Assembly (NCBI GenBank): GCA_025056465.1
Contig: JANWVU010000006.1
Span: 1-40,148, forward strand
Length of the DNA stretch: 40,148 nucleotides
Reading direction: 5' to 3'
Source of the DNA: Verrucomicrobiia bacterium
Lineage (GTDB): Bacteria; Verrucomicrobiota; Verrucomicrobiia; Palsa-1439
The notes under the pieces were generated by a model. The model saw only the letters and a program-made list of their open reading frames with translations, did not search any database and was not told the origin of the DNA. This document shows, one piece after another, positions 1 through 40,148 of this stretch (position 1 is its first letter; each line of letters opens with the position of its first letter). The translations under genes were made by a program, and so were the position numbers.

Positions 1-77
1 AGGTAGCGAGCGAGCAAGAAACCCTGATGCTCCGCTCCTCCCTCGGTGAGCATGGGCAAAAAAATGAGGATTTTCAA
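1..77 (-). CDS. Glycosyltransferase group 1/family 4, N-terminal fragment (truncated by window edge)
   Basis: Minus-strand frame from TTG at 77 reads (M)KILIFLPMLTEGGAEHQGFLLARY with no stop to base 1. The 'ILIFLPxLTEGGAE...LARYL' string is typical of GT4 N-termini. In-frame TAG at 89-87 is the stop of the preceding gene. Confidence 0.55.
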   Translation of the reverse strand, partial: MKILIFLPMLTEGGAEHQGFLLARY

Positions 78-86
78 ACGAGAGGA

Positions 87-869
87 CTACCGGTGCGCCA
101 ACACCTCGACAATTGAGGGCAAGCCGTAGAACCGAGATGGATAAGCAGGTGGTGGGTAGGGGCACTTAGGCTCGAGATCGGGGTGATGGATCTGTCCCTC
201 TACCCCAGAAGCCTGAATGGAAAATCCGCTCTTTTGCAACATGTGAGTAAGGGTACGACGCGTGAGGAACCGGTGGCTGGTCATCCGCCGAGCCGTGCGA
301 AACAGCATCCGAAGTGCTGCTCGGATCGTCGCCGGATTACGTTGCGCCAGCCCTCGATCCAACAAAAGGTGAGCTGCCCAGCCAAAAGAATTCGCATTTA
401 CATAAAGTTGCCCTCTAGGTTTTAGTACCCGATAAAATTCGGCAAGCGTTTGGGGAATCTCAGTGAACATGAGTGCGCCGTAGCAGAAAACCGCGTCGAA
501 TGCTTCCGCTTGGTAGGGCAAGCGTTCAAGCCGTCCGCGCACGAACAAACAATTTTTGCATCCCATTTCTTCCGCCAATGCGCTCGCAACTCGCAACCTT
601 GCGGGGCTCAGGTCAATGCCGTGCACGATGTGATTTTCTCGCGCGAGGGCAACGGACCATTGACCCATGCCACAGGCGGCGTCGAGAACTCGGGACATTT
701 GGCAGAAGCTGATCATCTCGAGTCGTCGTCGGTAGTAGGACAACGTGCGGGGCGCAGCAAACTCGAGTTGGGCAAACGCTCGTTCGGATTCAGGCAATTC
801 GTTCCAAACAGCGTGTGGAAATCGCCAGCCGGCCTCTTCAAAGCGAGCTAATGGGGGTGTGTTTGTCAC
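87..869 (-). CDS. Class I SAM-dependent methyltransferase
   Basis: ORF 87..872. Motif I VLDAACGMGQWSVALA, plus AVFCYGALMFTEIPQTLAEFYRVLKPRGQLYV. GTG at 869 overlaps the upstream TGA (GTGA); the ORF track uses the TTG at 872. Confidence 0.88.
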   Translation of the reverse strand: MTNTPPLARFEEAGWRFPHAVWNELPESERAFAQLEFAAPRTLSYYRRRLEMISFCQMSRVLDAACGMGQWSVALARENHIVHGIDLSPARLRVASALAEEMGCKNCLFVRGRLERLPYQAEAFDAVFCYGALMFTEIPQTLAEFYRVLKPRGQLYVNANSFGWAAHLLLDRGLAQRNPATIRAALRMLFRTARRMTSHRFLTRRTLTHMLQKSGFSIQASGVEGQIHHPDLEPKCPYPPPAYPSRFYGLPSIVEVLAHR

Positions 870-2104
870 CAAATCTGGGGCAAAGGTTGGATGGGAATGC
901 TAACGGAATACTGACGCGTCTCGTCTGGTCCATTGAAAACCAGAGGCATGTCGCGGCCTTGGTGTCGGACGCGGACAGGCCGAGAGGGGTCAATGTAGAT
1001 GGTGAGACCTTGCAGCGAGAGCATGGGGTTGTGCGCGGGTGTCAGCAACTCGATGTTCGTTGTGCCGTCAACATCCACAAATCGCAGCCGCACGTTTTCC
1101 ACGCAATTCAGGTAATCGAGCAACCGCGCGACCCCTGCAACCCACAACCGACCTTCCGCTGATTCACGCTGCAGGAATCGAAACGGAGCAAGATAAACCT
1201 CAGGTCGTTGGCGAACAGCCTCGATGCTGATAGGCCGACATTGCCCTTTGCAGCGGTGCAGGACGCCAAGATGTTGGTAGATGATCACGACACCGTGGTG
1301 GGCGTAAAACGCCGGCCAGTCAATTTGTTTGAGTTGGAAGCCTAGCGACGAGAGGTTGGGAGCGTTGATGCCGGTAGCGCGCAGCCGGATGAAGCCGAAA
1401 AACTCCGAGCTGTCTTGCAGCCGATATGGTATGATCAGTCGGCACTGCGGGTTACGGCGCCACCGGCCGAAGCGTCTTCTCACACTATGCAGAGGGGTCG
1501 TACCGGCAATCGCGTCTGGGTCGGTGATTAAGATCGTGTCAGAGTCCGACCAGACATAGCGCACCCCATGTCGTTTCATGAGGTCGGCATGGTAGTAAGG
1601 GCTACCGCGCACGTCCCCGTGGTGATAGCGCGGTGAGCCGGGACCGATGTTCTGTAGGTTGTGCTCGCCGCCGTGGTCCGTGTACACGGGCAGAGTGACG
1701 CGAAGCTCTGCTAACGCCGCGTAGGCTCGTTCGGCATGTGCCCGCCGAAACGGGTGCGCGGCATCGAAATCGCCGAACGAGTGGTTGGTATCGATCCAGC
1801 CCGCTTGCAGATATTCTGCGATGCGACTGCCGTACGAGCTAACCGGGCTGTCTGGATCGTATCCGTTGAAGTAGGCAAACGTATGCGGGTTTACCGAGTA
1901 GAAGAACATGCTCGAAGTAATTTCGAGCCCCAACCCCTGACCTAGCGGACCGGTTGAGGTGCTGTTGAGGTATTTCATGAGGGCGTCGAACTCGCTAAAC
2001 GAGAAGTATTCGATGTCATTGGACACTGCGATCGCGCCCCGGTACGGGTAGGGCAGTTTTCTGAGCCTCCGGTCGCCGGGGTGAATACTTTGATATGAAC
2101 GCAT
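866..2104 (-). CDS. Polysaccharide deacetylase-like hypothetical protein
   Basis: 412-aa ORF with AVSNDIEYFSFSEFDALM, DTNHSFGDFD and YTDHGGEHN, His/Asp-rich strings resembling divergent CE4-type motifs. Embedded in a polysaccharide operon. Confidence 0.5.
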   Translation of the reverse strand: MRSYQSIHPGDRRLRKLPYPYRGAIAVSNDIEYFSFSEFDALMKYLNSTSTGPLGQGLGLEITSSMFFYSVNPHTFAYFNGYDPDSPVSSYGSRIAEYLQAGWIDTNHSFGDFDAAHPFRRAHAERAYAALAELRVTLPVYTDHGGEHNLQNIGPGSPRYHHGDVRGSPYYHADLMKRHGVRYVWSDSDTILITDPDAIAGTTPLHSVRRRFGRWRRNPQCRLIIPYRLQDSSEFFGFIRLRATGINAPNLSSLGFQLKQIDWPAFYAHHGVVIIYQHLGVLHRCKGQCRPISIEAVRQRPEVYLAPFRFLQRESAEGRLWVAGVARLLDYLNCVENVRLRFVDVDGTTNIELLTPAHNPMLSLQGLTIYIDPSRPVRVRHQGRDMPLVFNGPDETRQYSVSIPIQPLPQIW

Positions 2105-2127
2105 TGCTGTCGAGAGTTGCGATAACC

Positions 2128-3714
2128 TCAGGGTGAGTCGGTCAGATAGACAAAAGTTTCATACGGATTTTGGAGGACCCGGTTTCCTTGGGCATCCACG
2201 AACTCTTTTTTTTGATAGTTGTGCCAAATCTGGCAGTCGCGGCAGACACTGTTAGCGAACACACCCGCCAAAGCTTCTGCGCGGATTCTGCGATACTCGG
2301 GCGACAGCCATATTTCCCGCAGGCCGGACTGGTGCAAGTTGCCCACGTAGGGCACATCGTCGCGGTAGCCGACATAGAGAGTGGTGGCGCAACAGAGTGC
2401 AACTTGGCCATCAGGGTAAACGGCGGCCTGTGTCCACAATTGGGAACAGGCATACCGTTGCGCGGGAGCGGGCAAATCGATATCGAAATTCAGGCGTTCG
2501 TTAATCCAGATCCCGTTCACGTACTTAGAAAGCACGTAAAAACTAACCATGTCCAAGCCGATCGCTTTCATGCGGTCACGAAACAGGTCCTGTTCGTGCC
2601 GGTTGTAATCCTGCACTACGAGGCAGGCGCGCAACGTCGTGCGCCCGCCCAATTCGTTGCGTACTCGCACCAGAGTTTTGATGTTTTCCAACGGCACGCG
2701 GAAGTCATCGAGACGGATCTTCCGGTACGTATCCTCGGTAGCGGCGTCGAGGCTGAAGGAAATGTGGTCAACGCCCGCGGCAATTAAGCGCCGCGCTGCT
2801 TCTTCGTGGAGCAACGTGCCGTTGGTGGTGATGCTTACGCCACAACCGTGCTGCTTGGCGAGTACGGCATAATCGGTGAAGTTGCGATACACGAACGGCT
2901 CGTCATACTGACCAAATCCCAAATGGCTGCGGTACTGACCGGCCTCACGAATCAGCTTCTCCAACAACTGCGGTGGCATCCGTTTGCTGTTCGCGAAGTA
3001 ATTTGTGGTGTGGCTCCGGCGCAAGTCTTCGCCATGATAGGGACACATTATACATTTCAAGTTGCAATGAGTTGTGAGCGCCACATGCACCCAACGCGGG
3101 AATGAAAATTCGGGTAACTCTTCTAGCTGCTCAACAAGAACCAAGGTGCGCAAGCGTGGACCAGCCTGTTCGGACTTTGGAGCGATGGCATGTTCGAGCC
3201 GTTGGACAAGTCCACGTTGCCATTTTCCGACGAGGCGGATCCATTGCTTGATCTGCGCCGAGCCGCGTGCACGACGGATGGCAGTGTGACGCGCTGCGGG
3301 TGCCGTGTTGGTCGTTGGGGGGGGCGATTGAGCGGCACTAGCTGCGCGGCTGCGATCCCCTGAGGCGGATCGCCAGGTCCGCCACCGGTTGTGAAGGGAG
3401 AGTAGTTTCTTCCGCCAATGAATCGCCGCGCGGCGTGTTAGCCGCAGAACGGCGAGTGACAAAACTTGAAACGGTAATCGCAGACTTCCCTCGGTGCGCA
3501 ACAATCGCACGTCGGTGTCTAGTCCAGGATTGACAGCAACGACCAGCCATAACCGCGCGCAGTCAGGCCGAATAGTTTCTACTTCGACAAGCTCCCTGTC
3601 GGTGAGAGCCAAGTTAGGATGATTGACTATCAGCAACGGCTCCCGCCGCAGAGCCATCATTAGCAAGTCCCGCAACGGGGGTACGTGCCGATAGTAAATG
3701 ACGCGACGTTTCAT
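2128..3714 (-). CDS. Radical SAM protein with C-terminal SPASM-like domain
   Basis: CxxxCxxC in THCNLKCIMCPYHG; C-terminal cysteines YACSQLW...CCATT...CRDCQIW; ITTNGTLL and ISFSLDAATEDTYRKIR. ATGA overlap with upstream gene. Confidence 0.9.
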   Translation of the reverse strand: MKRRVIYYRHVPPLRDLLMMALRREPLLIVNHPNLALTDRELVEVETIRPDCARLWLVVAVNPGLDTDVRLLRTEGSLRLPFQVLSLAVLRLTRRAAIHWRKKLLSLHNRWRTWRSASGDRSRAASAAQSPPPTTNTAPAARHTAIRRARGSAQIKQWIRLVGKWQRGLVQRLEHAIAPKSEQAGPRLRTLVLVEQLEELPEFSFPRWVHVALTTHCNLKCIMCPYHGEDLRRSHTTNYFANSKRMPPQLLEKLIREAGQYRSHLGFGQYDEPFVYRNFTDYAVLAKQHGCGVSITTNGTLLHEEAARRLIAAGVDHISFSLDAATEDTYRKIRLDDFRVPLENIKTLVRVRNELGGRTTLRACLVVQDYNRHEQDLFRDRMKAIGLDMVSFYVLSKYVNGIWINERLNFDIDLPAPAQRYACSQLWTQAAVYPDGQVALCCATTLYVGYRDDVPYVGNLHQSGLREIWLSPEYRRIRAEALAGVFANSVCRDCQIWHNYQKKEFVDAQGNRVLQNPYETFVYLTDSP

Positions 3715-5009
3715 GGCTTGGCGACGCGTTGCAGCACGTCAAGATACTGGCAGATGATTTTATCGATATGCAGATGCCGGTCAAACCAGGCGCGCGCGAC
3801 AATCTGCAACTGTTTCCACCACTCCGCTGGCGCAGCAGCCACGCGTTGCATGGCCTGCAGAATTGCATCCTCCGACTCGGCAGGAAACACATGTGGAGGC
3901 CAATCGTTGCCATATAACAGGCGGTTCCAATCTCCAAACGCGGTGATCAATGGCCGTCCATAATATGTGGTTTCACGGCCGATGTTACCCAGCACGGCGA
4001 GCCGCGGGCTGAACTGATCGCACACAACGACGCGGTCAAGCATGAAAATAGCCCGCAATTTTTTGTTGGGCATGTCCGGCAGCCAATCTACATAATCGCG
4101 CAAATGCAACGTTTCCACCAATTCTCGGCTGTGGGCAAGATCGGCGGGGCGGCCTTTCTCGATGAGGATCAGCCGGCAGGACTTGCTCGTGGTGGACATA
4201 AACCGCGCAAAAGCCCGCAGCAATTTGTCATTGTCCTTGAGGTAAGCGTCATTGTTCGTTCGCAGGTAGAAATGCCGCGTGGGGTGAAAGAAAATCAGGT
4301 CGTGATCACGGTATCGACGGCGTAGTTGTTCTTCGAAATCTCGGTCCCATTCTTGAAGCAAGGTCGGGTCCATTGGGAAGTTGCAGTAATAGACCGGTTT
4401 GTTGAGCAACCCGAGGCGCTTAAGCAGGACTTGTTGGTGCGGAAGGCATATGATCGCGGCGCATTGCCGCAACCCCCTCCGTTGCCGAAACTGCAAACCA
4501 GCGTCGTGAGCAAAATCCCGCAGCCAGGAAAACAACTTACCAGGCTGACGGCAGAGTTTTGAGAAAATTATGGTTGGATGGTGGTCGACGAAGAGCTTGA
4601 AGGGGAGGATTTGAAGGTCGGCACCCTGGGATAGAAAAACCTTCGGCACATTTACTAATTCACTAAATAAGGCCGGCCCGTTTTCCATCATCATGATCAC
4701 ACTTGCATCTTTGGCTTGCTCATAAAGTTGGCCAATGGCGCGGTGAGTGGTGAGTTTTTGCGGTCTTCCCCAGTGGATTGGTTCGTTTTCGACCTCGAAA
4801 ACCATCGTTCCCTCTTCGACTCGGTCGGTCCACCACGCACGGCTTTCTTGGCCGACCGGCTGGCCTACTTGCAAAAGCGTCGCGGCCACGCCTCGTCGCC
4901 GAAATGCGGAGACAATGAAGTCTCCCATGTTGAGATTGTTGCCGTACATCATCACGCGAAGCGGATGGTTTGCTGTGCGCAAACCAGCTTGAGACAAGCT
5001 CATGGGCAA
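3711..5009 (-). CDS. Glycosyltransferase-like protein
   Basis: 432-aa ORF: LRVMMYGNNLNMGDFIVSAFRRRG...; DYVDWLPDMPNKKLRAIFMLDRVVVCDQF...GRPLITAF resembles the C-terminal half of GT-B enzymes. Operon context. Confidence 0.6.
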   Translation of the reverse strand: MPMSLSQAGLRTANHPLRVMMYGNNLNMGDFIVSAFRRRGVAATLLQVGQPVGQESRAWWTDRVEEGTMVFEVENEPIHWGRPQKLTTHRAIGQLYEQAKDASVIMMMENGPALFSELVNVPKVFLSQGADLQILPFKLFVDHHPTIIFSKLCRQPGKLFSWLRDFAHDAGLQFRQRRGLRQCAAIICLPHQQVLLKRLGLLNKPVYYCNFPMDPTLLQEWDRDFEEQLRRRYRDHDLIFFHPTRHFYLRTNNDAYLKDNDKLLRAFARFMSTTSKSCRLILIEKGRPADLAHSRELVETLHLRDYVDWLPDMPNKKLRAIFMLDRVVVCDQFSPRLAVLGNIGRETTYYGRPLITAFGDWNRLLYGNDWPPHVFPAESEDAILQAMQRVAAAPAEWWKQLQIVARAWFDRHLHIDKIICQYLDVLQRVAKP

Positions 5010-5189
5010 AAGTGATTTCAGATAATTAGTCTCCGGCTTGGGGTTCTCGAGTCACAATTTGGCACATCGTTTGTGCCCACGTTGATCCCATCCACCCATG
5101 CAAAGTTTGGAGTAGCCAATCAGGCTACCGCGGGCAGATTGATTCGTTCTGCTTGATCCCTCAGCGTGCATGGAAGGATGTTTGAGGTT

Positions 5190-6458
5190 TTACTTGCGAG
5201 GCAGTGTGATTTGTTTGTTGGATCTTGCCGTTTCAAACTCCCATTGATAGGGCACAATCACTGGCGCAAACCGTTCCAGCAACGAATCGGCCATAGCTCC
5301 AGAGTACCCGGCATCACGGGCGCTACCCTCAACTTGGAAGTGGGCGATTTCCGTTGAAGGAAACAACAAGGTGTGGCCGTCCGCCGCATAGCCACCCAGC
5401 CGGATTACGAACGTCTGATGCGGCATCAGTCGAAGATTGTGGAATGTGCAGCGAATTAATCCGCGGCCATCCAGGCGTTCAGGGCGACAGTCGTCGAGCA
5501 GCATATCGGCCCCGCAGATTGCCCCCCAGCGACTCGAAATCACAACCCATAATGCGGGTCGAGCTACAGGTCGCTTGGCATGATACAACAACTCAATGGT
5601 TATGGATTCTCCTGGAGAGAACACGTTCGCAGGCTGTCCGTCGGCTGACCGAAGGATCACTGCTTCGATTTCGACCTCTCGATCCACGCTTTGAAGCTTT
5701 TTCGGAGCGTCGGTGATGCAGGGGAGTGATGCAAGGTATTGTTGAATTACGGGTTTCGGGGGCCCTTCCGCAAAGAGTTTACCCTCCTCCAATAGAAAGG
5801 CCCGGTGACACAAAACTTCAATCGCGCCCATGTTGTGGCTGACGAAGAGGACGGTGCGGCCTTGTTTGGCGACATCGCCCATTTTGCCGAGGCATTTTTT
5901 TTGGAAACTGGCGTCACCGACCGCGAGGACTTCGTCCACGAGCAGGATCTCGGGCTCTAGGTGGGCTGCCACAGCAAAAGCAAGGCGCATTCGCATGCCG
6001 CTGCTGTAGTGTTTTACGGGGGTGTCGATAAACTTTTCAACCTCCGCAAAGGCGACGATTTCGTCGAACTTGCTTTCGATCTCCTTTTTCCTCATGCCGA
6101 GAATCGCGCCGTTGAGGAAAATGTTTTCGCGGCCGGTAAGTTCGGGATGAAAACCGGTGCCGACTTCGAGGAGGGAGCCAACCCGGCCGTGAATCTCCGC
6201 GCTGCCGGTCGTTGGCTCGGTGATTTGAGAGAGGATTTTCAGCAGGGTGCTCTTGCCGGCTCCATTGCGGCCGATGACGCCGACGACTTCGCCGCGTTGG
6301 ACTTCAAATGAGACATCCCGCAATGCCCAAAATGTCTCGGCGGGTGGGGAACGACGGAATGGATTGGCAAGCACATCGCGCAACGCTTTGTATCGCTCGC
6401 GCGGGCCGAGCCGGTACTGTTTACCGAGGTTTTCAACGCGAATCGCTACCTCGCTCAT
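5190..6458 (-). CDS. wzt: ABC transporter ATP-binding protein with C-terminal carbohydrate-binding domain (Wzt-type polysaccharide exporter)
   Basis: Walker A GRNGAGKST, signature YSSGMRMRLAFA, Walker B EILLVDEVLAVGD. C-terminal Wzt-C-like domain. Native start MSEVAIRVENLGKQYR at 6458; the ORF track extends upstream to 6755. Confidence 0.9.
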   Translation of the reverse strand: MSEVAIRVENLGKQYRLGPRERYKALRDVLANPFRRSPPAETFWALRDVSFEVQRGEVVGVIGRNGAGKSTLLKILSQITEPTTGSAEIHGRVGSLLEVGTGFHPELTGRENIFLNGAILGMRKKEIESKFDEIVAFAEVEKFIDTPVKHYSSGMRMRLAFAVAAHLEPEILLVDEVLAVGDASFQKKCLGKMGDVAKQGRTVLFVSHNMGAIEVLCHRAFLLEEGKLFAEGPPKPVIQQYLASLPCITDAPKKLQSVDREVEIEAVILRSADGQPANVFSPGESITIELLYHAKRPVARPALWVVISSRWGAICGADMLLDDCRPERLDGRGLIRCTFHNLRLMPHQTFVIRLGGYAADGHTLLFPSTEIAHFQVEGSARDAGYSGAMADSLLERFAPVIVPYQWEFETARSNKQITLPRK

Positions 6459-7318
6459 ATCACATCCGCGAATGTCCGCTCCATGCGTCGGAAATAGATC
6501 AAGCCGGTCACGAGAACCACCACGACGGTAATGATGGACACTCCGAGAAGCGGACCGGGAGGCGAGCCTCCGAGCAAGGCCCATCGAAACCCATCCACCA
6601 CGCCGGCCATGGGATTGATTCCGTAAATCGCTCGCACCGACTCGGGCAGCAGGCTCGAGGGGTAAGCAATCGGGGTGGCGAAAAACCAAATTTGGGTGAG
6701 GAACGGAATCGTGTAGCGGACGTCGCGATACTCGACGTTCAAAGCGGAAAGCCACACACCTACCGCGAGGGCAGTGATTAGGGCGAACACAACCAAAGCC
6801 GGCAGAGTTAGCAGAATCCAGCCGGTGGGGAAGATACCGTACAGGAGCATGAGCAGCACCATTACAAGGAAGGCGATGGCGAAGTCGGGCACACCGCCCA
6901 AGACGGCGGCGATCGGGATAATCAAGCGGGGAAAATAAACTTTTGTGATCAGCGCGCGGTTGGTGACGAGACTATTGCCGGATTCGTTGAGCGCGTAGGC
7001 GAACAGTTGCCACGGGAGCAGACCGCAAAAGACAAAGATGGGGTAGGGCAGAGCATCGCTTTTCACGCCGGCGAGTTTGCCGAAGAAGATACTGAAAACG
7101 ACCATGGTGAGCACCGGCTGCAAAATCGCCCACATGGCGCCGAGGACCGTTTGTTTGTATCGGACTTTGATGTCCCGCCAGACCAAAAAATAGAGCAGAT
7201 CCCGGTAGTCCCAAATTTGGCGGAGCCGCAGATCAAGCCAACCATGCGACGGTGCAATGCGCGTGACAACGGCAGGCTGCCGCCCTGCCGGTGCCTCAAT
7301 CGCAGTCGGTTGGCTCAT
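6455..7318 (-). CDS. wzm: ABC-2 type polysaccharide exporter permease (Wzm-type)
   Basis: LLYFLVWRDIKVRYKQTVLGAMWAILQP motif with multiple TM segments. ATGA overlap with wzt. Confidence 0.9.
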   Translation of the reverse strand: MSQPTAIEAPAGRQPAVVTRIAPSHGWLDLRLRQIWDYRDLLYFLVWRDIKVRYKQTVLGAMWAILQPVLTMVVFSIFFGKLAGVKSDALPYPIFVFCGLLPWQLFAYALNESGNSLVTNRALITKVYFPRLIIPIAAVLGGVPDFAIAFLVMVLLMLLYGIFPTGWILLTLPALVVFALITALAVGVWLSALNVEYRDVRYTIPFLTQIWFFATPIAYPSSLLPESVRAIYGINPMAGVVDGFRWALLGGSPPGPLLGVSIITVVVVLVTGLIYFRRMERTFADVI

Positions 7319-7360
7319 GCTGAGTTTGAGTGACGACGGGCATGACCCGTCGGGTGGTTT

Positions 7361-7948
7361 TCAGGCAAATACCCAGTGCATCTTCGGACTGGGTGACACG
7401 CCATCGGGAAGGTACCGGGGCGTCATCGGGTGTTGTTTGTTATACATGCATACGATGATTGCATCGGCTGGGCTCCGATCCACATCAGCCAGCGGGCTTA
7501 TCGGCACCGCCATAAATGGCTGGCCCGCCCGGTCGCCGTCGTAAACGGCGACGAGCTGGAGTTTCCATTCAACCAAACCAAGGTATGTGATTTCCGCCAG
7601 CTCACCGGCGCCCATTAGCGCCACAGTTTTTAGGCCCTGTTCGGACAACGTCCGACAAAGCTGTGCACTGCGTTTCCGGGCTTCGTGGTAAAACTGAAAG
7701 GAAAACTCCAGAAACTCATATGTTAGCCGCGTTTTTTCCGCGATACCGGCAGGCGTCAAAAAGTAATCCCACCGTCGCGCATGTTCTTTCTTCACGTGCA
7801 GCAAACCTTTTGCGATCATCTTTTTGAGCGTGGCATGAGCGAGCTTCACACTGACGCCCAACTTCCGTGCTGCCATGCGGTTGTTGAGCCGCGGGGTTTG
7901 CTCAACGTGCTTCAAGATCTCAAGTTCCAACAGCTCACTACGATCCAT
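7361..7948 (-). CDS. Winged-helix regulator fused to a C-terminal Rossmann/PglD_N-like nucleotide-binding domain
   Basis: N-term LEILKHVEQTPRLNNRMAARKLGVSVKLAHATLKKMIAKGLLHVKK (wHTH). C-term TVALMGAGELAEITYLGLVEWKLQLVAVYDGDRAG (GxGxxA). Confidence 0.75.
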   Translation of the reverse strand: MDRSELLELEILKHVEQTPRLNNRMAARKLGVSVKLAHATLKKMIAKGLLHVKKEHARRWDYFLTPAGIAEKTRLTYEFLEFSFQFYHEARKRSAQLCRTLSEQGLKTVALMGAGELAEITYLGLVEWKLQLVAVYDGDRAGQPFMAVPISPLADVDRSPADAIIVCMYNKQHPMTPRYLPDGVSPSPKMHWVFA

Positions 7949-7981
7949 CGTTTCCGAAAGTAACGTTACGTTTCGGAAACG
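7949..7981. promoter_or_regulatory. 33-bp near-perfect palindrome, candidate operator
   Basis: CGTTTCCGAAA-GTAACGTTACG-TTTCGGAAACG: 11-bp perfect arms with a nested GTAACGTTAC palindrome. Immediately abuts the regulator start codon (7948) and lies in the divergent region with the 8043 gene. Confidence 0.8.
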
Positions 7982-8042
7982 TCAAGGCCGAGTTTCGTTG
8001 ACCCCTACCAATGCCTTCCGTATCCTGAGGCGCTGAGGGAGG

Positions 8043-9185
8043 ATGAAACGGAGGATTCTATTCCTATATCTTACCAAGCACTCCGGACATTACGCCGCCG
8101 CCCGAGCCATCCAACAAGCCATCCTTCGCCTAGAGCCAGACACTCAAACACGGATGCTTGATTCTTTCAAACACTCGAATCCGGTCCTCTCCAAAGTCAC
8201 ACTTCATGCCTATCTCGCCATCCTCAAAGCCGCCCCTGAGATCTGGGAATACATGTATGACAACCCGGAATTCAAAGCTCGCACGGCGCGCATCCGCGAG
8301 ATTCTCAATCGCGGCAACTCCCAAAAACTCAACGAAGTGATTCGACGTTTCCGACCCGACACGGTTGTATGCACCCAGGCGTTCGCGTGCGGCGTGATGG
8401 CTTCTTGGAAACGCGCGAATCGCGATAACGACCTCAAACTCGTCGGCGTCCTCACCGATTTTGTTGCCCACCGGTACTGGGCCGACCCAGACGTCGACTT
8501 GTATGTTGCTCCGAACGATGAGATTCGCGTCGCCCTCGAATCGCAAGGTGTTGCACCGTCTCACATCGTGGTTACCGGCATTCCCATCAGCCCTCGTTTC
8601 AGCGAACCCATCGACCGCAACGCAGTTGCCCAACGCTTCGATCTGAAACCAGACCATCCACTAATCCTCGTCATGGGTGGTAGCTTGGGCTTGGTCCCCA
8701 TGAAATCCATCATTCGCCAACTCGACCGGCTCCCCCAACCTTTCCACATCATCGCCGTTACCGGCCAAAACGCCCGCCTTCAAAGAGCCCTCGCACGTCG
8801 GCGCCGACGCCTCCGTCATCCCACAAAAATTCTCGGCTTCGTAGACTGTATCCCCGAACTCATGGAACTCGCCGAGATGGTCATTTCCAAACCCGGTGGC
8901 ATCACCACTGCCGAGGCGCTCGTCAAACGTCTCCCCATGATCATCATCCAACCCATACCGGGCCAAGAACAGAAAAACGCCGATTTCCTCCTCCGCCATG
9001 GTGTCGCCGTCCAAGCCAACAACCCCGAAGAAGCCGCCCACTACGTAAGCGACTTTCTTCGCAACCCCGAAAAACTGCGCGCCATGCGGGAAGCCGCAGC
9101 CGCAGTCGCTCGCCCAAATGCCGCGGAAGACGCCGCCCGCGCGATTCTGGCGCTCCGCTCAGTCCCGCAACTTGTCGCGGCGTGA
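8043..9185 (+). CDS. MGDG synthase/MurG-like glycosyltransferase (diacylglycerol glycosyltransferase family)
   Basis: RRILFLYLTKHSGHYAAARAIQQAI; FRPDTVVCTQAFACGVMASWK; VMGGSLGLVPM; MVISKPGGITTAEAL. Confidence 0.88.
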   Translation: MKRRILFLYLTKHSGHYAAARAIQQAILRLEPDTQTRMLDSFKHSNPVLSKVTLHAYLAILKAAPEIWEYMYDNPEFKARTARIREILNRGNSQKLNEVIRRFRPDTVVCTQAFACGVMASWKRANRDNDLKLVGVLTDFVAHRYWADPDVDLYVAPNDEIRVALESQGVAPSHIVVTGIPISPRFSEPIDRNAVAQRFDLKPDHPLILVMGGSLGLVPMKSIIRQLDRLPQPFHIIAVTGQNARLQRALARRRRRLRHPTKILGFVDCIPELMELAEMVISKPGGITTAEALVKRLPMIIIQPIPGQEQKNADFLLRHGVAVQANNPEEAAHYVSDFLRNPEKLRAMREAAAAVARPNAAEDAARAILALRSVPQLVAA

Positions 9186-10108
9186 AATACTACCAACTGA
9201 AGTTTGCCGAGTTCATCGGCCGATTTTTTCCCCGACGTGCTGCCTATGGCGTCGCCCGCCGACTCGCCGACATCTATTTCCTCCTCGATCGCCGCGGTCG
9301 CCACGCCGTGATGTCCAACCTCCGCCAAATCCACTCCTCCGGTGGCGTCGAACTTTCCGACCGTGCCCTCCGCGCCCTCGCCCGTGAAAACTTCCTCAAC
9401 TTCGCCAAGTACGTCGTGGACTTTTTCCACTTCCTACACCTACCGGCCGAACGCATGCATCGGCTGATTGACTTTGCCAACATTCGCGAAATCTTCGACG
9501 CCTGCCTCAAACAACAACGCGGCCTCATCGCCGTCACCGCCCACCTCGGCAATTGGGAGCTCGGGGCCGCCGCCATGGCGCAGAGCGGCTACCGCATCAA
9601 CGCCGTTGCGCTCTGGCAGCCCGACCCGCGCCTGAACGCCCTCTACCAAAGCTACCGTATCGCGCGCCAAATCCATCCCATCCCCTTCGGTCGCGCCGCG
9701 CGCGGTTGCCTCGCGGCCCTGCGCCGCAACGAAATCGTCGCACTCGTCGGCGACCGCGACTACACCGGTTCGCGCGACACCGTCGAATTCTTCGGCAAAC
9801 CGGCACGCTTACCTACCGGCCCCGCACGCCTGGCTTTGGCTACCGGCGCGCCCGTCGTCTGCGCGTTCCTTGTTCGCCTGCCGGGCGACACCTACCGCTA
9901 TGTCGTTTGCGACCCCATCCACGTCAACCCCGAACGCGACACCGTCGCCACCGTTATGCCCCGCATCGCGGCCTGTCTCGAAACCGTCATCCGCCGATAC
10001 AGCGAACAATGGTATTTGTTCCACGATCTCTGGAACATCGAAGAGGATCGCGCGCTGGCGCACGTCGCCGCGTTTGGCGAATCCACCATTCACCAAAACC
10101 ACCGGTGA
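9182..10108 (+). CDS. LpxL/HtrB-like lysophospholipid/lipid A acyltransferase
   Basis: HLGNWE (HX4D/E); VGDRDYTGSRDTVEFFGKPARLPTGPARLALATGAPVV. GTG start in a GTGA overlap with the preceding gene. Confidence 0.88.
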   Translation: MKYYQLKFAEFIGRFFPRRAAYGVARRLADIYFLLDRRGRHAVMSNLRQIHSSGGVELSDRALRALARENFLNFAKYVVDFFHFLHLPAERMHRLIDFANIREIFDACLKQQRGLIAVTAHLGNWELGAAAMAQSGYRINAVALWQPDPRLNALYQSYRIARQIHPIPFGRAARGCLAALRRNEIVALVGDRDYTGSRDTVEFFGKPARLPTGPARLALATGAPVVCAFLVRLPGDTYRYVVCDPIHVNPERDTVATVMPRIAACLETVIRRYSEQWYLFHDLWNIEEDRALAHVAAFGESTIHQNHR

Positions 10109-10824
10109 ACGTTATCGCCATTATCCCCGCCTACAACGAGGCCGGCACCATCGCCGACGTCGTTCAACGCACCCGCCCGTACGTCAGCGCCGTGGTGGTC
10201 GTGGATGATGGTTCCACTGACCAAACCGCCACGCACGCCGCACAAGCCGGTGCCCACGTCATTCGACATCCGCAAAACCGTGGGAAAGGTGCTGCCATCC
10301 TCACCGGCCTCGCGCACCTACGACAATCCCAAGCCGACGCCGCCATCTTCCTCGATGCCGACGGCCAACACGATCCCGACGAGATTCCCCAATTCATTCG
10401 CTGCGCGGAAAACAACCCTGCCGGAATCGTTGTCGGCAACCGCATGACGCACACGGCCGACATGCCGTGGCTGAGGCTGCAGACCAACCGCGTCACCAGT
10501 TGGATTACCGGCACACTTGCCGGCCAACCGATTCCCGATAGCCAATGCGGCTACCGGCTGATTCATCGTAGGGTCCTACCGGCGTTGGCGCTGGGGACGG
10601 CCCACTTCGAAACCGAGACCGAAATGCTTATCCAAGCCGGTCGCGCCGGCTACCGCATCGCGAGCGTGCCCGTGCGAACCATTTACCTACCGGGTCGCCA
10701 CAGCCATATCCGACCCCTGCGCGACACACTCCGCTTCCTCCGCCTCGCCTTCCGATACCTCGCGCGCTCCCAAACGACTGCCAACCCGGATCACCGTCGC
10801 CACTCACTCGGCCCAGGCCGGTAG
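10105..10824 (+). CDS. Glycosyltransferase family 2 (dolichol-phosphate-mannose-synthase-like)
   Basis: VNVIAIIPAYNEAGTIADVV...VVVVDDGSTDQT...IFLDADGQHDPDEI. GTG start at 10105 overlaps the preceding stop. The ORF track N-terminal extension (9553) is out of frame with the acyltransferase and spurious. Confidence 0.88.
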   Translation: MNVIAIIPAYNEAGTIADVVQRTRPYVSAVVVVDDGSTDQTATHAAQAGAHVIRHPQNRGKGAAILTGLAHLRQSQADAAIFLDADGQHDPDEIPQFIRCAENNPAGIVVGNRMTHTADMPWLRLQTNRVTSWITGTLAGQPIPDSQCGYRLIHRRVLPALALGTAHFETETEMLIQAGRAGYRIASVPVRTIYLPGRHSHIRPLRDTLRFLRLAFRYLARSQTTANPDHRRHSLGPGR

Positions 10825-12552
10825 GCTGTCCTGCCGGATGCGGAAGAACCGGTGATTTTCCGGTAACGGGAGCTGCAGATAATCCCATGGATTCGTCACG
10901 GGCGCGGTTTGCACGAGGTTGCTCCACACGAGCGACAGGCTGAACTGTTCGTTGGTGACCCCTTGCAACGTGTACGTGCGGCCCCGATGCGCGGTCCAAT
11001 TAATATGCGTGGCGTCGAAGCCGGTCACCCTCGGTGGACACGCGTGCGTGTCGAGCACGGTGTTCGGTTCATCGCGTGTGGGGAACAAGAACAAAAACGC
11101 CTGCGGACTGCGCCGGTCCCACCAGTATTCGTTGTGGTTGTGACCGAACCCGAAAACTTGCAGCAGGTCGCGCCCGATGATGTAGCCGTTGCGAATGAGG
11201 TTGTCGCGAGCAGTCATCGTTTGCACGAGACCGTCGTAGCACGGATTGCACGGCGGGTCGGACACAGGGAAATCCCCCACGGTGCCGGTATCGAGGTAAA
11301 TCCGAATTGGCCGCTTGGGTGGCACGGCGAGGTTGTTCATGGTGGCAGCGCAGGCCCAGAACGAGGGCGAGAGGGCACCAACTTTCCCGAATACGTGAGA
11401 ATATTCCCAACCAAGATACACGGAGATCAACCCGCCGCGCGACGACCCCATGATTCCGGTATTCGCGGGATCCGGCAACGTGCGGTAGCGTGAGTCCACA
11501 TACGCTTTCACGTCGTGAATGAGGAACTCCGCGTATCGTTGCGCGGTCGCCCACTTACCGGCGCACGAGCTGAGCGCGCATGGCGTGTACTCGCAAGCGC
11601 GATCGGTGGCGTTCTCGACGCCCACGACAATCAACTCACGCAGTTTTCCAAATCGGATGAGGTTGGCCACGTTGGTGTCGACGTTCCAACTGCCAAATGC
11701 GCCCATGCCCAGGAACAAGTTTTGACCATCTTGCATGTAGAGCACGGGGTATCGTTTGCTGGTGTTCTGATCGTAGCCGCGCGGTAAATACGCGCGCACA
11801 GTACGCGGTTGGAGTCCGTTGCTGGGCGTGATGAAAAACGATTCGACCCGGTTCGTCGAAACCACCGGCGGCGGCCAGTAATTGTAGATTTGTCCCGCTT
11901 GCACCACGCACGCGTCCAATGGCGTCTCGTAATTGCGGCCCGGCACGCCGTCGGGATTGTCCCAGTTACCGGCGTTGTCGGTGAACGCAAACACCAGATT
12001 GGTTTCTCCCATCCGGTTCAATCCATCCGCACGCCACACGTTGTTGGTGACACGTTGCATCGGGCGCAACTCCCACGCGGCGGTTTGTGTGTTGGAAAAT
12101 AGAATCGAGACGCTCGGCCACGAGGAAATGTAGAAGACCGTTTTGCCCTCGCAGGGTGGTGGGGGTGGCGGTGGCGTGCTACCGGTACGATTAGGCCCCG
12201 GCTCGTATTCGATGCTACCGGGGTCAGTGCGGCCGTAACAACTAATGTTCGGGTTGTCCCAACAACACGCGCAATCCCATCGTTTCACGAACTTGTACTC
12301 GTACGTCACACCGGCGGGCAGCGCGATGGTTACCGTCCAGTCGCACTCGCTGCCACTGCAGTTGCTGGGCACCATTTTGATCGCGCGGTTGGGCACCCAG
12401 CTACCCAACTGCGGCAAACTACCAAGCACGAACACGCTCTGCCCGAACGCGGTGCTGGTCCGGTGTTGAAAGGTCACGGGCACGTCGAACGCGGCGGCGA
12501 TGTGAGCCGTCGCCACAAACATCAAACTGAAAAGCAAGCGGCAGTTATTCAT
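10804..12552 (-). CDS. Secreted esterase with CBM20-like and CBM25/26-like starch-binding modules
   Basis: Signal peptide; VPVTFQHRTSTAFGQSVFVLGSLPQLGSWVPNRAIKM (CBM20-like); PPPPPPP linker; NLVFAFTDNAGNWDNPDGVPGRNYETP (CBM25/26-like); esterase YPVLYMQDGQNLF, GIMGSSRGGLIS nucleophile elbow. Confidence 0.85.
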   Translation of the reverse strand: MNNCRLLFSLMFVATAHIAAAFDVPVTFQHRTSTAFGQSVFVLGSLPQLGSWVPNRAIKMVPSNCSGSECDWTVTIALPAGVTYEYKFVKRWDCACCWDNPNISCYGRTDPGSIEYEPGPNRTGSTPPPPPPPCEGKTVFYISSWPSVSILFSNTQTAAWELRPMQRVTNNVWRADGLNRMGETNLVFAFTDNAGNWDNPDGVPGRNYETPLDACVVQAGQIYNYWPPPVVSTNRVESFFITPSNGLQPRTVRAYLPRGYDQNTSKRYPVLYMQDGQNLFLGMGAFGSWNVDTNVANLIRFGKLRELIVVGVENATDRACEYTPCALSSCAGKWATAQRYAEFLIHDVKAYVDSRYRTLPDPANTGIMGSSRGGLISVYLGWEYSHVFGKVGALSPSFWACAATMNNLAVPPKRPIRIYLDTGTVGDFPVSDPPCNPCYDGLVQTMTARDNLIRNGYIIGRDLLQVFGFGHNHNEYWWDRRSPQAFLFLFPTRDEPNTVLDTHACPPRVTGFDATHINWTAHRGRTYTLQGVTNEQFSLSLVWSNLVQTAPVTNPWDYLQLPLPENHRFFRIRQDSLPAWAE

Positions 12553-14191
12553 GTTGGTGCACTCGGATGAAACGGAATGAGCTGGGAACCGACGCGCTTG
12601 GGTAATCCCACAACCAGCGAGGCGACGGCATGGTTGTCAGATTGGTCCACGTCACCGCTGCATGGAACTGCTCGTTGGTGATGCCCTGCACGGTGTAGCG
12701 GCGACCGCGGAACGCCGTCCAAGTGACATTGGTTCCTGTGAAGCCGGTAATGCGTGGCGGACAAACCACGCTGTCAAGCAATCGGTTTGGTTCGTCGTGA
12801 ATGGGGAACAGGAACGTCAGACAACGCGGCAACCGACGATCCCACCAAAACTCATTGTGAGTGTGGCCGTAGCCAATCATGTGGTCGAGGTCGTCGAAGA
12901 AAATGTACCCGTTGCGTACCAGGTCATCGCGTTCGGCAACCGTGGCCGGTAAGCCGTCGTTGGCGGTGCCGCTGTCACCGCTATCGAGGTAGATGCGGAT
13001 CGGTCGTTTGGCGTCGGGCACCGGCACCGGCGAACAGACCCAGTACGACGACGACATGGCGCCCACGCGACGAAACACGTCGGGGTATGTCCAGCCGAGC
13101 CAGGTCGAGATGAGTCCGCCCATCGAGGAGCCGAGCACCCCGGTATGCTCGGGACCCGGTAGGGTTCGGTATTGCGCATCGATCACAGGTTTCAGCTCGT
13201 GGATCAAAAACGAGGCGTATCGGCCACCCAGCGCGCTCCCGCCCAGCGGCGGGGTGCAACCCGGTGGGGTGTACTCGCGCAACCGATCACTGGTGTTGTC
13301 CACGCCCACAATGATTAGTTCGCGCAATTTACCGAATCGAATCAGATTGGCCGCGTTGGTGTCGGCGTTCCACGAACCAAACGCACCCATACCAAGGAAC
13401 AGGTTCTGGCCATCGTGCATATACAGCACCGGGTAGCGTTTCCACGTGTTTTGGTCATACCCTCGAGGCAGATACACGCGGATGGTTCGGCCCGCAACGT
13501 TTGTGGACGGCAGGAAGAAGGTTTCGACACGGTTGGTCGAAACAACGGCGGGAGGCCAATAATTGAAGATTTGTCCGTCTTTGACCACACACACATCCAA
13601 CGGTGTTTCGTAGTTCCGACCCGGTACGCCATCGGGATTGTCCCAATTGCCGGAATTATCGGTGAACACAAACACCAGGTTGGTCTCGCCGAGCCGATTG
13701 ATGCCGTCAACGCGCCACACGCCGTTGCTGAACCACGTCATGGGTTGAACGGCCCATGAGCCGGTCACGGTGTTGGAATAAACGATTGAAACGCTCGACC
13801 AACCGCTGAAATAAAAAATCGTTTTCCCTTCGCACGGTGGCGGGGGCGGTGGTGGTGTGCTCCCGGTGCGGTTGGCCCCCGGTTCCCAAATCACATTGCT
13901 CGCATCACCATAGCACGTCGCGCAATCGGTGCGCTTGATGAACTTGTACTCAAACGCGGTACCGGGCGGGATGCCAATCCACGCCGTCCAATCACATTCA
14001 CTCCCGCTGCAATTACTCGGCACCAATTTGATCGCTCGCGTGGGGTCCCAATTGCCCAACTGCGGAATGCTGCCCACGACGAACACCGATTGACCCGGGA
14101 TCGTGCTGGTGCGGTTGGAGAAAAGCACCGACTCTGTCATGGCGTGTGCCACGGTGCCCACGGCCCAAAACCCTAAAGCCCACATCCTCAC
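12545..14191 (-). CDS. Secreted esterase with starch-binding modules, tandem paralogue of the downstream gene
   Basis: Same architecture and long identical stretches (NCSGSECDWT, NRTGSTPPPPPPPCEGKT, GNWDNPDGVPGRNYETPLD, GAFGSWN, LGSSMGGLIS). Start may be GTG 14191 or ATG 14185. Confidence 0.85.
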   Translation of the reverse strand: MRMWALGFWAVGTVAHAMTESVLFSNRTSTIPGQSVFVVGSIPQLGNWDPTRAIKLVPSNCSGSECDWTAWIGIPPGTAFEYKFIKRTDCATCYGDASNVIWEPGANRTGSTPPPPPPPCEGKTIFYFSGWSSVSIVYSNTVTGSWAVQPMTWFSNGVWRVDGINRLGETNLVFVFTDNSGNWDNPDGVPGRNYETPLDVCVVKDGQIFNYWPPAVVSTNRVETFFLPSTNVAGRTIRVYLPRGYDQNTWKRYPVLYMHDGQNLFLGMGAFGSWNADTNAANLIRFGKLRELIIVGVDNTSDRLREYTPPGCTPPLGGSALGGRYASFLIHELKPVIDAQYRTLPGPEHTGVLGSSMGGLISTWLGWTYPDVFRRVGAMSSSYWVCSPVPVPDAKRPIRIYLDSGDSGTANDGLPATVAERDDLVRNGYIFFDDLDHMIGYGHTHNEFWWDRRLPRCLTFLFPIHDEPNRLLDSVVCPPRITGFTGTNVTWTAFRGRRYTVQGITNEQFHAAVTWTNLTTMPSPRWLWDYPSASVPSSFRFIRVHQHE

Positions 14192-14244
14192 AACAACAGC
14201 AGTCTAACCCGACCGACCTGCCGACTCAACCTCGTACCACGCCT

Positions 14245-14263
14245 CCACCGGAGGTGCCGGTGG
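14245..14263. other. GC-rich hairpin between esterase and NagB-like genes
   Basis: CCACCGG-AGGTG-CCGGTGG: 7-bp perfect stem, 5-nt loop. No T-tract, so not a classical intrinsic terminator. Confidence 0.5.
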
Positions 14264-14291
14264 GGTGGCCACACCGCGGGGAGTTACTAGC

Positions 14292-15230
14292 TCAGTAGCC
14301 AAGCTCCCAGCGCGGTTTGATGTCGGCGGCAATTAGGTCGGACACCCAAACATCAGTTGGCAATGTTTGTAGGATCGATGCCGGGATTTTCGGAGTCACC
14401 GGCCCGTGCAGGCACAACCGGGTGGTTAGTCGTTGCCACGAATGAAACCCGCCCCCAATCGTGATGGCATGCATGTCCACGCGATGTTTCGCCGCAATCA
14501 CCTCTGCCGGCCCAATCGTGGCAGCCTTCGGAGGGACCGCCGATAAATCACCGCTGGCGCCGAACCAGCCATGGAGAGAATTTTGGGCAATGGTGAACGG
14601 ACTGAGCGTGCATATCCGCGGCCCGAAGGTCTTCCACTCCTCCAGCGGGGCATCGAATTCGGGTGCGTCCGGCTCGATAAAGGCAAGGTGACCGGTCCAA
14701 CCAGGACCGCTGTAACAAATATCGGCGCCACCCAGATCAGCGAGCATTTTCCCGTAATCTTTCAAATTGCGGTTGGTGAAGATGTGTACCTGTTTTTCCG
14801 GTGGCCGCAGCTTCGGAGAAATGGCGGACCAAAAGTACTTCTTGAAGGCGTGCCCAAACCCAAATGGCCAGGTTTCTGGTGCGATGTTCCCATGTTCGTC
14901 TGCGTACTCGTCCATGTTGAACGTGTGCAGGCGCCGACAATCCACTCGGTGTTTGTTGATCAACGCGGCCACCTTGCGGTAACTCGGCCACGGATTCGGC
15001 ATAATCATCACCAACTGCCGACCGGCCTCCGAAGCCTCCCGGATGCGCTGAAACATGTCGTGAATCCAGCTTCGTTCCAATTCCGCGGCCGGCACGATTT
15101 GAATACGAAATTGAGGGTTCCAGTGGCGGGTTAGCTCGCTACGGCGAATTCGTCGGCAACGCTCGATGACCTCCGGGTCACGAAACGGAATGCACGCGGC
15201 GGGTTCCCAACGAAACGTTTTCGAAGACAC
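14292..15230 (-). CDS. Glucosamine-6-phosphate deaminase/isomerase (NagB)-like protein, divergent active site
   Basis: LHTFNMDEYADEHG and GGADICYSGPGWTGHLAFIEPDAPEF resemble NagB family motifs. GTG start, overlaps nagA by 53 bp. Confidence 0.78.
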   Translation of the reverse strand: MSSKTFRWEPAACIPFRDPEVIERCRRIRRSELTRHWNPQFRIQIVPAAELERSWIHDMFQRIREASEAGRQLVMIMPNPWPSYRKVAALINKHRVDCRRLHTFNMDEYADEHGNIAPETWPFGFGHAFKKYFWSAISPKLRPPEKQVHIFTNRNLKDYGKMLADLGGADICYSGPGWTGHLAFIEPDAPEFDAPLEEWKTFGPRICTLSPFTIAQNSLHGWFGASGDLSAVPPKAATIGPAEVIAAKHRVDMHAITIGGGFHSWQRLTTRLCLHGPVTPKIPASILQTLPTDVWVSDLIAADIKPRWELGY

Positions 15231-16329
15231 ACTCGCCTCCTATCCACGTCTGTATTGGATTCAAATCGTCATCCCACAACACCAGGTCGGCGTCCGCGCC
15301 CACCTCGAGCCGACCTTTTCGTTCCAAGCCGACCACTCGGGCGGGATTTAGCGTCCCCATCGCCCACACCTGCTCCACAGGGCGGTCGCTCAACCATCGC
15401 AACAAATGGCGCATGCCGGCATTCATCGTGAGCACACTACCGGCCAACTCACCGGTATCGCTCCGTCGGGCAGCATCACCTGCGCGCACGCGCACCGCAA
15501 AACCCCACGGCGTGTTGTAAACACCGTCTTCCATACCGGTGCCGATGTTCGAGTCGGTAATCAGCACCACGCCCGACCATCCCTTGGCAGCCAGCGCACA
15601 GCGGATCGCCATCGGATGGACATGCACGCCATCGGCGATGAAATCCACGGTCACCCGTGGATCGGCCAACACGGTTTCAACCACACCCACAGGCCGCACG
15701 CCCGGCTCCGCCACTTCGGGCACGGGAAATACATCGTAGAAATGGGTGGCATGATGCGCGCCCGTCTCGATGGCCGCGATGGTTTGTTCCACACTGGCAC
15801 GCGTGTGCGTGAGAAACACGGTCACACCGGCCGCGCGCAGTCGCTCAATTACCGGCAAGATGCCCGGCGTATCAGGACTAACCGACATCGCGCGGATGCG
15901 GTTCGGGGCTGCCGTCAGTAATGAGTCCAGCAACGCGACATCACCGGCCAAGGTTTGCGCGCCCGCGCCGGGCAGCGCCAAAAACGGTCCCTCTAGATGC
16001 AAACCGGGGAGGTGTGCAGGCAAGGCTGCCGCTAACTCGCGCACCGCGGAGGGCCGGATTTGACGATACAACGTTGGCAACGCGCAGGTGACCCCGTAGC
16101 GGGGCAGCAATGAGGCTGCGGCACGGAGCGCGTCGGGATCCGATTCGTACAGGTGTGGGCCGAGTCCGTGCGTGTGCAAATCAATCAATCCCGGGGTGAG
16201 CAGCGGGGCGTTGGGGGGCACCGCGTGCTCATGGATGGCGTGGATGCGTCCGTTGGCCAATTCGATCGTGCCGGAGCCGGTGCGTCGGCCGGGGATGACG
16301 AACCGCACATTGGCGATTGCACTTGTCAT
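15178..16329 (-). CDS. nagA: N-acetylglucosamine-6-phosphate deacetylase
   Basis: LIDLHTHGLGPH metal site; LHLEGPFLALPGAGAQ; HATHFYDVFP; VVLITDSNIGTG; NPARVVGLERKGRLEVGADADLVLWD. Confidence 0.85.
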   Translation of the reverse strand: MTSAIANVRFVIPGRRTGSGTIELANGRIHAIHEHAVPPNAPLLTPGLIDLHTHGLGPHLYESDPDALRAAASLLPRYGVTCALPTLYRQIRPSAVRELAAALPAHLPGLHLEGPFLALPGAGAQTLAGDVALLDSLLTAAPNRIRAMSVSPDTPGILPVIERLRAAGVTVFLTHTRASVEQTIAAIETGAHHATHFYDVFPVPEVAEPGVRPVGVVETVLADPRVTVDFIADGVHVHPMAIRCALAAKGWSGVVLITDSNIGTGMEDGVYNTPWGFAVRVRAGDAARRSDTGELAGSVLTMNAGMRHLLRWLSDRPVEQVWAMGTLNPARVVGLERKGRLEVGADADLVLWDDDLNPIQTWIGGECVFENVSLGTRRVHSVS

Positions 16330-16361
16330 TCGATTCGAACAGAATTAATGTGCGAATCGAA
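16329..16361. promoter_or_regulatory. Inverted repeat in nagA/DeoR divergent region, candidate operator
   Basis: TTCGATTCG (16329-16337) and CGAATCGAA (16353-16361), 15-bp spacer, in a 49-bp divergent intergenic space. Confidence 0.7.
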
Positions 16362-16378
16362 CAAACTTTGCAAGCCGA

Positions 16379-17155
16379 ATGTTGGAGCTGAACGAACGCC
16401 AGCAACAGATTTACGCGGCCCTAACCCGGCAGGGCCGACTGCAGGTGACCACACTGGCCCGTCAGTTGCGCGTGGCGCCCATGACCATCCGCCGCGACCT
16501 GGCCGCGATGGAAGCGGCCGGGTTATTGACCCGCACGCATGGCGGGTGCGTGTTGCAATCGCCGCACGTTGTGGAGGCTTCGTTTCTGGAAAAGCAACGG
16601 CGACGTCAGGCGCAAAAAGCAGCCATCGCATCGGCCGCTGTGCGACTGTTGCGACGAGGGGAGGCGGTTTATTTGGACACCGGCACCACCGCTTTTGCCG
16701 TGGCCCGAGCCTTGCCATCGGATCTTAATCTTCGCGTCTTCACCAACAATCTGCGGGTGGCGTTGGAGTTGTTCGGGCGTGCAGGGATCGAGGTTACGGT
16801 CTACGGCGGCGTGCTCGGACGGAAAAACCCAGATCTGATGGACGAGATGGCCGTTGCCCAAATCACGCAATACCGGCTGGACGTGGCGGTGGTCGGTGGC
16901 GATGCCCTCGACATTGAGCGGGGCGAGTTTTACGCAGCCGATGCCGGGTCGGCAGCAATCTCCCGCGCCGCGCAACGCCAGGCCGACCGGGTGATCGTGG
17001 TGATGGACAGTTCCAAGTTCGGCAAACGGGGTCTGGCGGTGGCTGGTCGGCTGATGCGCGGCGTGACGTTGATCACCGATGACGAACCCGATGCGCGCAC
17101 CCGTGCGGCGTTACGGCGTACGGGGGCAACCGTTTTATTCCAGGAGGTCTCATGA
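16379..17155 (+). CDS. DeoR/GlpR family transcriptional regulator
   Basis: LNERQQQIYAALTRQGRLQVTTLARQLRVAPMTIRRDLAAMEAAGLLTRTHGGCV; DTGTTAFAVARAL; VVMDSSKFGKRG. Confidence 0.93.
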   Translation: MLELNERQQQIYAALTRQGRLQVTTLARQLRVAPMTIRRDLAAMEAAGLLTRTHGGCVLQSPHVVEASFLEKQRRRQAQKAAIASAAVRLLRRGEAVYLDTGTTAFAVARALPSDLNLRVFTNNLRVALELFGRAGIEVTVYGGVLGRKNPDLMDEMAVAQITQYRLDVAVVGGDALDIERGEFYAADAGSAAISRAAQRQADRVIVVMDSSKFGKRGLAVAGRLMRGVTLITDDEPDARTRAALRRTGATVLFQEVS

Positions 17156-18519
17156 ACCGATATGATCCGACTCGATATGCCGTGGATTTCCGAGAGTGTC
17201 CGCGGATCATTACTACCACGGTTCCGGGTCCGCAATCCCAGGCCTGGCACGCGCGGTGCACGAAATACTTCAAGGGTTTGTCCAGTCAGGTGAAGTTGTT
17301 TCCGGTCGCCTTTGAGTCCGGCAAGGGCTGCACTCTGCAGGACGTGGATGGGAACCGTTACATTGATTTCAGCTCCGGTATCTACGTGACGACGCTCGGG
17401 CACTGTCATCCAAAGGTGACGGAGGCGGTGCAGAAAGCGGCGGCTCAGATGATGAATTGCCATGATTTCACCACGCGGATCAAAACATTGTTGTGCGAGA
17501 AATTGGCCGAGGTTCTGCCGGGTGATTTGAACGGGTTTCAATTTTATGATTGCGGCACGGCGGCAGTCGAAGCGGGAATGCGCATTTTGCGTGCGGCCAG
17601 CGGAAAACATGAGTTGCTGTCGTGCTTCTACGATTTTCACGGCAAAACCTACGGCGCCGTATCGCTCGCGGAAATTCGCTCGCCCGTGTACGGCGCGGTG
17701 CGGGCGCCGGGGATGCATTTGTTACCGCGGCCCAATCCATACCGACCGCATTGGACGAAGCCCGACGGTTCGATTGACACCGACAAGTACATCGAGTTTT
17801 ACGCGGAGTATTTGGATCGAGCCACGGTCAACGCGGTGGCCGGTTTCGTGTTGGAACCGATTCAGGGTTGGGGGGGGTCGGTGATTCCGCCTGATGATTT
17901 TTTTCCGAAATTGCGCAAGCTTTGCGACGAACGAAAGATTTTGTTGATGGCGGATGAAGTGCTTACGAGCTGGGCGCGGACCGGTAAGTGGTTATGCATG
18001 GAGCACTGGGGTGTGCTGCCGGATGTGGTTGCGATCGGAAAAGGCTTCGGCAACGGTTTCCCGGTCACGTGCGTCGCCGTGCGCGAACCGTTTAAGGAGA
18101 AGTTTGAAGCCATCAGCGCCTCCTCAAGTTACGGGGGCAACCCGATGGCGTGTGCGGCGGCGTTGGCCAGCACGGAGGTGATCGAGGAGGAAGGGCTGTT
18201 GGAGCACGCACAGCACTTGGGCGAGTTGTTCGCCAAACGCATGGCGGACTGGCCAAAGAAATATGCGATTGTCGGAGACACGCGGGTCAAAGGATGTTTG
18301 TTGGGCGTGGAGTTGGTGAAGGATAAAAAGACGAAGGAGCCGTTCGATGAGGCCGGCAAGCGGGTTTATCAGCGTGCGTTTCGCAAGGGGTTGGCGTGGA
18401 TTCCGGCAGGGCACATTTTGCGGATGAGCCCGCCCGTCGTCATGCCCGATGAAGTCGCACATAAGGCGATGGACATTATCGAGGAATCCATCGCTGAGGT
18501 GGAAAAGGAGCTAACGTAG
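17152..18519 (+). CDS. Class III PLP-dependent aminotransferase
   Basis: LLMADEVLTSWARTGKW; VVAIGKGFGNGFPVT (PLP Lys); VLEPIQGWGG. ATGA overlap with the DeoR gene. Confidence 0.92.
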   Translation: MNRYDPTRYAVDFRECPRIITTTVPGPQSQAWHARCTKYFKGLSSQVKLFPVAFESGKGCTLQDVDGNRYIDFSSGIYVTTLGHCHPKVTEAVQKAAAQMMNCHDFTTRIKTLLCEKLAEVLPGDLNGFQFYDCGTAAVEAGMRILRAASGKHELLSCFYDFHGKTYGAVSLAEIRSPVYGAVRAPGMHLLPRPNPYRPHWTKPDGSIDTDKYIEFYAEYLDRATVNAVAGFVLEPIQGWGGSVIPPDDFFPKLRKLCDERKILLMADEVLTSWARTGKWLCMEHWGVLPDVVAIGKGFGNGFPVTCVAVREPFKEKFEAISASSSYGGNPMACAAALASTEVIEEEGLLEHAQHLGELFAKRMADWPKKYAIVGDTRVKGCLLGVELVKDKKTKEPFDEAGKRVYQRAFRKGLAWIPAGHILRMSPPVVMPDEVAHKAMDIIEESIAEVEKELT

Positions 18520-18522
18520 ACG

Positions 18523-19785
18523 ATGAGCCTGCGCGCTGGTGCGGCGGTGCGGGACATCAGTCCCACGCGGCCGATACAACTGAGCGGGTATCCGCATGCG
18601 ATCCGGATCTCCACCGGCATTCATGATCCCTTGCTCGCGGCGGCGTTGTATTTGGAGAACAACGGGTGCGCGGTTTTGCTGGGGGCGTTGGATCTGTTGA
18701 TGCTCAACCGCGACGTGGCTCGGCATCTTCGCTGGCGAGTGGCCCAGCGGCTTGGGATACCCGAGACGCACGTTTTCATCAGTTGCACTCATACCCACTC
18801 CGCCCCCGTAACCGCTGACTACCGACTCTTCGCAGGTGACCCGGCATTGTCTTCGCCGGATTCGGCGTACCTGAAATTTTGCGAAGATCAAATGGTCGCG
18901 GCGGCCGTCGCTGCGCGGCAGAGTGTGCGACCAGCCGAGTTGGGTTGGACAACCGCTAACGCGCAGGGCGTGGGTGGCAACCGACACTCGCCCGACGGTC
19001 CCACGGATCCCGAGGTTGGTGTGTTGGCGGTGCGATCGGATGGAGAGTGGCTCGCCGTGGGGATGATTTACAGCATGCACCCGACAGTGTTGCACGAAGA
19101 TTCAACGTTGGTGTCCGCAGACTTCCCGGCATTTGCACGGCAATGCGTACCGGCATCGGTGGTGCTGTATCACACCGGACCCTGCGGTAACCAAAGCCCG
19201 CGCTACTACGTCCGTGGGCAAACCTTCACCGAAGCCGCGCGCCTGGGCCGGAAACTTGGCGAAGCCGTCGCTGCGCGGTTATCGAGCATCCGGTACGATG
19301 CCAATCCAGAATTGGCCGGTGATATCCGCGCGGTGAACCTGCCGCCGCGCGTTCTCCCAACGCTTGCCGAAGCGGAGCGAACGCTGACGGAGCGACGGGC
19401 CGAGTTTGAGCGGTTGAAAGCTACCCGGGCCGAGCGCGCCCTGGTGCGAACCGCAGAGGTGGCGGTGTTCGGTGCCGAGGCGATGTTGCGATTGGTTCAA
19501 TCGGATATCGCCGCGATTCGGGCCAGTGTGTTGCCGGCTGAAGTACAGGTGTTGCGAATCGGCGACGCATGTGTGGTGGGGTGGCCCGGTGAGGTATTTG
19601 TGGAGTATGCACTTGAGCTGAAACGACGCGCACCGCGAAAGACATTTGTGGTGGCATTCGTCAACGGTGAGTTGCAGGGGTACATCGTGACGCCCGACGC
19701 GACCGGGTATGAGGCGTCGAGCAGTTTGTTTCAACCCAAGGCCGGCACCGTGTTGGTGGAGACAGCGCTGGAGATGTTGCAATGA
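18523..19785 (+). CDS. Neutral/alkaline non-lysosomal ceramidase-like (PF04734-type) protein
   Basis: MSLRAGAAVRDISPTRPIQLSGY; HVFISCTHTHSAPVT; GPCGNQSPRYYVRG; VVGWPGEVFVEYAL. Confidence 0.82.
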   Translation: MSLRAGAAVRDISPTRPIQLSGYPHAIRISTGIHDPLLAAALYLENNGCAVLLGALDLLMLNRDVARHLRWRVAQRLGIPETHVFISCTHTHSAPVTADYRLFAGDPALSSPDSAYLKFCEDQMVAAAVAARQSVRPAELGWTTANAQGVGGNRHSPDGPTDPEVGVLAVRSDGEWLAVGMIYSMHPTVLHEDSTLVSADFPAFARQCVPASVVLYHTGPCGNQSPRYYVRGQTFTEAARLGRKLGEAVAARLSSIRYDANPELAGDIRAVNLPPRVLPTLAEAERTLTERRAEFERLKATRAERALVRTAEVAVFGAEAMLRLVQSDIAAIRASVLPAEVQVLRIGDACVVGWPGEVFVEYALELKRRAPRKTFVVAFVNGELQGYIVTPDATGYEASSSLFQPKAGTVLVETALEMLQ

Positions 19786-20852
19786 AGGATGTCTACAACG
19801 TGGGCTTTGTCGGGTTTGGGATGATCGGGAAGGTCCATGCCTACGGGTATCTAACGTTGCCGTTGTATTATCAGCCGGTGCCGCTGCGTGCACGCATCAC
19901 GCACGTGTGCACCACTCGGCAGGAGACGGCGGAGGCAGGAGCCTCACTGATTGGCGCACCGCACGCGGTGACGGATTACCGGCTCGTCACGGAGAATCCG
20001 TCTGTGGACATCGTGCACATCTGCACGCCGAACGACCGCCACAAAGAGGCGTTGCTGTCGGCGATGCGACATCAAAAACACATCTATTGCGACAAGCCAC
20101 TGGTGGCGACGTTGGCCGAAGCGGAAGAAATTCAAGCCGCATTGGAAGCGTACCGGGGCACGGCGCAGATGACGTTACAAAACCGGTTTTTCCCCGCCAC
20201 GATGCGCGCCAAGCAACTTGTGGAGGAAGGCTTCCTTGGCAAGCCATTGGAATTTCGCGCGGCGTATTTGCATTCCGGCAGCGCAGACCCCAACGCGCCG
20301 TTGAAGTGGAAGTTGCAAGCCGGTGTGATCGCCGATCTCGGGCCGCACGTGTTCGACATTATTTATTACCTGCTCGGTGAATTTGCGGCGATTCAGACGT
20401 TGACCTTCCTTGCTTACCCGCAGCGGGGCGGCGCTGAGGATTGCATGATGGCTTTGGTGCGGATGAAGAACGGTTCTGTGGGCACAATCGAGGCCACGAA
20501 ATTGGCCACCGGCAGCGAAGACGAGTTGCGGTTTGAAATTCATGGGTCCCGCGGTGCTTTGCGGTTTAACGGCATGGACGCACACCACCTCGAGGCGTAC
20601 GACGTCAAAACCGGTGGCTGGACCCGCATAGACACCGGCCAACGGTACGCGCCCCCGGCCGCACCGTTCCCGGGACCGAAGTTTGCGATTGGTTGGTTGC
20701 GCGGACACGTTGCGTGTTTGGCTCAGTTTCTCCAAGCCGTGGCGAACGGTCAGCCAGGCGACCCCGGACTGCAGCACGGCATTTATTTGCAGCGTGTGCT
20801 CGACTGCGCCCAGCGTTCGGCGCGCGAGCAACGCTGGGTAAACATCGAATGA
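19782..20852 (+). CDS. Gfo/Idh/MocA family oxidoreductase
   Basis: NVGFVGFGMIGKVHAYGY; VDIVHICTPNDRHKEALLSAMRHQKHIYCDKPLVATLAEAEEI. Confidence 0.93.
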   Translation: MKDVYNVGFVGFGMIGKVHAYGYLTLPLYYQPVPLRARITHVCTTRQETAEAGASLIGAPHAVTDYRLVTENPSVDIVHICTPNDRHKEALLSAMRHQKHIYCDKPLVATLAEAEEIQAALEAYRGTAQMTLQNRFFPATMRAKQLVEEGFLGKPLEFRAAYLHSGSADPNAPLKWKLQAGVIADLGPHVFDIIYYLLGEFAAIQTLTFLAYPQRGGAEDCMMALVRMKNGSVGTIEATKLATGSEDELRFEIHGSRGALRFNGMDAHHLEAYDVKTGGWTRIDTGQRYAPPAAPFPGPKFAIGWLRGHVACLAQFLQAVANGQPGDPGLQHGIYLQRVLDCAQRSAREQRWVNIE

Positions 20853-22078
20853 TTTTGGCGATCGATCTCGGTTCGACGTCGTTCAAATCGGCTCTCTTCG
20901 ACGAGCGGTTGCGGTTGGTGGCGGAGCGGCACGAGCCGTTACGCTACCGGTTTGGGACGGGCGGCCGGGTGGAGTTGGCCGTTAGCGAAGTCGAGCGCGC
21001 GATGCAATCCATCCTGCCCCGCCACCACCGACCTCACGTTATCGCGCTAACAAGTCAGGCGCAGACGTTCACAGTGGTCAACGCGCGTGGTCGCGCGGTA
21101 CGCCCGTTTGTGTCATGGCAGGACCAGCGGGCTGGGCAAGCCGCGGCGCGACTACGCCGTGAGCTGCCGGATTTTGCCGAGCATTGCAGTTTTGCCGATT
21201 TGTTGCCGGCATTGCAGATATCGCAGATAGCTCACCTGCCATTACAGGACGGCGAAATGCCGTTGTTGTTACCAACGTACTTTGTACGGCGCTGGACCGG
21301 CGAAAACGTCACGGACGACAACCTCGCAGCGATGAGTGGCCTTTATTCATTGAGAGAACGGCAGTGGTGGGACGCTGCCCTGCGGGCGGTGGGACTGCGC
21401 GAGGCGCAACTGCCACGCGTTATCCCAATCGGCCAAGTGGCTGGTTTAACGCGGCGCAACGAATTTGGTTTGCCGGTTGGCGTGCCGGTGGTGTTGGCCG
21501 GTAACGATCAGACAGCGGGTGCCTACGGGGCGCGGCTGGAGGAAAATGGCGCGTTGCTGATTACCCTGGGCACCGCACAGGTCGCGTACCGGTGTGTGGA
21601 GCGGTTACCTGCGAGCAAACCCGGTGTTGTGCGCGGTCCCTATCCCGGTGGGCGGTTCTACCGGATGGCGGCCGACGCCTGGGGCGGGAATCTAATCAAT
21701 TGGGCCGAGACGGTTCTTAGCGGGTGCAGCACGGACGAGGCATTTTTCGCGCAGGCAGCTCGGGCGCCGGCAGGATGCCGCGGTTTGGTATTTGATCCCG
21801 AGCGCGGCGAATGGCGTGGTTTGGGTTTGCATCACATGACAGCCGATCTAGCGCGGTCGATCCTGGAAGCGCTCAGTGCGCGCATGGCGCAGTTGGTGAA
21901 CCAGCTTGGAGGAGTGGGGCGACGTTTCGTTTGGGTTGCCGGTGGCGGTAGCAAGCAACCATTGTGGCGGGCCATTACAGGCGAGCGATTGGGAGTGCGG
22001 TTGCGTCCCACGGCTGCCACGCCGTTGGTGGGTGCGGCGAGGATGGCACTCGCAGCACTCAGACGTCACGAGGGGTGA
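20849..22078 (+). CDS. FGGY family carbohydrate kinase
   Basis: MILAIDLGSTSFKSALFDE start at 20849 (ATGA overlap); FVSWQDQRAG; VVLAGNDQTAGAYG; FVWVAGGGSKQPLWRAITGERLG. The ORF track upstream extension is spurious. Confidence 0.9.
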   Translation: MILAIDLGSTSFKSALFDERLRLVAERHEPLRYRFGTGGRVELAVSEVERAMQSILPRHHRPHVIALTSQAQTFTVVNARGRAVRPFVSWQDQRAGQAAARLRRELPDFAEHCSFADLLPALQISQIAHLPLQDGEMPLLLPTYFVRRWTGENVTDDNLAAMSGLYSLRERQWWDAALRAVGLREAQLPRVIPIGQVAGLTRRNEFGLPVGVPVVLAGNDQTAGAYGARLEENGALLITLGTAQVAYRCVERLPASKPGVVRGPYPGGRFYRMAADAWGGNLINWAETVLSGCSTDEAFFAQAARAPAGCRGLVFDPERGEWRGLGLHHMTADLARSILEALSARMAQLVNQLGGVGRRFVWVAGGGSKQPLWRAITGERLGVRLRPTAATPLVGAARMALAALRRHEG

Positions 22079-22111
22079 GTTCAGAAAGACGTTTTGGTGC
22101 AACGCTGTCGC

Positions 22112-24034
22112 TCAGTTCATTTGCGGCAGGACGATGCCCCGCATGATGACGCGTTGGCAACTGACGAACACCAGCAGGGTGGGGATCATGGCCACGACAA
22201 GCGCCGCCACGCGGATGTGCTCGGGGGCGGTAGCATTGAGATCGTAAAGCCACACCATGAGCGTCCACATGTTGGGGTCTTGGCAGACGGTCAACGCAAA
22301 GAGGAATGCTCCGTAGGCGGCCGTGAAGGTGATCAGCGCGATGTAGGCAAAGACCGGTTTGCAGAGCGGTACGGTGATCTGGTAAAACATGCGCAGCTCG
22401 CTGGCGCCATCGAGTTGACCGGCCTCGTACAACTCGCGAGGTAGCGTGTCGAAGAATCCTTTGAGGATGAAAATGCTAAAGCCGTTGGCCATCCCCGGCA
22501 GGACCAGTGCTGCGAAAGTGTTGAGCAGACCGAGGTCGCGAAGCAACAGGAAATTGGGGATCATGGTCACCTCGGCGGGGAATGCCATGGTCGCAAGCAA
22601 AAACAACAACACTTTATATGCGTACGACAGGTTGAACCGCGACAGGGCATAGGCGCAAAGCGGGTTGACCGTCAAGGTGATAACGATCGCCAACAGGATA
22701 TAGATGACGGTGTTGATTAGGGCGCGACCCTTAGTGAAAATGAAGCTGAACACCTCCACGTAGTTGGTGCGGATGAAATACCAACGCCACGCGCCGGGAT
22801 TGTCAGTCACTTCCTTCCATTCCCAAACTGCATGTGGAATAACGATGTCGTCGAGTCGGCCAAATTGTGTGCCGAGTCTGCGATTGATTTCTTCCAACGA
22901 GCCGCCGTATTCGCGGAGAAGCCAGCGGCGAAACTCGACGGTGGCGTTGCGCAAGGTGACGTTGCGGATGGATAGGCGGGGCAGGTCCGCACGCGCATCG
23001 CGTAGAAAATCGAGCAAGTCACTTTGCCGAATGCCCTCCAACATCTCGCCGGTAGGCCAAGGTACTTCATCAAAACTCCGGTAATTTGTGCCGTAGGTTG
23101 CATTCAACTGCGCGATGCTGCCACGTCTGGCCTTCAAGTACGACCGGTACTCTTGCAGTCCGCCTTCATTGATTTCGAGGAGACGCAAAGGCCACTTGCG
23201 ACGCACGAAATCCTCCCACAATTCTGCGAGCAGCGGGTGATTCGGCAGGCTTGGGGGCAGCGAGATGTCCGAGAAATCGCGATACTGGGTGCCCAGTCGT
23301 TCATTGAGGCGCGCGATATTGCCGTCGGCGACGAACCGCAAATGATCGATCCATTTGCGCGTGCCTTCAAAGGGCACCCGTTGCCATACGGGCAATAGGG
23401 GCTTGTAACGTAGGTAAAGTCGGTAACGCGAATGGTAGACCGGTGCCCAGTCACGCGAGCTGATCAGCTCGACCGGGACGGATACCTCGGCCCAGTAGTC
23501 GAATGATTGATCAATGGCACGGTTCAAGTCGGTGAGCGATGCGAATTCAGTCTGGAGCCATGCTTGGAATCCTCGGTTGACCGGACCGACCAAGCCTCCT
23601 CGGGAAAGGAAACCGGCTTGGTAACAATCTGTCGAAATGCCGTAGGCGAGAAACTCTCCGTAAGCAGCCACCAGCCGTTGCATGGCGGGGTCGGTCGCCT
23701 GCTCGCGCAGCCGGAGTTGGCGTGCCATCTCTGCAACCGTGCCCGTGCGCACATCCACTCGCGATAGCTCGTAGCGATACAAATCTTTTAGGGCCGAGAG
23801 ATCGTTGTAGTACTTGTCGTTTAGGAAGCGCGCGAACAATGCCGTGTCGTCATACAGAAACTTCGGCACGATCCGGTAATCGGAGACGTCGGCTTCATTG
23901 CTAATCGATCCGGCAAGCATCAGTAGAAACGGTCCAATCATGGTGATCGAGCCGGTGACTAGCAGCAGATACATCAGGGCGAGGGTTACCCTCACGCCCA
24001 GGGTGCCTCGACCAACTCTGCTGATAACCGGCAT
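22112..24034 (-). CDS. MalG-type carbohydrate ABC permease with ~380-aa extracytoplasmic insertion
   Basis: TM1 VTLALMYLLLVTGSITMIGPFLLMLAGSIS, long insertion, then canonical permease with EAA loop RELYEAGQLDGASELRMFYQITVPLCKP. Start MPVISRVGR at 24034, 2 bp after the upstream TAG. Confidence 0.88.
   Translation of the reverse strand: MPVISRVGRGTLGVRVTLALMYLLLVTGSITMIGPFLLMLAGSISNEADVSDYRIVPKFLYDDTALFARFLNDKYYNDLSALKDLYRYELSRVDVRTGTVAEMARQLRLREQATDPAMQRLVAAYGEFLAYGISTDCYQAGFLSRGGLVGPVNRGFQAWLQTEFASLTDLNRAIDQSFDYWAEVSVPVELISSRDWAPVYHSRYRLYLRYKPLLPVWQRVPFEGTRKWIDHLRFVADGNIARLNERLGTQYRDFSDISLPPSLPNHPLLAELWEDFVRRKWPLRLLEINEGGLQEYRSYLKARRGSIAQLNATYGTNYRSFDEVPWPTGEMLEGIRQSDLLDFLRDARADLPRLSIRNVTLRNATVEFRRWLLREYGGSLEEINRRLGTQFGRLDDIVIPHAVWEWKEVTDNPGAWRWYFIRTNYVEVFSFIFTKGRALINTVIYILLAIVITLTVNPLCAYALSRFNLSYAYKVLLFLLATMAFPAEVTMIPNFLLLRDLGLLNTFAALVLPGMANGFSIFILKGFFDTLPRELYEAGQLDGASELRMFYQITVPLCKPVFAYIALITFTAAYGAFLFALTVCQDPNMWTLMVWLYDLNATAPEHIRVAALVVAMIPTLLVFVSCQRVIMRGIVLPQMN
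22835..23572 (-). repeat. Four ~70-aa protein repeats in the MalG-like insertion
   Basis: FQAWLQTEFASLTDLNRAIDQSFDYWAEVSVP (23572-23474); WIDHLRFVADGNIARLNERLGTQYRDFSDISLP (~23353-23255); EYRSYLKARRGSIAQLNATYGTNYRSFDEVPWP (~23152-23054); EFRRWLLREYGGSLEEINRRLGTQFGRLDDIVIP (~22936-22835). Confidence 0.75.
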
Positions 24035-24036
24035 GG

Positions 24037-26841
24037 CTAATCCCGTTGGGCCGTAGTGAAACGCACATTGCGCAAGACGCGCAGTTGATAGACGGTGAAA
24101 CCAACCAACGCCGCGCCGATGATCCACGCAACGGCGGTGGCGTAGCCGAATCGCAAATAGGCAAAGGCGTTGTACCAGACCTCCATGCCGAGCACGTGCG
24201 TGCCATCGGAGGGGCCGCCGCCGGTCATCACAAAAATTCCCTCCCAACTGCGGAATGCGCCGATGAAATGGCCGACGAAGTTAATAATGATCAGGGGCTT
24301 CAAATACGGCAGCGTGATGCTGAACACTTTGCGCCACGGACCCGCACCGTCGAGGTCGGCGGCCTCGTAAATGTCTTCGGGTATGCTTTTGAGTGCGGCG
24401 AGGTAGATGATGCACCCGGGCCCGATACCGGCCCAAATGGAAGGGATGATTACGCAAATCATGGCCAACAACTGCGAACGAGTGAGCCACGCAACTGGCT
24501 CGCTGGGCTTGACCAACCCCGCTTTGATCAATAACGAGTTCAACAGACCGTCGGCATTGGGCGAGAACATCCACAGCCACAGATAGGCCACCACCAAACT
24601 GCTCATCACAGCCGGCAGGTAAAAAATGACGCGAAACAACAATTTCCCTCGCGGGATTTCGTCGAGGATGATTGCCAGAAAAATGGGTGGGAAAAACGTC
24701 AGGCTCAACTGCAGTAACACCCACAACAACGTATTCACGACCGCCTTGGCAAACAGCGGTTCGGTGAACACCTTCACGAAATTATCCAGCCCCACGAAGC
24801 GGCTACCACCCATAATTTGGTAGTCTTGAAAAGCGATGATGGCGCCGCGGGCCAGTGGATAATAGTTCCACACCAGCACACTCAGCAGGGCCACCGCCAT
24901 GAAGGCAAAAGCGGTTAGATGGATACGCGGCGGGTGACGGTGGGGGAATAGGTTACGGCGCGAGTCGGTCCGGTATTCGCGAAGGATGGCCCGCGCGCCC
25001 AACACGCAAGCCGCTGCCACGACAATCACGACACCGAGGGCATAACGCCGGTATCGCTGCAACTCGGTGGCGGGAATTTCGTCGAGCATCCGTCGTTTCG
25101 CCCGCTCGATGCTGAGAGCGATCGCGGCCTCAATGGCGGCGGTGTCGGCGCGTAGCATCGCCACGTCGTGCTCGCGGAGCTCACCTTTCTCCGTCCATTT
25201 CGCAATCAATTCGTCGTCGCGTCCACCCATCGCCATGCGCCAGGACGCTCGGATGAGCGGGTTGTTCATCCGCGCGCGGCGCTCGGCAAGCGATGCGTAC
25301 TCAGCAGCATACCGTGCAGGGATTTCGATGAATTCGTAAACATACTGGCAGTTTTTTCCATTTGGCTCGGGCCGACCGGTACGAAATACGTTTTCGTTCG
25401 CCTCGCGCCACTCCCTTGGCACCTGCTCATAGTATTCCTCGAACCCATATTTTTTGAGAAGATCGGGCCGCACATAGATCGCACCGCCGTTTTCGACAAG
25501 CACGCGTGTGCGGATGCGACGGGCCTCGTCACTATTTTGGAACCGCAACCACTCCCACGCCGCGCGTTGCCGGCGAGGGTCGGTGCAGAGCGATGAAATT
25601 CCCCACATGTAGGCGTTGATTTCGTTGGCACGAATCCGCCAGCCGTCCCCGAAATTGACGAGGGCGGTGGCCGGTGCTTGTCGGCCATTGGGAAACAGCA
25701 CCCAACCTTTTTTGGTAGGGTGCGGAAATCGTTGCAGCAAGTCTTCTGGGGACGTCCCTTCCGTGGTCTGGACGGGGCCAGCCGGTAGGGGAGCGACGCC
25801 AAGAATCTCGGGGTCGAGCGGCACACCACCGGCCAACCGCAAATCGGCGGAGTATGCCCACATAAACGCCGCTTTACCTTCAATGAACCCCATGCGCGTT
25901 GGGGTTCGGCCCACATCCATGGCGATGAAGCTGGTTTTGCCCTCTTTGGTGACCTCGGTGGTCATCAATTCGCGCCAAAACCGCACGGCATCGATCGTGC
26001 CGGGAGCATTCCAGGTGACCTGCCACGCGAGGTTGGTGTCGCGTTCGACGATCTCTACGCCGGCTTGCCACAGGAGATCCGCAAAATACCACCCTGCGTA
26101 GGAGGTACTCTGAAAACCGAACTCGCCCTTGATTGGGTCGGTCAGCACGCGGCTGTATTCGATCATTTCCTCCCATGTTCGTGGCGGGCGCACCTCAAGA
26201 CCCGCCGCCTCCAAAATGGCGGATTTCTCGCGGAGTACGTCTTTGCGGTAGTAAAGGGCCATGGCCAACTCTTGTTCAGGCCAGGCCCACACATGCCAGG
26301 TTCCTTGCGGCCCAGGTCGGTAAATGGTCTCCCACGTGTGCCGGTTCAGGCCGATCCATTCGGGATCAATTTGATCGAGCGTCAGTGGTTGTGGACACGC
26401 AATGCCGCGACGGGCACATTCCTCGCGGGCATAATCGAGGACATACTCGTCCAAGGGTCTGAGAAAGTTTTGGCGCACCCAGTTATCAATGACACGGAAA
26501 TTGACGTAGATAATGTCACCAGCCGTTCGCCCGGCCATGGCCATTAGCAACGAAGCTTCGGCTGCCTTGCTGCCTGCCGGCAACCGAATGGTGCGCGAGG
26601 ACTGAAAGCCGTATTGCGGGAACTTTTGTAGAAAGGCCAGCACAACTTCGGCTTGGGCCTTTTCCTCCGGGGTGCGGGCATCGCGACCGGGAGCGCTGAC
26701 TCCACCCCACAAGCCGGTAATCTTCAATAGAATACGCTCGTCCTCGGTCGCCCGAACCGTGCTGGCGATCATGGTCAGCCCTGCCACGAGGCAGCTCGCC
26801 AGAGGATGGCAACGGCGGAAGAAGAGTTGGATGCTCGCCAT
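24037..26841 (-). CDS. Extracellular solute-binding protein fused to MalF-type ABC permease
   Basis: N-terminal signal peptide and type-1 SBP (PRTWEEMIEYSRVLTDPIKGEFGFQS; GKAAFMWAY), then a TM tether VVIVVAAACVLGARA, then a MalF-like permease with EDIYEAADLDGAGPWRKVFSITLPYLKP. One uninterrupted ORF; start MASIQLFFRR at 26841 preferred over GTG 26862. Confidence 0.9.
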   Translation of the reverse strand: MASIQLFFRRCHPLASCLVAGLTMIASTVRATEDERILLKITGLWGGVSAPGRDARTPEEKAQAEVVLAFLQKFPQYGFQSSRTIRLPAGSKAAEASLLMAMAGRTAGDIIYVNFRVIDNWVRQNFLRPLDEYVLDYAREECARRGIACPQPLTLDQIDPEWIGLNRHTWETIYRPGPQGTWHVWAWPEQELAMALYYRKDVLREKSAILEAAGLEVRPPRTWEEMIEYSRVLTDPIKGEFGFQSTSYAGWYFADLLWQAGVEIVERDTNLAWQVTWNAPGTIDAVRFWRELMTTEVTKEGKTSFIAMDVGRTPTRMGFIEGKAAFMWAYSADLRLAGGVPLDPEILGVAPLPAGPVQTTEGTSPEDLLQRFPHPTKKGWVLFPNGRQAPATALVNFGDGWRIRANEINAYMWGISSLCTDPRRQRAAWEWLRFQNSDEARRIRTRVLVENGGAIYVRPDLLKKYGFEEYYEQVPREWREANENVFRTGRPEPNGKNCQYVYEFIEIPARYAAEYASLAERRARMNNPLIRASWRMAMGGRDDELIAKWTEKGELREHDVAMLRADTAAIEAAIALSIERAKRRMLDEIPATELQRYRRYALGVVIVVAAACVLGARAILREYRTDSRRNLFPHRHPPRIHLTAFAFMAVALLSVLVWNYYPLARGAIIAFQDYQIMGGSRFVGLDNFVKVFTEPLFAKAVVNTLLWVLLQLSLTFFPPIFLAIILDEIPRGKLLFRVIFYLPAVMSSLVVAYLWLWMFSPNADGLLNSLLIKAGLVKPSEPVAWLTRSQLLAMICVIIPSIWAGIGPGCIIYLAALKSIPEDIYEAADLDGAGPWRKVFSITLPYLKPLIIINFVGHFIGAFRSWEGIFVMTGGGPSDGTHVLGMEVWYNAFAYLRFGYATAVAWIIGAALVGFTVYQLRVLRNVRFTTAQRD

Positions 26842-26848
26842 ACTTTGT

Positions 26849-28159
26849 TTAGGGCAACGCACCGCGCGCTTGCAGCGCCTGCCAGACGGCTTTGACCGCG
26901 CAATACATAGCGGCCTCGCGCGCAGTCCATCGCCGGTCGCGTGCTGTGTCGAACACCAATGCGCAGCGCTCGCGCATGCGCCGTTCCAAGCGGCTCATGA
27001 CTTCCTCGAGAGGCATTTGCTCGGCTTGCGTCTCTTGAGTGTATTCCAAGTAGGAAACGAACACCCCACCGGCGTTGCACAATATATCGGGGATGACCTC
27101 GATCCCGCGCCGTTGTAAAATTCGGTCGGCTTGGGGTGTGGTGGGACCGTTGGCACCCTCGGCGATGTAGCGCGCCTTGATCCGCGATGCGTTTGAGCCA
27201 GTGATTTGGTTGCCGGTAGCGGCGGGCACGAGGATGTCGCAGGGTTTCTCCAACAATTGAGCGTGGGCGACCGTGGGGGCGGCGCGGCATCCTTTCAGTG
27301 AACCATGTTGTGCGGCGTAGGACAACAGCGCCTCCAGTGGCAGGCCGCGCGCATCGTAGAAGGCTGCATAAGCATCGCAGACGCCGATGATCGAAGCGCC
27401 GGCTTCGGCGAGCGCACGGGCCGCGACCGAACCGACGTTGCCAAAACCCTGCACGATGACATGCGCGCCCGGTAGGCTATCGCCGCGTCGGCGCAGCACC
27501 TCGGCGACGGCGAGGGCCACACCGCGCCCGGTAGCCTCACGTCTCCCAGGAATTCCGCCGAGGATGACGGGTTTACCGGTGACATACGAGCCCTGCGTAG
27601 TGGCGTAACCGAGCGAGTAGCTGATCGCGTCTTTGATGTAGCCCATGTCGGTCTCGTTGGTACCCATGTCGGGTGCCGGCACGTAAACCAGCGGATGGAT
27701 GTGCCGGTGGGCGGTGCGGGTGAAACTGCGAATCAGCACCTGTTTATCGTCGGGCTTGAGGCGGGTGGGGTCGGCGACGATGCCACTTTTACCACCACCG
27801 AACGGCACGCCGATGAGCGCACATTTCCAAGTCATCTCCATCGCGAGGGCCGTGACGTCATCGAGCGTGACGGTTGGGGACATCCGGATACCGCCCTTAC
27901 AGGGACCAAGCGCGTCGTTGTGTTTCACGATGAAGGCGCGGAATGTGTGGATGCGGCCGTCGCTGAGTTGCGGAGACAACCGCAGCTCGGTGCGTTCTTT
28001 CGGTGTGCGGAGTTTTGCCGCCCAATCGTGCGGAATTTCGCGATCCAACAGCGCCAAGGCACGGTCGAGATTCGCCATGGCGTTGTCGTACAGAGATTCG
28101 TTTGCGCCCACGGGGTGAGTACGGGTTGTGGGCAAATGCCGGTATTCAATCCTTTTCAT
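26849..28159 (-). CDS. gdhA: Glu/Leu/Phe/Val dehydrogenase (glutamate dehydrogenase family)
   Basis: GPCKGGIRMSPTVTLDDVTALAMEMTWKCALIGVPFGGGKSGI; PAPDMGTNETDMGYIKD; VIVQGFGNVGSVAARAL. Confidence 0.93.
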   Translation of the reverse strand: MKRIEYRHLPTTRTHPVGANESLYDNAMANLDRALALLDREIPHDWAAKLRTPKERTELRLSPQLSDGRIHTFRAFIVKHNDALGPCKGGIRMSPTVTLDDVTALAMEMTWKCALIGVPFGGGKSGIVADPTRLKPDDKQVLIRSFTRTAHRHIHPLVYVPAPDMGTNETDMGYIKDAISYSLGYATTQGSYVTGKPVILGGIPGRREATGRGVALAVAEVLRRRGDSLPGAHVIVQGFGNVGSVAARALAEAGASIIGVCDAYAAFYDARGLPLEALLSYAAQHGSLKGCRAAPTVAHAQLLEKPCDILVPAATGNQITGSNASRIKARYIAEGANGPTTPQADRILQRRGIEVIPDILCNAGGVFVSYLEYTQETQAEQMPLEEVMSRLERRMRERCALVFDTARDRRWTAREAAMYCAVKAVWQALQARGALP

Positions 28160-28207
28160 GGGGCCAGTGTCTGGACTGATGCAGAACCTTCGGGCAAGGT
28201 GTTTTCG

Positions 28208-31027
28208 CTATCCCGTTTTGCGGGTTTGGTTCTTTGCGCGTGCTTCGCTGCCTCTCGGTCCGATGGCTTCCACCGTCAGTGCGCGCGCCGGAATGTGGAA
28301 AAAGTATCGGCCGCTGGTGAGCTGACATCTCGTCGTGTTTGCCTCCTGCCGGATATTGGAGACACCCTCCGCTTGGACCAACGGGCAACCGCTCTCGGTC
28401 ACTGTCTCTGGTTGTGTCGTGGGCAAGATGACGGTCGCAGTGGAGTTGGGTGGAACTTGGAGCGAGAGCCGGAAATGTTTTTTCGCGAGGCGCCAGTGAA
28501 TCGTAATGCGCCCGTGAAGGGAATCGAACGTGGCGCGGGCCCACCGTAGCCCACCGCCTAAGCGTGGATGAACCAAAAAATGCTGGTAGCCTGGTTGGGA
28601 CGGATCCAGTTCCAACCCAGCGATGCAACGGTAGAGCCACTCCCCCACTGCGCCGTAAGCGTAGTGGTTGAAACTGTTCATTTGTGGGTTTTGGAAGCCG
28701 CTGTCGTGGCGCCACCCATCCCAACGTTCCCAGATGGTGGTGGCACCCTGGCGGATGGGGTAACCCCAGGAGGGAAAGTCCTCGTTCAGGAGCAGCGTAT
28801 AAGCAAGGTCAAGTTGGCCGATGGCGGTGAGCACGAAGAGCAGATACGGCGTGCCGACGAAGCCGGTGCTGAGGTGATTGTTGCGTTCGCGGATGCGTTC
28901 GACGAGGCGTTGCGCGGCGCGCGTGTGCGCGCGAGGTGGAAGCAGGCCGAAATGCAACGCCAGCACCAATGCAGTTTGAGAGTCGCCCACCAATCGGCCG
29001 GTGGGCGTGATGAATTCGCGGTTGAATTGGGCTTTGAGTTTGCGGAATTGACGCCGATAGTGAGCAGCATCGCGCGGTTGGTCCAACACGGCTGCGATGC
29101 GGGCGAGCAAGTCGAAACAGTGCGCGGTGAACGCCATGCTGATGAGGTCTTTTGGAGTGGGATCATCGAGATTGAGCCAGTCTCCGTATCCATGGCGAAG
29201 CTTGTGGTCCACGTTTCCGAGAAAAGCCGCGTAACGTTTCAGCGCCGGATACATCCGCGCCAACAGGCGCGTGTCGCCGTAGCAGGAGTACATCGTCCAG
29301 GGACAAATCACACCCGCATCGGCCCAAGCAGGCCCGCCATCCTCGCCGTAAGGCCCGTTTAGCCCAGAGCCGCGCAATACATCGGGCGCGACGCGAGGAA
29401 AGGTGCCGCAAGCCGTTTGCGCATCGGTGAGGTCCGTCAGCCACTTGGTGAAGAAGCCGGCCACGTCGGCGTTGAAGGCTGCCGTGCGGCAGAACACCTG
29501 GGCGTCGCCGGTCCAACCGAGTCGCTCATCGCGTTGGGGACAGTCGGTGGGCACTTCGAAGAAATTGCCACGCTGGCTCCACCAGATGTTGTGTTGGAGT
29601 TGATTGAGCATGGAACTCGAGCAGGCGAACTGTCCGGTAGGACGGAGGTCGGAGTGCACCACGATTCCGGTAATGGTCTCGAGAGTCGGTTGGCCGGGGA
29701 AGCCGGTCACCTCGACATACCGGAACCCGTGATAGGTGAAGCGCGGCTCATACACTTCCGTGCCGTTGCCTTTGAGTGTGTAGCGGTCGGTGCACTGGGC
29801 GGAGCGGAGGTTTGCGGTGTAGATGGTCCCGTCTGGATTGAGCATTTCGGCAAAGCGCATGGTGATGGTTGTACCTGCGGGGCCGGTAACTTCGAGACGC
29901 GCCCAGCCGACCATGTTTTGCCCCATGTCAAAGACATACACTCCCGGCCGAGGCTCTGTTAGGGAGACGGGTTTGCGTTGCTCAATTTTACGCACCCGGG
30001 GGGCGGCGGAAGCATTTAGTTGGATGCGGGATTGTCTGACGATGCGAACTGGCAGCCAGTCGCGGTCGTCAAAACCAGGTTGGCACCAGCCCAACCATTC
30101 ACGGCGCGCGTCGTAGATCTCACCGTTGTAGATATCGGAGGCGAGAATTGGGCCGGTAGCGCACTTCCACGAATCGTCCGTCACGACAAGGACGCGATCG
30201 GCGTTCGCACATTCGATTTCCAGTTGAGCGAACAACCGCGGGGTGTCGCCGTAGTGGTTGCGATGGTCTCGCCGTACCAGATAGCCGCAGTACCAACCGT
30301 CGCCGAGAATAGCACCGAGCACGTTCTCGCCAACCTGTAACAGCGCAGTTACATCGTACGTTTGGTATTGAACGCGACGCCGGTAGTCTGTCCAACCGGG
30401 GGTGAAATAATCCGTGCCGACGCGCTGGCCGTTAATCCATGCTTCGTAGAGGCCCAACGCGGTGATGTAAAGACGGGCGCGACTCACCGGGGCCTCGAGG
30501 GTGAACGACCGTCGCAAGAAAGGGCAGGGGCCGCTCTGAGTGTGATCGGCCGGGAGGCTGCTTTCAATCCAGCGTGCTTGCCAGTCGGAACGACGTAATA
30601 ACCCCATCTCCCACGAAGCAGGAGCACTCCATGGCGACGGCTGATTGTGTTGGTCCCAAACACGAACGCGCCAGTAACAACGTTGGCGCGACCGTAATGG
30701 CGGGCCGCCGTATTCGACATGTGTGTTTTGGTTGGATGCAACGCGCCCGGTATCCCAGAGCACCGGCTTCATCTTCGGCGAGGCAGCGACGACGATTTGG
30801 TAGGCGGTTTGACGCGCGCCGCGTCGCTCGTCGTCGAGCTGCCAAAACAAACGAGGTTGGGGCTCGTCCAAACCTAAAGGGTTTTCGAGGTACTCACACC
30901 GCAGGTTGATTGGTGGCTTGGGTGCCACGCGGGATTTGGTAGGGGGGCTCGCGGGCAGGGGCAACAGTTTTCTCAATGGCGGGTGGTCAGTAAGAGATTT
31001 TTGTGCAATGAGGGTTGACAAGCTCAT
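28208..31027 (-). CDS. Alpha-L-rhamnosidase (GH78)
   Basis: NLRCEYLENPLGLDEPQPRLFWQLDD; VLGAILGDGWYCGYL; DMGQNMVGWARLEVTGPAG; FFEVPTDCPQRDERLGWTGDAQVF; TIWERWDGWR. ATG at 31027 preferred over TTG 31066. Confidence 0.92.
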   Translation of the reverse strand: MSLSTLIAQKSLTDHPPLRKLLPLPASPPTKSRVAPKPPINLRCEYLENPLGLDEPQPRLFWQLDDERRGARQTAYQIVVAASPKMKPVLWDTGRVASNQNTHVEYGGPPLRSRQRCYWRVRVWDQHNQPSPWSAPASWEMGLLRRSDWQARWIESSLPADHTQSGPCPFLRRSFTLEAPVSRARLYITALGLYEAWINGQRVGTDYFTPGWTDYRRRVQYQTYDVTALLQVGENVLGAILGDGWYCGYLVRRDHRNHYGDTPRLFAQLEIECANADRVLVVTDDSWKCATGPILASDIYNGEIYDARREWLGWCQPGFDDRDWLPVRIVRQSRIQLNASAAPRVRKIEQRKPVSLTEPRPGVYVFDMGQNMVGWARLEVTGPAGTTITMRFAEMLNPDGTIYTANLRSAQCTDRYTLKGNGTEVYEPRFTYHGFRYVEVTGFPGQPTLETITGIVVHSDLRPTGQFACSSSMLNQLQHNIWWSQRGNFFEVPTDCPQRDERLGWTGDAQVFCRTAAFNADVAGFFTKWLTDLTDAQTACGTFPRVAPDVLRGSGLNGPYGEDGGPAWADAGVICPWTMYSCYGDTRLLARMYPALKRYAAFLGNVDHKLRHGYGDWLNLDDPTPKDLISMAFTAHCFDLLARIAAVLDQPRDAAHYRRQFRKLKAQFNREFITPTGRLVGDSQTALVLALHFGLLPPRAHTRAAQRLVERIRERNNHLSTGFVGTPYLLFVLTAIGQLDLAYTLLLNEDFPSWGYPIRQGATTIWERWDGWRHDSGFQNPQMNSFNHYAYGAVGEWLYRCIAGLELDPSQPGYQHFLVHPRLGGGLRWARATFDSLHGRITIHWRLAKKHFRLSLQVPPNSTATVILPTTQPETVTESGCPLVQAEGVSNIRQEANTTRCQLTSGRYFFHIPARALTVEAIGPRGSEARAKNQTRKTG

Positions 31028-31076
31028 GACGGGTTTGATATTGGTAAAGCCAAATAAATAACACAAGCCAATTGTG
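31028..31076. promoter_or_regulatory. AT-rich divergent regulatory region between GH78 and GntR/LacI regulator
   Basis: Direct repeats AAGCCAA at 31047-31053 and 31065-31071 (18-bp spacing); TTGGtaaagCCAA inverted repeat 31041-31053; CAATTG 31069-31074. Confidence 0.45.
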
Positions 31077-32207
31077 ATGAAGCCTAGTTATCAGAATCTT
31101 CGAGATCGAATCCTTCAAGATTTCTGGACACGGAATGGAGTGAAAGTCGGCGACAAGCTACCCACTGAACGCGAGCTGGAGAAGCTCTACCAGGTAAGTC
31201 GACCGACGATCAGCAAGGCCATCGCAGCGCTAGCGGCCGAAGGTTGGGTGACGAAACGGCAGGGGAGTGGGATCTATGTTGCGTCGGTTTGTAAGCCAAC
31301 TCCGCCTCACACAGACCGACAGCAGCCGCGGATTGGATACGTCACGATGAGTTTGCGTCCGGTGTTGGCGCATCGGGTTTTTGAGGGTATCGAGCGGATT
31401 GCGGCACGACATGGCTACGCGGTGGAAGTGGCCTCCACGCAGTGGCAATACGAGGTGGAGCGTCAGAAAATTGCCTGCATGCGAGAACAAGGGGTCCAAG
31501 GGGTGGTGTTGTATCCAGGCGGGCGTGACAAAAGCGTGGCGGAATACTTGGGGCGGGAGTTTGGCGATTTTCCAATCGTTGTGGTCGACATGTATCAGCC
31601 GACGATGCGTCGTCCACATTTCATCTTCGACAACTACCAAGCGGGTCGGGAAATGACGGAGTACCTCTTGCGGGAGGGCCGTACCGAGATCGCATTTCTC
31701 AAATACAGCGACCGGCTCGCGTACCGGTCGGTGGACGATCGGTTGCTGGGGCATCGGCGAGCGTTGGAGGAGGCCGGGGTGCCTTGGGACCCCGCGCGGG
31801 TGGTATCGTTTGAGGGGACTGGTCCGTTTGGTCGCGATCATTGCCAAGCTTTGGAGCGAGTCTTGTCGCTGCGACCCCGGCCCACCGCGTTGATCACGCC
31901 GTATGACCCTTACGCACATGCGAGCATCGTTTGGTTGCGTCAGCGGGGTGTGTCGGTGCCGGACGACATTTTGGTGGTGGGTTTTGACAATTTGCAGGAG
32001 GAACCATGGTGGGAGCGGTTTCCCACGACCAGACCTGATTTCGTTCGCATGGGTGAGCGGGCGGCGGAGGCGTTGTTGGAGCGTATCCGCACGCGGAATT
32101 TTGAGCCAACGGAAGTAGTGCTGCCCTGTCCGTTGGCGATTCCTCAGCCGACAACGACGGAGGTTGTTGGGGCAGGGGACGGCTTGCGCACGGGAGGCGG
32201 AAGCTAG
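31077..32207 (+). CDS. GntR-type wHTH regulator with LacI-like sugar-binding effector domain
   Basis: GDKLPTERELEKLYQVSRPTISKAIAALAAEGWVTKRQGSGIYVA, then PRIGYVTMSLRPVLAHRVFEGIERIAARHGY...PDDILVVGFDN. ATG at 31077; a GTG at 31074 is also possible. Confidence 0.93.
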   Translation: MKPSYQNLRDRILQDFWTRNGVKVGDKLPTERELEKLYQVSRPTISKAIAALAAEGWVTKRQGSGIYVASVCKPTPPHTDRQQPRIGYVTMSLRPVLAHRVFEGIERIAARHGYAVEVASTQWQYEVERQKIACMREQGVQGVVLYPGGRDKSVAEYLGREFGDFPIVVVDMYQPTMRRPHFIFDNYQAGREMTEYLLREGRTEIAFLKYSDRLAYRSVDDRLLGHRRALEEAGVPWDPARVVSFEGTGPFGRDHCQALERVLSLRPRPTALITPYDPYAHASIVWLRQRGVSVPDDILVVGFDNLQEEPWWERFPTTRPDFVRMGERAAEALLERIRTRNFEPTEVVLPCPLAIPQPTTTEVVGAGDGLRTGGGS

Positions 32208-32259
32208 CGAAGCCGGTCGGGTCTCAGGGCAGCAAAAACGAGAGGGAGGAGACGAGACG

Positions 32260-32901
32260 ATGAGGAGAATAGTGAATAGCTGGGCGCGGCGACTGAGGGT
32301 TGTCGCGATGGTGGCCCTTGGTATGGTGGTTGTGGCACCGGTCTCTGCTACCGTGATTGTCAGCGCGGGAAGCGCGACCGGTATCGCAAATGACTGGGAT
32401 GCGTTTATCAACGGGGTGATCATCTTTGGGGAGGGTGCTCCAACCAACAACACGATCCACGTGAAGTTGGATCTTGGAGTGCCCAAGAAAGTCAACACGA
32501 TTATCCATGTCAATCGCACCAATGCGACGACGTTGCTGAATCCATTCGCAGCGAACATCTGGGTGGCGGCGGATGAGTCGAGTCTGACGTTCAATCCTAA
32601 CAATCCGGCGACCTACTCGATCAAGATATTTGATGGGTTGATCACGCCGACGAACTTTAACATTGGCGTGGCCCGGCAGACCGGGTTTGGTACCGGCGTG
32701 TATTGGGAGCGGCGTTATTTCTTGATCAACTACACCAGCAACTTCCTCGGCTCGATCGATGGCACGGCCAACCGCGACCGAGTGCATTTGGGCGACATCC
32801 AGATCTTGGAGGTCGTACCGGAGCCGTCGGCACTCTTGCTGTTGGCGGTGGGTGGGTGGCTGATTACCTGTTGGCGTCGTCGTGCCGCGTCTAAAGGATG
32901 A
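32260..32901 (+). CDS. PEP-CTERM sorting-domain surface protein
   Basis: N-terminal signal peptide [31 protein letters not shown]-terminal [28 protein letters not shown]. Purine-rich SD GGGAGGAGA upstream. Confidence 0.88.
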
Positions 32902-33599
32902 CCCGTAGACTGAGAAGAGTCAGGTGGGGCATCACGGCGGGGGTGTGGACTCGCCAAGCAAGAGGGCGAGGGTTCACACTCATCGAGTTGTTGGTGGTGA
33001 TCGCAATCATCGCAGCACTTGCTGCATTGCTTTTGCCGTCGCTCCAGCGCGCACGTGGTCGCGCAAAAATCGCCAACTGCGTCAGCAATCTACGTCAAGT
33101 TGGATTGGCCGGTGCGGCGTATACCCAAGATTACAATGAATGGATCGTGCCAAATTTTGGCAACAGTACGTATGCCAGTGTGGATGGTTTCTGGCCTGTG
33201 AAGCTGTGCCGATACCTCGGGGGTTCAGTCGGGGTGTATTCATGCCCGGCCATGAACCGCTCGATTTTGGTTTACCAAAGCTCCGGCGTGATGACATGCG
33301 AGTGGAAGGGAATTTGGCTGGCGTACGGAGCCAACATGACCATCGGCGGCGACATCGCGTCGGGAGGTGCTTTGCCCCCGACAAAGCTGACGGCCTTAAC
33401 CCGCCCATCTGACACCGTCTGGATTACGGACTCGCGGCACGTAAACATCGATTACTTGACCGCCGATTTCGGTTCTGCGGGTCAACGGTGTCAATACTGG
33501 CACGACGGCATGATCCAAATTTTGCTTTTTGATGGTCGCGTGGTGACCGACCAATCGCCCATTTCACACCTCTCAGGGAAATATCGGTGGTGGCCATGA
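32898..33599 (+). CDS. Type II/IV pseudopilin-like protein with prepilin cleavage motif and H-X9-DG motif
   Basis: [45 protein letters not shown] matches H-X9-DG. ATGA overlap with the PEP-CTERM gene. Confidence 0.92.
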
Positions 33600-33659
33600 C
33601 GGAGCGGGATTGGACCAGCAAATCGTGAATGGTTCATCAGAAAGGCAGAGGAGGAGGAC

Positions 33660-34274
33660 ATGAATCACAGTAAAGTGAGAGTGATCGTCGTGGGACTTTT
33701 GATGTTGGGTGCCACTCGTTGGATCTATGCGGGCTCGGCCGCGTCGGAGGTTTTAAGGAATGGTGGATTTGAAGAGGTCGGACCTGAGGGTTGCCCGGTT
33801 GCTTGGTTGTGCATGGGTAATGGCGAGCGCGGGAAACATTGGGAGGTGGAAGTGGTTTCAGATGCCCGCACGGGGAACCGCGCGTTGCGCTTGATGGCCA
33901 CAGCGGAAGGTCGGGCCGTGGTACATCGCTCATACCCTTACAACCCACAGGCGACGGAGTTGGAGCTTGGCGACTTGGTGCCGCACCGCAAAGGCCGATT
34001 TGTTTTCTGGTACAAGGTCATTAAGGGCGATTCCAACAACATCCGCGTGTATGTGTTGCCGATGAAACCTAACAACTTGGAGGCGACGGCAACTCGTGCG
34101 GTCTTCGTTGTTCCACCAAATGCCCCAAAAGGGGAGTGGCAGCGCGGAGAAGTAGTATACGACTATAGCAAGGACTCCGGTGTGCGCGCCGTCCAGCCCG
34201 GCTTGCGGATCAACGAGGGCGGAACTCCGGCTACGAGTGAAGTGTTGTTCGATGACATTTCCTGGGCGGAGTAG
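33660..34274 (+). CDS. Secreted carbohydrate-binding-module-like protein
   Basis: Signal peptide; EVLRNGGFEEVGPEGCPVAWL... jelly-roll-like CBM start and SEVLFDDISWAE end. SD GGAGGAGG upstream. Confidence 0.65.
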   Translation: MNHSKVRVIVVGLLMLGATRWIYAGSAASEVLRNGGFEEVGPEGCPVAWLCMGNGERGKHWEVEVVSDARTGNRALRLMATAEGRAVVHRSYPYNPQATELELGDLVPHRKGRFVFWYKVIKGDSNNIRVYVLPMKPNNLEATATRAVFVVPPNAPKGEWQRGEVVYDYSKDSGVRAVQPGLRINEGGTPATSEVLFDDISWAE

Positions 34275-34307
34275 TCGAAAACGACACACCGCAGCCTAAA
34301 ATCATCC

Positions 34308-37300
34308 ATGCGAAAATCAATTTTGGCCTTTGGCCTCGTGTTGCTGGCGGTGTCCGCCGTTCCAACCATGTACCCGCAATCGACAAACTTAGCGCCCAAC
34401 CCTGGTTTTGAGTTGCCCGAACTTGCCGGCTACCATGTGCAGGCGGTGGCTACTTTAGATGAGTCGAACCCCTACGAGGGCCGGTACGCTGTGCGCCACC
34501 AAGCTGTACCGGGTCACCAATGGAATTGCATTCAGATGGCCGTGGACAAAGCGATCCCCGTGCGCGCCGGCAAACTTTATCGACTGAGCGTCGCCAGTCG
34601 GAATGACCTGACCAACGGAGCGGCTTTTTTCGGTCTGCGTGAGGTCAACGAGGCCGATCGGACCATTCGATACCAATGGCAGCCGGTGCCCCTAGGCCAA
34701 GCGACGTGGCAACGACACTCGTTGCTAGCGCGTCCGAGCACCCAAGCGGTCGCATTGCAAATCTACTTTCGGATCACCCCCGAAGCGACTGCCGGCTCGG
34801 TCTGGTGGGATGACGTGAGACTGGAGGAGCTAACCGACATCCAAAAACTTGTCGTCCCCCCGCCATGGCGTCTCACCCCGTTGGAAACCTTGGTGTTCAC
34901 CCGTGAAAACAACGCCACAGCGCCCGCACGCCTACCAGTGCGCTTGGAGGTTGATCGAGACGGACACGGTGGGACCCTGACGCTTACGCTCCAGCGTGAC
35001 GTCGCGAGCACGCAACTCGACCCTACCAGCGTGATTTGGAGCCACAAAGAACGCTTCGCGACAACCGGGCCGGTAGAGTTGTTCGTACCCACCTCTGATC
35101 TGACCGAAGGTCGCTATCGCCTGATCCTGTCAATGGCCAATGCGGATGGCCAGACCCGGTGGGACGTGGTCAAGCCCTTGGCCGTTGTGCGCCCGATGTC
35201 GTACCCCTCGTTGCCGCCCGTGCACCGCAGCGAGATTAGCCCTGATGGTCTTTTGCTTGTGAATGGGGAACCCTTTCTCTCGGTGATGTTCTATCACAAC
35301 CCGCCAACGGTGGCTGGTTTGAAAGAACTGCGGGAGGTTTACGGTGCGACGACCGCACAGGTGTGGGGTGGCGACAGTGTCGACTTGCTTTGTCAAATGG
35401 TCGACACCGCGTGGCAGGCCGGCTTGTATTCATGGCCGGTATTGTTCCATCCGGCTATGTACGATGCCGGACAGAAAAAATGGAAAGATGGTCCTCTGAC
35501 CGAAGCGGTCAACCGTCTCAAAGACCATCCCGGTGTGATCGGTTGGGACTTGTACGACGAACCGGATGGACAGGGCGTGCCCGTCGAGGAGGTGCGGCGC
35601 GTGTTTGAGCTGGTGCGACGGTTGGATCCCAATCATGTAATCTGGGTGAACTTCTGTCTGCCGGAAAAATTCGCCGCATTTGCAGGGTTGTCCGATATCG
35701 CTTCGTACTGTCACTACCCGCTTCCCGCGCGTGGGCTGCGCCCGATTCGCGAGCACAATCGCGCCATTCGCGCGGCGTTTCCCGGCAAGCCACTGCTCAG
35801 CGTGCTGCAAACATACGGGTATCCCGAAACCGGTATGCCGACCCCAGCCCAGTTGCGCGCGCAAGTGTACCTCAACATTTGCGAGGGCATGACGATGTTC
35901 CATTTCTACTCGTGGGACGACCCGGCCCCGCACGCCTCGCTGGCGACCAACCCCGAGTTGCGTTCCTACACGCGGCTGCTCACTCACGAGGTGCACAGCC
36001 TAAGGCCGTTTTTGTTCTCCGTCGAGCGCATCGAGGCAGCGATCAGTGGGGGCGCGCCCGATCAACTGGTTTGGCTGGCCAAGCAAGTTGGAGACTCGGT
36101 CGAGCTCATTGTGGTCAATCCCGAGCCCGAGCCGGTACCCCAAATCCGTATCAGCCTGCCCGGACGCAAGATTTTGTCGGCGGAATCGCGGTTTGATGCT
36201 CCGCGCAAGTTGACCGTTCGCCGCGGCGCCCTGCTCGATGCCCTGCCGGGGTACGGCGTCGGAGTGTACCGGCTACGCACCTCGGGCGGGGCGTCCCCGC
36301 GCAGCCACCGAGCTCACGCCGAGCCCCCGCGCTGGGAAATCCGGGTTGTTGATGGCACGCCCACGTTGTTTGTCGACGATCAACCACAGCGGTTGTTCTA
36401 TAATCAGTGCTTCTTCTCGCAACCGGAGCAGGAGCCGTTTCTTACTTACAATCGGGAAATGGCGGAGCAGGGAGGGTTTCGCGTGTTCACGGTCTCGCTC
36501 TCCAAGGATCGTGACAATTGGTGGCTTGGGCCGCGCCGGTACGATTGGGGGCGCGTGGATGAACGCATCCGCGCCACGTTGCGCGTCGCTCCGCAGGCAG
36601 CCGTCATCTTGTATGCGGAACTGAACCCGCCGGACTGGTGGATGGAGAGCCACGAAACGGAATTGGTGTGGTATGAAGGGGGATTGCCGGCAGGTCCGCG
36701 TCACGTGGGGCTGATTGATTCGTTGATCGCACCGTCTTATGCCTCTATGGTCTGGCATCGTGATACGGCGGAGATGCTCTGCGACCTGCTCGCCCATGTG
36801 CGGGAAGCGGATTACGGCGAGCGCGTTATCGGCATCACGCTCGTGGGCGGGCAGGATGGGCAATGGTTTCACTACGGCGATAAGGGTTCGTCCGTGCCGC
36901 ACCCTTTTCGTGCGGACAACATCAGGGAAACGTTTATTCCCGACTACAGCCCGCGCATGCTCGAGTACTTTCGGGACTATCTACGGCAAACTTACCGGAC
37001 CGAGGCAGCGCTTCGAAATGCGTGGGGTGATTCCAGGGTGCGGTTTGACACCGCGCAAATTCCGCCCATCCGCGAGCGGTTGTCGGCGATGCCGGGGCAA
37101 ACGGTGTTTTGGGATCCCCAGACGGAACGACGGTTGATTGATTACACGCACTGTTACTACCACGTTCAATCGGACGTCATCCTTGAGCTCGCACGCGCGG
37201 TGAAAGCGAAGTTCGGCTCGCGGTTCCTTGTTGGTGCATACGCAGCACTGGCTTGCTCCGATTATGCCAACGGCATGGGAATTCGCGGCCGCAGCGAGCT

Positions 37301-38549
37301 GGCGCGCCTGCTCGCTTCACCCGACCTCGATTTTCTTGTCTCGGTGGGGTACTCGCAGCGATTTCTCGGTTTTCCCGGCAACTTCACCAACCTAAACGGC
37401 TCGATGGCGCTGCACGGCAAACTGCTGATTGAGGAGCTCGATCATCGAACTTTTTTGGCGAAGGACGACCGCGCGAAAGTGCCTGTGCATGGGTATGTGC
37501 CCACGTTGGAGGAAACGATTGCGATGTTCCGACGCGATTTTTGTGGGGTGATCACGCGGCCGGTGAGTGCTTGGTACTACGACATGTTTGGCGGCCACTA
37601 TCATCATCCCGAGTTACTCAGGATGTTCCGCCAATTTCACGAGATCGCGCGGAAGGCGGTGGCAACCGGTAACTGTGCCCGACATGAAGTAGCAGTGGTT
37701 GTGGATGATCGTTCTTACGAATACCAACCGCTGTTCGACCTGTGTCTCAACGGCAACGTGGTGAACTTCCAGCGGACGCACTTGGGTCGAATGGGAGCGC
37801 CGTACGATCTGTTTTTGATGTCCGACCTGCAGGATGCGGATCTTCGACCTTACAAATGCATCATTTTCCTCAACACGTTTCTCATGACGCCTGAAGATCG
37901 GGCGATGCTCCGCAGCAAGGTATGCTGCGGCGGGCGGGTAGTGTGTTGGACATTTGCGCCAGGTTATCTCGATGGCCGACGAAAATCTCCCGAGCTGATC
38001 ACCGACATTACCGGCATCGAAGTGATCCCGAATCGTACCGGCTGGAGCACGAAAGCGGTGCGGGTGGGCGATCGCATCACGTGCGTGCCATACCCGTACC
38101 GCCAGGCTCCCTATGATCCCACTCCACCCGCCTACTATGGCACAGAGGGATTCGCCATCACGGACCCAAACGTAATTCAGCGCGGGGAATTCACAGACGG
38201 CACCGGTTGTGCCCTGGCGGAGAAGAAAATGGACGGTTGGCATTCGGTTCTCAATTGCAGCCCTTATTGGGATGCAGAGCTACTCCAACAAGCGTTACGG
38301 CAAGCTGAGGTGCACATTTACGATGACGACCCAACCGACAACATCTACGCGTCGGGGCGATTTGTCGGTATTCACACGTCTACGGCGGGGTGTAAAATCA
38401 TTCGCCTGCCGCTGGCTGCCGATGTTTACGACGTGTTTGCCGCCAGGGAGATCGCGCGGCAGGTCACGCAGTTCGCCGTGACACTCCCGGCTCGTGAGAC
38501 GGCTTTGTTTTTCCTCGGCTCAGAGGTTGAGTGGCGACAGTTGACTTGA
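34308..38549 (+). CDS. 1413-aa multidomain glycoside-hydrolase-like protein: CBM-like N-terminus, TIM-barrel domain, C-terminal GH42-like domain
   Basis: NLAPNPGFELPE... CBM-like; DHPGVIGWDLYDEPDG TIM-barrel; AELNPPDWWMESHETELVW and YFRDYLRQTYRTEAALRNAWGD; LLIEELDHRTFLAKDD. Confidence 0.8.
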   Translation: MRKSILAFGLVLLAVSAVPTMYPQSTNLAPNPGFELPELAGYHVQAVATLDESNPYEGRYAVRHQAVPGHQWNCIQMAVDKAIPVRAGKLYRLSVASRNDLTNGAAFFGLREVNEADRTIRYQWQPVPLGQATWQRHSLLARPSTQAVALQIYFRITPEATAGSVWWDDVRLEELTDIQKLVVPPPWRLTPLETLVFTRENNATAPARLPVRLEVDRDGHGGTLTLTLQRDVASTQLDPTSVIWSHKERFATTGPVELFVPTSDLTEGRYRLILSMANADGQTRWDVVKPLAVVRPMSYPSLPPVHRSEISPDGLLLVNGEPFLSVMFYHNPPTVAGLKELREVYGATTAQVWGGDSVDLLCQMVDTAWQAGLYSWPVLFHPAMYDAGQKKWKDGPLTEAVNRLKDHPGVIGWDLYDEPDGQGVPVEEVRRVFELVRRLDPNHVIWVNFCLPEKFAAFAGLSDIASYCHYPLPARGLRPIREHNRAIRAAFPGKPLLSVLQTYGYPETGMPTPAQLRAQVYLNICEGMTMFHFYSWDDPAPHASLATNPELRSYTRLLTHEVHSLRPFLFSVERIEAAISGGAPDQLVWLAKQVGDSVELIVVNPEPEPVPQIRISLPGRKILSAESRFDAPRKLTVRRGALLDALPGYGVGVYRLRTSGGASPRSHRAHAEPPRWEIRVVDGTPTLFVDDQPQRLFYNQCFFSQPEQEPFLTYNREMAEQGGFRVFTVSLSKDRDNWWLGPRRYDWGRVDERIRATLRVAPQAAVILYAELNPPDWWMESHETELVWYEGGLPAGPRHVGLIDSLIAPSYASMVWHRDTAEMLCDLLAHVREADYGERVIGITLVGGQDGQWFHYGDKGSSVPHPFRADNIRETFIPDYSPRMLEYFRDYLRQTYRTEAALRNAWGDSRVRFDTAQIPPIRERLSAMPGQTVFWDPQTERRLIDYTHCYYHVQSDVILELARAVKAKFGSRFLVGAYAALACSDYANGMGIRGRSELARLLASPDLDFLVSVGYSQRFLGFPGNFTNLNGSMALHGKLLIEELDHRTFLAKDDRAKVPVHGYVPTLEETIAMFRRDFCGVITRPVSAWYYDMFGGHYHHPELLRMFRQFHEIARKAVATGNCARHEVAVVVDDRSYEYQPLFDLCLNGNVVNFQRTHLGRMGAPYDLFLMSDLQDADLRPYKCIIFLNTFLMTPEDRAMLRSKVCCGGRVVCWTFAPGYLDGRRKSPELITDITGIEVIPNRTGWSTKAVRVGDRITCVPYPYRQAPYDPTPPAYYGTEGFAITDPNVIQRGEFTDGTGCALAEKKMDGWHSVLNCSPYWDAELLQQALRQAEVHIYDDDPTDNIYASGRFVGIHTSTAGCKIIRLPLAADVYDVFAAREIARQVTQFAVTLPARETALFFLGSEVEWRQLT

Positions 38550-38582
38550 TGCAAAAACGAAAAACCTGATGGACGACACACC

Positions 38583-39629
38583 ATGATGAAACGGACACGA
38601 CTGGCAATTGTCGGCTGCGGTGGCATGAGCGAAGTGCACACGCAACGATTTTTCAAATTGGGCGACCGGCTGCATGTGGTCGCATGCGTGGATATCATCG
38701 AAGAGCGCGCCCGAGCGGCGGCCGCAATGTTTCCGGGCGCAAAAGCGGCCACGGACTACCGGACCGTGTTGGACGACGTGGACGCGGTGTTGTTGGTATT
38801 GCCGCATCATTTGCATGCACCAATCGGGATTGATTGCCTGCTGGCTGGCAAGCATGTCCTGCTGGAAAAACCGATGGCTAACACGGAGCAGGAGTGTTTG
38901 GAACTGATTGCAGCCTCGGAAAAAGCCGGTCGGGTGCTCATGATTGCGTATTGCATGCGGTACCATCCATTGGTGGTGCGCATGAAAGAGTTGCTGGATG
39001 CCAAGCGGTATGGCGAGGTGTTTCAAGTCTCCATCTGGACAGAGCAACTGACCATCTACCCTCCCGGCCACTGGGCGGTGAAGGCGGAAACCCTTGGTGG
39101 TGGCCAGTTCTTCAGCCACGGATGCCACTACATAGATATCTTGCTATGGTTTTTGGGTCGGCCGGTATGTGGGTCACATCTCGGCACCAACCTCGGCACG
39201 CCATGGATGGAGCGGGAGGGTACGAGTAACGTGACCATTCAATTTGAGAGCGGTGCGCTCGGATACCACTTCGGGACTTGGGGCGCGCGGGGGACTCGGC
39301 TCGGATACTCGTTCCACGCGCACTGCACGGAGGGCATGCTGGAGGCACGGTTCACCGAAAACAAACTGATCTTTCACCACGGTGGCAAAGAGGAAGTGCT
39401 TCTGGAAACCGAACCCGGCAAACACACGGAAAACGAGATGGCCCATTTCCTCGATTGTATCGAAACAGGACGGCGACCGCTAACCGATGGCCCCGGTAGC
39501 TTGCAAGGGTTGCGGGTGATTTGGCGGTTGTATGAGGCGGAGCAAAAAGGTGTCGTCGCCGACCTGCGCGGTTTGGGCTTGGATGAGATTGATCCTCAGT
39601 CGCTAAAACCCATTCGCCGAAGTAAGTGA
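38583..39629 (+). CDS. Gfo/Idh/MocA family oxidoreductase
   Basis: RLAIVGCGGMSEVHTQRFFKLGDRLHVVACVDI; HVLLEKPMANTEQECLELI; GGGQFFSHGCHYIDILLWFLG. Confidence 0.93.
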   Translation: MMKRTRLAIVGCGGMSEVHTQRFFKLGDRLHVVACVDIIEERARAAAAMFPGAKAATDYRTVLDDVDAVLLVLPHHLHAPIGIDCLLAGKHVLLEKPMANTEQECLELIAASEKAGRVLMIAYCMRYHPLVVRMKELLDAKRYGEVFQVSIWTEQLTIYPPGHWAVKAETLGGGQFFSHGCHYIDILLWFLGRPVCGSHLGTNLGTPWMEREGTSNVTIQFESGALGYHFGTWGARGTRLGYSFHAHCTEGMLEARFTENKLIFHHGGKEEVLLETEPGKHTENEMAHFLDCIETGRRPLTDGPGSLQGLRVIWRLYEAEQKGVVADLRGLGLDEIDPQSLKPIRRSK

Positions 39630-39774
39630 TCGCATGTCCACACGTTGCGGGCGAGCGGTTTTGACGGCTTGAAACATTTCCGTTGCTGGCGCGAAATACG
39701 CGCGTTGGCGGTGCGTCAGAGAATTCTCCTTTGGTCTGGCTGGGGCATAGCGCGTGGTTTGGTAGAATGCCACT

Positions 39775-40148
39775 ATGCGAGTGTGTGGACGGGATTATCG
39801 GGCGGTGTGGTGGGAGAACGGGGATGTGGTGGTGGTTGATCAGACGAAGCTGCCCGACCGGTTTGTGTTGAAACGACTGCGGGGCTACCGGCAGACGGCG
39901 GAGGCGATTCGCACGATGGTGGTGCGGGGAGCCGGCACGATCGGGGCAACGGCGGCGTACGGCATGGCACAGGCGTTTCGGCAGCGGGCGGATTTGGATG
40001 AAGCCTACCGGTGTCTATTGGAGACCAGACCCACCGCGGTGGATTTGAAACATGCGATTGATCGTGTGCGCGCCAAACGAATGGCCGCGGAGGCGCTGGC
40101 GGAAGCGGAGCGAATCGCCGAGGAGTACGTGCAGCGCGGGCGACGCAT
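39775..40148 (+). CDS. mtnA: S-methyl-5-thioribose-1-phosphate isomerase / eIF2B-alpha-like protein, N-terminal part (truncated)
   Basis: Frame from ATG 39775: MRVCGRDYRAVWWENGDVVVVDQTKLPDRFVLKRLRGYRQTAEAIRTMVVRGAGTIGATAAYGMAQ... open to the window end. 'DQTKLP' and 'I+.MVVRGA..IG' are MtnA hallmarks. Confidence 0.82.
   Translation, partial: MRVCGRDYRAVWWENGDVVVVDQTKLPDRFVLKRLRGYRQTAEAIRTMVVRGAGTIGATAAYGMAQAFRQRADLDEAYRCLLETRPTAVDLKHAIDRVRAKRMAAEALAEAERIAEEYVQRGRR

Follow-up and report, generated by a model that had tools for sequence, protein, structure and literature searches.

A predicted MalG-type permease from a Verrucomicrobiia bacterium with five tandem units related to subdomain H of family 42 glycosidases in its first extracytoplasmic loop

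Organization of the locus

The DNA analysed here, called the window, is a stretch of 40,148 nucleotides from a Verrucomicrobiia bacterium (GenBank assembly GCA_025056465.1, contig JANWVU010000006.1). Its minus strand carries two adjoining genes of a sugar importer (Table 1). The downstream gene encodes a permease with a Pfam BPD_transp_1 match above the cut-off (PF00528, E=6.1e-16, residues 475-633), and AlgM2, SugB and MalG are the top PDB matches of its core in both sequence and fold searches. The product is thus predicted from its sequence to be a MalG-type (CUT1) permease of a type I ABC importer, as the first-pass annotation had proposed, and would take part in ATP-driven sugar transport. 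The EAA coupling loop is intact (EAGQLDGASELRMFYQITVP in the translation), and its D542, G543, A544 and E546 are invariant in 47 relatives. The protein had earlier been numbered from a TTG at 24247, but the conserved N-terminal motif of the relatives begins at the methionine of the ATG at 24034; judged from this motif, the ATG is almost certainly the true start.

AlphaFold2 and hydropathy place TM1 and TM2 (residues 438-456) on either side of a long insert, in agreement with its earlier assignment to the extracytoplasmic side. The first periplasmic loop has about 370 residues extra, compared with a total of mostly 35-60 residues in ordinary MalGs of the same phylum, which bears out the statement that the classical loop is short. 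Since a short loop is usual but not strictly defining, the protein is a variant and still a MalG-type member.

Table 1. Features of the importer locus and neighbouring genes in the window; residues are numbered from the ATG of the protein concerned.
Feature	Coordinates	Strand	Basis
MalG-type permease with extracytoplasmic repeat array, 640 aa, ATG start	22112..24034	-	translation, Pfam, PDB matches
TM1 helix, residues 12-44, hydrophobic core 23-41	23903..24001	-	AlphaFold2 model, hydropathy
Insert of five tandem subdomain-H-like units, residues about 46-415	22790..23899	-	repeat profiles, AlphaFold
Unit 0, residues about 62-145, most degenerate	23600..23851	-	hhalign vs other units E=8e-7 to 1.6e-9
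Unit 1, residues 151-222	23369..23584	-	repeat profile E=2e-8, hhalign
Unit 2, residues 225-288	23171..23362	-	repeat profile E=2e-9; hhalign to unit 3 E=7.5e-23
Unit 3, residues 290-361, bears Pfam GH42 match (293-345)	22952..23167	-	repeat profile E=4e-15; PF02449 positions 151-207
Unit 4, residues 364-411, joined to pre-TM2 helix	22802..22945	-	repeat profile E=5e-11, hhalign
Permease core BPD_transp_1 with cytoplasmic EAA loop ELYEAGQLDGASELRMFYQITVPL	22136..22612	-	Pfam, translation
Partner: signal peptide, solute-binding protein, extra TM, MalF-type permease, 934 aa, ATG 26841	24037..26841	-	Pfam, hydropathy
Glu/Leu/Phe/Val dehydrogenase-like gene	26849-28159	-	sequence
GH78 rhamnosidase gene	28208-31066
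Regulator with GntR DNA-binding domain and LacI-type sugar sensor	31074-32207	+
Short protein with PEP-CTERM sorting motif at its end	32164-32901	+
Open frame of 1413 aa, no NCBIfam match	34308-38549	+

The gene just upstream encodes the fused binding protein that had been postulated as the partner of the permease, with matches to PF01547 (E=1e-17) and PF00528 (E=5e-14). An extra transmembrane helix at residues 602-620 lies ahead of MalF TM1 at 640-658. The array permease is directly downstream of such a binding protein-MalF fusion in the window, and almost every relative whose context is intact shows this order; 52 pairs were assembled. In one clade (e.g. G154, G172) the fusion gene is located elsewhere in the genome. 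In several relatives (L068:3825-6599, L070:3437-6376) the MalF half has an extra stretch with two more predicted TM helices, which is absent from the window protein. Candidates for the MalK-type ATPase are three TOBE_2 proteins of 365-405 aa found elsewhere in the genome and none in this contig.

A GH78 rhamnosidase gene lies near the permease, and the regulator gene divergent from it probably controls this locus; together they suggest that the substrate is a rhamnose-containing oligosaccharide. The dehydrogenase-like gene that adjoins the fusion, also seen at L074:2103-3365 by Pfam, has no obvious link to sugar import. The neighbours of the relatives vary by genome and include GFO/IDH/MocA oxidoreductase, glycosidases (GH38, GH127, GH123), DNA ligase and FtsZ; besides the fusion partner, no gene in these neighbourhoods is constantly linked to the pair.

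The repeat array

Repeats were detected with an iterated profile built on the relatives, which gave 0 matches in shuffled sequences. As a control for circularity, the family alignment was divided by column position into five unit profiles, which were built independently and cross-compared by hhalign. All ten pairings matched (E 8e-7 to 7e-23, probability 92-99.5%), and the N-terminus and transmembrane core gave no match to the unit profiles in the same control. The first-pass annotation had described four units at a spacing of about 70 aa; the repeats themselves are significant, but they number five, and the spacing holds for the last four (about 70-72 aa) and not for the first two (about 89 aa). 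Unit 0, which the first-pass annotation did not list, is weak to the repeat profile in the window permease (E=0.2, near residue 67) and significant in many relatives (down to 3e-10).

With 47 relatives, AlphaFold2 modelled the whole permease at a pLDDT of 86 and a pTM of 0.82, and the insert alone reached 92.2 and 0.90, so that the insert is predicted with confidence as one autonomous domain. Most units are modelled as three helices, A to C, followed by a strand of three residues, with a loop and short turn between helices B and C; helix A corresponds to the stretch F-x-x-[YW]-L-x-x-x-[YR]-G and helix B to L-N-x-x-x-G-T. Helices are found at residues 63-75, 79-86 and 116-132 of unit 0 and 151-163, 167-174 and 202-213 of unit 1, with strands at 138-140 and 219-221, respectively.

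By repeat profile the number of units among relatives ranges from about 2 to 7. In the standard-length class, the nearest unit in other proteins has the same index in 130 of 140 cases; because units keep their positional identity across proteins, the array is taken to be old and did not expand recently. Near-invariant unit positions in the family alignment belong to the structural core only; aromatic positions of the surface type are conserved neither between units nor between relatives.

Kinship with subdomain H of GH42

Pfam detects GH42 (PF02449) in unit 3 at E=2.1e-10, above the gathering threshold, and in 40 of the 47 relatives, over profile positions 151-207 of 376 only. Profile searches of the PDB with the insert retrieved the GH42 LacZ 9ta3 (E=1.2e-9), GH14 3voc (2.7e-5), GH167 9whd (1.1e-4) and GH42 1kwg (E=1.4e-4, at residues 154-264), and the match to 9ta3 starts at the YGC stretch right after the acid/base strand. 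A Foldseek search with the whole permease returned permease cores only and was uninformative on the insert. With the insert alone there was no overall match in the PDB and none at E <= 0.001; the top matches were almost all to GH42 or GH42-like, GH14, GH50 and GH167 enzymes, matched locally, and GH167 9whd superposes over 37 residues at 0.6-0.7 A.

By these profile matches the unit is homologous to GH42 subdomain H, the helical segment after the beta-4 acid/base strand, which is also present in GH14 and GH167. The hallmark of this subdomain, helix-LN-helix-loop-helix after the beta-4 strand, is seen in both the unit folds and the sequence homology. The first-pass annotation named no described function for such a repeat in an ABC importer; the kinship of the repeat can be recognised, and the insert aligned with no characterised permease domain. 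A complete GH42 TIM barrel with its two catalytic glutamates is absent: the Pfam match is partial, and in Foldseek the insert attained TM-scores up to 0.16 with no barrel-wide match. GH42 beta-galactosidases (PDB 1kwg, 9ta3; PF02449 about 151-207) have one subdomain H in a catalytic TIM barrel, whereas here it recurs five times in tandem, with neither a barrel nor catalytic residues. The same helix-LN-helix-loop motif of GH14 beta-amylase and GH167 (PDB 3voc, 1b90, 9whd) is likewise a single-copy enzyme segment.

In GH42 enzymes subdomain H lies at the subunit interface, where trimerisation lets it contribute to the active-site pocket (PMC5725463), and the GH164 counterpart contacts the neighbouring chain (PMC7105311); by origin the unit is therefore an interface module. 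Phe199 of a Bifidobacterium GH42 enzyme, 39 positions past the acid/base glutamate, reaches the active-site tunnel of the neighbour (PMC12887932), and its position would put it inside the subdomain H module.

Distribution and evolution of the array family

Of 289 genomes sampled from the phylum, 103 gave a match at E <= 1e-30; a handful of the lowest-scoring matches are ordinary MalGs. Core scores separate the two groups, with at least 194 bits for the array family versus at most 116 bits for ordinary MalGs. The array also occurs in four further phyla, Armatimonadota, Planctomycetota, Hydrogenedentota and Omnitrophota. It is common in Verrucomicrobiota and ancient. A second array-family MalG is found on C11 of the same genome (L009:7267-8901), with a 545-aa open frame and three recognised units. 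Its partner, upstream to about 12000, is split over several frames and has an in-frame TAA inside the binding protein, which points to a decaying copy or an assembly error.

The closest named relative, from a Verrucomicrobia bacterium (L039), is 68% identical to the window permease. The two inserts have no indels over 367 aa, with 57% identity and a pN of 0.28 versus a pS of 0.76 (only pN and pS are quoted, as dS is saturated), and the MalG core is 85% identical. The array is under purifying selection. No part of the complex changes faster in sequence than the insert, whose mean identity is 27% (binding protein 38%, MalF 52%, MalG core 63%); its form is conserved.

Evolutionary distances of the insert and the binding protein are correlated when MalF and the MalG core are controlled for (partial r = 0.36, permutation p = 0.001). 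Since this is no stronger than the partial correlation of core and binding protein (0.54) or of insert and MalF (0.42), it reflects shared inheritance rather than specific contact. The distance matrices lend weak support to a jointly evolving unit, no more, and give the binding protein no special standing as the partner of the insert.

Loop length and fusion of the binding protein

MalG loci were classified in a sample of 59 genomes, with 200 aa as the boundary between loop classes. A fusion adjoins 18 of the 22 assessable loci with loops of at least 200 aa and 2 of the 28 with shorter loops (Fisher p = 6e-8, the loci not being phylogenetically independent). In a second fusion lineage (L159:5301-7082, L162:5038-6879, L163:4857-6518, L164:7497-9248, L165:4418-6241 and L168:5081-6862) MalG bears an insert of about 270-300 aa at this position, for which profiles gave no match to the array of the window permease and searches of Pfam and the PDB gave none either. 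The second half of this insert looks rich in beta-strands. In a third fusion lineage (L236:3926-5530, L238:4579-6390) the same loop holds a different insert of about 220-280 aa with sub-threshold helix-turn-helix-like matches only, which is odd for an extracytoplasmic loop.

Two fusions of the same phylum (L210, L224) have as their partner a MalG with the usual short loop. Tethering therefore does not demand an insert, and the link between insert and fusion is strong but not obligatory. Smaller MalG loop inserts of about 80-150 aa occur alongside separate binding proteins in L172, L215, L229 and L232. At two loci (L234:5275-7200, on C55 of the same genome, and L228:4178-6250) the MalF and MalG halves form one polypeptide and the binding protein is separate.

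Discussion

The best solved relatives of the permease core are the alginate importer AlgM1M2SS (PDB 4tqu) and SugABC-LpqY (PDB 7cad, 8hps), which, unlike the importer of the window, have a separate binding protein and no large loop in either permease. With MalG of the type I maltose importer of E. coli, MalFGK2-MalE (PDB 2r6g chain G), the window permease shares the MalG fold, the EAA loop and a first periplasmic loop that comes after TM1 (profile E=1.1e-18). The two importers differ in that the binding protein here is fused to MalF via an additional TM. They also differ in the location of the extra domain, which is in MalG here and in MalF there, and the five-unit helical array is unrelated to the latter. 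The E. coli domain, P2, is an extra periplasmic domain of MalF that contacts the binding protein. By analogy, the location of the array and its linkage to the fusion are compatible with an equivalent of MalF P2. In OpuA-type importers, binding domains are fused to the permease at its C-terminus. Their binding protein is tethered as well, but they belong to a different permease family and have no extra domain in the other half; an example is that of Lactococcus lactis (PMC11065425).

Our preferred reading, tentative and plausible rather than probable, is that the array serves the tethered binding protein as a docking and capping scaffold. Docking was one of two roles raised in the first-pass annotation, the other being substrate binding, and it has gained comparative support. 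With the binding protein tethered to MalF, MalG would have grown a scaffold of 370 residues from five subdomain H units of GH42/GH14-type glycosidases. The scaffold would hold the tethered binding protein above the translocation path and may help to seal the sugar route, much as MalF P2 of E. coli does with the maltose-binding protein. That the array touches the binding protein and that it acts as a cap are what we infer from the origin of the unit as a pocket-completing interface module, from the extracytoplasmic position of the array beside the tethered protein, and from its distribution with tethering. A fast-evolving insert in which only structural positions are near-invariant fits a co-adapting interface, and not a conserved active or sugar-binding site. 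The linkage to the fusion, the association with loop length and the two further fusion lineages with different large inserts at the same site count in favour of docking; the short MalGs of L210 and L224, the non-specific distance correlation and the smaller inserts that accompany separate binding proteins count against it.

The main rival is a carbohydrate-binding platform, in which several units hold an oligosaccharide near the membrane and pass it to the tethered binding protein, raising its local concentration or adding specificity. The parent module of the units is part of glycosidases, and in GH42 it borders the sugar pocket of the adjacent subunit (PMC5725463; Phe199, PMC12887932); the 367-residue insert has many aromatics (11 W, 20 Y and 16 F), and some relatives lie beside GH38, GH127 and GH123 genes as the window permease lies near GH78. 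We nevertheless consider it less likely than docking, given that the conserved positions are those of the structural core rather than exposed aromatics, and that neither the catalytic strand nor the acid/base residue of GH42 is conserved in the array family. That the domain itself is a residual or active glycosidase is very remote: the Pfam match and the sequence LLEINEGG before unit 3, which resembles an NE acid/base motif, might be taken to speak for it, but only part of the profile is matched, the array has no nucleophile strand and no barrel, and the resemblance is lost in the closest relative (LIQVNVDGL) and in the family consensus. A catalytic function of the array was rejected for want of a barrel and of a conserved acid.

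The array might instead link the importer to some other partner in the periplasm or outer membrane, such as a glycosidase, a porin or peptidoglycan, and so anchor it where oligosaccharides enter. A large autonomous domain, confidently predicted and variable in unit number, in a phylum of double-membraned hosts would suit such a role; the idea is improbable, however, as only the fusion partner is almost always present and no other gene is constantly linked. Less probable still is a neutral passenger, an array without a specific role in a loop that tolerates insertion. Several sequence-unrelated inserts do occupy this site in the phylum, but the absence of indels, the excess of pS over pN, the preserved unit index and the retention of the insert across many families and five phyla all speak against this reading.

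A broader proposal may be made, and we offer it as a possibility short of the confidence given to docking itself: tethering may have selected for a MalG docking domain, a demand that unrelated inserts in this loop would have answered independently at least three times within Verrucomicrobiota. The insert described here would be a five-fold glycosidase subdomain turned from an inter-subunit pocket module into a clamp for the binding protein.

No description of MalG inserts or fusions of such design was found in the literature searched, the scope of which excluded subscription papers and preprints, so novelty is unproven; nor was a tandem array of GH42 subdomain H found in any protein in the papers or solved structures available. 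The transporter kind, the permease fold and the repeat unit are each already known, and it is their combination that appears to be new. As the Pfam GH42 match exceeds the gathering threshold, automated annotation may label array permeases as beta-galactosidases.

If the proposal is true, these importers have a design absent from textbook systems, in which a tethered binding protein is combined with a scaffold on the other permease half that reuses part of a glycosidase, and they make the role of extracytoplasmic permease domains in binding-protein docking testable. The family is widespread in Verrucomicrobiota and present in several other phyla, and so bears on the feeding of environmental polysaccharide degraders.
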